A stretch of 55,830 bases of DNA from the IMG/VR virus record IMGVR_UViG_3300020438_000050, positions 1-55,830 of that record; one strand, written 5' to 3'. The notes under the pieces are model-generated. The model was not told the DNA's origin, did no database searches, and was given only the letters and a program-made list of their open reading frames with translations. Below, piece by piece: positions 1-55,830 of the stretch; positions within the stretch are counted from its first letter, which is position 1; the number at the start of each line of letters is the position of its first letter. The position numbers and the translations under genes were made by a program. The DNA comes from a virus.

Positions 1-1048
1 CTTTTGCATTGCCTGCTTTTTTCATTGCTTCAATGCCTTTGCTTGCTTCGTCAACCAATTCTTCTGGCCCTAGTTCTACAGCCTTTGTTCCTTCTTTTAC
101 TAAGTTGTAAATGTACGGAAAGATATCTTGCAATTCTTCGTTAAACTGTCTAATAGTAAGTTCGTCGATCCAATTTTCAGCAACGTCATTTGGTACATCT
201 TCTAATACTGGAGTTTCAAATGCTTCAAATGTTTGCTTATAATAACCTGGCTTTTGTAATGACTCTATTGTTTTTTTAACTGTAGAAATGCGCTCTTTTA
301 CAATATCTAAATATCCTGATAAACTTTCTGCCATTACAGCTGAACGACCCATATAGTTTTTAAACTTACGCAGTTTTGCCATCTCTTCTGATAAACCTAC
401 AATATGTTTGCCAAAGTCATCATATGTGTTTCCACCTTCAGCAACGTGTCTTGCCATTGCTCTAGCACCACTTAGGTGTTTAAATGGATAACGGAATCTT
501 TCTCCGTCTGGTGATTCAATATAAATCTTACCAATATTTCTTGTACGTCCAATTGTACTTTCTTGATCAACACTTTCTGTGTGTTTAATCATTATACGTG
601 CTTCGCCTACATTTTGATAACTAATGCGGCTAGTTCCATAGAGTTTTGTTTCGTTCATTTTACCGTCCCCAGTACGATTTTTTGCTAAAAAATTATAATC
701 TTTTTTTGTTAAATTTGATTTGTTAATATCTCTTACACTAAAGTCTAACATTCTTTTTTTACTAAAAATTCTTAATTCTTTGAGAAAATTAAACCAATTC
801 TTTTTAGTAATATCATCTTGATATTCAACTATGTCATTTGAATAAAGCACAACTAAACCTTCGTTTTCGTCTATGCTTACACTTACTTTTCCAATAGGTG
901 TTCCGTCATTTGTATACGCAAAATCAAAAAATCTTGCTTCTCCAGGATTATTAGTTACTGTCCCTGCTTGATCTCCTATAGTCATATTAGGAAATCTGCT
1001 TCTCAGTTTCTTAAACAAATCTTGGCTTATGTTATCTAGTTTCTGCAT
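1..1048 (-). CDS. Conserved phage protein of unknown function, C-terminus cut by window edge
   Basis: An open frame runs from the ATG at 1048 to the window edge without a stop, about 349 residues seen. It starts MQKLDNISQDLF and the visible end reads DEASKGIEAMKKAGNAK. It is rich in charged and polar residues, has a stretch resembling a small beta domain near residues 20-60, and becomes helical later (KERISTVKKTIESL region). I see no catalytic motif and do not recognise the family. It lies 11 bases downstream of the terminase stop. A late-type box (1053-1060) ends only four bases before the ATG and no Shine-Dalgarno sequence is visible, so the start could be leaderless or lie at a later Met (residue 22). 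The reading frame is certain, the function unknown. Confidence 0.8.
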   Translation of the reverse strand, partial: MQKLDNISQDLFKKLRSRFPNMTIGDQAGTVTNNPGEARFFDFAYTNDGTPIGKVSVSIDENEGLVVLYSNDIVEYQDDITKKNWFNFLKELRIFSKKRMLDFSVRDINKSNLTKKDYNFLAKNRTGDGKMNETKLYGTSRISYQNVGEARIMIKHTESVDQESTIGRTRNIGKIYIESPDGERFRYPFKHLSGARAMARHVAEGGNTYDDFGKHIVGLSEEMAKLRKFKNYMGRSAVMAESLSGYLDIVKERISTVKKTIESLQKPGYYKQTFEAFETPVLEDVPNDVAENWIDELTIRQFNEELQDIFPYIYNLVKEGTKAVELGPEELVDEASKGIEAMKKAGNAK

Positions 1049-1052
1049 ATTG

Positions 1053-1060
1053 TATTTATC
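1053..1060 (-). promoter_or_regulatory. T4-type late promoter box GATAAATA
   Basis: On the minus strand GATAAATA overlaps the TAG stop of the terminase gene and ends four bases before the ATG of the next gene. It matches the T4 late -10 element (TATAAATA) at seven of eight positions. The very short distance would give a leaderless or nearly leaderless mRNA. Confidence 0.55.
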
Positions 1061-2640
1061 TAATAGTTGGTACTTATAAAGATTGGCATAGGTGCTTCAT
1101 AGTCTTCTAAATCTTCGGCTTGTGTGAATGTACTATACACTCTCGGATCCCAATCTTTTAATACAGTCATCATCCTCAATGATAATAATGTAGCACTAAC
1201 AAGATCGTCAGTCATTCCGCTCTTTGCTTGATAGCTCGAACCAGTTGCAACAAATCCTTTAAGTTCAGATATTAAAGGTTTACTACGTATAATCATTTTA
1301 TCATTTTCTACCATTGTTTTTAATCTACTACATGCTGTAACTTTTGTACTATGTGTAGTATTAAAGCCTTTTCTAAACTTACGTACATGTCCTTTACGTA
1401 TTGGCTCGCTTACAAATAATCCTGGTATATTCTCTTCACCAAAGTCATTTATGACAATTAGTGCAGCTTCGCCTAAACCGTTATTCTCTACACTCCAATA
1501 TATACCTTGTGGATTTTTTGTTTGGTCGTCAATATATTTACATATGTCTGCAAGCACACGTATTTGTCCTGGTATAGCAGTTTGATTATGCTGCCATTCT
1601 GCTACTTGTTCATATGTTGGTAATTCAAAGACTTGTATAGCTGCATAGTCACCTCCGGTACCCATCGATGGATCAAGTGCAATGCAATAAGTGTATTGAC
1701 TTGTAGGCTTTTTATACCAACGTGTTTGCCCCATGTTTAGTATGGGAGAAGTGCCTTCCATTGCACTAAGTTTTATACTATTAACAAGCGTTTCGTCAAA
1801 TACTAGGAATTCACATCCGTATTCGCGTCTAAATTTCTCTTCACCAATACGACCAATTTCAGCTTCTTTCCACGCTTCGTCTCTGTCCGGGTGTTCTTGC
1901 CATTCTGCTACAAAACTATGAAATCCATTTGTGCCAAGTTCTTGCTCATTACCATGTGCATCAAACTTTTGCTCTGCTTGTTTCCATATAGTAGCAAATG
2001 TATCTTCGTCTGAATTAGGTGTACTAGTAATAATAGCACGACCACCTGTTGCTAGTGTAGGAGATATTGAAGTCCAAAATTCTTCTGCGATGTTAGGCTG
2101 CACAAATGCAAACTCGTCACAGTATAGTAATGAAATACTCATACCACGTCCAGTATTTCCAGTAGTTGTTTGTGATACAATCCTACTACCATTTTCAAAC
2201 TCTATACTACCTTTGTTGTAACTTGTAACGCCTGCCCTAATATGATCTTCACACGTTTCATAAACATAGCGTATGCGGGCCATAATCTCTTGCGCCCCTG
2301 TATACTTGTGTGCGGCAATAAGAATAGTTTGATCTGGATTAAACATAGCATACCATGCTAGATATATTGCAGCACAAGTTGTCTTGCCCGTTTGCCTAGG
2401 CATCATGTTTATGTTAAAACGATAGCTGTGATAACTGTGCATCAAACGTAATTGATACTCATAGGGGTCAAACAACAACTTACCTTGTACAGGATGCTGT
2501 ATAAAAGCAAACTTCTTAGCAAAGTATAAGTATCCTTCATCAGGATCTGTACATGCTAGTAAGTCAGCAATTTGTTCTTCTGTAAATGTTTCTTTGGTAT
2601 TAGCTTTTTTAGTTAATACGCCATCTAAACTCTTTGACAT
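1060..2640 (-). CDS. gp17: Terminase large subunit (gp17), DNA packaging ATPase/nuclease
   Basis: The 526-residue protein is the motor that pumps DNA into the prohead and cuts the concatemer. The N-terminal ATPase domain shows a Walker A motif PRQTGKTT near residue 85 and a Walker B LLYCDEFAF near residue 172, followed by a coupling motif ITSTPN. The C-terminal RNase H-like nuclease domain has the acidic residues in ALDPSMGTGGDYAA, in the SVENN segment and in GMTDDLVSA. Length is close to T4 gp17 (610). It is transcribed after a terminator and directly from a perfect TATAAATA box whose last base is five bases from the ATG. Small subunit gp16 lies upstream in the same direction, separated by two unknown genes. 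Confidence 0.97.
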   Translation of the reverse strand: MSKSLDGVLTKKANTKETFTEEQIADLLACTDPDEGYLYFAKKFAFIQHPVQGKLLFDPYEYQLRLMHSYHSYRFNINMMPRQTGKTTCAAIYLAWYAMFNPDQTILIAAHKYTGAQEIMARIRYVYETCEDHIRAGVTSYNKGSIEFENGSRIVSQTTTGNTGRGMSISLLYCDEFAFVQPNIAEEFWTSISPTLATGGRAIITSTPNSDEDTFATIWKQAEQKFDAHGNEQELGTNGFHSFVAEWQEHPDRDEAWKEAEIGRIGEEKFRREYGCEFLVFDETLVNSIKLSAMEGTSPILNMGQTRWYKKPTSQYTYCIALDPSMGTGGDYAAIQVFELPTYEQVAEWQHNQTAIPGQIRVLADICKYIDDQTKNPQGIYWSVENNGLGEAALIVINDFGEENIPGLFVSEPIRKGHVRKFRKGFNTTHSTKVTACSRLKTMVENDKMIIRSKPLISELKGFVATGSSYQAKSGMTDDLVSATLLSLRMMTVLKDWDPRVYSTFTQAEDLEDYEAPMPIFISTNY

Positions 2641-2645
2641 AAAAC

Positions 2646-2653
2646 TATTTATA
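2646..2653 (-). promoter_or_regulatory. T4 late promoter box TATAAATA for gp17
   Basis: Perfect T4 late consensus on the minus strand, immediately downstream of the terminator at 2655-2680. Five bases (GTTTT) separate it from the ATG at 2640, so by T4 spacing (box at -13 to -6) transcription would begin at the A of the start codon, giving a leaderless mRNA. Confidence 0.75.
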
Positions 2654-2654
2654 G

Positions 2655-2680
2655 AAAAAAATAGGCTCCGAAGAGCCTAT
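2655..2680 (-). terminator. Rho-independent terminator
   Basis: On the minus strand an 8-bp stem (ATAGGCTC / GAGCCTAT) with a TTCG tetraloop is followed by six T. It lies just after the stop of the 2701-3615 gene and just before the gp17 late promoter, so it isolates gp17 transcription from upstream genes. Confidence 0.92.
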
Positions 2681-2700
2681 TGATTTATTTGGGGGATACT

Positions 2701-3615
2701 TTAGCTACAACCGCAGCTTGAACACGCCATTAATTTCTTTTTACCTGGTGCACCGCATTTTGGACAATCTTTTACTTGACCGCTTTCATCTGTACCTTTT
2801 TTAGATTTTTTATCAGCAATAGCTTTTTTCATTGGTTCTTTTTTATCGCCGTCGCCATCTAAGTCTGGAAAGTCTGGCTTTGCTTTCTTTTCACTAAGTG
2901 CTGCCATAAGTCTTTGTTTTACAGTTTCAACAGCCATTGGATTGTCACCTAGTTGTGTAGCAGCATATGCTTTCTTTTTTCGGTTTAAGTCGTTGCCATC
3001 TGGAATAGCATCGCTCATGTCACCGTATTGTGCATCAGGTTCGTTATCGTAACCTTCTTTTTCAGCACAGTCGCACGGATCATTATCGCAATTGCAATCA
3101 CTAACTTCTTCACCGGTAAGTTTATCACCTAGTTTAGCACCAATTGCACTAGGTGCTGCTTTGCCAATAGCACTGCCAATCTTAGAACCTAATGCTGCGC
3201 CACCCGGGCCACCTATTGCGCCACCAAGTGCTCCGCCGCCTAGCCCGCCAATGCCGCCGAGTGCAGCGCTTGCGCCCGGAACTGCTGCTCCAAGTGCTCC
3301 GCCTGCTAATGCTCCCATTAAGCCAGCTTTTAAATCTTCATCGCCTTCTACGTCATCTTTACCTGGAATATCCGGGTCGTCTCCCATTGCTGTGCGAAAC
3401 TTTTCCATGTCTCCACGCATTCCTAAACTTGGTGCCGGAGCAGCTGGTTTGTCTTGCATGCCTGCATTTCCTTGCATTGCTGCAATCATATCACTAATTT
3501 CGGCGCCTGTTTCTGCACTAATAGAAATTGTAGCGGCTTCGTTTAATTCAGTTCTTTTAGATGTTTCAGATGTTTCTATATCTGTCATCTGTTTTATAAG
3601 TTTTTTCATATCCAT
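2701..3615 (-). CDS. Unknown protein with glycine-zipper core and C-terminal zinc ribbon
   Basis: 304 residues in distinct blocks: an acidic N-terminal part, a Gly/Ala-rich segment at about residues 100-160 with repeated small-xxx-small spacing typical of glycine zippers (possible membrane-inserting or packing helices), a cysteine cluster CNCDNDPCDC near residue 174, a DLDGDGDKKEP acidic loop near residue 250 resembling Ca-binding loops, and a C-terminal CPKCG...CSSCGC zinc-ribbon-like pair. Shine-Dalgarno AGGAGG lies nine bases before the ATG. It follows the 3620-4177 gene by four bases, so the two are probably co-expressed, and a strong terminator follows. Its place between gp16 and gp17 suggests a head or packaging-related role, but that is inference only. 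I do not recognise the family. Confidence 0.85.
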   Translation of the reverse strand: MDMKKLIKQMTDIETSETSKRTELNEAATISISAETGAEISDMIAAMQGNAGMQDKPAAPAPSLGMRGDMEKFRTAMGDDPDIPGKDDVEGDEDLKAGLMGALAGGALGAAVPGASAALGGIGGLGGGALGGAIGGPGGAALGSKIGSAIGKAAPSAIGAKLGDKLTGEEVSDCNCDNDPCDCAEKEGYDNEPDAQYGDMSDAIPDGNDLNRKKKAYAATQLGDNPMAVETVKQRLMAALSEKKAKPDFPDLDGDGDKKEPMKKAIADKKSKKGTDESGQVKDCPKCGAPGKKKLMACSSCGCS

Positions 3616-3619
3616 GTTG

Positions 3620-4177
3620 TTAGCCTCCTACAACTGCTTTAGTATTTTCTTCCATCTCAATATCCGTTGATTCGCCTTTTGGGGCGCCTGCAGATGGTTC
3701 ATGATCTCTTTCTTTACGTGCTGTTTCTAATTCTTTAAGCAAGCTCATTACACGCTCACCGGCAACATCAGCTTGTGCGCTTTCACCGCCCATGTCTTCG
3801 GTATTTAATACTGATTCGTAAGGTGTATCGTCTTTTGTTTCCTGATATTCTTCTCTAGGATCATTTGTATTTCTAACAATTATATAACTTTGGTCAACAC
3901 CGCAACATCTACCTAAATATTCTTGTAACACTTGGCTTGTAGTTGGATATTCTACTTCAGCTTCAAAATACGTAACTTCCATATTTTGTAATTGAGGGAA
4001 ATCTAATGGACGTTCCTGGATTGGAGTTTTTTTGCCTGCTGTCATATTAACTACACTAAATTTCTTTAGAGCTGTTTCTAATTTATCTACACAGTCGTCT
4101 GGACAATCTCCAGCAACTCCTATTTTAAATTCATAAGTCTTTTTTGACTCTGTAAGTATTTCTTTAAATGATCTCAT
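3620..4177 (-). CDS. Conserved marine-myovirus protein of unknown function
   Basis: 185 residues. The N-terminus MRSFKEILTESKKTYEFKI is of a type I have seen on several marine phage proteins. A compact alpha/beta region (residues 1-110) holds the conserved-looking TPIQERPLDFPQ segment and a CCG motif. The rest is acidic and probably disordered (residues 115-185). No enzymatic motif is visible. It is preceded by a GATAAATA late box with a 26-base gap and a Shine-Dalgarno AGGATCAG, and followed after four bases by the glycine-zipper gene. A virion or assembly role is likely from position and late control. Confidence 0.82.
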   Translation of the reverse strand: MRSFKEILTESKKTYEFKIGVAGDCPDDCVDKLETALKKFSVVNMTAGKKTPIQERPLDFPQLQNMEVTYFEAEVEYPTTSQVLQEYLGRCCGVDQSYIIVRNTNDPREEYQETKDDTPYESVLNTEDMGGESAQADVAGERVMSLLKELETARKERDHEPSAGAPKGESTDIEMEENTKAVVGG

Positions 4178-4202
4178 TGCGCACTGATCCTATTGTTATA
4201 TA

Positions 4203-4706
4203 TTATTTATCTTTATCCAAGCCTTTTAATCTTTCTAATAGGCTATTCCTATCAGTGACTACATAGCCTTCCCCGTTAACTATGTCGCTGTCACCGGTAC
4301 CTGAATCTTTATCCTGCTTTTCTTTTTTTAATTGTAGCTCAATCATTTTTAATTTTTTATCAAGCTTTGCTGTTTTTGCATCTAGTGTTGTTTTAAGCAT
4401 ACCGCCAGCTACTTCAAATACTCTACCACTATATCGACTTTCTACATTCATTCCTAGATCCATTAGATCTTCATACGCTTGCATAGCTTTGTCAGCAATA
4501 TCGTTAAGCTCTTTATCTGCCATTTCACCTAAGCCTTTAACAGCAGGTAATGCAGAACTAATTTTGTCAAATTCAGCAATGTCACGCATAGTTTTATTCT
4601 TTTCTTCTATTTCGTGCATTCTTTGATCTGCTTCTTGTTCTTCCGCTTGTTCTATTATTTCTTTAGAATCAGGCAAATTTAATAAATCTTCTAATTTTTT
4701 AGTCAT
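4203..4706 (-). CDS. gp16: Terminase small subunit (gp16)
   Basis: 167 residues, close to T4 gp16 (164). The protein is almost all alpha-helical with a long central coiled-coil region (about residues 75-130) like the T4-family small terminases, which form rings that regulate the gp17 motor and help recognise DNA for packaging. The N-terminus MTKKLEDLLNLPDSKE and the central DIADKAMQAYEDLMDLGMNVE segment resemble cyanophage gp16 proteins from memory. The late promoter at 4733-4740 sits in the end of gp4 and a weak Shine-Dalgarno GGA precedes the ATG. The stop codon lies within the next late box. Confidence 0.88.
   Translation of the reverse strand: MTKKLEDLLNLPDSKEIIEQAEEQEADQRMHEIEEKNKTMRDIAEFDKISSALPAVKGLGEMADKELNDIADKAMQAYEDLMDLGMNVESRYSGRVFEVAGGMLKTTLDAKTAKLDKKLKMIELQLKKEKQDKDSGTGDSDIVNGEGYVVTDRNSLLERLKGLDKDK
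4204..4211 (-). promoter_or_regulatory. Late promoter box GATAAATA (for 4177 gene)
   Basis: The box overlaps the TAA stop of gp16 on the minus strand and lies 26 bases upstream of the ATG at 4177, leaving room for a short leader with a Shine-Dalgarno sequence. Confidence 0.7.
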
Positions 4707-4732
4707 GGTTCCAATCCATTATATACTACTAT

Positions 4733-4740
4733 TATTTATC
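4733..4740 (-). promoter_or_regulatory. Late promoter box GATAAATA (for gp16)
   Basis: The TAA stop codon of gp4 is contained in this box on the minus strand. The gp16 ATG is 26 bases downstream. Confidence 0.7.
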
Positions 4741-5173
4741 GTCTGCGACCATTATGAAATATATCTTCTTCGGTAACGATTCTAAATAATATTCGTTTTT
4801 GTTTACACCATGCTCTTGCTGCTTCCCACTTTGCTTGATTTACTACATAATGAGCTTGATTATGTTTGCTGTTTCCTAATTTATCTCGTCTTGCTTGACT
4901 TAACGGTTTAACTTCTATAAGTTCTACTCGCTGTTTCCCTCCTTTATCATTATATGCAATAAAAAAGTCAGGTACATATATGGTTTGTTTACCCGTTAAT
5001 GGATTTCTATAAGGAATACGTATTGCTTCACTTGCCCATTGACTTACACTTGGGTGCTCATCGCAAAATTTCATAAATGTAAATTCCCATCCTGATCTAT
5101 ATGTTGGTGATTTAGTACCTACATATTTGTCCGGGTTTTTAAGATTGTACTTTCCTTGGGCAAATCTTGACAT
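4736..5173 (-). CDS. gp4: Head completion protein gp4
   Basis: 145 residues, close to T4 gp4 (150). It begins MSRFAQGKYNLKNPDKYVG and carries the basic N-terminal patch, a YRSGWEF segment and a PDFFIAY...VELIEVKP stretch whose D...E-x-K spacing resembles the TnsA/PD-(D/E)XK-type nuclease fold noted for this family. In T4, gp4 acts after packaging to prepare the filled head for tail joining. The start overlaps the stop of the preceding gene by one base, so the two are translationally coupled. Confidence 0.92.
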   Translation of the reverse strand: MSRFAQGKYNLKNPDKYVGTKSPTYRSGWEFTFMKFCDEHPSVSQWASEAIRIPYRNPLTGKQTIYVPDFFIAYNDKGGKQRVELIEVKPLSQARRDKLGNSKHNQAHYVVNQAKWEAARAWCKQKRILFRIVTEEDIFHNGRRR

Positions 5174-5535
5174 TAGTAAACAACATTTCTCTCATCAAAA
5201 AGTGAAGTTTCTGCAGAAGTTTTATAACCTAATGTAGATGTTTTCTTCCTATACAAGTTTAATATTTGAGATACAACATCAGTAAGTTCAATTTCTTTTA
5301 AGCCCTTTAATGTATCTAACAAGACGTATACAGGAACTTGATCTATTTGTGCTTGCTGTAAAAATATTGCTGCTGTGTTGATTGCTGATACTTTGTCAAA
5401 ACCTCTTTTTAGAAAATATCCTACTACTGCACTTACATCACTTGCATTATAAGAAATTGGGTCTTTAAAATAATTATTAAAAATAACTTGAGTTTCTTCT
5501 TGTGTAGGCTGTTGGGGATTACTACTTAATGCCAT
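5173..5535 (-). CDS. Small conserved myovirus structural/assembly protein
   Basis: 120 residues, mainly helical, beginning MALSSNPQQPTQEETQVIFNN. Conserved-looking parts are VGYFLKRGFDKVSAINTAAIF and ILNLYRKKTSTLGY. It lies between the tube-initiator-like gene and gp4, with a two-base gap upstream and a one-base overlap downstream, so it belongs to the same late operon. I know similar proteins next to gp4 in marine T4-like phages but not their function. Confidence 0.82.
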   Translation of the reverse strand: MALSSNPQQPTQEETQVIFNNYFKDPISYNASDVSAVVGYFLKRGFDKVSAINTAAIFLQQAQIDQVPVYVLLDTLKGLKEIELTDVVSQILNLYRKKTSTLGYKTSAETSLFDERNVVY

Positions 5536-5536
5536 A

Positions 5537-6772
5537 TTATTCTCCTAAGGCGCTTTTCATAAAATTAAATAATTTAAAGTCGCCGGCAAATATTGCTGAT
5601 TGTATGTCAGATAATATAATATTTTTTTGGTCTGGTGATAATTGATTGTATCCTTGAAAGTCTAGGTCTTCAACAAATCCTGTGTTAAGTACTTTAGCAA
5701 GAAAGCTATTAAATGCTTCAGGGTTGTTACTTAATCTATTCCATGTTGATTCAGGATCTCCTGTTCTTCTACTTGCAGGTAGTCTAACATCCGGAACAAA
5801 GTTATTTTGTTGATCCCTAACAGGAGTAAAATATCCGGGAATAGTGCTTGAAGATCTAGGTCTAGTTGCTGTATTTTTGAAAATTGTACTTGTTAAAAAA
5901 TCACTAGCAACGCCTGCTACAACTGATTTTACAAGGGGACTTTTAAAAGGTAATATATCAGTTATTTTCTGTAAAACAGGAGTAAGAATAAGATCAGCTA
6001 TATTAGCAGTGCCTTGACTAGTTGTTAAAGGACTAAATGTATTGTCGTACAGTGTTTCGGGATCAGCAAAGTTTGTAGGTTCACTATTTTCTCCTATTAT
6101 TCCGTTATCATACATAACAGACTCGTAAGCAATAGAAATTGAGTTTTCATTAAAACTACTACCGTCTGAGCTATCAACTCCTCCATGGTTCCACGAACTA
6201 AGTAAAGGATTAACAAGAGTATAACTGAACCAATTTTGTAAACTCAGTTGATATATTTTTATTGTTGAAAAGAATGGTTTATCGTAAAAGTTATTTAATC
6301 CATAATTTGGTGTACGTGGCGAATACTTGTCTCTTGGTGCAAAACTTCCATCAGTAGTAGATGTAGACGAACTTAATGAATGATTTCCGTCTTGGAAATA
6401 AAATCTATAGTACTCTTCTAACATTGCTCTAGTTGCGCCTAAATTATCATCGTGTAATACAAGATTAACATCTTGATAATCTAGTCTAGTCTGCATATTC
6501 TTCTTGCGATTGTACTGTTGTTTATTTTGTATATCTGCTCTAAAACCAGGCAAATCTGCGGACTTTACTAATACACCGATTTGTTTTTGAAATTGTTTCA
6601 TATTTGAACCAATACTTACATCATCGGTAACTTCAAAAACAACATGATAAAGAAACTTTGTTTTAGGTGCAAATATATGCCCATACTCATTAAAAAGATT
6701 ATGTGCATGTTGTGCGTCACGCAAGTGAGTGTTTAACGCTTGATTATCTAAATAGTTGTTGAAAAAGCTCAT
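5537..6772 (-). CDS. Tail-tube-like baseplate protein (gp48/gp54-type tube initiator candidate)
   Basis: I chose the ATG at 6772 (MSFFNNYLDNQAL) over the one 18 bases upstream, because the late box ends five bases before it; this gives 411 residues. Residues about 40-130 (FLYHVVFEV ... VKSADLPGFRADIQ ... LDYQDVNLVLHDD ... MLEEYYRFYF) follow the same strand order as the tail tube protein gp19 next door. In T4 the tube-like domain is found in gp48 and gp54, which start tube growth on the baseplate. The C-terminal half is specific. Assignment to gp48 versus gp54 is not possible by eye. Confidence 0.75.
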   Translation of the reverse strand: MSFFNNYLDNQALNTHLRDAQHAHNLFNEYGHIFAPKTKFLYHVVFEVTDDVSIGSNMKQFQKQIGVLVKSADLPGFRADIQNKQQYNRKKNMQTRLDYQDVNLVLHDDNLGATRAMLEEYYRFYFQDGNHSLSSSTSTTDGSFAPRDKYSPRTPNYGLNNFYDKPFFSTIKIYQLSLQNWFSYTLVNPLLSSWNHGGVDSSDGSSFNENSISIAYESVMYDNGIIGENSEPTNFADPETLYDNTFSPLTTSQGTANIADLILTPVLQKITDILPFKSPLVKSVVAGVASDFLTSTIFKNTATRPRSSSTIPGYFTPVRDQQNNFVPDVRLPASRRTGDPESTWNRLSNNPEAFNSFLAKVLNTGFVEDLDFQGYNQLSPDQKNIILSDIQSAIFAGDFKLFNFMKSALGE

Positions 6773-6777
6773 ACTAA

Positions 6778-6785
6778 TATTTATC
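6778..6785 (-). promoter_or_regulatory. Late promoter box GATAAATA, five bases from the ATG at 6772
   Basis: Minus-strand GATAAATA followed by TTAGT and then ATG. The spacing equals that at gp17 and gp14 and predicts transcription starting at the start codon. It lies directly after the gp19 terminator. Confidence 0.7.
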
Positions 6786-6808
6786 CTCACTTATTAGGTG
6801 CGTATATA

Positions 6809-6841
6809 ATAAAAAAGCAGGAATCATTTGACCCCTGCTTC
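6809..6841 (-). terminator. Terminator after gp19
   Basis: On the minus strand a 7-bp stem (AAGCAGG / CCTGCTT) with a 12-base loop is followed by a short T run. It lies 30 bases after the gp19 stop and separates this highly expressed gene from the downstream late promoter. Confidence 0.8.
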
Positions 6842-6872
6842 TTAAATTACAAGATACCCAATTACTAAGCTA

Positions 6873-7520
6873 TTAGCCAGTTACTTGAGTACCGCCTACG
6901 CCGTCTGCTGCAATTCTGCTTACTACTTCACCAACTCCAGTAAACTGCTCGTCTGCGCCATACTGGATAGCGTTGTCATAACGAATAGAAAGTGTTGTAG
7001 TTACTGCATCACTTGTAGCATATGCTAGTGTATTATAATTTGCTGATTCTAGATAACAACCTACTAGTTGGAATCTATCAATTACGTTTGAACCGTTGGC
7101 GCCGTTGCCGCCGTCTAAGATTTCAATTTTTGTAATAAACTTATATGTACCGCCTGATACAGCACTTGATTGTTCAAAGAAGTCAAACTGTCTTTGAAGC
7201 TGCTGACCAATGATTTTCTGTACATTGTTATTTGCATCTTCACGTAAAGTGATTGTAATTGGATCCCATGTGTGTTTACCAGCAAGATAGCTTCTTGAAT
7301 TATAAGCATCGATAGTCATTTGTTCAAACGTTAAGTTTGGACGAGTTACATCAACTACCTGTCTTGTAATTTCACGGATGCCGTCAGCACCACCTGTTGT
7401 ACCAAAATTTTCAAACAATACTCTAAAACGGTATTGTAATTTAGGCATGAGTAGTGAACTATTGCTTCCGCCACCATCTTCTGTTGGAATCGAAATATTT
7501 GTTAATGTTGTAATTGGCAT
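6873..7520 (-). CDS. gp19: Tail tube protein gp19
   Basis: 215 residues from the ATG at 7520, chosen because a clear AGGAG lies in front of it; T4 gp19 has 163. Tube hallmarks are LQYRFRVLFENFG, TRQVVDVTRPNLTFEQ, HTWDPITITLRED and the tail part YATSDAVTTTLSIRYDNA, the beta-rich hexamerising fold of contractile tail tubes. The protein polymerises inside the sheath to form the DNA channel. It is flanked by hairpins on both sides and has its own late box (CATAAATA) 22 bases upstream, consistent with high separate expression. Confidence 0.95.
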   Translation of the reverse strand: MPITTLTNISIPTEDGGGSNSSLLMPKLQYRFRVLFENFGTTGGADGIREITRQVVDVTRPNLTFEQMTIDAYNSRSYLAGKHTWDPITITLREDANNNVQKIIGQQLQRQFDFFEQSSAVSGGTYKFITKIEILDGGNGANGSNVIDRFQLVGCYLESANYNTLAYATSDAVTTTLSIRYDNAIQYGADEQFTGVGEVVSRIAADGVGGTQVTG

Positions 7521-7542
7521 TCTTGTTCTCCTGTTACAGTTG

Positions 7543-7550
7543 TATTTATG
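7543..7550 (-). promoter_or_regulatory. Late promoter box CATAAATA for gp19
   Basis: Box on the minus strand 22 bases upstream of the gp19 ATG, with an AGGAG Shine-Dalgarno in the leader. Confidence 0.68.
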
Positions 7551-7557
7551 CAATTTA

Positions 7558-7579
7558 AGAGTGGGATTTCTCCCACTCT
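7558..7579 (-). terminator. Hairpin after gp18 (weak terminator or mRNA 3'-end stabiliser)
   Basis: Perfect 9-bp stem AGAGTGGGA / TCCCACTCT, with a GAAA tetraloop when read on the minus strand. The following T tract is poor (TTAAATTG), so it may act partly as a terminator or protect the gp18 mRNA end. Confidence 0.7.
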
Positions 7580-7593
7580 ATAAAGTACGCATA

Positions 7594-10500
7594 TTATCCC
7601 AGAGCTGCAATTTCTCCTGTATTCTTAAGTCTTAATGGAATGTAAATGAATTCAATTGCTTTTACTGGTTCAATTGCAATATCCAAATACAGCTCGTTTC
7701 TATCTACTCTCGCAGGAGTATTGTTTGATTCGTCACACACAACTAAGAAGTCATATAATGCTCTTAGTCCAACCAATTCAATTAACAACTGATCAGCTGC
7801 AGATTTAATTTGGTCACGTGTAATTTTATCATTTGGTTCAAACAAATAAGGTCTTGCAAGTAGTTCCAATTGTCCACGTAAGTAAACAACCAAACGTGCT
7901 ACATTGACCCTATCTAGTGCAGAAGCATTTCTTGCTCTAGTTTTCTGACCAAATACAACTAACCCTGCTCCGCTAATAAACGTAATTGGGTTAATTTGTG
8001 CTGAGTACAACGTGTCACGCTGTCCTGTGTTAAGAGCAACACCTACAAATTCTCCTTCAGCATTAATAAAACCTGAACTTGAAGCATTTGTTACGCCGCC
8101 GCGTCTTGTACCTGCTGGAGCAAACCAGGGGAATGCTACTTGGTCATTAAGTACAAGTGTGCGTAGTGCCATATGTGATGCTGGAACTACAACATTGTTT
8201 CCAAAGTTATCACTTGAAAAGCCTGCTGGATAGTACATACCTAAATATTCGTCTTTAGATACACCACCTAAATCATTATCTTCTAGTGCGCCTCTTACGT
8301 TATTAGCCCACTCATTTAATGATGTAGCATCTGGTGTTAAGCGTAATGGTGTATCACCTACAACAAAAGCAGTTAAGCGTCTGTCATAATTAAGTGTAAC
8401 CATTTCACCAATCAATTCAGGATATCCTGGCGTAGCAACTAAGTTAAACTGGCGACTTTCTTCGTCACGTATATCTTGATTGCTGTTAACCATAGCCTGT
8501 AGTGCTTGTACGACACTCTTGCGCTGTGCATGACGTCCAAATGTGCCTGAGCCATCTGCATTGTTTCCTGAGTCAGTTACCCATCTATGTGGATAGTAAC
8601 TACCCATAGGTTGATCAATAACGTCTGCTGGATCTGAACTTTGTGGATCATCTACTTCAAAACGTTGATTTGAACCTGCAACATCAATTGAATTTAATAC
8701 AAATTTCTTAACATTAAATCCGCTTCTGCGTGTGTTCCATAGCAACATTCCTTTTGGATATAGTGCAGGATCTGGAGCATCTGGATCTAAGTAATCGTTA
8801 TCAAGTAAATCAACAATTGCTGCTGCTGCATATGGGCCTGCTGCGCTTCCGCCGCTTGTAGACCAACGTGCGTCTGCAAATAGCATACCTGCTTCAGTAG
8901 TTTGGTCTGACTTATCTACTAATACCCAGTCAGTTGATGTGCCATTATAACGATACACTAGCGGATAGTTTTCTAAGTCAGCTGTGCTAACCCATATGTC
9001 TCCATCTACTAACGGTGTTGTATCTGACTGTTTTGTTGGCTTAGATGCACTTACAATTGGACCACTTGGGTCTGTGTCTGCATAGTCTGCATTGTAGTTT
9101 TGATAACCTACCCATGTAGTACCATTGTGAATCATAATATCAACATCGTCAACTGTTGAGCTATACCAACGCTGTCCATCTGATGTAAGTGCTAATGGCT
9201 CTGCTGGTGATGCAGTGTATGTTAATGGCTTCCAGTTAGAAGCAACTAAACTATGCGTAGCATCGCCTGTTGGTGCAACATATAAGTTTGCTGTAGCAAG
9301 ATCTCTATTGCTTTCGTTAGCAGTCAGACCAGCAAATCCCATTTCATTTAAAAGACCATCTGTATCTATAATACGGAAATCTCCGCCTAACTTGTGCTCA
9401 ATAACAACTCTGTTTTGTGCGTTTACATACGATACAACGTTTGTAAAGTTAGCAGCGTTAATAGCGCCTGCGATAGTATCTGCATCTGCTGTTGTGCCGT
9501 TAATAACTACGTTAGTTACAGCTTTACTTGCAAGTGTCGCAGAATTTTTTACTGTTTCAGCAATTGTAAATGCTTTTGTGCCAGCTGTTAATTGTGAAAC
9601 AATTTTGTCAGATACAATTGAAGTAGCGCCTACTGCGGCTCTATAATGAATTTTATAGTTTGCTACAGTTGGTGTTTCCTCATCAATATTTACTCTTATG
9701 TATAAATCGTCTGCAAGTAAATTTTCGCCGCCACCTGTTTTATCTAATGCCATTAGCGCAGATTGGTTGCTCGTATATAACGGAGCATTAACATTATTCC
9801 AAAGTTGTGTATCTGTGCTATATTGCTTGACTCTCCAGTTAGCGCCACCGTTTGGTACTGTAGTTTTAATCCATAAGCTACCGGTTGGTGCTGGTGTTGT
9901 GTCGCCAGTTTTATAAGTAGGTACACTTGTATGCGGAGCAATAGTTAATCTTGGTACACTATACGTACCGTTTTCAATTCCTAAGCCGCCAGCTGCTGAG
10001 TCAGCAAGTCCTGTAAGTGAACCTTGTCCGCCACCAACTACAATCTTTCCGTCTGCATCGCTACCGTTTGAAGTTGCAGTCGAATCACCGTAAATTTCTA
10101 ATACGCCGTCTACTGCCGCTGCACTTACACCTGTAATGCCTGCACCATTGATATCGCTTGCTAAATTAGCAATTGTAGTTCCAGCTAGTGTCACTGTCAC
10201 TGTGTTAATTACAATTTCGTCACCGTTTACAAGTGTTGGATTACGTGAAGTACCTTTGACTGTTGCATGGCTTGCCATCCATTTATTACTACCAACTGTC
10301 ACCCATTCGCCTGCAGTAACACCTGTTGCGTTACCTGATGCTTTATAATATAGTTTGTTAGAATCAGCTGCAGCGTTAAGAGCAAAGTCTCCAATTGCGC
10401 CTACTGATCCTTTTGGAATACCTGTTGCAACATTTCCAACTAAGTCAGTAGTTTCAGTAATTACTTTTGTTGTAACTGCTGTAAATGATTGGCCGCCGCT

Positions 10501-10968
10501 AGTTGTAATAGCTTCACCATTCCATTCTAAAATACCCAACTTTGTGTTTAGTGTATCAAACCACCAAGCACCGTCTGCTGGTTCGCCGCCTGGTGCAGTT
10601 GCACTTGCAGCAAGTTCTGATAAATCTAAGTCTGCTCTTACAACATATGCTCTGTTAGATACGCCAAGTAATGAGTATGCAGTATTAAGTCCATATTCAT
10701 TTAGCTCTCCTCCATGAACCATGTTGCCGTTTGCATCCGATTCAAATAATGCATCTCCAAACAAGTCGCCTAATTCTCTTTGACTTGTTACGAGATATGG
10801 TTTGCCAGCATTTGCTGCCAATGTTCCTTGTGCAATGCCGCTGCCAGATGCCTTTGTTTTATTTGTCGCTGTTGTGACAAATACCATTGGAACTGTAGCT
10901 GCTGCCCCTGGTGTGTAGAAGCTCTCGTCAATTACATTGACTTCTACTCCTGGTGATACTAGTGCCAT
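7594..10968 (-). CDS. gp18: Tail sheath protein gp18, with a very large inserted region
   Basis: 1124 residues from the ATG at 10968 (MALVSPGVEVNVIDES), chosen for the AGGAG just upstream; T4 gp18 has 659. The N-terminus (PGVEV, residues 1-120) and the C-terminal part (from about residue 690: QFNLVATPG, DRRLTAFVVGD, FISGAGLVVFGQKTRARN) are typical sheath core. Between about residues 125 and 690 is a large extra region of beta-rich domains with repeated Trp/Gly motifs (DGAWWFDT, GSLWIKT, GDIWVST). The sheath contracts to drive the tube through the envelope; inserts of this kind sit on the outer surface of known sheaths. The late box is weak (11006-11013). Confidence 0.96.
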   Translation of the reverse strand: MALVSPGVEVNVIDESFYTPGAAATVPMVFVTTATNKTKASGSGIAQGTLAANAGKPYLVTSQRELGDLFGDALFESDANGNMVHGGELNEYGLNTAYSLLGVSNRAYVVRADLDLSELAASATAPGGEPADGAWWFDTLNTKLGILEWNGEAITTSGGQSFTAVTTKVITETTDLVGNVATGIPKGSVGAIGDFALNAAADSNKLYYKASGNATGVTAGEWVTVGSNKWMASHATVKGTSRNPTLVNGDEIVINTVTVTLAGTTIANLASDINGAGITGVSAAAVDGVLEIYGDSTATSNGSDADGKIVVGGGQGSLTGLADSAAGGLGIENGTYSVPRLTIAPHTSVPTYKTGDTTPAPTGSLWIKTTVPNGGANWRVKQYSTDTQLWNNVNAPLYTSNQSALMALDKTGGGENLLADDLYIRVNIDEETPTVANYKIHYRAAVGATSIVSDKIVSQLTAGTKAFTIAETVKNSATLASKAVTNVVINGTTADADTIAGAINAANFTNVVSYVNAQNRVVIEHKLGGDFRIIDTDGLLNEMGFAGLTANESNRDLATANLYVAPTGDATHSLVASNWKPLTYTASPAEPLALTSDGQRWYSSTVDDVDIMIHNGTTWVGYQNYNADYADTDPSGPIVSASKPTKQSDTTPLVDGDIWVSTADLENYPLVYRYNGTSTDWVLVDKSDQTTEAGMLFADARWSTSGGSAAGPYAAAAIVDLLDNDYLDPDAPDPALYPKGMLLWNTRRSGFNVKKFVLNSIDVAGSNQRFEVDDPQSSDPADVIDQPMGSYYPHRWVTDSGNNADGSGTFGRHAQRKSVVQALQAMVNSNQDIRDEESRQFNLVATPGYPELIGEMVTLNYDRRLTAFVVGDTPLRLTPDATSLNEWANNVRGALEDNDLGGVSKDEYLGMYYPAGFSSDNFGNNVVVPASHMALRTLVLNDQVAFPWFAPAGTRRGGVTNASSSGFINAEGEFVGVALNTGQRDTLYSAQINPITFISGAGLVVFGQKTRARNASALDRVNVARLVVYLRGQLELLARPYLFEPNDKITRDQIKSAADQLLIELVGLRALYDFLVVCDESNNTPARVDRNELYLDIAIEPVKAIEFIYIPLRLKNTGEIAALG

Positions 10969-11005
10969 GTTTTGTTCTCCTGTTGGAATTATGTTTCGCT
11001 GTATG

Positions 11006-11013
11006 TATTTAGC
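11006..11013 (-). promoter_or_regulatory. Possible weak late box GCTAAATA for gp18
   Basis: Minus-strand GCTAAATA lies 37 bases before the gp18 ATG, in the position where other late genes here carry NATAAATA. The mismatch at position 2 makes it uncertain. Confidence 0.4.
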
Positions 11014-11080
11014 TATCCAGAACAAAATCATAGCTATAATTAGCTAAAAAAAGGGATAAAAAAGGTGAGGTAAATACAAT

Positions 11081-11416
11081 ATGAGACCTTTATGCCAATG
11101 CGGTGAAAGACCGGCCGCTATAAATTATAAAAAGAATAACAGAACTTACTATAGAAAGCTATGTGAGATTTGTTTGAAGCACGGTTTAGGGCACGGTATT
11201 CCAAAATGGAAACAACGTGGTTATGAAAAGAAAACTGAATGTGAAAAGTGCGGGTTCAAATCAAAACACGAAGAACAATTTAATGTATTTCATATTGACG
11301 GTGATTTAAATAACTGTCGACCTAATAATCTAAAAACTATTTGTGCTAACTGTCAGCGCATTATGCAAAAAGACGGCGTTCATTGGAAGCAGGGAGACTT
11401 ACGTCCTGATTTTTAA
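11081..11416 (+). CDS. Small HNH endonuclease-like zinc protein
   Basis: 111 residues. It contains four cysteine pairs (CQCG, CEIC, CEKCG, and C...C around residues 79-91) and an HNH-type core: FHIDGDLNNCRPNNLKTICANCQ, with the His of FHIDGD, the Asn of PNNL and the zinc cysteines. Proteins with this MRPLCQCG start are known to me from cyanophages as HNH endonucleases; they may nick DNA or act as free-standing homing enzymes. It is read divergently from gp18 and its 3' end overlaps the end of the kinase gene by 56 bases. GGTGAGG upstream may serve as ribosome site. Activity is not proven. Confidence 0.85.
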   Translation: MRPLCQCGERPAAINYKKNNRTYYRKLCEICLKHGLGHGIPKWKQRGYEKKTECEKCGFKSKHEEQFNVFHIDGDLNNCRPNNLKTICANCQRIMQKDGVHWKQGDLRPDF

Positions 11417-11906
11417 AAATAGTCTTAATTAAAATATCTACGTTTTGCTCTAGTCTTTTTAAGTCTCCGTTATTATCAATAGTGTAGTCACACATCCACT
11501 GTTCAATACTCATTGAACTAGAATCTTCAGAGGGCAAATGATCTGTCCTATCAACCCAAATTGCATAGTCGAATAGTTCTTCATTTTGCATAGCAAAGAA
11601 TTCACGCTTGTTACGCAGGCCGCAGTATATATCGTGTTTAGCAAATAAGTTACGCCCTAATTTAGCTAAATCATCTTTGCAATAGTTATGAATCATATTA
11701 TACCATTCTGTTCGATGATTATGCCTGTCAGCATAACATGCTTCTTCATCTTTATAATTGTATTGATCTTTAAGATCATTAAAGATAAAAAGTTCAGAAC
11801 AGAACTTACTACTAGATTGAAAAGAATAATTGTAATTTTCAAGTAATTCGCAAACAGTGTCTTTACCGTGTCTGCCGTGTCCTACAATTAATAGTTTGGG
11901 TAGCAA
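11361..11906 (-). CDS. P-loop nucleotide kinase, T4 gp1 (dNMP kinase)-like
   Basis: 181 residues starting at a TTG codon at 11906, six bases after a perfect AGGAG; no in-frame ATG fits better. The Walker A motif GHGRHGKDT at residues 9-17 resembles the GxxRSGKDT loop of T4 gene 1 deoxynucleoside monophosphate kinase, and the later CGLRNKREF and IWVDRTDHLP parts fit a small kinase fold. The role would be feeding dNTP synthesis. It is shorter than T4 gp1 (241). It has its own strong sigma70 promoter inside the late tail cluster, so it is probably expressed early. Substrate is uncertain. Confidence 0.75.
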   Translation of the reverse strand: MLPKLLIVGHGRHGKDTVCELLENYNYSFQSSSKFCSELFIFNDLKDQYNYKDEEACYADRHNHRTEWYNMIHNYCKDDLAKLGRNLFAKHDIYCGLRNKREFFAMQNEELFDYAIWVDRTDHLPSEDSSSMSIEQWMCDYTIDNNGDLKRLEQNVDILIKTIFKNQDVSLPASNERRLFA

Positions 11907-11932
11907 AGGATTCTCCTTAAAGTATACTGTGT

Positions 11933-11961
11933 AGTATAGCTTAGTTTTAAGAAGTTGTCAA
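11933..11961 (-). promoter_or_regulatory. Strong sigma70 promoter for the P-loop kinase
   Basis: On the minus strand TTGACA (11961-11956), a 17-base spacer, then TATACT (11938-11933). It lies between the gp13 stop and the kinase start, 26 bases before the TTG codon, with AGGAG in between. A host-type early promoter. Confidence 0.88.
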
Positions 11962-11968
11962 GTGTTTT

Positions 11969-12727
11969 TTAACCAATTACAAAACTATAGCCAACGCCGC
12001 CTGGTACAGCTAGTGATACTTCTTGTTCTAACTTGTCCATTTCTTGTTGCGCTTCTGCTTTTAATGTATCGCCATTAAGAGTTGATCCACCTTGTGGGCC
12101 TGCAATAGTTGCAAACTTTGAACGTGCTTCCCCTAACATATATTTGCAAGCTGCTAGTGTATAGTCTTTAATCCATTGTGATGCTAAGTAGTCGTTTAAT
12201 AGCTCGTTATCGGGACGATAATTGTATGCATACAATAATATTTCCTCTTCAGCTCTTGGACGTTGTAATAATGTTAATTTTTTGCTCGTTGGGTTCCATT
12301 TAAATTCAATAAAACTGCCGAACATTCTGCCAACAAGTTCTTGATGCTGTGAAAACATATCGTAAGTTGCTAGGCCGCCCATTTTAGAACCAGATAACAA
12401 ATAAGTGTTTGTATATGCTAAATTAAACGGTTCAAATAAACTGCCACCATCTCCACCGCCTGATCTAGAACCTATACTTCTACGGAATAACTTACGAATT
12501 TCCATAACTTCGTTAGGTAATATATATTCGTTTTGGTCTACTACCGTTGTTAAAAACATATACGATTCTTCAACACTGTTATCACTACGTTGTCTAAACC
12601 TAGAAAGTGCCTTATCTAATGCAGTTTTATAATGTATTGGATCAAGTTCAACATCAATCATTCCTCCGCCAAGGAATGTGTTTACATAATCATATACTTC
12701 TTGTTTTTGTGTTGCTAGTTCTGCCAT
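11969..12727 (-). CDS. gp13: Neck protein gp13
   Basis: 252 residues (T4 gp13 has 309). The sequence MAELATQKQEVYDYVNTFLG, LFRRSIGSRSGGGDGG, NLAYTNTYLLSG and EARSKFATIAGPQGG closely follows cyanophage gp13 as I remember it. gp13 and gp14 form the neck that seals the packaged head and binds the tail. GGAG lies before the ATG. It is transcribed from the left half of the palindromic late promoter at 12745-12760, divergent from gp14. Confidence 0.92.
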   Translation of the reverse strand: MAELATQKQEVYDYVNTFLGGGMIDVELDPIHYKTALDKALSRFRQRSDNSVEESYMFLTTVVDQNEYILPNEVMEIRKLFRRSIGSRSGGGDGGSLFEPFNLAYTNTYLLSGSKMGGLATYDMFSQHQELVGRMFGSFIEFKWNPTSKKLTLLQRPRAEEEILLYAYNYRPDNELLNDYLASQWIKDYTLAACKYMLGEARSKFATIAGPQGGSTLNGDTLKAEAQQEMDKLEQEVSLAVPGGVGYSFVIG

Positions 12728-12744
12728 ACAAGTTCTCCGTATAG

Positions 12745-12760
12745 TATTTATCGATAAATA
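12745..12760. promoter_or_regulatory. Palindromic bidirectional late promoter TATTTATCGATAAATA
   Basis: A perfect 16-base palindrome made of two GATAAATA boxes on opposite strands sharing their outer-most G/C. The minus box serves gp13 with an 18-base gap and GGAG leader. The plus box ends five bases before the gp14 ATG (12766), predicting a leaderless gp14 mRNA. Confidence 0.8.
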
Positions 12761-12765
12761 TATAT

Positions 12766-13935
12766 ATGCCGAGAATATCTTTATATAAACCAGAACGCGG
12801 AAACGATTACAACTTCTTAGATAAACAAATCCAAGAGATGTTTACTGTTGGCGGAACTGATATTAACATACACAAATACTTAGGTACTGAAGTGCCGTCA
12901 GATGACGACAGAAGTGCTACACAGCCAGAATATGATGCTGTTGCAGAAACTAATATTCAAGATTTATTGTTCTTAGAAAATCGTGACAGGAAATATGATC
13001 CTGACATTTATACAATGCGAGCAATATATAATGTACAAGATATAGATTTTGATTTAAGCCAGTTTGGTATGTTTCTTAGCAATGACACATTGTTTATGAC
13101 CATACATATTAACAGTAGTGTAAAAACACTTGGCAGAAAAATTATGAGCGGTGATGTAATTGAATTACCGCATTTAAAAGATGAATACGCTCTTAATGAT
13201 GCTGCTTTTGCATTGAAAAGATTTTATGTGGTAGACGATGTTAATCGTGCAGCAGAAGGATTTTCACAAACTTGGTATCCACATTTATATAGACTGAAAT
13301 TAAAGCAAATAGTAGACTCGCAAGAATTTGCAGAAATATTAGATTTACCTGCAGAAGAAGGTAGTGATAATACATTACGCGATTTATTATCAACATACGA
13401 AAAAGAAATGCAAATTTCAAATGCAGTAGTTGCACAAGCAGAAGCTGATGCTCCTAAAAGCGGCTTTGATATTAGTCATTATTATTCTTTAGCAACAAAC
13501 GAGGACGGAAGTGTTGCATTGCGTACTGCTGACCAAGGCGATATCGATGCATCAAATGTTAATACAAATGCAGACGAAGTTACTGATAGACCTGATAGAT
13601 CCGGGTATACAGGATATCTAGTAGGTCAAGGAGACAATGCGCCAAACGGAGCACCTTTTGGTTTTGGTATTAAGTTTCCTGTAGATCATCAAGAAGGTGA
13701 TTATTTTTTACGTACAGATTTCCTACCAAATAGAATGTTTAAATATGACGGTATAAGATGGGTTAAAGTAGAAGATGATATTAGAATGACTCTAAGTAAT
13801 ACACTACAACGTCAAACGTATAAAACAGAATTTATTAATAATACTAATACAAATAACATAGACGGTGAAGTTGTAGAAGAAAGACAAAGCTTATCTAAAG
13901 CATTGCGCCCACGTACACCAGAGGCAGATAACTAA
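12766..13935 (+). CDS. gp14: Neck protein gp14
   Basis: 389 residues, longer than T4 gp14 (256). The N-terminus MPRISLYKPERGNDYNFLD and the VGGTDINIHKYLG segment match cyanophage gp14 from memory. Residues 90-200 (FLENRDRKYDPDIYTMRAIYN, DIDFDLSQFGMFLSND) are the conserved core. The C-terminal half is extended and carries a GDYFLRTDFLPNRMFKYDGIRW stretch akin to modules in the sheath and fibres. It joins gp13 to form the neck. It overlaps gp15 by one base (TAATG). There is no Shine-Dalgarno and only five bases after the late box. Confidence 0.92.
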   Translation: MPRISLYKPERGNDYNFLDKQIQEMFTVGGTDINIHKYLGTEVPSDDDRSATQPEYDAVAETNIQDLLFLENRDRKYDPDIYTMRAIYNVQDIDFDLSQFGMFLSNDTLFMTIHINSSVKTLGRKIMSGDVIELPHLKDEYALNDAAFALKRFYVVDDVNRAAEGFSQTWYPHLYRLKLKQIVDSQEFAEILDLPAEEGSDNTLRDLLSTYEKEMQISNAVVAQAEADAPKSGFDISHYYSLATNEDGSVALRTADQGDIDASNVNTNADEVTDRPDRSGYTGYLVGQGDNAPNGAPFGFGIKFPVDHQEGDYFLRTDFLPNRMFKYDGIRWVKVEDDIRMTLSNTLQRQTYKTEFINNTNTNNIDGEVVEERQSLSKALRPRTPEADN

Positions 13936-15344
13936 TGTTACATTTTTATGACGGACAAATAAGAAGATACACAACACAAATGATGCGTATTTTAAGCAAC
14001 TTTCCAGTTAAGGATGGTAAAGGTAAAACTAAAGAAGTGCCTGTAACATACGGCGATTTATCAAGACAAGTTGCAAATATTATTAGAGAAAATTCAGAAA
14101 ACAAAATTCCTAGTGCGCCGCGTATCGCAGTGTATCTTACTGGGCTGGAATTAGATAGAGATAGATTAACTGATGCAACATATACTAGATCAGTAAACAT
14201 ACGTGAACGAGCATATGACGAAACGACTGACGAATATTTAAACTATCAAGGAAAGAATTATACGGTAGAACGATTAATACCAACTCCGTATATGATGAGA
14301 GTAAATGCTGATATATGGGCTACAAATACTGATCAAAAATTACAACTACTTGAACAAATACTTGTGTTGTTTAATCCAAGTTTAGAAATGCAAACTACAG
14401 ATAATTTTATTGACTGGACAAGTATTACTGTTGTAAATTTAGAAAACGTACAATGGTCAAATAGAAGTGTACCTGTAGGAGTTGATAGTGAAATTGATAT
14501 TGCTACACTTACTTTTAGTATCCCAATATACATTAGTCCTCCGACTAAAGTTAAGAAAATGGGGGTTATTACCAATATTATAACAAGCATGTTTGACGAA
14601 ACTAGAGGTACTATCGAAGATGGTGTAAGTGGGCCTATTACAAATGCAGGCACTGACTTCTTATCAGGACTCACAGGAGGCGATAAAAATCGTAAAGCAC
14701 AAACTGCTGTAGCAAAGGAACTAGCAAACGTAAACTATAAACAATACGGTTTATACCTAGAAACATCGTGTGCGCAATTAATTAATAACGGTGTTGTTGG
14801 AATGAAGAGTTGGAATGAAATATTTGAAGCACTTCCAGGAACATATATGGCAGACGTTAGTAGAATATATGTAAACAATAATGAAAATAGTAATACAATT
14901 ACAGGCACGTTTGTACATAATCCGTTTGACGAAGGTAAACTAGAAATAAATTGGGACATGGATAGTTTTCCAAGTGACACTATTATAGATGGTAGAACTA
15001 CCATAGATTACATTATAAATCCAACTAACTTTAATCCGTCTTCGATAAAATCTTCAGGTTTAAGGTTATTACTATTAGAAAGTATTGGTGATCAAACTAC
15101 TGGATCAGGAGCATCGGCTTGGAAAAATGCTGATAATACTAACTTAGTTGCAAGCGCAAATGATATAATTGAGTGGGATGGAAACAAATGGAATATTGTG
15201 TTTGATTCTAGCACTGCTACATCTACAACTTACACAACTAATTTAAACACAAGCGTTCAATACAGATTTAGAGATAACGAATGGCTACTTAGTATAGATG
15301 GCGAGTATCCAATTGGTACATGGAGAATATCACTAACGGGCTAA
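13935..15344 (+). CDS. gp15: Tail completion / sheath terminator protein gp15
   Basis: 469 residues (T4 gp15 has 272). The N-terminal 230 residues carry the family core: MLHFYDGQIRRYTTQMMRIL, LTGLELDRDRLTDATYTR, YTVERLIPTPYMMRVNADIW and NFIDWTSITV. gp15 caps the tail tube and sheath and docks to the neck. The extra C-terminal half ends in a small Trp-rich domain (DIIEWDGNKWNIVFD, FRDNEWLLSIDGEYPIGTWRI). It is translated after gp14 with a one-base TAATG overlap. Confidence 0.92.
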   Translation: MLHFYDGQIRRYTTQMMRILSNFPVKDGKGKTKEVPVTYGDLSRQVANIIRENSENKIPSAPRIAVYLTGLELDRDRLTDATYTRSVNIRERAYDETTDEYLNYQGKNYTVERLIPTPYMMRVNADIWATNTDQKLQLLEQILVLFNPSLEMQTTDNFIDWTSITVVNLENVQWSNRSVPVGVDSEIDIATLTFSIPIYISPPTKVKKMGVITNIITSMFDETRGTIEDGVSGPITNAGTDFLSGLTGGDKNRKAQTAVAKELANVNYKQYGLYLETSCAQLINNGVVGMKSWNEIFEALPGTYMADVSRIYVNNNENSNTITGTFVHNPFDEGKLEINWDMDSFPSDTIIDGRTTIDYIINPTNFNPSSIKSSGLRLLLLESIGDQTTGSGASAWKNADNTNLVASANDIIEWDGNKWNIVFDSSTATSTTYTTNLNTSVQYRFRDNEWLLSIDGEYPIGTWRISLTG

Positions 15345-15352
15345 TTATATGT

Positions 15353-15805
15353 ATGACAGATATGATTACATGTAGTGGAGCACTATTCTATACTTTAGAT
15401 ACAAATAGATTTCTTTTTTTACATAGAGCAAACGGCAAACGTAATAACATGTGGGGGCTAGTTGGCGGCACAAATGAAGGATTAGAAACACCATTCGAAG
15501 GTTTAACAAGAGAGATAGAAGAAGAAATTGGCTTTTTGCCAGACATTAAAAAAACTTTGCCTTTAGAAAGTTTTATAAGTGCAGATAGTAAATTTTATTT
15601 CCACACATATCTTTGCGTTGTCCAATCTGAATTTATACCTACCCTTAATAACGAACATGACGGTTATGCATGGAGTGCATTTACCAAATGGCCAAAACCA
15701 TTACATTTTGGTTTACGCAATACATTACAAAGTAAAGTAAATTTAAATAAATTAGAAACTGTATTCCAAACCATAAATTTACTTGACATATCGCATCAAA
15801 CGTAG
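15353..15805 (+). CDS. Nudix hydrolase
   Basis: I prefer the ATG at 15353 (MTDMITCSGALFYT), after the gp15 stop, giving 150 residues. A complete Nudix box is present around residues 38-60: G-x5-E-x7-REIEEEIGF. It should hydrolyse a nucleoside diphosphate linked to another group; likely substrates include nucleotide sugars, and its position directly before the ADP-heptose genes suggests, without proof, an ADP-sugar. The C-terminal part (HDGYAWSAFTKWPKPLHFG) fits the substrate-binding end of Nudix folds. No Shine-Dalgarno is seen. The sigma70 promoter for hldE overlaps its last codons. Confidence 0.9.
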   Translation: MTDMITCSGALFYTLDTNRFLFLHRANGKRNNMWGLVGGTNEGLETPFEGLTREIEEEIGFLPDIKKTLPLESFISADSKFYFHTYLCVVQSEFIPTLNNEHDGYAWSAFTKWPKPLHFGLRNTLQSKVNLNKLETVFQTINLLDISHQT

Positions 15806-15811
15806 TATAAT
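15783..15811 (+). promoter_or_regulatory. Perfect consensus sigma70 promoter for the ADP-heptose operon
   Basis: TTGACA (15783-15788), a 17-base spacer, TATAAT (15806-15811). Only six bases (ATAAAG) lie between the -10 box and the hldE ATG at 15818, so transcription should begin at or next to the start codon. The promoter lies over the 3' end of the Nudix gene. Confidence 0.93.
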
Positions 15812-15817
15812 ATAAAG

Positions 15818-16957
15818 ATGAAAGTATTAGTTCTTGGTGACATAATCATCGACAAGTATATCTACGGTACTAGTTCACGCATTAGTCCCGAAGCCCCCGT
15901 TCCTGTAATTACATACAAGAGCGAAGTTGAAACACTTGGAGGGGCAGGACTTGTATATGAGAATCTTAAAAGTTTAGGAGTTGATGTTACATTATTTAAA
16001 ACAAATCAACCACGTAGTATTAAGACACGTATAATATGTGACGGTCATTACATAACCCGTATAGACAACGATAAACATGCAAATTCAAACGTAGTTTTAG
16101 ATGAAGTATTATGTAGTGATTTTTCTAAGTATGATTATGTAGTACTAAGTGATTATAACAAAGGTGTTCTAGATGAATCTTTAAAAATTATAGAACATAT
16201 TAATAAATTTGGTTGTAAAATTATTGTAGACCCTAAAGAACATGCAACTCAGTACAAAAACGCATGGTTAGTAAAACCTAATAATAGTGAATTTACTAAG
16301 TTTGGATTTAGTGATTGGAATGGCAATATCATTACTACTAATGCCAGTGATAATGTAGTTGCTTGTATAGACGATGTTGATTATAATCTTCCTGTTGCAC
16401 AAGTAGAAGTATCAGATGTTACAGGAGCAGGCGATTGTTTCTTAGCAGCATTTGTATATGGCTTAACTAAAAGTTATGATTATATGAAATGTTTAGAGAT
16501 TGCTATAAAAGGTTCTAGATGTGCAGTACAGCACGTAGGCACATATACACTAGCGCACAATGATATTGAAGAGCGTGTAATTTTTACAAATGGTGTGTTT
16601 GATATTATGCACACAGGACATTTTAATTTACTAAAAGAAGCACGTAGTTTAGGCGATAGACTTGTTGTGGGTATAAACTCAGATGCAAGTGTAAAACGTC
16701 TAAAGGGCAATAATCGCCCAGTAAACAACATAAAAAAACGTGTTGAACAAATATCTATATTACCATGGGTAGACGAAGTTCACGTTTTTGAACAAGATAC
16801 TCCTTATGAGTTAATTAAACATATAGCACCTAACTTAATTGTAAAAGGTGGTGACTATACTGTTGAAACCGTAGTAGGACATAATTTAGCTGATGTACAT
16901 ATTATACCTACAGTGGATGGATATTCAACAACACAGATTATAGAGAACAGCAAATGA
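15818..16957 (+). CDS. hldE: Bifunctional heptose-7-phosphate kinase / heptose-1-phosphate adenylyltransferase
   Basis: 379 residues in two domains. The PfkB-type kinase (about 1-235) has GDIIIDKYIYG, RISPEAPVPVI, the GGAG sugar-binding loop and the catalytic DVTGAGDCFLAAF near residue 200. The adenylyltransferase (about 245-379) has FTNGVFDIMHTGHFNLL, LKGNNRPVN, VKGGDYT and the terminal YSTTQII. It phosphorylates D-glycero-D-manno-heptose 7-phosphate and later makes ADP-heptose. It is about 100 residues shorter than E. coli HldE (477), with the loss in the kinase half, but all key motifs remain. It overlaps hldD by ATGA. The start codon sits at the expected transcription start. Confidence 0.94.
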   Translation: MKVLVLGDIIIDKYIYGTSSRISPEAPVPVITYKSEVETLGGAGLVYENLKSLGVDVTLFKTNQPRSIKTRIICDGHYITRIDNDKHANSNVVLDEVLCSDFSKYDYVVLSDYNKGVLDESLKIIEHINKFGCKIIVDPKEHATQYKNAWLVKPNNSEFTKFGFSDWNGNIITTNASDNVVACIDDVDYNLPVAQVEVSDVTGAGDCFLAAFVYGLTKSYDYMKCLEIAIKGSRCAVQHVGTYTLAHNDIEERVIFTNGVFDIMHTGHFNLLKEARSLGDRLVVGINSDASVKRLKGNNRPVNNIKKRVEQISILPWVDEVHVFEQDTPYELIKHIAPNLIVKGGDYTVETVVGHNLADVHIIPTVDGYSTTQIIENSK

Positions 16958-17772
16958 AAATATTAGTTACAGGACACAAAGGATTTATTGGATCAAACGT
17001 TGCAAAATATCTGCAACGCAAAGGCCATGATGTAGAAGGTTGGGATTATATTCCTGGTACAATACCTGATCCGAGTGGATACGATTGGGTTATACATCTA
17101 GGTGCAATTACTTCTACAACGTTTACAAACGTAGAAGAAATTATGGAAACAAATTTTGAATTTAGCGTTAGGCTTGCACAAACTTGTGATATGATGGGTG
17201 TTAATATGCAATATGCTTCTAGCGCAAGTGTGTATGGACCCACTACGCATTTTATTGAGCATGGTCCATTACAACCTCAATCACCTTATGCATGGACAAA
17301 GTACCTATTTGATAGATTTGTAATGCAACTTAAGGATGAATTTCAAATAAACATACAAGGTTTTAGATATTTTAATGTATACGGAGAAGGTGAAGAACAC
17401 AAAGGCGATCAAGCAAGTCCTTATACTAAATTTGCATATCAAGCCAAAGACAATGGTGTAATTAAATTATTTGAAGATAGTAATAACTATCGTAGAGATT
17501 TTATATGTGTTGATGATGTGTGTAAAGTACACGAAGCAATGTTAGATATTAATAGTTCTGACATATACAATGTAGGTACAGGACGTTCTGTGAGCTTTGA
17601 ATCTGTAGCACAGGCTATTGTTAACAAGCATGGCGGCAATATAGAATATGTGCCGATGCCAGAAAACATAAAATCACAGTATCAAGAATTTACATGTGCA
17701 AAAATGGATAAACTAAATTCAGTATTGGACATAGATTGGATTAACATAGAGGATTATATACATGGCAAGTAG
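16954..17772 (+). CDS. hldD: ADP-glyceromanno-heptose 6-epimerase
   Basis: 272 residues of the NAD(P)-dependent extended short-chain dehydrogenase family. It has the nucleotide-binding GHKGFIGS near residue 7, the active-site YASSASVYG and the catalytic YAWTK (Tyr-xxx-Lys) near residue 112. HldD-specific parts are NVYGEGEEHKG, RRDFICVDDV, YNVGTGRS and IEYVPMPENIKSQYQEFT. The enzyme converts ADP-D-glycero- to ADP-L-glycero-manno-heptose. E. coli HldD has 310 residues. The start overlaps hldE by four bases and its end overlaps the cupin gene by 11, which indicates one translationally coupled operon. Confidence 0.93.
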   Translation: MKILVTGHKGFIGSNVAKYLQRKGHDVEGWDYIPGTIPDPSGYDWVIHLGAITSTTFTNVEEIMETNFEFSVRLAQTCDMMGVNMQYASSASVYGPTTHFIEHGPLQPQSPYAWTKYLFDRFVMQLKDEFQINIQGFRYFNVYGEGEEHKGDQASPYTKFAYQAKDNGVIKLFEDSNNYRRDFICVDDVCKVHEAMLDINSSDIYNVGTGRSVSFESVAQAIVNKHGGNIEYVPMPENIKSQYQEFTCAKMDKLNSVLDIDWINIEDYIHGK

Positions 17773-18154
17773 ACTTTCAGGAACAGTAGAAAAAGGTTGG
17801 GGCATAGAATTAATTTGGGCTACTAATGATTTATACTGTGGTAAGCTTATGGTATTTAATAAGCCCGGTGCTAAATTTTCAATGCATTTTCATAAAGAAA
17901 AAGATGAAACATGGTTTGTTAATGAAGGCAGATTTATGGTAAGATGGATAGATACTAAAACAGCAGAGTTGTTCTCACAAGAACTAAAGCCGGGGGATAC
18001 ATGGCATAATCCTCCATTACAACCTCATCAGCTGACAGCTATTACAGCAGGAACTATTACTGAGGTTAGTACTGCTGATTCAGTTGAAGATAATTATAGA
18101 GTCTTTCCAGGTGATAGCCAGAAGGTAGAAAATGAGCCGATACAACCATCTTAA
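17762..18154 (+). CDS. Cupin-fold protein of the heptose operon
   Basis: 130 residues with a full cupin motif 1, G-x5-HxH-x4-E-x6-G (GAKFSMHFHKEKDETWFVNEG split across residues 37-57), and a motif 2-like GDTWHNPPLQPH near residue 79. Cupins of this size include sugar isomerases, epimerases and metal-bound sugar binders. Set between hldD and gmhB, overlapping both (11 and 23 bases), it most likely acts on a heptose or related sugar phosphate. No gmhA isomerase is in the window, so an isomerase role is an attractive but unproved option. Confidence 0.85.
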   Translation: MASRLSGTVEKGWGIELIWATNDLYCGKLMVFNKPGAKFSMHFHKEKDETWFVNEGRFMVRWIDTKTAELFSQELKPGDTWHNPPLQPHQLTAITAGTITEVSTADSVEDNYRVFPGDSQKVENEPIQPS

Positions 18155-18737
18155 AAATTCTCAACACACTATAGATAATTTTAAAAAAAGCGTTGTAGGA
18201 TTAGATAGAGACGGCGTTATAAATTTAGATCGTGGTACATATACTTGGAAAAAAGAAGACTTTGAGCCTATACCAAAATCTATAGAAGCTGTGTCTTTGA
18301 TTCGACAAAAGGGTCACAAAGTTGTAATAATTACAAATCAAGCCGGCATACACAAAGGACTATATACAGAGGATGATGTAAACACTTTACATCATTACAT
18401 GCTTGACTTATTTGGTCAAGCAGGATGTCCTAGTATAGACGGAATATATTTTAGTGCATCTAATGTAAAACAAGATCCGTTTGCAAAACCTAACGTAGGT
18501 ATGTTTAAAAAAGCAGCCACGGATATTAAAAATTTAAATTGGTCTACAGGATATTATGTAGGTGATAAAATTACTGATTTAAAAGCTGCATTCAAGGTAA
18601 AAGCAACACCTATACTTGTGCGCACAGGTCACGGTGTTGAAACTGAAGAACTATTAAGTAGTAGACATTCTTACAGACCTATTAAAAAACAAACACAAGT
18701 TTATAATAACTTGTGGGATTTTGCACAGGCTCTTTAG
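18132..18737 (+). CDS. gmhB: D-glycero-D-manno-heptose-1,7-bisphosphate 7-phosphatase
   Basis: 201 residues of the HAD superfamily. Motif I is GLDRDGVINLD (nucleophile Asp of DRD near residue 24), followed by the GmhB-type ITNQAGIHKGLYTEDDV near residue 70 and the HAD motif IV GYYVGDKITDLKAA. It removes the 7-phosphate between the two HldE reactions. In E. coli GmhB the region before motif III holds a Cys/His zinc site; here it is replaced by a shorter SNVKQDPFAKPNVGM loop with no Cys, so zinc binding is lost. AAGG precedes the ATG. It overlaps the cupin by 23 bases and the convergent giant gene by four. Confidence 0.92.
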   Translation: MSRYNHLKNSQHTIDNFKKSVVGLDRDGVINLDRGTYTWKKEDFEPIPKSIEAVSLIRQKGHKVVIITNQAGIHKGLYTEDDVNTLHHYMLDLFGQAGCPSIDGIYFSASNVKQDPFAKPNVGMFKKAATDIKNLNWSTGYYVGDKITDLKAAFKVKATPILVRTGHGVETEELLSSRHSYRPIKKQTQVYNNLWDFAQAL

Positions 18738-21700
18738 GCCTGTGCTTCACCCCATCTTAGAATAAGGTTTGCATTTGCATCCGCACCCGAAACCTTATAC
18801 ACGTTAATTGCAAGAACATCTGGACCATTTGGGAAGGTTCCTCTGCCACCTAGTGTGGTATTTGTAAGTTCTTTCAATTCACTAAAGTCCACAGTTGATC
18901 TTTCTCCTGGGTTAGCAATAAACGAAAATACTGTTTCGCCCGGCTGTGCAAACGGAGGTTGACTAAATGCAAATTGTATTGTTCCTGTGCCTGCAGCTAG
19001 TGTTCCTGTAAATGCGTTGTTAAACTGTACTTCGTAATATGTTACACTACCAAATATTTTTTGGGATATTGCAGATACACTTGTGTTTGCAGGGAATACT
19101 ACACTTCCGCCGGATTCGGTTACTGGTGTTCCTAGCGTAATACCCGAAGCAGCATAACTAGTTGAGTCTATGTATGCATAGTTCCTGTTTACAAGCGTAG
19201 CATTTCGAGTAATGTCAAATCTATTTGATTGATTTCCATTAATGTTGCCTGATATACGATTTGAAAGTCGAAGATAGCCATAGTCGCCGCTACCGTTTAT
19301 CTGTCCGCCAGTAATAGTTGTGTTAGCTGGAATTCGACCTTGAACGTTATCTACAATAGATGCTCCAAGGACTGCATTAATATCGGTTCCGAATGTATTT
19401 CTAAAGTCTGTTGCGTTAACATAAACTACACTATTTCTTCGATAACTGGTATATATACCACTGTCTAATGTGCCAGTTGTATTAGATATTTGAGTACCTG
19501 TGGTGTTTGTAACAGTGTTATCAGTTGTCCAGTTCACACTACCACCTGATGCAACTTGTGCAAAGCTAGGTTGTCCACCTTGTGCAACGCTTGACAGTCC
19601 TGTCCAACCAACATCTGCTGGATTAATTGGATAGTTTTGTGGATTCAACACACCTTCAATAACAATGCCGCCTTGAATAGGAGTGCCGTCGCTTTCAAAA
19701 CCATCTGATGTAATTTCTAGTCCTTGCAACAACAACTGTGCTCTGTTAAGCAATTCTCTTTCACCTAGGTCGCCAATAATAGCATTAGAAACACTAGGTG
19801 CTAGTCTTAACATAAACGCTGTTTGTTTAATTGTATTTGCATTAAGACCTGTTTCAGCGTATGAGAAAATGTATCCTCTATCTTCGTCAAATCCGCCATC
19901 TGTTAAAAATGCTGAACCCCAGTGTGATATCAACGGAGTAATTGTATTACTAATTAATACTACTCCAGTTTTATCTACGTGTGCGTCCGCTGCGCCTGCG
20001 CTATACGTTCTTTCTGCTCCTGATTGGAAGTTAGTTAGTGCAGTGCCTCTTGTACATCCAGTAAGTGTATTTGTTGTTTTGTCATTAGCAGTAAAACTAA
20101 TAATTTCATTATCGATGTACACAGTTCCAAACTCTGGGAAGAAACTACTATCTAATAACGGAATCGTAGTTTGTGTATTATCTAGTGCTGCTGCAAGTTT
20201 TGCTGGATAGCCTTCGTTAGTAACTTCGTAACGCACAGGCAAGTTACCTGAACGCATAAACGCTTCTGTGTTTACGTTTGAGTTACGCATTCTATGTGCA
20301 AATACAAAGTTACCATCTGAGCCACGTAGCATAAAGTCGATAAAACCAGCACCATACCAACTGTATTGAATACCGATCATTTGCATCTTAGCAATGTCAA
20401 TATCGTAACCACTTGGTCCAGCACCGTCAAGTGTATCTAAGTTAAAGTCTTGCTGTTTCACTTTTTTGTCAACTACTAAATTAGCTTTTGCACCAGTAAT
20501 ATCAGTAACACCTCTAAAATCTGGTGTTACATTGATTTCTGTTTGGCTAACAACGTGTGATACAACATGTGTCATACCTCTAATAATAATTCTATCGCCA
20601 GCCTTTGTTTGGTCTCTAAATCTTGTTGCTGTACCAGTAACAGTATTGCTGTCAACTTCAATAGCACATGTTCCTGCTAATTGTTGTGTACCTGTACGTT
20701 GATTTACACTAACGTTTTGTCCATCAAATTCCCAAAAAATACCATTTTGATCATCAAAAATACCAGAACGTACAGTTGCGCCGTGCCATGCAACAACACT
20801 CATTTGGGAGCCAAAACCAAGTACAGCTTCTTGTTTCATTACCGGAACAGTATCTTCTACTGTGCCTACATTTCTTCTTGATTTTAATTCAGCTAGCGCA
20901 ATTTTCACTCGGTTATCTATAGTTGCAGTTTGACTAATACCTTGCAAATGATTTGTAAGTGCAGTTTTGTCATCTACTGTTATAGAATCGCTTTCGTTAA
21001 AATCGCCCCACTTACGACCGTCATATGCTGTTTCATTAAGGAAAAAGTCGTGTACATCGCTTGTGTTAGTATCAAGTAATACTTCGTCAAATACTTGTAC
21101 TAACGGCCAATCAGCAATTGCTGTTGCTTCTAAAAATTCAGTGTCATCAGCAAGACGTCTGAGTGCCCTCACTTTGAAAGTTCTTTCATTTATAACTTCT
21201 TGTACAGTATAATCAAACTCGGGGGGTACTACTGTTTCTGTACCACTGTTGTAGCCGCTACTTTCTACAGCTAATAATCTAATTATACCGCCTACTTGAA
21301 CTCCGTGATCGTTATCGTCTGTCGTAATAGTAATTAAAGAATTAACTTCTGTGCCATCGGCAGTTACACTTGCTAAATCATAGCTTGGTGCAAATAGAGC
21401 ACCAGTTGTGTACATAATACCTTTACCTGATTGGTAACGAATATATTTTTTACTTTGACGTATTGCTTGCGCTCCGTGCTGCGGGCCGCCAGTTCCTAAC
21501 TGAACGCCGCCGTCAAATGGCCTATGAATAAAGAAACTATCTGGCCTAGTATAGAATGTTCCTGAAATAACATCTGAAGCACTAGTTGAGATTGATCCTG
21601 CAGCTCTTGCTACAAATCTTAATTGATTAGTTGAAGGTATATTAGTTGCAAGGAAAGCACCCGATGCAAGTAAATGGTTGTTTGATCCATCATCTGAACC

Positions 21701-24700
21701 AATAACTGTTATGAAACTGTTGCCAGGAACAATACCATGTGGAGTATCAAATGTTGCTTCAATTGTTGCTAACTCGCTGAAGCTAATAGATGTAGTTTGT
21801 GGCACAGGTTCTGTTGTTACTTCACTCATTGTAAATGTACAAATTAATGCTACACTATCACCCGGATTAGCACCTGTAAAGTTTGGAGTATACGATGTTA
21901 CTGCACCCGCGTTTACACCGGTTACAAAAAACGTTAAATCGTGTGTACCATCACCGTCTAATTGTGATCCAGGTACAAACAAAGTATTACCAATTTCATA
22001 GTTTGTGCCGCCTTGAGTAATTAATATATTATCATATATGCCGTTTATTCTTCTAATAGTAAACTCGGCGCCTGATCCTGCCGGTACATCAGCTTGTGGT
22101 GCTACATTAGTATATGCTAATGTGCCGTTATTACCACTGCCTGTTGAGTTGAATGTTAACACAGCACCTGTGGCGTCCACTGTTAGCACTGTGATTATAA
22201 TATCGTTAGTTGGTGTTGCACCGCCAACTAAGTTACCTAATATTTTTAATTCTTGGTTCGGCGCATAATTGGTGCCGCCCGTAGCAAGTGTTATCGTATA
22301 TACTGTTGCATTTAAGTCAACATCAAATGTTGCTCCAGTTGGGTTAATAATTTCGATAATACCTGTTGTAAATGATTCATTATTTACAGATACACCAGCT
22401 GCGCTTGATGCTGTAATAGATCCACTACCGTCTACGTTATCAATTGTTACAGTACAATCGTTAGTTGTTGATGCGCCTCCTAGGTCTGCACCATCAACTG
22501 TAAATTGATCTCCAATACTATATCCTGCGCCGCCGTTTAGTAAAGGAATAATTGCTTGGTACACAGTGCCTACACGTCTTATATCTACAGTTGCGCTTGT
22601 GCCCCCTGCGGCTGAAGTTGTATAAGGTACATCTGAATAAACAACATCAGCATCTGCGCCTGTGCCAGAAATACTTATTCCTGTAATTGCACCGGTTCTT
22701 CCGCCCACAGTACCTACACTAGTAACTGTACATATCGCATCATTAGTTGAATCAATGCCTCCAAGGTTTGAACCTAATATTCTAAATGTATCATTTGCTA
22801 TAAAGTCATCAGATACATCACCTGCATTTAGTGCTATTGAATATACATTATTGTTAACTGTAACGTCTACTAATACGTCTCGACCTTGGCCGCCTTCGTA
22901 TATTGCGCCGGAACCGTTAAATGATGCTGTTCCGCCAACGGCTGTACCTGACAAAGTAACAGTTGTTATTGCTCCTAACGGACTTGTAGCAACACTGTCA
23001 ACATAAATTAAACAGTCATTTGTAGGAGTTGTTCCGCCTAGAATCGTACCTAATACTTTTAGTCTATCCCCAGCTTTATAATCAACACCGGCTGTAGCAA
23101 TTGCATCTAAAGAATAAGATCCACCAGATCTAGTAATGTCAAATGTTGCACCTAGACCATCTACTGGTTCGGTGCTAGGTAATACTCCGGTATATGTTTT
23201 AGTATTAGAAGCTAAGTTTGATGTTAATCCGCCACTCAGTGTAAGTGTATTACCTACAATATTATTAACAAATATAGCTTGTCCGTCGCCGCGATCTAAT
23301 GCAAGGTTTGCAAGTATACCTGTAGAATCTACTACTTCAATATCAGTATCTCCAATTACTGCATTTTCTGCAATTTCTAATGTACTAAATTCGCCGCCGC
23401 CAGATGAGTTATCAACAAAGTTTGTAACCTGTGCGCCTAGTGGTATTCCGGTGCCAGTTAACGGTGAGCCAACTTCTGGACTATTACCGTCATATGGCAG
23501 TGTGTTAGAACCTGTCGGAACAGACAATTCAGTTATCATTGTTCCTGCACTACCATTACTTACAACTTGGAAATTTGCATTAGTAATGCCAGCGCCTGTA
23601 TAAAATCCAGCTTCTCTTAACTGCGTGTATCCCGTAGAAAGTACATCACCATTATTAGTGCCAACTTTTGACTTTGCATAATATGTAAAAGTATTGTCAG
23701 TTGGTGTTTCGACTATAACAAAACTACCTTCTCCTCTAGCTGCTCCCGAAACTGCATTTTCTAAAGCTTTAATTGTTATAGGAGTTCCTGAATCAAAACC
23801 ATGTGGTGCAACTGTTGTTACTGTAATTAATGATGCACCTACGCCACTTGTTCCTGCACTTGCATCAGTTACAACTGATAATACTTCGGAACTAGTTCCA
23901 GGTATTTCGTATACACTAGGATACCCTCTCATCATAGCAATTGCAGACCATTTAGTAGGCTGAAGCCCGTACTCAAAGTCAGCATCGAGCATACTTAGTG
24001 GCGGTGCAATACGCATACGCTCAATAGCATCTGTACCAAAATCGTATGGTCTTACTGTTTGAACACTTTTGCCGTTTTCTATTTTTTCTACAAAAATTTG
24101 TATATCATCAGTTTCTGATTGATCTTCAGTGTTGATATTAAGCCATAACATAGTGACTGCGTCAGTTGTTTGTAAATAAGACTTAAAGTTTTCGTTAGTA
24201 CCTTTTGTTTGTAATTCAACCTTTGCGCCTGCATTAACATCAGCAAAGTTATAAATGATATTGTTTGTAGTTGTATTTGAAGCAATTAAAATTTCATCTT
24301 GATCGTATCTACCTTGGAAAGATAGTTTACCAATTGTATTTTCTTCATATGTTGGCAAGCTTGATACACCGTTGTGTATTACGTTTATAACAACATTACT
24401 TAACGTATCTATACGAGTGCTTGCAACCGCTTCTCCGTTGGTTGAATTTGTAGTTTGTGTAACTTCACTATTCAACACTTGCGGATATGTAGTATTTTGG
24501 AATATATAATCTGTAAGTAAGCGTTGAATAAGTGCATGGGATGCTAATTCTGCACCTCTATCGCCGTCAACTTGAGCAACTCCGTTGTCCCAATAGTAAT
24601 TTACATACTTGTATGTTTTTTCGTTGCCGCCATATCGTAAGTCATTCTTATATGCATCTAATATTAGTCCAACATCTCGTTCGCACTTATCTGCACTTGT

Positions 24701-25483
24701 ATTAACATAGTTAAAAAATACATCACTAACACCATCTGTAACTGCACTTTCAAATGTGTGTACAGAAGTATCAGAAGATATGCCTACATTTACTGAAACT
24801 GTTGTATCGCCTATATCTGTAATAATAATAGGTTTGTTATAGTACGGATCATGACCTGTTGCGTTTGGCACGCCAACAGGTCTTGGATATGGGTGTAATG
24901 TAGCATTACCATCTAATGCGCATCTAAAAGTAATTCCGTGTGTAGCTATATTAATTGCGTCTCCAACATTAAAGTTGTGACTTAGTACTACAGAATTTGT
25001 TAATGAACTAACAAAAGTATGCACAGAAACATCATCTGTTCTTACTCCAAGATCAACTGTGATTGTAGTTGCACTTACAGCATTAATTCTTATTGCGTAT
25101 GTTGGATATGTAGGCTGAGTATTACTTGTATTTGACCAAGTTATTCCGTTAGCAGAAACTTTTATATATTGGCCAACGGTTAAAGTATGAGTTCCTATTG
25201 TAAGTACAGCATCGCCCGAACTAGGGTTATAAGTACCTGTAGTTGGAGTAAACATTGTATTAGGAATAATAGTAAGTTCCATAACTCCAGTTGCAGGTAA
25301 GTAAGTTGCAGTTTGGGGTGTATATTGCCTTGCGTCCAATACTTTTTGTGTTATATATGCATTAACTTCCTTTTGTAAAAAGGATTTATTGCTTGTAAGT
25401 AATGAATATGCATTAGGATAAAGATTTTCTAATCCACCCATTCCTGGTTTAAATACGTAATTTTTTATTTGTGTTTTTGCCAT
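18734..25483 (-). CDS. Giant modular virion protein, probably a tail fibre or baseplate fibre
   Basis: 2249 residues, beginning MAKTQIKNYVFKPGMGGLEN, a start seen on large marine T4-like virion proteins. Residues about 30-290 hold an N-[KR]-x-F ... C-x-RD ... DA module also found in the 34888-40596 fibre. Residues about 780-1200 hold at least five tandem beta repeats with the pattern YxxGDxxxxxGxxLGGxxxTND. Around residue 1700 is a conserved-looking core (GIQYSWYGAGFIDFMLRG), and a beta-rich C-terminus follows. No enzymatic site is visible. A perfect TATAAATA lies 72 bases before the ATG. It is likely a long particle-surface fibre; which fibre cannot be said. Confidence 0.9.
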   Translation of the reverse strand: MAKTQIKNYVFKPGMGGLENLYPNAYSLLTSNKSFLQKEVNAYITQKVLDARQYTPQTATYLPATGVMELTIIPNTMFTPTTGTYNPSSGDAVLTIGTHTLTVGQYIKVSANGITWSNTSNTQPTYPTYAIRINAVSATTITVDLGVRTDDVSVHTFVSSLTNSVVLSHNFNVGDAINIATHGITFRCALDGNATLHPYPRPVGVPNATGHDPYYNKPIIITDIGDTTVSVNVGISSDTSVHTFESAVTDGVSDVFFNYVNTSADKCERDVGLILDAYKNDLRYGGNEKTYKYVNYYWDNGVAQVDGDRGAELASHALIQRLLTDYIFQNTTYPQVLNSEVTQTTNSTNGEAVASTRIDTLSNVVINVIHNGVSSLPTYEENTIGKLSFQGRYDQDEILIASNTTTNNIIYNFADVNAGAKVELQTKGTNENFKSYLQTTDAVTMLWLNINTEDQSETDDIQIFVEKIENGKSVQTVRPYDFGTDAIERMRIAPPLSMLDADFEYGLQPTKWSAIAMMRGYPSVYEIPGTSSEVLSVVTDASAGTSGVGASLITVTTVAPHGFDSGTPITIKALENAVSGAARGEGSFVIVETPTDNTFTYYAKSKVGTNNGDVLSTGYTQLREAGFYTGAGITNANFQVVSNGSAGTMITELSVPTGSNTLPYDGNSPEVGSPLTGTGIPLGAQVTNFVDNSSGGGEFSTLEIAENAVIGDTDIEVVDSTGILANLALDRGDGQAIFVNNIVGNTLTLSGGLTSNLASNTKTYTGVLPSTEPVDGLGATFDITRSGGSYSLDAIATAGVDYKAGDRLKVLGTILGGTTPTNDCLIYVDSVATSPLGAITTVTLSGTAVGGTASFNGSGAIYEGGQGRDVLVDVTVNNNVYSIALNAGDVSDDFIANDTFRILGSNLGGIDSTNDAICTVTSVGTVGGRTGAITGISISGTGADADVVYSDVPYTTSAAGGTSATVDIRRVGTVYQAIIPLLNGGAGYSIGDQFTVDGADLGGASTTNDCTVTIDNVDGSGSITASSAAGVSVNNESFTTGIIEIINPTGATFDVDLNATVYTITLATGGTNYAPNQELKILGNLVGGATPTNDIIITVLTVDATGAVLTFNSTGSGNNGTLAYTNVAPQADVPAGSGAEFTIRRINGIYDNILITQGGTNYEIGNTLFVPGSQLDGDGTHDLTFFVTGVNAGAVTSYTPNFTGANPGDSVALICTFTMSEVTTEPVPQTTSISFSELATIEATFDTPHGIVPGNSFITVIGSDDGSNNHLLASGAFLATNIPSTNQLRFVARAAGSISTSASDVISGTFYTRPDSFFIHRPFDGGVQLGTGGPQHGAQAIRQSKKYIRYQSGKGIMYTTGALFAPSYDLASVTADGTEVNSLITITTDDNDHGVQVGGIIRLLAVESSGYNSGTETVVPPEFDYTVQEVINERTFKVRALRRLADDTEFLEATAIADWPLVQVFDEVLLDTNTSDVHDFFLNETAYDGRKWGDFNESDSITVDDKTALTNHLQGISQTATIDNRVKIALAELKSRRNVGTVEDTVPVMKQEAVLGFGSQMSVVAWHGATVRSGIFDDQNGIFWEFDGQNVSVNQRTGTQQLAGTCAIEVDSNTVTGTATRFRDQTKAGDRIIIRGMTHVVSHVVSQTEINVTPDFRGVTDITGAKANLVVDKKVKQQDFNLDTLDGAGPSGYDIDIAKMQMIGIQYSWYGAGFIDFMLRGSDGNFVFAHRMRNSNVNTEAFMRSGNLPVRYEVTNEGYPAKLAAALDNTQTTIPLLDSSFFPEFGTVYIDNEIISFTANDKTTNTLTGCTRGTALTNFQSGAERTYSAGAADAHVDKTGVVLISNTITPLISHWGSAFLTDGGFDEDRGYIFSYAETGLNANTIKQTAFMLRLAPSVSNAIIGDLGERELLNRAQLLLQGLEITSDGFESDGTPIQGGIVIEGVLNPQNYPINPADVGWTGLSSVAQGGQPSFAQVASGGSVNWTTDNTVTNTTGTQISNTTGTLDSGIYTSYRRNSVVYVNATDFRNTFGTDINAVLGASIVDNVQGRIPANTTITGGQINGSGDYGYLRLSNRISGNINGNQSNRFDITRNATLVNRNYAYIDSTSYAASGITLGTPVTESGGSVVFPANTSVSAISQKIFGSVTYYEVQFNNAFTGTLAAGTGTIQFAFSQPPFAQPGETVFSFIANPGERSTVDFSELKELTNTTLGGRGTFPNGPDVLAINVYKVSGADANANLILRWGEAQA

Positions 25484-25486
25484 TTT

Positions 25487-26395
25487 TTATGATCCAAGTG
25501 CAATTGCGTAGACTATTGATGTTACATCTACGTATGTTTTATTTGTCATGCTAGTATTTATAGTCGGAGCGTTTGCCACCGTACCACTGGTGAATGCAGC
25601 AGTAGAAGGCGTAGTTGCTCCTATTGGTGATGCATCTATTGTACTAGATGTAATAGCACTACTTACAATAGGTATGCTTAACCCATTGTCTGTAATTCTA
25701 CCTTTTAGTTCGTTGTTTATTTGAAAAACTACTTTATTAGTAGCATTTATTTCTAGGTTAGTTGTACTATCTAGTTTAGAAATCCCTAAACCGTCAATAT
25801 CTAATCCGCTTGTAGTAGTTGATCCGCCTACATGTAGATTCTTTGCTACTCCCATTCCACCGGACACTTGCAGTGCCCCTGAAGTAGTGCTTGTGCTTTG
25901 TGTTACACTAGTAACTTCTAGTGTACCAAACACACCTGATTGATCTTGTATGTTTATTGTGCCAACTATTGTTCCGTCAACGTTTCCATAGTACAACGTA
26001 TTAGGTGCGTCTAATGCAACAGACAATTGTAACTGTCCATCTACTTTACCTTGAGCAAATTGTTCTACTGTTCCATCTGAATGTACTAATCCAGTATTAT
26101 ATAATGTAGTGCCTGCACTATCAGAATATATTTTCATAACCAAATCATCTAGATCTAAGTTGAATGTATATCTTGCATTCCTATAAATTGTTATAGGTGG
26201 ATTTTCTCCAGCTTCGCCTGTAAAAATAAAACCGGTAGCTGTATCGGAAAGAGTCCAGTCACTTACTCCGCCGCCGCCGCCTCCGGCACCCGCTGCTTGA
26301 ATGGAAGTTGCAACTATGTTACCATTTGCATCTACAGAAAATCCCGGGCTCGCAAAACCAAAATCTGATTCAAATGGATTATTTGTTATAGGCAT
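25487..26395 (-). CDS. Virion structural protein with a degenerate cupredoxin-like domain
   Basis: 302 residues beginning MPITNNPFESDFGFASPGF. After a polyglycine linker (residues 37-43), residues about 55-150 (ITIYRNARYTFNLDLDD ... NTLYYGNVDG) run parallel to the cupredoxin-like domain of the 40627-45021 fibre but lack the His, Cys, His and Met ligands. The second half is Ser/Thr-rich with a SGALQVSGGMGVAKNLHVGG fibre-type repeat and ends with a TNKTYVD segment, as in another fibre here (NKKYVDD at 52663-53622). CGGAG precedes the ATG. It is probably a fibre or collar partner of the adjacent giant protein, four bases downstream. Confidence 0.85.
   Translation of the reverse strand: MPITNNPFESDFGFASPGFSVDANGNIVATSIQAAGAGGGGGGVSDWTLSDTATGFIFTGEAGENPPITIYRNARYTFNLDLDDLVMKIYSDSAGTTLYNTGLVHSDGTVEQFAQGKVDGQLQLSVALDAPNTLYYGNVDGTIVGTINIQDQSGVFGTLEVTSVTQSTSTTSGALQVSGGMGVAKNLHVGGSTTTSGLDIDGLGISKLDSTTNLEINATNKVVFQINNELKGRITDNGLSIPIVSSAITSSTIDASPIGATTPSTAAFTSGTVANAPTINTSMTNKTYVDVTSIVYAIALGS
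25555..25562 (-). promoter_or_regulatory. Late promoter TATAAATA for the giant gene
   Basis: Perfect T4 late consensus on the minus strand within the last codons of the 25487-26395 gene, 72 bases before the ATG at 25483. Confidence 0.65.
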
Positions 26396-26416
26396 TTACT
26401 TCTTACTCCGTTAATG

Positions 26417-26424
26417 TATTTATT
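26417..26424 (-). promoter_or_regulatory. Late promoter box AATAAATA
   Basis: The box contains the TAA stop codon of the 26420-26821 gene and lies 21 bases before the next ATG (26395), which has a CGGAG site. Confidence 0.6.
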
Positions 26425-26821
26425 TGTCTGACAGCGTATGGTAATAATTTGCACTGTATATAATTCTAGCTCCTGCTAATTCTTCTCTAGTAGGTCCTAC
26501 AATTAATTTAAAAACTGAAAGATCTACATTACCAGTTACAGTAATAAGTTTTTCTTCAATATTTGCCCTACCGTAAATTGTTACTGCTGCATCCTCAGGT
26601 CCTGCAACAACTAAAACTTTTACAACCTCTTTACTATCCCTACCGTTGTCTACAACTAATGTATATTCAGCGGACATAATTTCGCCAACATGCCACGAGT
26701 CTATTACTGTGTTATTATAGACTTGTTTTTCTAGTCCTTTGTGTGATAGTTGAGTATTGTTTCTAAGCTTTAATGAGCCTTTAGCCCCTCTATCAAAGTA
26801 GTCTGTAAAATCCATTATCAT
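26420..26821 (-). CDS. Small beta-rich virion protein
   Basis: 133 residues; the ATG at 26815 (MDFTDYFD) is an equally good start. From about residue 45 it shows alternating strands (EYTLVVDNGRDSKEVVKVLVV, AAVTIYGRANIEEKL, ARIIYSANYYHTL) of a beta-sandwich type that I recall at the C-terminus of cyanophage virion proteins. No enzymatic motif. It is the first gene of the minus-strand fibre block, with a late box 20 bases upstream, and divergent from the unknown gene at 26886. Confidence 0.82.
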   Translation of the reverse strand: MIMDFTDYFDRGAKGSLKLRNNTQLSHKGLEKQVYNNTVIDSWHVGEIMSAEYTLVVDNGRDSKEVVKVLVVAGPEDAAVTIYGRANIEEKLITVTGNVDLSVFKLIVGPTREELAGARIIYSANYYHTLSDK

Positions 26822-26841
26822 CTCGCTCTCAGTATTAGTTA

Positions 26842-26849
26842 TATTTATC
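26842..26849 (-). promoter_or_regulatory. Late promoter box GATAAATA
   Basis: Minus-strand box 20 bases upstream of the ATG at 26821, in the divergent gap to the gene at 26886. Confidence 0.65.
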
Positions 26850-26885
26850 TAAAATGATCATAAGTACAACACACAGGAGTTATTG

Positions 26886-27614
26886 ATGTTTAGAAAAAAA
26901 CCAATTATATTAGATTGCTATACTAGCAACAAATCGTATTTTATAAATGCAAAACCTACATTTGGGACAGAACGGCCTAAGCCTACTTGGTTAGAAGAAT
27001 TAAAAACAACCGTAACTTTATGGATTGAGCAAATAGGCATGCACAATAAAATGAGTACTGTAGGTATATGTCCCGGTATTAGAGACTTTATGTCTAAAGC
27101 TATACATTTTCCTATGTGGGCAGATCTTGATATACGTATGAATCCGGACGCAACTTGGTCAACTACAATTGAAATGCGGCCGTTTGATTTAAATGTTAGC
27201 GAGCATCCTCCAGAGCAATGGAAAGGAGTATATAAGGGTCAGCGTGTGGCACTAAAGTTAGAAAATCCTTGGAAGCTTAGATGTTCAGAACCTGTTGATT
27301 TTTTAATGATGGATTCACATTATAGTTCCTCTTATTTAAAAGACAAGGGTATATATCAGTCACCTGGTCTTACAAATTTTAAATATCAAGTTAGCACTAA
27401 TGTACACCTTAATTGCCCAGTAAAGCCAGAACCATATATTGTAACACTAAAATTTGGACATCCTCTAATGTCTATGTTTCCAATGACAGAACGTCCAGTT
27501 GAACTAAGATATCATCAAATATCAGTTGAGGAATGGGCGCAGATGGGAAATCATATGCCTGCAACAATGGTAGGAAGATATTATAGACAACAAGGAGTAA
27601 AGCCAGTTAAATGA
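26886..27614 (+). CDS. Unknown phage protein, member 1 of a tandem paralogous pair
   Basis: 242 residues from the ATG at 26886, six bases after AGGAG; a TTG codon just upstream is not needed. It shows no motif I can name. It is rich in Trp, Pro and Met (CPGIRDFMSKAIHFPMWADLD, FGHPLMSMFP). It aligns over its length with the next gene: CPGxxxFxxK versus CPAFTNQYKN, W-K-L-R-C versus W-I-F-F-C, and GHPLM versus GEPMM. The stop overlaps the next start (ATGA). Its neighbours are two 2OG-oxygenase-like genes, so an accessory role in modification is possible but only inferred. Confidence 0.82.
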   Translation: MFRKKPIILDCYTSNKSYFINAKPTFGTERPKPTWLEELKTTVTLWIEQIGMHNKMSTVGICPGIRDFMSKAIHFPMWADLDIRMNPDATWSTTIEMRPFDLNVSEHPPEQWKGVYKGQRVALKLENPWKLRCSEPVDFLMMDSHYSSSYLKDKGIYQSPGLTNFKYQVSTNVHLNCPVKPEPYIVTLKFGHPLMSMFPMTERPVELRYHQISVEEWAQMGNHMPATMVGRYYRQQGVKPVK

Positions 27615-28324
27615 CAAAAATTGTCTATTGGGCGCCTTGGGGGCCTGTCGATCAAGTTGCTGAACAGTTTTTATCATATTCAGATCCTGTAAATGTTTTA
27701 CAGGATCTACAGTCTAACATAAACAAAGAAAATAAGCAAGATAATTTTTTAAATTGTCCAGCGTTTACAAATCAATATAAAAATACTTGGTTACTGAATA
27801 GTCCTACGTTTGCAGATATAGAAATTACTTCTAACGGAGTAATTGGAAATAATGATACTACTGACAAACATTTAATAATTAAACAACCCAGCCTACTTAA
27901 TTCACATACAATAAAAGTTTCAGCAAACTGGATCTTTTTCTGTGAAGAAAGTTTACATTTAGAATCAATGCATCCGTTTATGCACAAAACATCAGCGTCT
28001 GATTATGGATACTATGTACCAGGTGGATTTGATATAAATCAATGGTTTAGGCCATTAGAATATGCATATCAAATGTATCCTAATGAAACTAAATTTAAAA
28101 TACTTCAGGGCGAGCCAATGATGTATGTAAGGGCAAATACAACAGATCGAGTTATATTTAAGAAATTTAGAATGACAGAGGAACTGTTTAATCATTCGTT
28201 AAGTTGTGTAAGATTAAAAACTTTTTGGAAACAAAGAAGTTTAGCAAAATTATATTCTATGTTTAATGAGTCAAAAATTAAAAAAAATATAATACAAGAG
28301 ATAAAAAAGAATGTAATGGAGTAA
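27611..28324 (+). CDS. Unknown phage protein, member 2 of a tandem paralogous pair
   Basis: 237 residues (MTKIVYWAPWGPVDQVAEQF). It is a diverged paralog of the preceding protein by shared order of segments: a CPAF block near residue 50, TFADIEIT, a central WIFFCEES, a Pro-Gly turn (VPGGFDINQW) and GEPMMYVRANTT. The C-terminal 40 residues are basic and helical (KLYSMFNESKIKKNIIQEIKK) and absent from member 1. It is translationally coupled to member 1 (ATGA) and sits four bases before the oxygenase gene. Function unknown. Confidence 0.82.
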   Translation: MTKIVYWAPWGPVDQVAEQFLSYSDPVNVLQDLQSNINKENKQDNFLNCPAFTNQYKNTWLLNSPTFADIEITSNGVIGNNDTTDKHLIIKQPSLLNSHTIKVSANWIFFCEESLHLESMHPFMHKTSASDYGYYVPGGFDINQWFRPLEYAYQMYPNETKFKILQGEPMMYVRANTTDRVIFKKFRMTEELFNHSLSCVRLKTFWKQRSLAKLYSMFNESKIKKNIIQEIKKNVME

Positions 28325-28327
28325 CTT

Positions 28328-28897
28328 ATGGAGATTGTTAACTTTTTCCCCACGCAAATTTTTAAAGATATTGTAAATGAAAATATGAAAAACGATCTTT
28401 TAAAATTATGCAATGATTACACATCTAAGACTCAAACAAATTTACTACATATAGATAATTTTCCTAGTACACTTGCAAATACTGAATTATCTTATCCTGT
28501 AAATACAGACCCTACAGTAAAAATGGTATTCGAGTATCTGTATGAAATTGCAAATAATTTTGCGAGTCAGCGACAGCAATTTGTTGATAAAGATTCTTTT
28601 CGACCTTACGGCTTTTTTAGTAATATGAAAAAAGGTGCTCATTTGAGAAAACACACTCATAAAGATTGTAGATTTAGTGGAATTATATATTTAGAAGTAG
28701 GTGACGATGTTCCGCAATTACTATTTCATGACCCTAGACCACACGTACAATTTGAACCTAGTGATTATGGTGGTAAGTATATTGAATCAATTAAACCAGA
28801 AAATGGGATGATACTAATGTGGGATAGCTGGTTAACACACGAATTAATGTATAAAGAAAACGATCAACCGAGAAAAGTTTTCTCATTTAATCTATAG
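28328..28897 (+). CDS. Putative 2-oxoglutarate/Fe(II)-dependent oxygenase
   Basis: 189 residues. The jelly-roll core shows the Fe-binding pattern HTHKDCRFSGIIYL (HxHxD near residue 108), a distal His in WDSWLTHEL and an Arg-Lys-x-Phe-x-Phe-Asn end that would hold 2-oxoglutarate. It resembles the phage 2OG-Fe(II) oxygenase family with the MEIVNFFPTQIF start. The enzyme would hydroxylate an unknown substrate, perhaps protein, sugar or small molecule. GGAG precedes the ATG. Followed by a second oxygenase-like gene nine bases later. Confidence 0.82.
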   Translation: MEIVNFFPTQIFKDIVNENMKNDLLKLCNDYTSKTQTNLLHIDNFPSTLANTELSYPVNTDPTVKMVFEYLYEIANNFASQRQQFVDKDSFRPYGFFSNMKKGAHLRKHTHKDCRFSGIIYLEVGDDVPQLLFHDPRPHVQFEPSDYGGKYIESIKPENGMILMWDSWLTHELMYKENDQPRKVFSFNL

Positions 28898-28905
28898 GAT
28901 GTAAA

Positions 28906-29505
28906 ATGGATAGCGACTTTAAACAACATATTATGTATATGGAAATACCGATACACTTTTGGGAATTTTCTATGTCTGACACTGAAGAATATACATTAGA
29001 AGAACTGCACAACAATATCGAAAATATTATTAGAAATGGTGGTGATGTGCGTAAACGAGAAACTAATGTAAAAGCTCATATGACTAAGTGGAATATGTTA
29101 GAACATAAAGAATTTGCAGCTATATCAAACAAAGCAACAAAAACTGTAGAAGATTGGCATAGTGAGTACACAGATTTACAACTTAAAACCTTCCAAACAA
29201 CATGCTGGGGTTCTATATATAATAAAGGTGACTATAGTGAAAGACATGCACATGTTCCTGCATTATATAGTTGGGTTTATTATGCAAAAGTAGATGACAA
29301 CTCAGCCCCAATATACTTTCATAACAAACCAGGTATGTATTATAAACCTACTAGCGGTACTGGAATTATTTTTCCAGGATGGTTAGAACACGAAGTACAA
29401 TCTCATGAAGGTGATAATGATAGAGTTATTGTTGTAGGAAACATTGAGGGTACTGGTAGTGTTACATACCCTCAGCGTGAATTTCTTAATGTTAAGGATT
29501 TTTAA
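28906..29505 (+). CDS. Second 2OG-Fe(II) oxygenase-like protein
   Basis: 199 residues. The core has the same architecture as its neighbour: RHAHVPALYSWVYYAK (HxH near residue 103), a substrate loop, then FPGWLEHEV (distal His) and DRVIVVGNI (Arg for 2-oxoglutarate). The Asp after HxH of the neighbour is not present, so metal ligation may use other residues or it may act differently. AGGATG precedes the ATG. The last 14 bases overlap the convergent carbamoyltransferase gene. Substrate unknown. Confidence 0.78.
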   Translation: MDSDFKQHIMYMEIPIHFWEFSMSDTEEYTLEELHNNIENIIRNGGDVRKRETNVKAHMTKWNMLEHKEFAAISNKATKTVEDWHSEYTDLQLKTFQTTCWGSIYNKGDYSERHAHVPALYSWVYYAKVDDNSAPIYFHNKPGMYYKPTSGTGIIFPGWLEHEVQSHEGDNDRVIVVGNIEGTGSVTYPQREFLNVKDF

Positions 29506-31312
29506 TCTTAACTAATTTTTGTACTTCTGGCAAATACAAATATTCAATCTTACTCGCAAACAATGTCCTACACGCATCATCTAATGTTTCTACTAAGGGT
29601 TCTCCTCCTAAGTTAAAACTTGTATTAAATATAATAGGACATCCTGTTCTAGATTTAAATTCATTAATTAGATCGTAGTAATGTTCATTTTCCTGTCTGT
29701 TAACAGTTTGTATGCGACATGTTCCGTCCACGTGTATAATAGCAGGAATTTTATCCTCTACACCAGGTTTACAATTTACTGCATACATCATATGAGGGCT
29801 TGATTTCATTCCACGTAAATCAAACCAGTCATGTGCATCTTCTTCAAGTATTGTGCCAGCAAACGGTCTAAAATATTCTCGATTTTTAATACCATTAACA
29901 TGATCCTTGCCATCTGGATCTGTAGGATCATAAAGTATACTACGATTGCCTAACGCTCGAGGTCCTGCTTCAGAACGACCTTGGAAAATACTCACAATAT
30001 TTCTATCAGTAATTAAATCAACAACATCATTATTTGTTGCATCGATTACTTCTGCGCCATATTTTTCTGCTACATCTTCTAAGTCTTTATAGTTATATTC
30101 AAACCCGGTGTACATTCTATCTTGTGTATAGTCAATTGTTTTCCATTCGCCTTCGTTAAATTGCGCTTGGAAGTCATGCCATACTAGTAGAGCTGCACCT
30201 ATGCTTGTTCCTGCATCGCTGCTTATAGGTTCAACATATAAATTAATATCGTGCTTCTTTAATTCTTCTAAGTAGAAATAATTTGCAACGCAATTTAATG
30301 CATAACCCCCACTTAGTACAACATTTTTATTTCCGGTAAGTTCAACTGCTTTAAGTATTAGGTCTAATGCTTTTTGCTGTGTGACTTTTTGTACTGCATA
30401 TGCTACATCTCTTCTATTCTGTAGCGTTGTAACATCTTCTGCACTGTCATCACCTAAAAATTCATTATATCCTTTGTTAATATAGGCTCCGTTTGGATAA
30501 GTTGCTTGTATTAAATTTCTATTAGATAAGTTGCATCCTTCGTCCCATATAGGCGGCACATCCGGATTATCTTTTCCGTAAGGAGCAAGACCCATTGTTT
30601 TACCTGCCTCAATAAAGTGCCAACCACAGTAGTATGTTGCAGCTTCATATGATTTTACAATTCCAGCATGTGTACTTAATACTACTTCTGCATCGCCATC
30701 TTCTTCAAACCATAGTTCAGTACTTACGTTATCTGATCTATAAATAGAATTTTGATAATAATCGTTAAAATTCCCTCCAGCATTTTTATAAAGTGTTTTA
30801 ACATTATTTGGATAGCTCATATCAAATACAGTTTCTGTTTCCCATACCCTATACTTGTTATTAACAGCCGCAACTTCAAAACCCGAGCCAGCGCCGTCAA
30901 TTACTACTGCTGTTGCACTATCAAATCCACTGCGATAAAATGCACATGCGGCATGTAATTTATGATGTATATTTCCTAGATCAATACATTGAGGATGCTT
31001 ATTTTGTTCATGTGGAATATTTGCAATTAAACCTAATTTTCTAGCGAGTGAATAATAAATGTCTTCTCCTGTATAATCTACTGTTGGGCAAAATTGTGCT
31101 CTAGTAGCTGTATGGGCATATACAAGATAATCTAGATGATCAGTAAACTCAAGTATTTTGGTCATTCCTGCAAAAGGTGTTGCATCATACTTTAACCTAG
31201 TTAATCTTTCTTCTTCTATAATAAAAACAATCTCGCCGTTTTTAAGTAGACACAAAGAGCCGTTATGTCCTCGTGTTATTCCAGCAATCCAAACATCTTT
31301 ATTTTTTTCCAT
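29492..31312 (-). CDS. Carbamoyltransferase of the NodU/CmcH/TobZ family
   Basis: 606 residues, the usual family length. The N-terminal Kae1-like domain has GITRGHNGSLCLL, EEERLTRLKYD and the HHKLHAACAFYRSGF metal-binding region with VVIDGAG. The central region has NVVLSGGYALNCVAN. The C-terminal YrdC-related part has FQGRSEAGPRALGNRS and NREYFRPFAG. The family makes carbamoyl-adenylate from carbamoyl phosphate and ATP, then carbamoylates a hydroxyl of a sugar or other acceptor. It overlaps the upstream GT9 gene by one base (TAATG), so the two act together. The acceptor may be the sugar that GT9 transfers. Confidence 0.94.
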   Translation of the reverse strand: MEKNKDVWIAGITRGHNGSLCLLKNGEIVFIIEEERLTRLKYDATPFAGMTKILEFTDHLDYLVYAHTATRAQFCPTVDYTGEDIYYSLARKLGLIANIPHEQNKHPQCIDLGNIHHKLHAACAFYRSGFDSATAVVIDGAGSGFEVAAVNNKYRVWETETVFDMSYPNNVKTLYKNAGGNFNDYYQNSIYRSDNVSTELWFEEDGDAEVVLSTHAGIVKSYEAATYYCGWHFIEAGKTMGLAPYGKDNPDVPPIWDEGCNLSNRNLIQATYPNGAYINKGYNEFLGDDSAEDVTTLQNRRDVAYAVQKVTQQKALDLILKAVELTGNKNVVLSGGYALNCVANYFYLEELKKHDINLYVEPISSDAGTSIGAALLVWHDFQAQFNEGEWKTIDYTQDRMYTGFEYNYKDLEDVAEKYGAEVIDATNNDVVDLITDRNIVSIFQGRSEAGPRALGNRSILYDPTDPDGKDHVNGIKNREYFRPFAGTILEEDAHDWFDLRGMKSSPHMMYAVNCKPGVEDKIPAIIHVDGTCRIQTVNRQENEHYYDLINEFKSRTGCPIIFNTSFNLGGEPLVETLDDACRTLFASKIEYLYLPEVQKLVKIKNP

Positions 31313-32235
31313 TATCTTACTTTTTCCTCTATATCATTCATAATTTTTTTGATAAAGTCCTTTTCTTGTTCAGGTGTAAAATCCATACAAGTATCATTAT
31401 AACGGTTTGCAATATCACCATCGATACCTTGCTCTAATAATCTTATCGGAAAGTACCTAATATCTACGGGTGTTTTTTGTAATATTTGAAAATGATCAGG
31501 ATATGTAATATTTTCAGCAAATGTACTTCCTAAGATTACAGTAGCAGGCTTATCAAATGCTCTAGCCATATGCTGTCCAACACTGTCACACCCTATAAAA
31601 TAATCTGCAGCTTCAATAATTCCAGCCCATTGTCTTAATTGGGTTTGTATTTTAAAAGTTTTATCTTCAACTTCCATAAATTCTCCCATGTATATTACAT
31701 TATATTTTTTTTGAAGAGCATCTACTATGTTAATATAAGTACGTAAACTTAAAGATCTACTCATGTCGTCAACTATTTCATTTTGTTTAGGTTGGGCACT
31801 TCTTCCAAATGGTTGAATAACAATTGTCTTATCTTTGCCTTGTTGTTTTTTTGCATTATTCATTGCATCAACAGCATTTATTTCTTCGGCTTTATTTAAG
31901 ATTATTTTAATTTTTTCTAAATCAGAATGGTCGTCAGTTTGATTTATTTCAGCATCAAATGCCTCAATTAGATTTTTTTCTTGATTATAGTAGCCTCTAT
32001 TACGATAAGGCTCAGGAGTAATTAAAATATTTGGTTTGATAATATTTTCAAACACACCCTTTGTATCTGGTGTGTATGCAATATCTTGTAACTCTTTTAT
32101 TCCTACAAAAAATTCTAAACCTGATTCTGCAAAAATGTAAAAGTTATTGCCTTCTCTTTTGTAATATTTAAGTAGTGCAGGAATGCTACAAAGAACGCGG
32201 CCTGCTCCGCCTGTGATAGAAAATACTTTTTTCAT
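31312..32235 (-). CDS. GT9-like glycosyltransferase (heptosyltransferase fold)
   Basis: 307 residues. The N-terminus SITGGAGRVLCSIPALLKYY matches the loop of GT-B GT9 enzymes. The C-terminal domain has WAGIIEAADYFIGCDSVGQH followed by ARAFDKPATVILGST, the sugar-nucleotide site in which heptosyltransferases read GxDSGxxH. IVIQPFGRS resembles the family's linker. It would transfer a sugar from a nucleotide donor; the ADP-heptose operon at 15353-18737 makes a fitting donor. The start has an AGGTG site that lies inside a large stem (32237-32293). It overlaps the carbamoyltransferase by one base. Donor is inferred. Confidence 0.75.
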   Translation of the reverse strand: MKKVFSITGGAGRVLCSIPALLKYYKREGNNFYIFAESGLEFFVGIKELQDIAYTPDTKGVFENIIKPNILITPEPYRNRGYYNQEKNLIEAFDAEINQTDDHSDLEKIKIILNKAEEINAVDAMNNAKKQQGKDKTIVIQPFGRSAQPKQNEIVDDMSRSLSLRTYINIVDALQKKYNVIYMGEFMEVEDKTFKIQTQLRQWAGIIEAADYFIGCDSVGQHMARAFDKPATVILGSTFAENITYPDHFQILQKTPVDIRYFPIRLLEQGIDGDIANRYNDTCMDFTPEQEKDFIKKIMNDIEEKVR

Positions 32236-32236
32236 G

Positions 32237-32293
32237 AAAACACCTAGTTTGTTTATACACTATTAATTATGTGTACAACAATACTAGGTGTTT
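32237..32293 (-). promoter_or_regulatory. Large hairpin over the GT9 ribosome site
   Basis: An 11-bp outer stem (AAACACCTAGT 32238-32248 with ACTAGGTGTTT 32283-32293), then TTGTT/AACAA and TACAC/GTGTA pairs with a ten-base loop. The minus-strand 3' arm carries AGGTG, eight bases from the GT9 ATG, so the site is buried when the stem forms. It may also attenuate read-through from the gene above. A TATAAA -10-like element lies inside. Confidence 0.68.
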
Positions 32294-32307
32294 CTTTTAT
32301 GGCTTTT

Positions 32308-33012
32308 TTAACCTGCTAGTCTAGCTGTTAAGAACTCAACAAATGCTTGTTGATCTGCTTCAACTTTCCCCCAATGCACTAGATAATCGTCTTTGTCTTC
32401 ATCTGCTAATACAATGTACTCTAAAGTATGTTCTTCTGGAGTGCCATCTAAGAATGTAATAGGTTCAGGAAAACGTACAACATCCGGGTCGGGGTCAGTA
32501 TCTGCCTTAATACCAGCAATCATTCTTTTTGTATCTGCTAACATTTCTGTATACAAATCAAGTGTTGCTTGGGTATAAGGAGGAATCTCGTCCTGTTCTC
32601 TAATTGGAATATAGATTGGCTTTTTTGCCTGCTTTGCAATAATTTTTTGCTCTGCTAAGTCTAAAACTGCTGGGTCAGCGTCTGGAGCAACATAATCGCC
32701 AGCGCCTTCTTCGTGTTCGGCTAATAGTCTAGCTTTCTCTGCTTCAAGTTCATCATGTTTAGCTTGAATAGCTACGTTTTCTACGTCTCTTGCATCCTTT
32801 AAAATAGGAGCAATAACAGTGTCATACTTATCAGAGTCAAGCTTAATAAGTTCCTCATTATGCCAATAATCACCTGTTGCTGGCATAGTAATTTCTTCGT
32901 CTACTTCTACCCATGCTAGTCCTGAAGATGCAACAAAGTCTGCTTGACCATCTCCAGCGACATGTTCCACGACTTTTAAACCGTATTTGTTAGTTATTGT
33001 TGTAAAATACAT
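32308..33012 (-). CDS. Acidic helical protein behind the adhesin gene, possible fibre assembly protein
   Basis: 234 residues, very acidic, with a beta-rich start (MYFTTITNKYGLKVVEHVAG), a GDYWHNEELIKLD turn, a long charged helix (about residues 75-110) and a tail with repeated DPDP and EE stretches. Such helical acidic proteins often follow tail-fibre genes as chaperones, and this one lies ten bases after the Gly/Cys-rich adhesin-like gene. That role is inference from position only. AAGGAG lies before the ATG. Confidence 0.8.
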   Translation of the reverse strand: MYFTTITNKYGLKVVEHVAGDGQADFVASSGLAWVEVDEEITMPATGDYWHNEELIKLDSDKYDTVIAPILKDARDVENVAIQAKHDELEAEKARLLAEHEEGAGDYVAPDADPAVLDLAEQKIIAKQAKKPIYIPIREQDEIPPYTQATLDLYTEMLADTKRMIAGIKADTDPDPDVVRFPEPITFLDGTPEEHTLEYIVLADEDKDDYLVHWGKVEADQQAFVEFLTARLAG

Positions 33013-33022
33013 TCATGTCTCC

Positions 33023-34540
33023 TTAATATACTATGACCACTGATCCAGAACCACCATTCGGATATAGTCTATTACCGCCTCCGCCTGCGCCTGAGGCTTC
33101 TTTACTGTTTGCTCCGTATCCAAACTTATAGTCACCCATATTAGATCCATCTGCAGCTGCTAGTGTTGATAATGGAATAACACTAGTATTTGAAGTTCTC
33201 ATAGAGTCAACATCTTTTGAATATCCTAAGGATACGCCTGAAGCTCCGCTGGAACTAGAACCAACTAAGTTTGACCAAGTTGAACAAGGCCAATTTGATT
33301 GGTTTGATCCAAAGTAGAATGTCCAGTGATCTTGTCCAAAGCCTGTGTAACAAACATAATTTGAGCCAACATCAACACTGCCGCCTCCGCCACCTGATGC
33401 TGCGCCGCCTAAATTCATTACTTGTACATCACTTACACCGTCAAATCCATCTGCACTCGACGATCCTGATTCAGCACCAATACCTACTGGGCATGCATTT
33501 ACATTAAAGTCGTCGTCATTGTATGGAAAAGAAGGTCCTGAAGCTGTACTTGCTAAAATATTAGTTCCTTCTGCGCTGCTGCCGCCGCCTCCGCCGCCGC
33601 CTTCTGCGCATAGATACACACTGCTACACATACGTTTACATGTACAGCACTGCCAATTTAGTCTGTCGTAGAATGTTTGTCCAAATACATAATGATAACC
33701 AACATAACATAGACACTGATAATCACTGTCGCCGCCCCAATAGAAACAACATCCACAATTTCCGCCGTTTAACGACTGTGCAGAACTTAGATACGCAACT
33801 GTACAAACGCAACTTCTACGTGTGCCGCCGAAGCTATAGTCGTATCCGTTCCAATAGTTATTATTACAAGTACATCCTGTTGGGCCAGCTCCGCCGCCTC
33901 CGCCGCCTGCGCCTTCTTGAATGCATAATGTTCCGTCGATATTTCCATCTTCTCTAAAGAATGGTATAAACACACCATCGCCGCCAGTTCTATTAATGTC
34001 GCCGCCTGTTGCTGTGCCGCCTGTGTTAAAATAACCGTTGATACAGTTTACGTAGCCGCATACTGGTAAATCAAAACCTAAACTTACTTTGTTGTCATTG
34101 GAGTTATCTCTTGTTGTTGAATTTGAAGTACAATTCCAAGATATTGATTGCTCAGTTGCATTATTAGCAGTAACAGTAGTAGCACCCATTACAACACTAC
34201 TTGCTGTAAGTCCTCCTACTGAACCTACATTGACTGTCATAGTCGCGCCTGGTGCTAACCCTTCCATTGTCTTCTCTGCATAGCCTCCGCCGGCGCCAGT
34301 TAAGTGACCTACAAAGTTCATGCAATAATCTGTTCCTGGCATTTGCACACCTGAACAACAAGATGCTGATACAAAACAAAAGTCAGTTGTTCTATAACAA
34401 CTACCTGCTCCAATTACGAATATTTTGGCTTTGCTAACACCAGCTGGGACAGTCCAACTGGTCGTTCCTGGAGAGGAATAAACCTCTGCCTTTGTATAAC
34501 CAAAATCTGTTACACTTCCGCCTGATATAAATCTACCCAT
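33023..34540 (-). CDS. Gly- and Cys-rich adhesin-like tail fibre protein
   Basis: 505 residues. It begins MGRFISGGSVTDFGYTKAEV and a beta domain with TSWTVPAGVSKAKIFVIGAG. It then holds many polyglycine stretches (GGGGGG near residues 215, 317 and 390) of the type that forms polyglycine-II helical adhesin tips in some T4-like gp38-type adhesins. About 26 cysteines (5 percent) cluster at residues 45-75 and 220-315, with CC and CxC pairs, unusual for a protein assembled in the cytoplasm. It is probably a receptor-binding tip. AAGGAAG precedes the ATG. Confidence 0.85.
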   Translation of the reverse strand: MGRFISGGSVTDFGYTKAEVYSSPGTTSWTVPAGVSKAKIFVIGAGSCYRTTDFCFVSASCCSGVQMPGTDYCMNFVGHLTGAGGGYAEKTMEGLAPGATMTVNVGSVGGLTASSVVMGATTVTANNATEQSISWNCTSNSTTRDNSNDNKVSLGFDLPVCGYVNCINGYFNTGGTATGGDINRTGGDGVFIPFFREDGNIDGTLCIQEGAGGGGGGAGPTGCTCNNNYWNGYDYSFGGTRRSCVCTVAYLSSAQSLNGGNCGCCFYWGGDSDYQCLCYVGYHYVFGQTFYDRLNWQCCTCKRMCSSVYLCAEGGGGGGGSSAEGTNILASTASGPSFPYNDDDFNVNACPVGIGAESGSSSADGFDGVSDVQVMNLGGAASGGGGGSVDVGSNYVCYTGFGQDHWTFYFGSNQSNWPCSTWSNLVGSSSSGASGVSLGYSKDVDSMRTSNTSVIPLSTLAAADGSNMGDYKFGYGANSKEASGAGGGGNRLYPNGGSGSVVIVY

Positions 34541-34551
34541 TATATTCTTCC

Positions 34552-34872
34552 TTACGCTGTACTAGTTTCGATTCCATAAACAACAGCATTAACATCTGTT
34601 GCGCTGGATCTAACTACTATTCTTTGGTTTTGTCCTATAACAATACCAGTTCTTTCTAAAACACCAGATGGGCTAATGCCTACTTCGTATTCTATATATT
34701 CTGCTGTTGTGGGTGAGTCTGCATCCGCAAGTGCTATTCTAGCAGTTACAGTTGCTCCACTTCTATTAACAATATTAACAGTTGCAACAGCAAATGTATT
34801 TGCACCGCATGTATAAACTACAGTATCGGTTGCTGCTGATAAATTGTTTGCTCCTAGTTTTCCTGACGCCAT
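34552..34872 (-). CDS. Small beta-sandwich virion protein (type a)
   Basis: 106 residues (MASGKLGANNLSAATDTVVY). Strands TFAVATVNIVNRSG, ARIALAD and QRIVVRSSATDVNAVVYGIE form a small beta-sandwich. The pattern resembles the proteins at 45418-45747 and 52288-52653, so these may be related small decoration or fibre-joining proteins. GGAG precedes the ATG and a late TATAAATA (34962-34969) lies 89 bases upstream inside the preceding gene. Function unknown. Confidence 0.82.
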   Translation of the reverse strand: MASGKLGANNLSAATDTVVYTCGANTFAVATVNIVNRSGATVTARIALADADSPTTAEYIEYEVGISPSGVLERTGIVIGQNQRIVVRSSATDVNAVVYGIETSTA

Positions 34873-34887
34873 TTTATTTTTTCTCCA

Positions 34888-37800
34888 TTATCTTTGTAAG
34901 AAGTAATTTAAAGCCAATGCAGCTCCGTCAATACTTCCTGTAAACTTTACTGGGCTAGTTATATTTATAACATTACCCTCGGTGTTTGAAATTGTATTCA
35001 GTGTTAAATTAACTTCACCAGCAGTTATGCTATTTACATTCAATGTAGCTCCGCCACCGCCTATCTGGCTTTGGATATACGTTCTAATAGCTTTTTGTGT
35101 TGGTACAATGTTGTCTGAATTAGCTGCAAACGTTCCGTCTGTACTAAATTCGTTAACAGCAGTGTTAGAACTACCAAGTGTTACTGAACCAAGTTGTAGT
35201 TCTTGTAGTCCTGCTAAGTTAAATGCATCAGCATTCAAACTTGACTTACCAGTAGACTGTTCAACACTAAACAATTCGCCAACCTTAAAGTTACCATCTT
35301 GGTCTGTGCTTGTATAGAACACTCTACCTCCGCCTCCTTCGACAGTTTCTTTTGCCGCTGAAGGTGTAATTGCAGGATCTCCTGGATAGTTTGTGTTAGC
35401 AAAGTTACCTGTACCTATGTCTAAGAAATCGTGACCTGTTAATCGTACTTGCGAGTATCTTAGTCTAGATTCAAGAGCATCATTGTGCTCTGGCGCAAGT
35501 GCAATAGTAACAGCTGGAGATAATTGTAATTCAGCTGTATATGGACCGGATCCTAATAGTCCTAGAACGTTTACAAGTTTGTATACTGTACTGTTACCTG
35601 CAAATGTAATATTAGACCCTTCAATTGGAACATCTGTTAATCCGTCAACTTTTACATAGCCGCCGTTTTGATAAATGTCTCCAAAGCCGTCGCCTGTAAC
35701 AGTTGCAGTTGCTGATTCCCAATCAGTACCTCTTTCCCTAAATGTAGGTTGTCCTAATGCTCCGTCACCTACTCTTACAGTAAATGTTGCTGCTGCTGTG
35801 TCATTAGGATCAGTAATAGTTACAGTCGGTGCGCTGTCATATCCACTACCAGGCTCTAATATTTTAAATGCACTGATTTGTCCGCTTTCAACAATACATC
35901 TTGCAAAGGCTTCTCTAACATTTTTCTGATATTGAATAACATGGTTGGTTCCATTACCGCCCACTGTAACCCATGTTGGTATCCCACTTGGATTACCAAA
36001 CGCTGCAGCTTTGTGATTGTTAGCAAAAGTAATTGTACTTGCTACCCAGTTCAATCCATCTTTAGATGTATTTGCTTTCTGTCCTGTTGTTTCATCAACA
36101 GCATAAAATACTCCTTGTCCGTATTCTATAGTTGTCCAATCACCGCTTGCTGTAAGTGTTGTTGCATACCAAGTAATACCATCTAAGCTGTAGTTTGCAG
36201 TATCGGTACCAGTAGCAGTAGCTACCCATTTACTATTACCAAATGCAATTGATTTAAATGTAAGTGCAGAGTTTGCAGAGCCAGCTGTCCAGCCTGCGCC
36301 ATCATTGTCTGAATACGCTGTATCTTGTCCTTCGGACATTACAACCCATCTGCCGTGATTACCAAATGCTACTGCGCTATAGTTATTACCTATAGTAGGT
36401 AGTGTAGTGCCAGCTGTCCATGTTTGGCCATCTGTTGAAACTGCTACTTCTCCACTTGCTGCAATTGCCATAAACTTGCCTTCGCCAAATGCAATATCTA
36501 CCCATGTAGCTGTTGCTGATAAAGTTGAAAGAGTCCACGTTGCTCCGTTATCATTTGTATAAGCACCTTGTGTACCTGAAGCTACTGGAGTTGACATAAA
36601 GTAATGACTTGCGCCAATTTTACCATATGCTATATTGTTTTGTGCGGCAGGTGTTGCACCGCCCGCTGTAAATATATCTCCTCCTGGTGTCCACGATCCT
36701 CTTACAGTAGAAACCATTGAATCTGTATTTGTACTACTTAGTGCTACATATACATCATTACCGTATGCTATAGCATCATAAACGTTAGTTGTTCTATATG
36801 TGCCACTATTAGGAGCTGCGCCACCGTTATAAGACGGTGTTGACGGTGCAGCAACTGATATTCTTGGCTCAATAATATATGTAGACGTTTGATCTAGAGT
36901 AGTCTCAATTACTGTGCCAGGAATAATATGTTCCCAACCTGCTTGATCATCTGTTTCTCTATAAATTGTAGCAACTTTTGTGCCTGCATTATATGATTGA
37001 ATATATCCGTATTGTCCAGATCCTTTACCTGCTATAATCATTAACCTCATACCAGTGTAAGCAACTGAAGGAGCAGTATCTTGACCAGCAAGTGTAATAC
37101 TTGTTGTATTACCAGTTTGCGGGCTGTTAGATGCTGATCTATAGTCTTCACCTGATGTTAACATTCGTATTTCAAATACTGCATTGTCTCGTGTTTCTTC
37201 TAAAACAAAGTCTTGCCCATATCCAATACCAGAAAAAGTTATAGCATTGTTCTCCGAAGTATAACTTGAACCTGCATTTGAATATTCAAGTGCAAAAATC
37301 TTATCATTGTCTGTATAAACATTTGACACTTGTGCTTCAAAGCCTCTGTTGTTCACAGTTGCAGTGATAGGCGATTCAGTATCGTCAACACCTTCAGCTA
37401 CTGATCCAAATGCTCCATATGAGTTGTTTCCGTTAGTAGCACGAATCTTGCCGCCATTTTCTGACAAATAACCAATATGGTTATAATATGTAAACACTGA
37501 TACAAGTTCTGATCTTCCTAAGTTTGTAACCCAGTATCCAATACCATCACTTAGTACTTGAGTAAAGTCGTTAGCAACCATTGAATCGTAGCCGCCATCA
37601 TGTAATGCTCCGTCAACTTTCATACCTACGCATGCTGTACCAAATGTTGATACATTTTGTACGTAAGGTGATTTATTAGCAATCCATACATCTTGGTCTT
37701 GTGTTCCCCAACCTGGATCGAGCGATACATATGCTCCTGCGCTCGGTCTCTTAGTTCCGTAAGCATTATCGCTGCCTAGTGTTCCTGTAAGGCCGGATAG

Positions 37801-40596
37801 TGTCATATTTCTTAAACCTGTACCGTTTCTCATATGGAACATATTTTCAGCTTCAGAACCTGTTACCGAGTTTACATAAAGTTCTGCTGCAATAAATGAC
37901 TTATAGTTACCAGTGTAAATCAAATCATATTGTATTGCATCAATATATCTACTTACATCTCTTTCGCACTTTGCACTATCATAATATAAATCTACTGTAG
38001 CAGTACCTGTTGCTGTAGTAAGCGCAACTGCTGCGCCGCCTCTTGTAAGAGATACTGTAAATGTTGTTCCACTATCAACAGTTTTTACATAATAGGTTGT
38101 TCCTGTGCTAATGCCGCCAAACGTTGTACCTGTAAATCTAATTGCTGTTCCAACATTCATCCAAGATGTGTCTGTAATTGTAAGTACATTAGTAGTTACA
38201 GTTGTATTTGTCACTGTGTCAGTATACGTATCTTGTACATATGCTGTTGTTTCTGCAATAATAAATGCTCTATTTTCTTCTAATGCTTCAATAGCATAAG
38301 TGTAATCTGTAGTAGTATTAGGTGTATTACTTCCTGCATAAATCGGTGCTACAGAGTCTCCTGAAGCTCCAGTAATTTGATAGTCAATATAATCATACAT
38401 TTGTCTAGCAAGATTGGCCGCAGCTTCGCCTGCTGCTGTTGCGCCTGCAGGAGTAGTTGTAACTTGTGTTTCACTATTTCCTGTGGTTTTTGTATACGCA
38501 GTATTAGTTGCAATATCGTCTAAGAATGTTTCCATGTGTGCAAGCACACCTAAACTATAGTCAACTTCTGATGTGTGTACATAAGAACCAGCTGGCGTAA
38601 TCCTTGTTGAGCGAAGTTCGTCGCCTACAACTGCTGTTCTTTTGGGAACAATCATTGGCGATACTTCTGTAAACTCTCCAGTTTTTACAAAGAGTGTATG
38701 TGTTGGTTCTAGTAGTGCAGGTACACCAGTATCTGTTTGTGCATCAATAGCAGTAATTAAAATATCTAATAAATTTTCTGCAAGTGTTTGTGAACCAGGC
38801 TCTTCAATTTTTGTAGCATCAATAACTTGATTAAAGGAACTATACACAGTTCCTGGTGCTACGTTTGACATAACAGCATCAATTACTACTTTCATTTGAC
38901 TAACTGTTGCCGATAATTGCTCATCTTCGTCATCAATAGATGCAATTAACGACCCGCCTGAGAAGTACGTAAGTGTTGCTTCTCTTATTCTTTCGTTTCC
39001 GCCGTGACTCATATCCCAAATTAATGCATCAAGGATTTGACCCATATCTCTACGACACGATGCAACATTGTCATTTACAAATCCTGCCCAAATACCTGAG
39101 CCGCCTGCAACTTGTGTGTTTACCCATTCTACTAATTCTTCTTGAATAAAGCTTCTATTTCTTCTTAACAATGTAGTTGATTGTACACGTAAATGTCCAA
39201 TTTCAATTCTTTCAAGTCCATAGCGTACAGTTTTAAACGGTTTATCTAACGTATAACCATAATCAGTAGCGTCTGAGCCTGACGGTGCTACATAAAAAAC
39301 ATTATTAATAATGCCGTAGTCTGACCAAACAAGATCCTCTCCAGATACTTTAAGCACTTGGCCATCTTGTCCTATTGGTAGTCTTGTTGCGCCGCCACCT
39401 GAGTAGTAAACAATATCACCGCTTGTTGTTAGTACGCTTGTTTCTGAGCCGCCTACTAATTGATTCCATTCACTACCATCTAAATCTTGATCTGGTCTAT
39501 TTTGTAGTGTTGTTTCGTCTGACGTATGTGTTGCTACTGCAATATAACTAGAGTTATTATGTCTGACCATATCACCTAGATCGTATACTGTTGCGTCTGA
39601 CCAGTTGCCTTTCCATTTAGCACCTGCATTAAGTCTTGACCAATAATTTACATTAGGTGGTTTCTGTGCGCCACTTTCATGCTCTTCAATACATAGATAA
39701 GTATAACCGCCTACTGTAACTACGTCACCTACACGGTAATCTTGGTTAGTTGAATCTTCGCCCCATTCGCCTACAAAATTAAATCCTGTAGAAAACACAT
39801 CCCAATCTGTTAAACTTGTTGTTGGTTTTGCATCTAGGTTATTTGTTTTAGCAGCATATTGATATCCGCCAAATGTTACTATATCGCCAGGTTGATATCT
39901 AGTTTGTTGGTCCCAGCTATCTTCAAACTCCAGTCCTTCAATAAACTGAGCCCACTTAGCTTCGTCTGTTGTGAATAATATGCCGCTAGTATGAAACTGT
40001 GTACAAATCCAAAGTCCGCCACCGTATTTTACAATGTCATTAACTTTATATCTTACTTCTGCAGACCAATTAGTTTTATATTCAAAACCGTTATTTACAA
40101 CATCCCACTTTAGACTGTCGTTCTCAAGTCCTAGTGTATCTGTAGCTGCAGCTGTATGGGCTTCACTACATCTGTAAATCAAGCCTCCGTATTTTACTGC
40201 GTCACCGACTTTGTATACGGTACCTGCTACCCAAATACTTTTCCACTCTAATCCAGTAGTAGAAAATACGTCCCATTTTGCTTGGTCTAATTCAAGCGTA
40301 CCTTGTGACATATGTCCGTCAATACAAATATATACAGTGGATCCGTATTTAACTAAATCGTTTAATTGATATTGTACTGAGCTTGACCAGTCTCCTAACC
40401 AACCTAGACCATCTGAAAACAGTTCCCACTTTGCAGAATCTAAATCTAAATTAAAGTCTGACTTTGCTGTGTGTCCTGTTACACAAATGTAGGTTTTTCC
40501 GTTGACTTTTACTACGTCATCTACATAATATACAGTAGAAGCATTCCAGTCGTTTTTGTATACGAATCTGATTCTACCTAATTTAAATTCTGCCAT
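34888..40596 (-). CDS. Giant fibre with CBM-like repeats, BNR propeller insert and conserved C-terminus
   Basis: 1902 residues in ordered modules. Residues 1-385 carry seven tandem units of the W-x-YxxxDxVxxxGxxYxCxxxHT pattern, like carbohydrate-binding module 5/12 repeats. A FYVAPSGSD entry to a beta-helix is at about 430. Two N-R-x-F ... C-x-RD ... DA modules are at about 480-600 and 780-900. A beta-propeller with five Asp-box motifs (TNDNGATW, STDGQTW, SDNDGAGW, SLDGITW, SKDGLNW) spans about 1270-1550. The C-terminus (RLTGHDFLDIG, STDQDGNFKVGELF, VPTQKAIRTYI) is shared with 40627-45021, which lacks the propeller. Binds sugars by inference. GGAG and a late box precede it. Confidence 0.92.
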   Translation of the reverse strand: MAEFKLGRIRFVYKNDWNASTVYYVDDVVKVNGKTYICVTGHTAKSDFNLDLDSAKWELFSDGLGWLGDWSSSVQYQLNDLVKYGSTVYICIDGHMSQGTLELDQAKWDVFSTTGLEWKSIWVAGTVYKVGDAVKYGGLIYRCSEAHTAAATDTLGLENDSLKWDVVNNGFEYKTNWSAEVRYKVNDIVKYGGGLWICTQFHTSGILFTTDEAKWAQFIEGLEFEDSWDQQTRYQPGDIVTFGGYQYAAKTNNLDAKPTTSLTDWDVFSTGFNFVGEWGEDSTNQDYRVGDVVTVGGYTYLCIEEHESGAQKPPNVNYWSRLNAGAKWKGNWSDATVYDLGDMVRHNNSSYIAVATHTSDETTLQNRPDQDLDGSEWNQLVGGSETSVLTTSGDIVYYSGGGATRLPIGQDGQVLKVSGEDLVWSDYGIINNVFYVAPSGSDATDYGYTLDKPFKTVRYGLERIEIGHLRVQSTTLLRRNRSFIQEELVEWVNTQVAGGSGIWAGFVNDNVASCRRDMGQILDALIWDMSHGGNERIREATLTYFSGGSLIASIDDEDEQLSATVSQMKVVIDAVMSNVAPGTVYSSFNQVIDATKIEEPGSQTLAENLLDILITAIDAQTDTGVPALLEPTHTLFVKTGEFTEVSPMIVPKRTAVVGDELRSTRITPAGSYVHTSEVDYSLGVLAHMETFLDDIATNTAYTKTTGNSETQVTTTPAGATAAGEAAANLARQMYDYIDYQITGASGDSVAPIYAGSNTPNTTTDYTYAIEALEENRAFIIAETTAYVQDTYTDTVTNTTVTTNVLTITDTSWMNVGTAIRFTGTTFGGISTGTTYYVKTVDSGTTFTVSLTRGGAAVALTTATGTATVDLYYDSAKCERDVSRYIDAIQYDLIYTGNYKSFIAAELYVNSVTGSEAENMFHMRNGTGLRNMTLSGLTGTLGSDNAYGTKRPSAGAYVSLDPGWGTQDQDVWIANKSPYVQNVSTFGTACVGMKVDGALHDGGYDSMVANDFTQVLSDGIGYWVTNLGRSELVSVFTYYNHIGYLSENGGKIRATNGNNSYGAFGSVAEGVDDTESPITATVNNRGFEAQVSNVYTDNDKIFALEYSNAGSSYTSENNAITFSGIGYGQDFVLEETRDNAVFEIRMLTSGEDYRSASNSPQTGNTTSITLAGQDTAPSVAYTGMRLMIIAGKGSGQYGYIQSYNAGTKVATIYRETDDQAGWEHIIPGTVIETTLDQTSTYIIEPRISVAAPSTPSYNGGAAPNSGTYRTTNVYDAIAYGNDVYVALSSTNTDSMVSTVRGSWTPGGDIFTAGGATPAAQNNIAYGKIGASHYFMSTPVASGTQGAYTNDNGATWTLSTLSATATWVDIAFGEGKFMAIAASGEVAVSTDGQTWTAGTTLPTIGNNYSAVAFGNHGRWVVMSEGQDTAYSDNDGAGWTAGSANSALTFKSIAFGNSKWVATATGTDTANYSLDGITWYATTLTASGDWTTIEYGQGVFYAVDETTGQKANTSKDGLNWVASTITFANNHKAAAFGNPSGIPTWVTVGGNGTNHVIQYQKNVREAFARCIVESGQISAFKILEPGSGYDSAPTVTITDPNDTAAATFTVRVGDGALGQPTFRERGTDWESATATVTGDGFGDIYQNGGYVKVDGLTDVPIEGSNITFAGNSTVYKLVNVLGLLGSGPYTAELQLSPAVTIALAPEHNDALESRLRYSQVRLTGHDFLDIGTGNFANTNYPGDPAITPSAAKETVEGGGGRVFYTSTDQDGNFKVGELFSVEQSTGKSSLNADAFNLAGLQELQLGSVTLGSSNTAVNEFSTDGTFAANSDNIVPTQKAIRTYIQSQIGGGGATLNVNSITAGEVNLTLNTISNTEGNVINITSPVKFTGSIDGAALALNYFLQR
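34962..34969 (-). promoter_or_regulatory. Late promoter TATAAATA within a coding end
   Basis: Perfect consensus on the minus strand within the last codons of the 34888-40596 gene, 89 bases before the ATG at 34872. It would drive the 34872, 34540 and 33012 genes. Confidence 0.65.
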
Positions 40597-40623
40597 GTGT
40601 TACTCCAACAAGTTTATTATACA

Positions 40624-40631
40624 TATTTATC
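40624..40631 (-). promoter_or_regulatory. Late promoter box GATAAATA
   Basis: The TAA stop of the 40627-45021 gene lies in this box on the minus strand. It is 27 bases before the ATG at 40596, with GGAG in the leader. Confidence 0.7.
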
Positions 40632-43600
40632 CGTTCCCTAAAAACAACGCCTGCTGTAAATAAGTTCCGTCGATGCCATTTTTAAAATATAAATCAGCGT
40701 CGATATTAATTCTATTTGTTTCAGTTGAGATATTGTTGTTTAGTATTTGTATTTGACCAGCAACTAATCCGTTAACTGTAAGATTGGCTGAACCGCCGCC
40801 AATTCTTGATTCAATAAATGCCTTTACTGCCTTTTGTGTAGGCACTACTTCGTCACTGTTAGCACTCATTGTTGCATCAGTACTAAATTCACGTACTGTT
40901 GCACTTGTGCCACCTAAGCGTACTCCGCCTAATCTTAGTTCATCTAGACCTTGTAATTCAAATGCGTCCGCATTCAAAGTAATAATACCAGTCGCCTGCT
41001 CTACTTCAAATAACTCGCCCACTCTAAAGTTACCATCTTGGTCTGTACTTGTGTAGAACACTCGTCCGCCGCCACTATCCACTGCCTCGTAAGATTGTGT
41101 AGGTTCGTTAGTAGATGTATATCCTTCTAAGTATCTAGTAGGATAATCAGAGTCTACAAAGTTTCCTGAACCAATGTCAAGAAAGTCATGTCCTGTTAAT
41201 CGTACTTGACTATAACTTTCTCTAATAGTTACCGAATCTGTATGTTCGGGAGATTCTATTGCTGAAATTAATGGACTTACAGTTAGCGTTGCTGCTTGAT
41301 TGCCTAAACTTCCAGTAACATTATCAATGTCAACAAGTCTATAAATTGTATCATTTCCAGTAAACTGAACGTTTGCTCCAGGTCCTGGTAGATTATCCAT
41401 GTTAGTTACATGTATAAATTTACCAATTTGATATTCGTCTGCATACCCGTCGCCGGACACTGTTGCAAGAGCAGTTACATAACCTGCACCTCTGTTAGAC
41501 CATGTAGGTTGTGTAAGTACACCGTTGCCTACTCGCACTGTCCACGAACCGTTTGCAGTTTTATTTGGATCTGTTATTGTAATTACAGGAGGTACACCTA
41601 CAGTATAGCCGCTTCCTGGATTAACAATTTTAAACTCTCCTAGCCCGCCGCCTGATATATCTAGTCTAATTAAAGCTTGTGTTCCTGAGGCCGGTGCCGG
41701 AACAATTACTCTAGGTTCAATTTGGTATCTAGAAGTACTATCTGGTATTTGTAATGCAGTTCCTGGTGCCATATGATCCCAACCGTATACGCCGTCGGAC
41801 TCTTTAGCAATTACACAATCTTTTGTTGCAATGTCATAAGCTGTAATATATCCATACTGTCCTGCGCCTGCCCCACTAATAATAACAATACGCATTCCTG
41901 CATAATTATCATATGTGTTTGAATCAGCTGCTGATATTTTTATATTACCTAATACATCAACAGGACCGTCTTGTGCATTACCTTGCAATTGCACATATCC
42001 TGCTCCTAAAGGACTTTCGCCTACACCGGTTAATCTTACTTGGAATATGCCTCCGTTGACTACATTTGCACTTGTAATAGATGCTCCTGTTCCGGTACCT
42101 GTTACTCCATAAGTAGCTGCTGTATATGCTTCACCTGCATTTGAATATTCAAATGCAAGAATGTTTTCACCATCTGTAATTACATTAGCTATTTGTGCTT
42201 CTGTTGATCTGTTGTTTACTTGCGCCGAAATAGCTGTTTCAGTGTTGTCTACGCCTTCTGCTACAGACCCATATTTGCCATAAGAGTTATTACCATTTGT
42301 TCCTCTTATTTTGCCTCCGTCCTCTGCAAGATAACCAATATGATTATAATATGTGAATACACTTACAAGTTCTGATCTAGCTAGATTAGTTACCCAAACT
42401 CCGATACCGTCACTTAGTACTTGTGTAAAGTCATTTGCTACAACCGAGTCATATCCTCCATTATGTAAGTCGCCGTCAATTTTAAGACCTGTACATGCTG
42501 TTCCAAACGTTGATACATTTTGTACATATGGCGATTTATAAATCCATTTTGTTGAATCTGCTGGGCCTGTGCCAGGGTCTAATGAAACATAACACGAGTC
42601 ATTAACAGGACGTCTTGTTAGATATGCATTATCAGCACCCAATACATCTGATAACCCTTGTAATGTCATATTTCTAATTCCGCAAGCACTATTTACATAG
42701 AACATTTTTGACTGTTCATATCCTGCTGCAGGTTGAACGATAGTGCTTCTAAGCTCGTCGCCTACTAATGCACAATTTCTTGGTAAACTAATAGGAAGTA
42801 TTTCTGAATATATGCCAGTCTTAACAAATATAGTTGTATTTGGATATGTAGAATAAGTTACATAAAAATTTATACTATTATCTACTACGTATTCGCCAGT
42901 ATATAATTCTAAGTTTGATTCAATAGCATCTATAATATCTTTCACAGCATCGTTTTGTGCTTTTGTATTACCTGTAGATTGACTTTCGTAACGGTATGCT
43001 ACACTGGTATCGCCTGCTTCAACTGAAGTCGATGCATTAACATCTGCATATACAAGTCCTGTGCTAGGATTTATAGAATTAAGCAATGCAGATAAATTAG
43101 GAGCTGTAGATGTAATATCTACACTTGATGCAATTTTTGATATTGCTGTTTGTAGCACATATTGATCTATAGATCCTGTAATATCGTAAGGTACAGTGTT
43201 AAATTTTGTAGTTGCATCATTGGCTGTTATAAAGTCAGCTGCATATTTTATTGTTGCAAATGGAGCAGATAAACTTGTTCCGTTAGCGGCTCCGTCAACG
43301 CCGTCTGCTGAAACATAATAAACTTTTGCAACATAATCAGCAGCAGTCCACTCTAATTCTGTTCCTGTGCTTGATAATATTGTTCCTTCACCGCCCTTGC
43401 CAAATCTTTGTTTGTTAAGCTTTCCTGGATTATTATCATATGTGATTAAGTCGCCTCGAGTAGTTAGCACGTTTGTACTAAATCCTTCAGCAAACAGTTC
43501 CCAATTATAGCCAGCGCCAGCATAATCTGTATCAGGACGCTTATCTGTAGATCCTAAATGCGGAACTTTTGCTTTGTAAGTATTGCTACCGTATGTTGCA

Positions 43601-45021
43601 AGGTCTCCTTGTTTATATTCTATATCAGCATACCACTGACCTGTCCAGTATGTACCAGGAATAACCATCTTCCAATGCGGTTCGCTAGGCGGTTCTATGC
43701 TTGTGTTATCTAAAATTGCTGTATATAAATTACCATTATGTCTTACAGTATCGCCTACAAAATATTCTAAAGCACTATCATATCCGTAATCTTCTCTAAA
43801 CTTATAGGCTTCTGTTACCTGTTGCCATGTAGCAGTATCTGACGGTTGTGGTTTTACATTAGTGCTATTAGCTTTTGCTCTATAATTATAACCGCCATAG
43901 CTAACTACATCACCTATTTGATAGTAACTAGTATCACTCCATTGGTTGTCAAATTCTAATCCATCAAGGAATAATGACCAATATCCGGAAGTATGATCTG
44001 CTGCAAACGTAGTTGCTGTATGATGTGTTGTACAAATCCACAAGCTTCCGCCTTCTTTTACAATATCATTTACTCTATATGTAGTGTCGGCCCATGATTG
44101 TAAATAAGATATAGAATCATAAAATACTGACCATTTTGCTATGTCTAGATTTAATCCTAATTCTTGATTATCAGCACTTGTATGTCCTTCAGTACAACGA
44201 TATAATCTACCTCCGTATCTGACAACGTCATTTACTCTATATCTTGTGCTAGTTAACCAGTTATTTCTATAATCAATTGCCTTCGCTAAAGCTGTCCAAT
44301 TATGTTGGTCAACTTCTAATCCATTAGTATCAGTACCAGAACTATTATGCGGATACAAACATACATAAACTATTCCATTATAGTTTACTACGTCTCCAAA
44401 TTCGTAGTAAATACCTGTTGCCCAGTCGCCGCTCCATGTTGTTCCCGGAACTTGGAGTTCCCATTTAGCGTCTGTAGAAAGATCGATTGAATTACCCATT
44501 CCTGTATGTGCATTACAATAGTAAAATAAATTAATATTGTCGTCTGCAACTGTAATTCTTATTTCTCTATAAGTTGCACTTGTAAACTGAGAAATATATG
44601 TTGACTTTGTAACTTGAACTTTATTAATGTAATATTCAACATCATCGTCATAGCTAAAGCCGCCATTTACATGTGTGCCGTCTTCTAAAGGACTGAATAA
44701 AAGCGGATGTGTATCGTTTGTGGCGTCATCTAAATTAAAGACATATGTCAATCCTCTTTTTAATACAAGTGCAGGGTTTTCTTGTCCGTTAACATAAAAT
44801 ACATTTGCAGTATCAAGAGTATTTCTACCTACAGTAGTAGTAAGGTCTTGTACATATGTTCCGTAATCATCATAAAACGAAGTTGCACTCGAAGTGTGTC
44901 CTACAAGAGCAACATATGTACTGCCTTCGTAGTGTACAATGTCATCTTTGGTATATGCAGTTGCTATTGCCCAACTGTTTTTCCAATTAAATCTTATTCT
45001 GTCTAATTTAAAATCTGCCAT
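40627..45021 (-). CDS. Fibre protein with CBM-like repeats and a cupredoxin domain
   Basis: 1464 residues, paralog of the 34888-40596 protein. Seven CBM5/12-like units lie in residues 10-530, but the first is split by a domain at about 73-180 with a complete blue-copper-type ligand set: His105 (DTHPLLF), Cys169, His172 and Met175 (FYYCNAHTGMG). From about 580 a beta-helix (KVYYVSADGVDG) leads to the shared conserved part (SPYVQNVSTFGTA, RLTGHDFLDIG, STDQDGNFRVGELF, VPTQKAVKAFI). It lacks the Asp-box propeller of its paralog. Role: tail fibre or side adhesin. Copper binding is inferred from ligand spacing. Confidence 0.9.
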   Translation of the reverse strand: MADFKLDRIRFNWKNSWAIATAYTKDDIVHYEGSTYVALVGHTSSATSFYDDYGTYVQDLTTTVGRNTLDTANVFYVNGQENPALVLKRGLTYVFNLDDATNDTHPLLFSPLEDGTHVNGGFSYDDDVEYYINKVQVTKSTYISQFTSATYREIRITVADDNINLFYYCNAHTGMGNSIDLSTDAKWELQVPGTTWSGDWATGIYYEFGDVVNYNGIVYVCLYPHNSSGTDTNGLEVDQHNWTALAKAIDYRNNWLTSTRYRVNDVVRYGGRLYRCTEGHTSADNQELGLNLDIAKWSVFYDSISYLQSWADTTYRVNDIVKEGGSLWICTTHHTATTFAADHTSGYWSLFLDGLEFDNQWSDTSYYQIGDVVSYGGYNYRAKANSTNVKPQPSDTATWQQVTEAYKFREDYGYDSALEYFVGDTVRHNGNLYTAILDNTSIEPPSEPHWKMVIPGTYWTGQWYADIEYKQGDLATYGSNTYKAKVPHLGSTDKRPDTDYAGAGYNWELFAEGFSTNVLTTRGDLITYDNNPGKLNKQRFGKGGEGTILSSTGTELEWTAADYVAKVYYVSADGVDGAANGTSLSAPFATIKYAADFITANDATTKFNTVPYDITGSIDQYVLQTAISKIASSVDITSTAPNLSALLNSINPSTGLVYADVNASTSVEAGDTSVAYRYESQSTGNTKAQNDAVKDIIDAIESNLELYTGEYVVDNSINFYVTYSTYPNTTIFVKTGIYSEILPISLPRNCALVGDELRSTIVQPAAGYEQSKMFYVNSACGIRNMTLQGLSDVLGADNAYLTRRPVNDSCYVSLDPGTGPADSTKWIYKSPYVQNVSTFGTACTGLKIDGDLHNGGYDSVVANDFTQVLSDGIGVWVTNLARSELVSVFTYYNHIGYLAEDGGKIRGTNGNNSYGKYGSVAEGVDNTETAISAQVNNRSTEAQIANVITDGENILAFEYSNAGEAYTAATYGVTGTGTGASITSANVVNGGIFQVRLTGVGESPLGAGYVQLQGNAQDGPVDVLGNIKISAADSNTYDNYAGMRIVIISGAGAGQYGYITAYDIATKDCVIAKESDGVYGWDHMAPGTALQIPDSTSRYQIEPRVIVPAPASGTQALIRLDISGGGLGEFKIVNPGSGYTVGVPPVITITDPNKTANGSWTVRVGNGVLTQPTWSNRGAGYVTALATVSGDGYADEYQIGKFIHVTNMDNLPGPGANVQFTGNDTIYRLVDIDNVTGSLGNQAATLTVSPLISAIESPEHTDSVTIRESYSQVRLTGHDFLDIGSGNFVDSDYPTRYLEGYTSTNEPTQSYEAVDSGGGRVFYTSTDQDGNFRVGELFEVEQATGIITLNADAFELQGLDELRLGGVRLGGTSATVREFSTDATMSANSDEVVPTQKAVKAFIESRIGGGSANLTVNGLVAGQIQILNNNISTETNRINIDADLYFKNGIDGTYLQQALFLGNG

Positions 45022-45035
45022 TTTTTATTTTCCAA

Positions 45036-45407
45036 TTATGTTCCACTTGTTGACGAATTATCATCGTAAGTGTGTGATCTATTAATGCTTGCTACTAGCT
45101 CACCTTCTGAATCTATATAATACCAAATATTTGTTTCGTCCCATTTGTATTGTTCGTAGTTTAAATTACTGTAAACTGGTTCGTGAGCAACGTTTCGGCC
45201 TTCGTAAAAATCTGCGCCTCTTTCAAAATTATCATAGTCACTTGTATTTACTCCAGGCTTATTAATTTGGATACTATCACTATGATTCATTTGGTCAAGT
45301 TTTCCTAAGAAAAGTTCGCCCTTGTCTGTTCTACGCAAACCGTAAAAATATCTATTTTTTACTTGCTTTTGTACCTCTTCTGGCGATTGTCCTAAATATG
45401 ATGTCAT
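45036..45407 (-). CDS. Small virion-region protein, unknown
   Basis: 123 residues (MTSYLGQSPEEVQKQVKNRY). A Tyr/Asp/Asn-rich sequence with GELFLGKLDQMN, SDYDNFERGADFYEGRN and a C-terminal INRSHTYDD. No enzymatic motif. It sits between two fibre genes with 14 and 10 base gaps and a GGGGAAAG site, so it is probably a virion or connector component. The family is not recognised with certainty. Confidence 0.8.
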   Translation of the reverse strand: MTSYLGQSPEEVQKQVKNRYFYGLRRTDKGELFLGKLDQMNHSDSIQINKPGVNTSDYDNFERGADFYEGRNVAHEPVYSNLNYEQYKWDETNIWYYIDSEGELVASINRSHTYDDNSSTSGT

Positions 45408-45417
45408 TACTTTCCCC

Positions 45418-45747
45418 TTATACTATGTCTACGTAACTAATTACTGCGTCTAAAGAATCATCTTGATCAGCTTGCACAAGCAAAGTATTAGACGGTGCAA
45501 GAATTAATTTTTCTCCTGCACTTAACGCCCTCAAACTAGAATTAGCAGGAACCATTACATCTTTCATAAAATGTCCTTGCACACTTGTATCGTCATTAAT
45601 TAAAATATTAGCATAAATTACATTTTCAGTTAAGTTTGCTAAATTAAAACCAATAATAGTTGATCGTGTAGCTGAATCTGTTTCTATTGCTACAATTGGC
45701 AGTACACCAATGTCTTTAATTACTTTATTTTTAAATATTGTTGCCAT
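45418..45747 (-). CDS. Small beta-sandwich virion protein (type b)
   Basis: 109 residues (MATIFKNKVIKDIGVLPIV). The strand pattern STIIGFNLANLTE, YANILIND, SLRALSAGEKLILAPS and DDSLDAVISYVDIV parallels the small proteins at 34552-34872 and 52288-52653. AGGA precedes the ATG. It lies five bases below the 1111-residue fibre gene. Probably a small structural partner of the fibres. Confidence 0.8.
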   Translation of the reverse strand: MATIFKNKVIKDIGVLPIVAIETDSATRSTIIGFNLANLTENVIYANILINDDTSVQGHFMKDVMVPANSSLRALSAGEKLILAPSNTLLVQADQDDSLDAVISYVDIV

Positions 45748-45751
45748 TTTT

Positions 45752-48700
45752 TTATCCTAATAATATTACATATTCAATTGCTAATTCTTCTGCTGCAGAA
45801 TAACTAATCGATCCAGAAGTACCTGCTACAGAAACCCAAGTAGTACCATCATATATTTCTAAGTACGCTTGCTGGGTATTGAAACGAACCATACCTGTTT
45901 CTCTATAAGCTGCGGCAGGTCTTTCTGTGTTTGATCCCACAGGTACAACAAATCCATTTGTACCTTCAATTTTAAAATATCCGCTTCCTGTTTGTTGAAA
46001 CAATAACGGACTGTCTGCAAGTGTGTTAGTAATAGTGCTGTCTTTAAATGAAACATTATCAAACGCAACTGCTCCTGTACCATTTGCAGATAATGTTAAA
46101 TTAGTGTCAGCTGTAGTTATACCAACTACATTGCCGTCAATGTATATATCATCTACATCAATTCTAGGTGTTTCTAATGTTGTTGCATTTATACTTAATC
46201 TTTCTGCGCCTGAAACATACATTCTAATAGTATCATCATTTGCTCCTGGTGTAAGCTCTGGAGTAATATATGTATCTTGATCTAAATCATATACACCGTT
46301 TAATGCTGTCCAATTTCCGTTATAGCCTTCAAATAAATTTGTGTCTGTATTATAACGAATCATACCGTTTGCAGGCGTAGGACGACTAGCTGTATTTCCT
46401 GTTGGCAGCTGTAAGCTACCTGTAGATGTTACTTTGATATTGCCGCTAGCACTATTTAAATTAATATCTCCTGATAAACTACTAAGTGTATTTCCACTTA
46501 ATCTTAGATTACCTGTATCTATTTCTGTCCCTGTAAGCGTTGTTGTACTAGATCCAGTAGTGATAGTTAAACCACTAGTTGTGTCAATATTAAATTCGCT
46601 GCTGGTGAAGTCTACTGTTCCGTCTTCTTGATTGACATGGAATAAATCACCTACTCTAAAGTCACCTTTATGATCAACTGAGCTATATCTAATTTTAGCA
46701 TTGTTTAATTCAGTAACTTCTTGGCTTTGCACAACTGCTGTTGTATCATTTGTAACTTCTTTTCCTGTACCAATGTATGCAAAATTCTGTGATATCAAGT
46801 ACATTAATATACCACTACCGTCGCCATATGCTCCGTAATTGCCGTAAACATTAGCACTTGCTATTGATCTTACTTCGCCGCCAAAATCAGTTTTATCTGC
46901 TAGTGTAACAAAATTAGCTGTTGCTCCGCCGCTAAACCTAAGGTCTTGAGATTGTGTTGCGTCATCAGTAATTGTTTCTGAACTATCATCTGCATTATTA
47001 AAATGTAATAGTAATACTGTATTTGTATCGCTAACAAATGCAGAACTTACTGCTCCAAAACTAGATGTATATCTTCCTAAGCCTTTTGTTATACGAACTT
47101 CGTCTATGTTGCCATCTAAAAATTCTGCTGAAGCATTCCATTTAGTTCCTATTAAGAATGGTTTAGCCGTTGCTAAGTCTGTTGATACAGTTCCTGTTGC
47201 TTCTTCAGTACCATTAACAAATATTTTCATTGTTGTGCCGGTACGTGATACAGCAACATGATACCATGTACTTGTAGTGAGTGTTGTTGATCCAGTAAGC
47301 ACAGTTGCTCCGTTAATATAAACTTTAGGAACACCTGCATCTACATTTAAATATAATCCAACATCGGTGTCTGCACCAGAACGGAAATCAAATAAACTTC
47401 GCACTCCTGTAACTGTATCAAAGTAGAAAAATCCTTCTACTGTAAAGTCACCTGTTCCAAACCCAAAATCATTATTAGATGCAACACCTACGTAATCTTC
47501 AGTACCATCTAATATTAAACTACTTGTACCAAACTTTTTAATTGCTGTGTCTGTTACAGGATTTTGATACCTAGTAACAGTTTTTCCACTTCTTTCTGTA
47601 GCTACTTGTAACGCTGACAAATTGCCGTTTACATAAAATTTATTATCTGCATCAACTGAATCTACAGTTCCGCTTGCTAGCAAAGTAGTGCCGTCAGTAT
47701 CATAATAAGAAAAAGTTTGACTCGGAGCTATAGTTCCAACTAAGCCGTCTACTCTAACAGCAGTTTTACCAGTACCTTTAAGTCCTGTGGCGCCGTCTAC
47801 TGCATACAATCCTTTGTTTGCAAAGTAAGTAAAACAGTTTAACCATTCTACTCTAACACCGTTTGTAATAGTCAGAGCATCTACTCCTGGCGTAATAAAA
47901 GTTACACTATGAAATAAACAGCCAGCTTCTCTTGACCCAGATGTTGCTACAGCACCATCAAGATATGCACCCTTGCCTGCATCACCAGAATCAAATCCTC
48001 TAGGATCACTGCCTGTTGTTGTGGAGCCTGCTGTAATTACTGAAACATTTCTTACATAAGGTGATCTTGAAGTAACTGTAAACCCAGTAGCAAATTTAAA
48101 TGCGTAACCTGTAAAGAAGTCTTTTATTGTTAAATCTTCTACGGTGCTTTCGCCATTAAGATAAAATGCATCGTTATTTTGTGTAATTGCAGTAGGTGTA
48201 ATGTTTACACCTCGCATAGAATGACCTTTGACTGTAACTCCTGCAGGAATTGTCATTGGAAATACTTCTTGATATGTCCCGGGATATATATGTACTGTGT
48301 CGCCGTCTGTAGCTTGCGTTAACGCTTGTGATATACTAGCATACGGGTCATTTGGATGTGTTCCTGTGTTTACATCGTTTCCGTTCTCAGCAACATAAAA
48401 TATATTACCTTGTCTTAGATTTAAATCTATTCCGTCAATTGCAATTTCGTCAGCTTGGACAGTACCAGCATATACTGTGCTACTATACACTTCATTCCAT
48501 TGTTTACCTGCTGTGTCTGGGTTTGATCCAAGAGCATATGTGTCTGTAATATCTGGTATAATATCTGATGCAATTTCTGCGTTGAATGTTACATTGTCAG
48601 TATCTGCATCACCTATAGTAATATTACCATCTGCTGTAATGCTACCAGTTGCATTAATATCGCCGTATACATTTGTATTAGCATAAACTTCTACAGTACC

Positions 48701-49087
48701 TGTGCCATTAGGTCTTAACTCTAACGGTGAGTTAGACACTGTAGTTTTAATCTGATTGTTTATTAACTCTAAGTCATCTACGTGTAATTTATTTTGATAT
48801 ACAACACTGTTAGTTGCTGATGTTCCAAGTGTTAATATATCTTGTGTAGTAGATATTCCTGCATCGGAAATAGTAATATCTCCTAGTGTTGCAGAATTTG
48901 TAACGTTGAGTGTGGGTGTTCTGGTTGTGCCAGTAACATCTAAATCATATTGAGGCGCTGCATTGTTAATACCAATACGGCTGTTATTAACATCTAGATA
49001 TAATAAGTCGTTCTCAAATGCAAGATTTACTCCTTCACGAAGTAAGTTTGCCTTTAAGAGCGGTCCACTAATTCGACCAATAGCCAT
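45752..49087 (-). CDS. Fibre protein with beta-helix and inserted LamG lectin-like domain
   Basis: 1111 residues (MAIGRISGPLLKANLLREG). Fibre repeats of the T4-like type (LRPNGTGTVEVYANTNVYG) lead into a right-handed beta-helix (NIFYVAENGNDVNTGTHPNDP, then SPYVRNVSVIT). Within it, at about residues 470-735, is an inserted domain with LamG/concanavalin-like features (FTVEGFFYFDT, WYHVAVSRTGTTMKIFVNG, NIDEVRITKGLGRY). The paralog 49246-51705 has the same helix without the insert. The C-terminus holds GMIRYNTDTNLFEGYNGNW. Probably a sugar-binding adhesin. Long leader (late box 49203-49210). Confidence 0.9.
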   Translation of the reverse strand: MAIGRISGPLLKANLLREGVNLAFENDLLYLDVNNSRIGINNAAPQYDLDVTGTTRTPTLNVTNSATLGDITISDAGISTTQDILTLGTSATNSVVYQNKLHVDDLELINNQIKTTVSNSPLELRPNGTGTVEVYANTNVYGDINATGSITADGNITIGDADTDNVTFNAEIASDIIPDITDTYALGSNPDTAGKQWNEVYSSTVYAGTVQADEIAIDGIDLNLRQGNIFYVAENGNDVNTGTHPNDPYASISQALTQATDGDTVHIYPGTYQEVFPMTIPAGVTVKGHSMRGVNITPTAITQNNDAFYLNGESTVEDLTIKDFFTGYAFKFATGFTVTSRSPYVRNVSVITAGSTTTGSDPRGFDSGDAGKGAYLDGAVATSGSREAGCLFHSVTFITPGVDALTITNGVRVEWLNCFTYFANKGLYAVDGATGLKGTGKTAVRVDGLVGTIAPSQTFSYYDTDGTTLLASGTVDSVDADNKFYVNGNLSALQVATERSGKTVTRYQNPVTDTAIKKFGTSSLILDGTEDYVGVASNNDFGFGTGDFTVEGFFYFDTVTGVRSLFDFRSGADTDVGLYLNVDAGVPKVYINGATVLTGSTTLTTSTWYHVAVSRTGTTMKIFVNGTEEATGTVSTDLATAKPFLIGTKWNASAEFLDGNIDEVRITKGLGRYTSSFGAVSSAFVSDTNTVLLLHFNNADDSSETITDDATQSQDLRFSGGATANFVTLADKTDFGGEVRSIASANVYGNYGAYGDGSGILMYLISQNFAYIGTGKEVTNDTTAVVQSQEVTELNNAKIRYSSVDHKGDFRVGDLFHVNQEDGTVDFTSSEFNIDTTSGLTITTGSSTTTLTGTEIDTGNLRLSGNTLSSLSGDINLNSASGNIKVTSTGSLQLPTGNTASRPTPANGMIRYNTDTNLFEGYNGNWTALNGVYDLDQDTYITPELTPGANDDTIRMYVSGAERLSINATTLETPRIDVDDIYIDGNVVGITTADTNLTLSANGTGAVAFDNVSFKDSTITNTLADSPLLFQQTGSGYFKIEGTNGFVVPVGSNTERPAAAYRETGMVRFNTQQAYLEIYDGTTWVSVAGTSGSISYSAAEELAIEYVILLG

Positions 49088-49197
49088 CTCTTCTCCTCAA
49101 TACGGGGATCCTGTCCCTCTAGCCGAATTCTCACCCTTACGGTTCTTTGCTGGCTAACCACAGTCTGACCCTGCAACGGTTGGTCGACTATTGCATT
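49088..49197 (-). promoter_or_regulatory. Long structured 5' leader of the 1111-residue fibre gene
   Basis: After the late box at 49203-49210 about 110 bases precede the ATG. On the minus strand they contain nested pairs CTGT/ACAG and TAGCC/GGCTA around an AACC/GGGT hairpin, a GGGA/TCCC stem, and finally GAGGAG before the ATG. No gene is seen in this gap. Confidence 0.5.
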
Positions 49198-49202
49198 AAT
49201 AA

Positions 49203-49210
49203 TATTTATC
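49203..49210 (-). promoter_or_regulatory. Late promoter box GATAAATA
   Basis: Minus-strand box about 116 bases upstream of the ATG at 49087, in the gap after the 49246-51705 gene. Confidence 0.7.
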
Positions 49211-49245
49211 AAAAATTAAGTATTATGGGGTGTTAGGTTATAATT

Positions 49246-51705
49246 TTAGCCCAAAACCATTATGTAAAGATCTACTAAATCTCTAATAGTTTGGTCGTTG
49301 ACTGTGCCATCTTCACCAGCAGATCTTTGCCAATCTTCACCGTTGTATGTTTCAAGATAAGCTTCATCTGTATTCCAGCGGGTTTCACCTAAAGTAGGAG
49401 TTGGAGTTTGTGATGCAGTATTGCCAAAAGGAACAACTAGTCCAGTAGTACTGTCAAATTTTACATATCCTAATCCTGTGCTTTCGACTATTACATTATT
49501 ATTAGAAGTATTTTCTATAGTTGCATTTTTAATAGTTAAATCATCTAAAACTAATTTGCCTGTTCCGTTTGAGCGTAAGTCTAAATCACTATTGCTATCA
49601 GTTGTTGTAATTAGATTATTACTAAACATAATATCACCACTAGATAAGCTATTTAAAGATAATGTTGTGCTATCTAATGTAGCTTGCAATACATTATTAG
49701 ATCTAAACAAAATAGAATTATTAGTAGGATGTGCATCAACACTAGTTTGTCTGTCGTCGCTGTAAATGCCACCGAAGCTTATATTTCCAGTTGCAGCATA
49801 TCCTTCAAATAATGAGGAATCGGTATTATACCTTACTGATCCTGTTACATCTGTTCTATCAATATCTGGACCGTTACTAAGAACTAAACCAGGATTAGTA
49901 CTTAAATTTAAAATACCTGTAGTAGGTTTTATTTCTAATTCGCTATCAGTAGTTGTTACAGTATTTCCTGTTAATCTAATACTGCCTGTGTCTATACGTA
50001 ATCCATCTAGGTATGTTACATCAAAATTATCTCTAATTTGTATTTGGCTAAGTCCAGAAAAGTTTGCACTATCAATTGCTAAACTTGTAGAGCCAGTATC
50101 ATAATCTGCAAAAAATGAATCGCCTACTTTAAATTTTCCTGTAGCATCAGTACTTACATTATATATTTTTCCTAAATTTAATTCAGTAATTTCATTTGCT
50201 TCAACAGTTAATGTTTTATCATTAGTTACATCTTTGCCTGTGCCAATATACGCAAAGTTATGACCAATAAGATACATAAGAGTATCAGTACCGTTTGCCT
50301 CTGCTCCTTTGTTACCGTATACACTTGCTGAACCAATTGATCTTATTTCTGCTCCAAACGTTGTACCATCATTTGCTTTGCCTAGTGTTCCTTGTAGTGC
50401 ATGTAATCCGATATTAGCAAAATAAGTAAACGAATTTAACCATTCTACTCTAACACCATTTGTCATTGTTATAGCGTCTACGCCCGGAGTAATAAATGTT
50501 GCAGCATGAAATAGCATACTAGGATTTGTTGTTGCAGCGTTTACTACTGAGCCGTCTATTAATGCTCCTTTGCCTGCATCGCCTTGCGCAAATCCCCTTG
50601 GGTCACTTGCACTTGTCACACTTCCTTTTGTAATAACTGTAATGTTTTGTATGTAAGGTGATCTATCTGTAATAATTGCATCAGCTGCAAAAGTAAATGC
50701 ATAGCCTGGGCTATAAAAATCTTTGATCGTAACATCAGTTACCATACAATTTTGATTCAACTCAAATGCGTTGTTTGTATTAGTTGCAGCTGTTGGTTTA
50801 ATTATTACATTTCTTAAATCATGTCCTCTAATTGTTACTCTTTCTGGTACAACTAACGGAAATATTTCTTCATACTCACCTGGATAAATGTGTATTGTTA
50901 CAGGGCCTCCGGAACTTGCATCAACTTGTGACAATGCATGTGCCAAAGTTCTAAAAGCTCCGTGCTGATGATCACCTACGTTTGTATTATTGCCTAGCGT
51001 ACTTACATAGAATATGTTTCCGGATCGTGCTTGTAAATCTCCACCGCTTGTCATTACAATTCTGTCAGAATAAATTATATCACTGTACAAACTTTTAGTA
51101 TACGTTTCTAACCATTTTTTAGTACTACTACCTAATTTGCTAGTATTTCCTACATCAGGAATTAAATCACTATTTAGATCGGCTTCAAAAGTAACATCAT
51201 CCTCGTCGCTGTCGCCTAATGTTAGGTTACCTCCAAAAACAATATTTCCTGTAGAGTGTAGAGCGCCGGTTATATCCCAATCAGAATATATATCAACAGT
51301 TCCTGCTCCAGCAGGGCGTAATTCTATATTTGTATTTGTTGTCCTAGTGCTTATTGTATTATAATCTAGAAGTAAATTATCAGTTGCTATAGATGTTGCT
51401 TCTATTGTTTGTCCTGCTGTTAAAGACATGTTTGAACCGGTAAAATAGTTTATAGCACTATTTGCAATATCAAATGTATCTATACTTGTTGTTGTTGAAA
51501 TTAAATCTGTAGATTGAAGATCTGTTGGTAATTCTAAATCAAAATCAGGCGCATCATTATTTACGCCAATGCGCATATTGTTTACATCTAAGTGCAAGAT
51601 AGGGACATCTGACACTTGATTTTTAAAGTTTAAGTCGTGTCCGTTGCGTAATAAGTTATCTTTAAGTACGCCGCCACCTATACGGCCTGTTTGTGGTTCT
51701 GGCAT
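49246..51705 (-). CDS. Fibre protein with beta-helix, insert-free paralog of 45752-49087
   Basis: 819 residues (MPEPQTGRIGGGVLKDNLLRNG). It has the same order as its paralog: LDVNNMRIGVNNDAPDFDL, LRPAGAGTVDIYSD, beta-helix start NIFYVSTLGNNTNVG, VTIHIYPGEYEEIFPLVVPE, SPYIQNITVIT, TFITPGVDAITMTNGVRVEW, NFAYIGTGKDVTND, and GETRWNTDEAYLETYNGEDW near the end. It lacks the LamG domain, so it likely acts as the basic scaffold form. Tail fibre or side fibre role inferred. AGGAG and a late box precede it. Confidence 0.9.
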   Translation of the reverse strand: MPEPQTGRIGGGVLKDNLLRNGHDLNFKNQVSDVPILHLDVNNMRIGVNNDAPDFDLELPTDLQSTDLISTTTSIDTFDIANSAINYFTGSNMSLTAGQTIEATSIATDNLLLDYNTISTRTTNTNIELRPAGAGTVDIYSDWDITGALHSTGNIVFGGNLTLGDSDEDDVTFEADLNSDLIPDVGNTSKLGSSTKKWLETYTKSLYSDIIYSDRIVMTSGGDLQARSGNIFYVSTLGNNTNVGDHQHGAFRTLAHALSQVDASSGGPVTIHIYPGEYEEIFPLVVPERVTIRGHDLRNVIIKPTAATNTNNAFELNQNCMVTDVTIKDFYSPGYAFTFAADAIITDRSPYIQNITVITKGSVTSASDPRGFAQGDAGKGALIDGSVVNAATTNPSMLFHAATFITPGVDAITMTNGVRVEWLNSFTYFANIGLHALQGTLGKANDGTTFGAEIRSIGSASVYGNKGAEANGTDTLMYLIGHNFAYIGTGKDVTNDKTLTVEANEITELNLGKIYNVSTDATGKFKVGDSFFADYDTGSTSLAIDSANFSGLSQIQIRDNFDVTYLDGLRIDTGSIRLTGNTVTTTDSELEIKPTTGILNLSTNPGLVLSNGPDIDRTDVTGSVRYNTDSSLFEGYAATGNISFGGIYSDDRQTSVDAHPTNNSILFRSNNVLQATLDSTTLSLNSLSSGDIMFSNNLITTTDSNSDLDLRSNGTGKLVLDDLTIKNATIENTSNNNVIVESTGLGYVKFDSTTGLVVPFGNTASQTPTPTLGETRWNTDEAYLETYNGEDWQRSAGEDGTVNDQTIRDLVDLYIMVLG

Positions 51706-51724
51706 CTAGTATCTCCTGATACTG

Positions 51725-51732
51725 TATTTATT
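51725..51732 (-). promoter_or_regulatory. Late promoter box AATAAATA
   Basis: It includes the TAA stop of the 51728-52288 gene and lies 19 bases before the ATG at 51705, with AGGAG in between. Confidence 0.62.
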
Positions 51733-52288
51733 TGTCTAGGTTGTGAATTACAGTTACAGGTTTACTAAAAGGTACTGGACTTGTAAATTCAATCCACCAA
51801 CCGGTGTCAACTTCCGTATATGGATTATTTGGCCCTGTTGCATTTACTTGTGTAGTTTGCTTTAAAGTATAGTTAGTTGTAGGAATTTGTATAACATTTT
51901 CTACTAAAACTAAAATATGTTCTGCAGCGTGGGGCGGAGCAAAATCTGTGTCGCCGCTATTTACTTCTCCAAATACAGTTTCAGTGCCGTCTCCAGTTCC
52001 TAAATTTTGCCAAATTATACCAGGATCTTGGTTAGGTTCTTTGAATCTTATTTCTCTCCATGCGCCATTTTGATATACTTCTAATTGATTATCGCTTGTA
52101 TTATATCTTACTTGTCCGTTTGCAGAAGCAGTAATAATTCCAGCTTGTCCTGGACGCTGTGCTAACGTACCTGATGGTACTTTCATCGCACGTTGACTAT
52201 CCACAATAACTTGATCATCAATATCGTATTTTACGCCTTTACCAGCAATACTTCTCAAATTAGTTGTTTGTGCTTTTATTAATCGCAT
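51728..52288 (-). CDS. Virion structural protein with a fibre-type RYNT motif
   Basis: 186 residues (MRLIKAQTTNLRSIAGKGVKY). A fibre-type module GQVRYNTSDNQLEVYQNGAW near residue 58 is the same short repeat found in the C-termini of both beta-helix fibres. The second half (ILVLVENVIQIPTTNYTL, WWIEFTSPVPFSKPVTVIH) is beta-rich and resembles phage virion proteins. The start overlaps the stop of the upstream gene by one base. Probably a fibre or baseplate component. Confidence 0.82.
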   Translation of the reverse strand: MRLIKAQTTNLRSIAGKGVKYDIDDQVIVDSQRAMKVPSGTLAQRPGQAGIITASANGQVRYNTSDNQLEVYQNGAWREIRFKEPNQDPGIIWQNLGTGDGTETVFGEVNSGDTDFAPPHAAEHILVLVENVIQIPTTNYTLKQTTQVNATGPNNPYTEVDTGWWIEFTSPVPFSKPVTVIHNLDK

Positions 52289-52653
52289 TATACTTCCATA
52301 TAGCTCACTGTTGCAGCTAAGTTAGTGTCACCGCCCCCTGCATCAGGAGTTGATGTAAATGATATTTTATCGCCTTGTTCTAATATAATTCTTTCACTAT
52401 CAAAAGTAAATGTTTCCATTGCAGGCAATGTTAAATCTTTTATTACTATTGTTTTTTGTATATCAAGTGGATCACCTGATGGAATTAAATGCATCGAAAA
52501 CGTTGCATCATCAGTTGCATGACTATTGCAAACTAAAATATTGGTAATTGCGTATGTTTTTCCAGTTGGTACTGCTCCTACAGGAGTTCCTGTTCCATCT
52601 GGATCAAGTATATCTACTGGAGTTGTTTTTAATCTTGCATTTACTATTGCCAT
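52288..52653 (-). CDS. Small beta-sandwich virion protein (type c)
   Basis: 121 residues (MAIVNARLKTTPVDILDPDG). It has the strand pattern TYAITNILVCNSHATDDATFSMHL, TIVIKDLTLPAMETFTF and DKISFTSTPD...AATVSYMEV that runs parallel to the small proteins at 34552-34872 and 45418-45747. AAGGATA precedes the ATG and it overlaps the next gene by one base. A virion component by context. Confidence 0.8.
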   Translation of the reverse strand: MAIVNARLKTTPVDILDPDGTGTPVGAVPTGKTYAITNILVCNSHATDDATFSMHLIPSGDPLDIQKTIVIKDLTLPAMETFTFDSERIILEQGDKISFTSTPDAGGGDTNLAATVSYMEV

Positions 52654-52662
52654 TTTATATCC

Positions 52663-53622
52663 TTAAAATAACATTCCAAAAAGGAGTGCTCTATTTTTAC
52701 TTACTAATTCATCTCTAGTTTGATTTTCATTTACGAAATACAATCCAGATTTTCCTGTATATTCATCTCCAACATATAATCTAAGCCCGTCAGTTGGTAC
52801 ACTAGGTGTATATCCTCCAGCCTTTTTATTAATAGACAAAACGTCATCAATTCTTACAGACCCGTCACCCCATGCTTTAAGTGTTAAATCATCGTCGCCC
52901 GTTGACATAGTTTCAATAACTGTGTCTGTAATTCTTACTTTATCAAATTCCCAACCGTCTGCAAATACCTGTGCAACAATTACATCATCAATTCTAAATG
53001 TTATCTGACTGTCTGCACCAGAAGTTTCAAAGTCGCTTACTACTACGCCTGACGGTGTAAGGACACCATCACCGATTTGAGGAAGTAATACAGTTGCAAA
53101 TGCAGTAGTAATTGCATCGTCTACGTATTTCTTGTTTGGCATATGATTAGGACTTGTAACTCTGTTTTCATATTGCGATGAGGTTCCTACAGTTACTACA
53201 CCGGAATTTGAATTAATAAGTGTAAGATTTGTTCCGCTTGAATTAATATGATTTGTTGCTATACCTACAAAGTCCCCACCGTCGTGTCTTGCTCTCCATA
53301 AACCTCTTCCATTTACTGGGTCAGTTGTATCGTCATGATATGCCCAATATACGTCATTTCCGCTAGATCCGTCTGAAATTGTTCTATCAATTTGTATACC
53401 AGCAGAGTTAAGAGTAACACTACCTGAAGTTTCACCTGCATTTAAAACTAAAATATTGTCATTAATAGTTGATATTGTAGATTCTATTGTTGTAGTTGTA
53501 CCAAGTACTTTTAAGTTACCAGAAACTTGTACTAACCCTGTTGACCCTGGGTCCAAAGTAATTTGTCCCGGTGATCCAGTTTTAATAGTGTAATTTCCGT
53601 CAGTTTTTACATACTTGGCCAT
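52663..53622 (-). CDS. Fibre or baseplate-associated virion protein
   Basis: 319 residues (MAKYVKTDGNYTIKTGSPGQI). Repeated fibre elements are VQVSGNLKVLGTTTTIEST and NNSGTNLTLINSNSGVVTVG-type strands; NKKYVDDAITTAFATVLL near residue 165 matches the NKxYVD motif of other phage fibres. The C-terminus (DDLTLKAWGDGSVRIDDVL, LRLYVGDEYTGKSGLYFVN) is beta-rich. AAGGA precedes the ATG. A terminator-like hairpin lies above it. Fibre role by context. Confidence 0.85.
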   Translation of the reverse strand: MAKYVKTDGNYTIKTGSPGQITLDPGSTGLVQVSGNLKVLGTTTTIESTISTINDNILVLNAGETSGSVTLNSAGIQIDRTISDGSSGNDVYWAYHDDTTDPVNGRGLWRARHDGGDFVGIATNHINSSGTNLTLINSNSGVVTVGTSSQYENRVTSPNHMPNKKYVDDAITTAFATVLLPQIGDGVLTPSGVVVSDFETSGADSQITFRIDDVIVAQVFADGWEFDKVRITDTVIETMSTGDDDLTLKAWGDGSVRIDDVLSINKKAGGYTPSVPTDGLRLYVGDEYTGKSGLYFVNENQTRDELVSKNRALLFGMLF

Positions 53623-53641
53623 TATTAATCCTTAATAAATT

Positions 53642-53663
53642 ATGGGGAGAACAAACTCCCCAT
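53642..53663 (-). terminator. Hairpin after the 53674-54135 gene
   Basis: Perfect 8-bp stem (ATGGGGAG / CTCCCCAT) with a six-base loop on the minus strand, followed by AATTTATT rather than a T run. Partial terminator or attenuator between an abundant virion gene and the next gene. Confidence 0.7.
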
Positions 53664-53673
53664 AACTATATGC

Positions 53674-54135
53674 TTATGCGTCTTCTGTGAAGTCTGTATC
53701 GTCTGCACCGACTAATGTGTTGTCGTCGCCTGCTTCTTCAACTTGTGCTGCGCCATCTGCTGTAGATGTACTAAAGTTCCATGCTACACTTTTTCCGTCA
53801 AATGCGTTTGCACCTGTTCCACTTGGAGCAGATAAAGTTGCTTTACGTCCAGCAATTTTACTTACTGTGTATGTTTCACCGTCATCCATTTTGAATGCAA
53901 TAGCCATTTCACCTTCTGCTAGTGCTGCTGGCAATTTGCCAGTTGTTAGCGTACAAGTAAATAATCCAGCTGTGCCAATTTCTTCACATACGAATCTTTT
54001 TGATCCTTTTTGCTTTACAATATAACCTTCTTTGACTGCTGTGCCGTTGTGAAAGTTTACTTTAATTTCGTTGCCGCCGGCTGTAGGTCCTACGCCTGCT
54101 TTTCCGAATAATCTTTTGTTTAGTGGTCTTCCCAT
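53674..54135 (-). CDS. Small virion protein, likely abundant structural protein
   Basis: 153 residues (MGRPLNKRLFGKAGVG). From memory the start resembles a protein of cyanophage virions. Two beta-barrel-like stretches follow (NEIKVNFHNGTAVKEGYIVKQ, GEMAIAFKMDDGETYTVSKIAG) and an acidic C-terminus (AGDDNTLVGADDTDF). It has AGGAG before the ATG, a long structured leader behind a late box and a strong hairpin at its 3' end, like the tail tube gene, which suggests high expression. Precise role is unknown. Confidence 0.85.
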   Translation of the reverse strand: MGRPLNKRLFGKAGVGPTAGGNEIKVNFHNGTAVKEGYIVKQKGSKRFVCEEIGTAGLFTCTLTTGKLPAALAEGEMAIAFKMDDGETYTVSKIAGRKATLSAPSGTGANAFDGKSVAWNFSTSTADGAAQVEEAGDDNTLVGADDTDFTEDA

Positions 54136-54222
54136 TTTGTTTCTCCTATTTTAGAAGTCCGATGCACGTTCTAGGTGCTACGCTGTGGTGCAGCATAAGT
54201 CCGCCTTGCGGCACACTATCTG
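54136..54222 (-). promoter_or_regulatory. Structured leader of the 54135 gene
   Basis: About 88 bases follow the expected start after the late box. The minus strand carries CCGC-AAG-GCGG and a GCTGC/GCGTAGC-like hairpin before AGGAG. No gene is seen here. Confidence 0.48.
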
Positions 54223-54229
54223 ACAATAG

Positions 54230-54237
54230 TATTTATC
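54230..54237 (-). promoter_or_regulatory. Late promoter box GATAAATA for the 54135 gene
   Basis: Minus-strand box just below the terminator at 54244-54280, 94 bases before the ATG. Confidence 0.68.
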
Positions 54238-54243
54238 ACAAAC

Positions 54244-54280
54244 AAAAAAAGCCCGACACAATTAAGTATCGAGCTTTTAA
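54244..54280. terminator. Bidirectional rho-independent terminator
   Basis: 9-bp stem (GCCCGACAC / GTATCGAGC, two G-T pairs) with a six-base loop, seven T on the minus strand and four T on the plus strand. It ends the putative RNA below GT25. Confidence 0.88.
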
Positions 54281-54490
54281 TAATAATGTGATAGGTTGGA
54301 ATTTGAGAATACCAACAACCTCCTAGTAGCTCTCGCCATATTCGGAGGAGCCTAGCATCGGATAGTTACTTCCAAAAACATATCTTTGTATCTCTACACT
54401 CATATGTTGCCACTACAGCTACTAGCCAAGTTGTGTCACTACGCAACACCGTTCCTTGCACTATCTAACTTAGGCCGTCGCCTAACTTAT
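54244..54490 (-). ncRNA. Candidate structured non-coding RNA of about 245 nt
   Basis: Bounded by a sigma70 promoter (54497-54524) and a terminator (54244-54280). Internal pairs I can see: TTAGGC/GCCTAA (54470-54485, four-base loop); GATAGT (54361-54366) with ACTATC (54460-54465), closing a domain; AACATAT/ATATGTT (54377-54408) with an inner TGTA/TACA capped by a GAGA tetraloop on the RNA; and a nine-base perfect complement, 54323-54331 with 54417-54425, crossing the closing helix as a pseudoknot. It does not look like a tRNA, tmRNA or RNase P by sequence. A 26-codon ORF lies inside (54323-54403), with a weak ribosome site. Family unknown. Confidence 0.65.
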
Positions 54491-54496
54491 GTATTA

Positions 54497-54524
54497 ACTA
54501 TAACATCATTACAAACAATGTCAA
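54497..54524 (-). promoter_or_regulatory. Sigma70 promoter of the candidate RNA
   Basis: On the minus strand TTGACA (54524-54519), a 16-base spacer and TATAGT (54502-54497). It overlaps the TGA stop of the GT25 gene. No Shine-Dalgarno and start codon pair follows at a normal distance, which favours an RNA gene. Confidence 0.85.
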
Positions 54525-55234
54525 CCACTTTTTTTACTTTTTAATCCTTTTTTCCAACCGTTAGTAATAGATTGTGGAAATATTTTTATAGGATGTTGTC
54601 TATCATCTGCATTAATATCGTCTGACTTAGAAAATTTAGACGTTGATATTCTTTCTAAGCACACCGCTTGGGGAGGTTCGCAAACATAAAGCGGAAGTGC
54701 AGTCGGAACCATCATCATTAAATATTGATCTAACCCTTTCTCTATTCCAGTACGTAATGTATCATTCCATAACCACTCAGCAGATTGAGGAGTAATTGCA
54801 TAAGCATGACATCCAATAGATCTTTTTATACGCACAAGATCACTTGCCGGTGCTGGCGGATTGTAGTCTTCTATATTTTTTACACGATGACCAAATGTAA
54901 CCACTGACATATTAGGAATATGTATATCTTTTACATTACCTTTGACAATAGCATCGTGTTCTAGTATAATGCAGGGTTTGCCAATTTCAATAATACGTTT
55001 CCAACACTTAATATGAGATGCATGAGCACAGCAATTTCCCATCCTATTCACATATGTCTTTTGTTTTTTTGCTCCTACTGCCTTAAAAGCTTCTCTAGGT
55101 TGTAAAAATTCTATAGCTTCCATATATTCATATTCAAGGTTTTGATCATCACAAGACCTTGCACACATATCTGCATACTCGACGGATATAGGAACCTGTA
55201 GCCTACGTATAATAATAGCTCTATCTATTTTCAT
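54521..55234 (-). CDS. Glycosyltransferase family 25 protein
   Basis: 237 residues. The GT25 (LPS glycosyltransferase) core is GNCCAHASHIKCWKRIIEIG followed by KPCIILEHDAIVKG near residue 95; in most family members the last motif reads LEDDA, here the first Asp is His. SIGCHAYAITPQSAEWL and EKGLDQYLMM are the downstream family segments. It would add a hexose-like sugar to a surface glycan or protein. The C-terminus is basic. A weak late-type box (ACTAAATA, 55243-55250) lies eight bases before the ATG. Confidence 0.85.
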   Translation of the reverse strand: MKIDRAIIIRRLQVPISVEYADMCARSCDDQNLEYEYMEAIEFLQPREAFKAVGAKKQKTYVNRMGNCCAHASHIKCWKRIIEIGKPCIILEHDAIVKGNVKDIHIPNMSVVTFGHRVKNIEDYNPPAPASDLVRIKRSIGCHAYAITPQSAEWLWNDTLRTGIEKGLDQYLMMMVPTALPLYVCEPPQAVCLERISTSKFSKSDDINADDRQHPIKIFPQSITNGWKKGLKSKKSG

Positions 55235-55242
55235 TACGAAAA

Positions 55243-55250
55243 TATTTAGT
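55243..55250 (-). promoter_or_regulatory. Possible late box ACTAAATA for GT25
   Basis: Minus-strand ACTAAATA overlaps the TAA stop of the 55246-55737 gene. One mismatch to NATAAATA at position 2; weak evidence. Confidence 0.35.
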
Positions 55251-55737
55251 TATTAGTTAAAGGATTATCTAGTGCCTCTTGTATTTGATCTCCAAGTTTC
55301 TTCTCTAACTTTTGCATTGCAGCATCAATACGATCCTCAGTTTCTCGCATCCTATCTCTAGTATCTTTCTCTGATTCTCTGCTTACAATTTCAACTTCAC
55401 GTAATGTATCGTCTATAGAATCTTGCGTTGTTTTAACAATTTTCTCAACTCTATCAACTTGTGTTTCGATACCTTGAATATCTCTTTTTAGATCAAGTTT
55501 TATTGTGCGTGTATTATCTACAGCATTTACAACTTGTTCTTCCATAACACTAATGCGCTCGTTGATACCGCTTAGGTCTGGAGCAACATACTCTGATATT
55601 TGCTCCTTCATATTACGGTAGTCGTTATAAAATTCAAATGCTCCCCATGCTACTCCACCTAGTGTACTAAGTGCAGTTATTACAGCAAACATTTTGCCCC
55701 CGGTGAACTTAACTCCACCTACTTCTACTTCAGCCAT
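55246..55737 (-). CDS. Membrane-anchored coiled-coil protein
   Basis: 163 residues. One hydrophobic segment (MFAVITALSTLGGVAWGAF, about residues 16-34) near the N-terminus is followed by a long charged heptad-type coiled coil (about 60-150: VDRVEKIVKTTQDSIDDTL, TRDRMRETEDRIDAAMQKL). It looks like a small inner-membrane or virion-associated spike protein; a similar arrangement occurs in marine T4-like phages but I cannot name it. GGGGAGAAG precedes the ATG, which directly follows the TAA of the gene above. Confidence 0.85.
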   Translation of the reverse strand: MAEVEVGGVKFTGGKMFAVITALSTLGGVAWGAFEFYNDYRNMKEQISEYVAPDLSGINERISVMEEQVVNAVDNTRTIKLDLKRDIQGIETQVDRVEKIVKTTQDSIDDTLREVEIVSRESEKDTRDRMRETEDRIDAAMQKLEKKLGDQIQEALDNPLTNN

Positions 55738-55830
55738 TTACTTCTCCCCATACTGCTGACGTACCATAGCGCGATGTTTTACATCGCTGGCACCATTAAA
55801 AAATCTTTGATTTGGATTATCATAGTTTTG
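55738..55830 (-). CDS. C-terminal end of an unknown gene
   Basis: An open frame enters from the window edge and ends with TAA at 55740-55738. The visible 30 residues contain NPNQRFFNGASDVKHRAMV and end QQYGEK. The stop is next to the ATG of the coiled-coil gene, which suggests coupling. Too little is seen to name it. Confidence 0.7.
   Translation of the reverse strand, partial: QNYDNPNQRFFNGASDVKHRAMVRQQYGEK

Follow-up and report, generated by a model that had tools for sequence, protein, structure and literature searches.

The window analyzed here, i.e., the whole stretch of 55,830 bases of the virus record IMGVR_UViG_3300020438_000050, belongs to a T4-like marine phage, whose terminase carries T4-type domains and whose best matches among phage isolates are distant (53% identity). 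The longest stretch without genes in the window, positions 54136–54520, comprises 385 nt compared to 158 nt for the next longest, and the sole open reading frame (ORF) called in it (54123–54326, plus strand) overlies a freshwater-2 leader and a terminator. Downstream of a glycosyltransferase-25-like ORF (54521–55234), this gap holds an RNA gene on the minus strand, and the order on this strand is sigma70 promoter, RNA domain, terminator, T4-type late promoter, freshwater-2 RNA and ORF 53674–54135. An initial annotation of this DNA had placed a structured non-coding RNA in the gap without giving a strand or naming a family. Its outline of the RNA gene holds, while a nine-base pseudoknot that it had added does not; the gene can now be assigned to the minus strand and, by sequence and structure comparison, to a divergent homologue of the manA RNA. 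Within ORF 54521–55234, in antisense orientation, there is also a 12/12 match to a sigma70 promoter at 54942–54970 (plus strand).

Promoter of the RNA Gene

The sigma70-type promoter (54497–54524, minus strand) consists of TTGACA (54524–54519) and TATAGT (54502–54497) separated by a 16-nt spacer, as had been read from the sequence initially, and it corresponds to an 11/12 match at a position that is kept in 106 of 109 homologues. Matches of at least 9/12 at this fixed distance occur in 106/109 homologues compared to 15.5% of random segments, and matches of at least 10/12 in 102/109 compared to 3.5%. A similarly placed promoter was found by eye in the cyanophage isolates and in Pelagibacter phage Mosig. 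In the homologues 30–40 nt separate the end of the −10 box from the motif AUAGUG, which leaves approximately 7–12 nt to the first helix, P1. The predicted transcript start lies at approximately 54490 (minus strand), and since the promoter is of the sigma70 type, the RNA is presumed to be expressed early.

Identity as a Divergent manA Homologue

The structured RNA extends from P1 to the 3′ strand of P2 (54285–54485, minus strand) and represents a full-length member of a group of sequences referred to here as clade A; including the terminator the non-coding RNA comprises approximately 245 nt. In a permissive Rfam scan of 501 bases it aligned over positions 1–192 of the 192 positions of manA (RF01745) with 45.0 bits and an E-value of 2e-10 (45.0 bits and 5.2e-12 in the scan of the whole record), thereby presenting the full-length manA consensus architecture while staying below the gathering threshold of 55.2 bits. 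The window RNA shares helices P1–P6, the multibranched P4 and the occurrence in marine phages with manA as described by Weinberg et al. (2010; PMC2864571).

Relatives were collected from IMG/VR as 80 loci carrying the downstream gene and as at least 120 sequence segments that contain the core ATAGTGCAAGGAA..AACTTG; the matches listed contain 97 distinct full-length copies, i.e., 47 of clade A, the type found in the window, and 50 of clade B. Scores above the manA cut-off are reached within clade B, the sister of clade A, at locus L060 (58.6 bits) and in phage Mosig (64 bits). A covariance model (R1) trained exclusively on 33 sequences of clade A scores 219 bits on the window RNA, which is one of its training sequences, 51–76 bits on clade B copies, and 27–56 bits (E-values from 6e-18 to 1.4e-7) on all eight manA-positive isolates (P-SSM4, P-SSM2, P-HM2, S-SSM5, S-SSM7, S-CREM1, ACG-2014f and Mosig), which are matched end to end at positions in agreement with Rfam. 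It found no match in four loci in which the slot is filled by other genes (L009, L010, L058, L073). As the clade A model recovers clade B and classic manA at the Rfam positions, sequence comparison identifies the window RNA as a divergent manA homologue, which lies outside the family only by the Rfam threshold. A weak match of the model (17.3 bits, E-value 7e-5, GC content 31%) is located in L021 at 7102–7248 (plus strand).

Queried directly by BLAST, the locus had no match among phage isolates or plasmids. In accordance with the initial annotation, the RNA is not a tRNA or tmRNA, as judged by ARAGORN and Rfam, and no RNase P RNA was found. Matches to VrrA, Qrr, Yfr10 and the L20 and L10 leaders (15–23 bits) are far below their cut-offs and were attributed to the terminator hairpin or to A+T richness. 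An exact scan of species genomes was negative for the clade B core, and for classic manA it returned two copies, on contigs filed under Flavobacteriales (L391) and Prochlorococcus (L392). A bacterial origin was rejected. Phage proteins are encoded on both contigs, and those of L392 include T4-like ones, which indicates that phage contigs sit within these species genomes. In several isolates hypothetical proteins overlap manA (PSSM4_169.1 in P-SSM4, SSSM5_127 in S-SSM5, PHM2_011/012 in P-HM2 and SSSM7_180 in S-SSM7; PSSM4_169.1 and SSSM5_127 are assigned to T4-GC 428), and these are probably false ORFs. Pelagibacter phage Mosig EXVC030M carries an unannotated clade B manA (MT647606.1, 108164–108371, minus strand) immediately upstream of rubrerythrin.

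Secondary Structure and the Kissing Loop

The minus-strand RNA is more stable than shuffled sequences (z −4.5) and its helices comprise P1, the closing helix P2, P3 with its hairpin, P4 with P4a, P4b and P4c, P5 with P5b, and P6. In an alignment of 33 distinct clade A sequences (A1) this structure is paired in 86.1% of cells compared to 75.5% after shuffling, the covariation amounts to 0.389 compared to 0.195 (reached in 0/500 shuffles; 0.06–0.14 for slid versions), and both sides are changed in 38 of 62 pairs. These tests control the relatedness of the sequences only partly; descent alone is an unlikely source of the covariation because many different pair types are observed. The covariation that had been proposed as a check on the RNA is thus present, and with promoter, fold and terminator conserved in homologues, the proposed gene for a structured non-coding RNA, equipped with a promoter and a terminator of its own, is supported.

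The P1 hairpin (54470–54485, minus strand) forms the 5′ end of the RNA approximately 12 nt past the −10 box and shows two-sided changes in four of six pairs. The closing helix P2 is formed by GAUAG (54461–54465, minus strand) and CUAUC (54294–54290), and other clades have GGGAG/CUCCC or GGAUG/CAUCC at this position; within clades A and B the P2 5′ strand and P3 seem invariant because the search pattern fixed them. P4 (CUAGUA/UGCUAG) encloses P4a, P4b and P4c (54352–54425, minus strand), a region corresponding to helices 5–10, which are 90–100% paired except for the single-pair helix 7 and which each contain two-sided changes. The P6 hairpin GUUGG/CCAAC (54295–54316, minus strand) is 100% paired with up to five pair types.

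The GAGA loop of P5b (54331–54334, minus strand) pairs with UCUC in the loop of P6 (54305–54308, minus strand; UCUC at 54308–54305 in the direction of the transcript). This kissing loop is real and covarying, as judged from the aligned sequences: the columns 178–181 and 207–210 of A1 are 88.6% paired with a covariation of 0.545 compared to 0.175 in shuffled alignments (0/500) and 0.03–0.20 in slid versions, and swapping of loops between sequences, which depends little on the alignment, reached the observed pairing in 0/2000 cases for clade A and in 1/2000 for clade B. Reading of the isolate sequences by eye gives the contact CUGU/ACAG in four Prochlorococcus or Synechococcus phages, CUUU/GAAG in S-SSM7, UGUC/GACA in S-CREM1, UCUU/AAGA in ACG-2014f, and GGU/ACC in Mosig. 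The manA pseudoknot was graded uncertain in 2010 (Weinberg et al., 2010; PMC2864571); a P5b–P6 contact is clear here. The nine-base pseudoknot suggested initially, CTAGTAGCT at 54425–54417 with AGCTACTAG at 54331–54323 (minus strand), exists as a match in the window and is paired at chance level in 33 homologues (60.3% compared to 59.9% in shuffled columns); it was dismissed, and its strands belong to the helices P4 and P5/P5b.

Terminator and Downstream Neighbor

The strong terminator noted initially is borne out as an intrinsic terminator with a 13-bp stem and a T tract (54278–54247, minus strand; −17.4 kcal/mol, z −9.0). A terminator starts less than 30 nt past the RNA in 59/98 homologues compared to 3.7% at random, and in 39 of the 41 copies that are linked to freshwater-2. 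The terminator arms occur in 38 distinct versions among 50 copies and show no excess complementarity to their own RNA (4.82 compared to 4.75 upon swapping, 74/300). Since the arms vary and fit their own RNA no better than those of others, the terminators are not regarded as attenuators, and no anti-terminator, i.e., no alternative pairing of aptamer and terminator as in a riboswitch expression platform, was found.

Beyond the terminator follows the separate late promoter ATAAATA (54236–54230, minus strand), which had also been recognized initially and which belongs to the next transcript. In nearly all relatives it is placed approximately 100 nt ahead of the downstream gene. The adjacent freshwater-2 RNA (RF02980; 54133–54215, minus strand; 65 bits, gathering threshold 49.9), present in 14/15 relatives scanned, lies on the same strand as the window RNA but is a separate late leader of ORF 53674–54135 with an unrelated fold. 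The RNA does not lie in the 5′ UTR of a regulatable gene, as terminator and late promoter intervene, and because the downstream gene has its own late promoter and leader, the RNA is not a switch for this gene. In 22/98 clade A/B copies a late promoter follows within approximately 13 nt after the RNA, usually ahead of gp32. In Mosig, L100, L175 and L120 no terminator separates the RNA from the coding gene immediately behind it. Copies of these kinds could act in cis.

Freshwater-2 and a T4-type late promoter precede ORF 53674–54135 (MGRPLNKRLFG...) in nearly all relatives inspected (L002–L081). Freshwater-2 resembles a fixed late leader of one gene, the protein encoded by this gene being a candidate regulator of the leader. 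The glutamine (glnA) riboswitch RF01739, unrelated to the window RNA in sequence and fold, also occurs close to this slot in several relatives, with matches above the cut-off approximately 500–1000 nt upstream of the downstream gene in L021, L041, L047, L051, and L060.

Association With tRNA Arrays and Exchange of the Cassette

The RNA abuts tRNA genes in a number of relatives. According to Rfam and ARAGORN coordinates, gaps of 0–1 nt separate tRNA-Leu/manA/tRNA-Asn in S-CREM1 and tRNA-Arg/manA/tRNA-Asn in ACG-2014f, and manA/tRNA-Gly in S-SSM7 has a gap of 0 nt. At the metagenomic loci L238, L250, and L263 the RNA abuts tRNAs on both sides (0–2 nt) and at nine others (L243, L251, L257, L261, L266, L279, L292, L318, L328) on one side (0–2 nt). 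The S-CREM1 tRNA array (L202, 1660–2700) additionally contains wcaG and abiF RNAs, and wcaG RNA, like manA, may merit re-examination. An unannotated tRNA-His(atg) in this array is matched by ARAGORN at L220 1254–1325.

Between near-identical flanks the slot found in the window contains clade A RNA, clade B RNA or tRNAs among relatives, e.g., the RNA followed after 5 nt by tRNA-Gly (L093, L104), a sigma70 promoter followed by tRNA-Gly only (L009), or the three tRNAs tRNA-Trp/Gln/Cys (L021). In L032 only the final approximately 10 nt of the RNA (AACCTATCAC) have survived, together with the same terminator. They follow an unrelated ORF and precede the late promoter, which points to a replacement of the RNA cassette. 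Every manA-bearing isolate carries a single copy per genome, and the neighbors are unrelated, namely pstS (P-SSM4), regA (P-SSM2), gp32 (P-HM2), gp23 (S-SSM5), rubrerythrin (Mosig) and tRNAs. Single copies beside unrelated genes are more readily explained by an RNA gene that is mobile than by a switch dedicated to one ligand.

Interpretation of the Locus and Competing Explanations

The locus combines its own promoter and intrinsic terminator with a non-coding, conserved sequence, i.e., the features of a stand-alone small RNA gene. Judged on sequence evidence, we favor, with a probability of about 0.72, that it is a stand-alone phage gene whose product, a discrete structured RNA and divergent manA homologue, presumably acts in trans. 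The RNA probably works as a free molecule, because it has its own start and stop signals and its relatives lie among viral tRNA genes. A sigma70-type RNA polymerase would start 7–10 nt past the −10 box, at the base of P1, and the host RNA polymerase would thereby presumably make the RNA early. The RNA would fold into a closed multibranch domain locked by the P5b–P6 kissing loop, and the transcript would end at the independent terminator. In relatives the 3′ end would be the 5′ end of the next tRNA, cut by RNase P, so that RNA ends within tRNA precursors would come from tRNA processing. The RNA would be exchanged and processed like phage tRNAs, may accumulate like these, and would act in trans as a folded RNA binding to a protein, the ribosome or another RNA. 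Its promoters, slot and processing are also those of phage tRNAs, and on this ground our leading guess for the partner, although a rather speculative one, is the machinery of translation and tRNAs, or else a host factor that targets this machinery during phage takeover.

manA is catalogued as cis-regulatory (Rfam; PMC2864571), and the strongest competitor is indeed a cis-regulatory leader or riboswitch that senses something and controls the downstream gene, here via the terminator. The RNA is placed at the 5′ end of its own transcript, copies occur upstream of gp32, rubrerythrin and other genes, and manA was located in potential 5′ UTRs in the original description (PMC2864571). However, the window terminator separates the RNA from a gene that is served by a late promoter and a freshwater-2 leader of its own, terminators are freely exchanged and lack anti-terminator pairing, the downstream neighbors are functionally unrelated, and copies flush within tRNA arrays have no mRNA to control, so that we consider this explanation unlikely. 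The window RNA differs from the catalogued family in being a promoter–RNA–terminator unit without a regulated gene. The manA of S-CREM1 is also labeled cis-regulatory (PMC9964418), despite the fact that in the deposited record it directly adjoins tRNAs.

A passive 5′ stabilizer or processing element, shielding phage transcripts or tRNA precursors from decay that depends on the 5′ end, would agree with the compact closed fold and with the position of the RNA, which, unless a tRNA precedes it, nearly always makes up the first approximately 200 nt downstream of the promoter. It leaves unexplained the short RNA-plus-terminator transcripts predicted for 59/98 copies, the copies in the middle of tRNA arrays, and the conserved kissing loop and internal loops, and is very improbable to us. 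We give still less credit to an antisense mechanism, in which the small RNA would base-pair with mRNAs of the host or the phage via an exposed seed. Short length, a sigma70 promoter and an intrinsic terminator are the usual small-RNA architecture; yet most of the RNA lies within conserved helices, the kissing-loop sequences, as the obvious exposed loops, vary freely if they match each other, and no sequence-conserved seed was noticed.

The stand-alone, trans-acting reading of the window RNA can be tentatively extended to the whole manA family, which could, with considerable doubt, consist not of riboswitches but of widespread discrete, trans-acting phage RNAs borne in tRNA arrays, smaller analogues of GOLLD and ROOL, e.g., protecting phage translation or tRNAs from host defense, possibly via an assembly driven by the kissing loop. 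GOLLD and ROOL are elaborate phage-encoded non-coding RNAs near tRNA islands with kissing loops and of unknown function (PMC12286853). The manA-type RNA resembles them in being phage-encoded, non-coding and in forming a kissing loop, and its relatives flush with tRNAs share the residence near phage tRNA islands; the resemblance concerns the way of working only, as GOLLD and ROOL, with approximately 660 to over 800 nt, are several times longer and unrelated in sequence, and no Rfam match to them was found in the window.

Implications for the Study of manA

Since 2010 manA has been treated as a candidate phage or marine riboswitch lacking a ligand, and the term cis-regulatory recurs in later phage papers (PMC9964418). 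Our literature search found no paper treating manA as a stand-alone RNA, so that the reinterpretation is probably new, while the family itself was already known. A search for transcription start sites or RNA-seq of manA-bearing cyanophages returned nothing usable, the pelagiphage transcriptome paper covering other phages. If manA is truly discrete and trans-acting, the hunt for its ligand and for a regulated gene aims at the wrong target, and a structured RNA that recurs in marine T4-like phages can be tested for a role in takeover or counter-defense. Cultured manA-bearing systems are available with P-SSM2, P-HM2, S-CREM1 and Pelagibacter phage Mosig, and the kissing loop offers designs for compensatory mutations. 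With the clade A model, copies that score below the Rfam cut-off can be detected as well.
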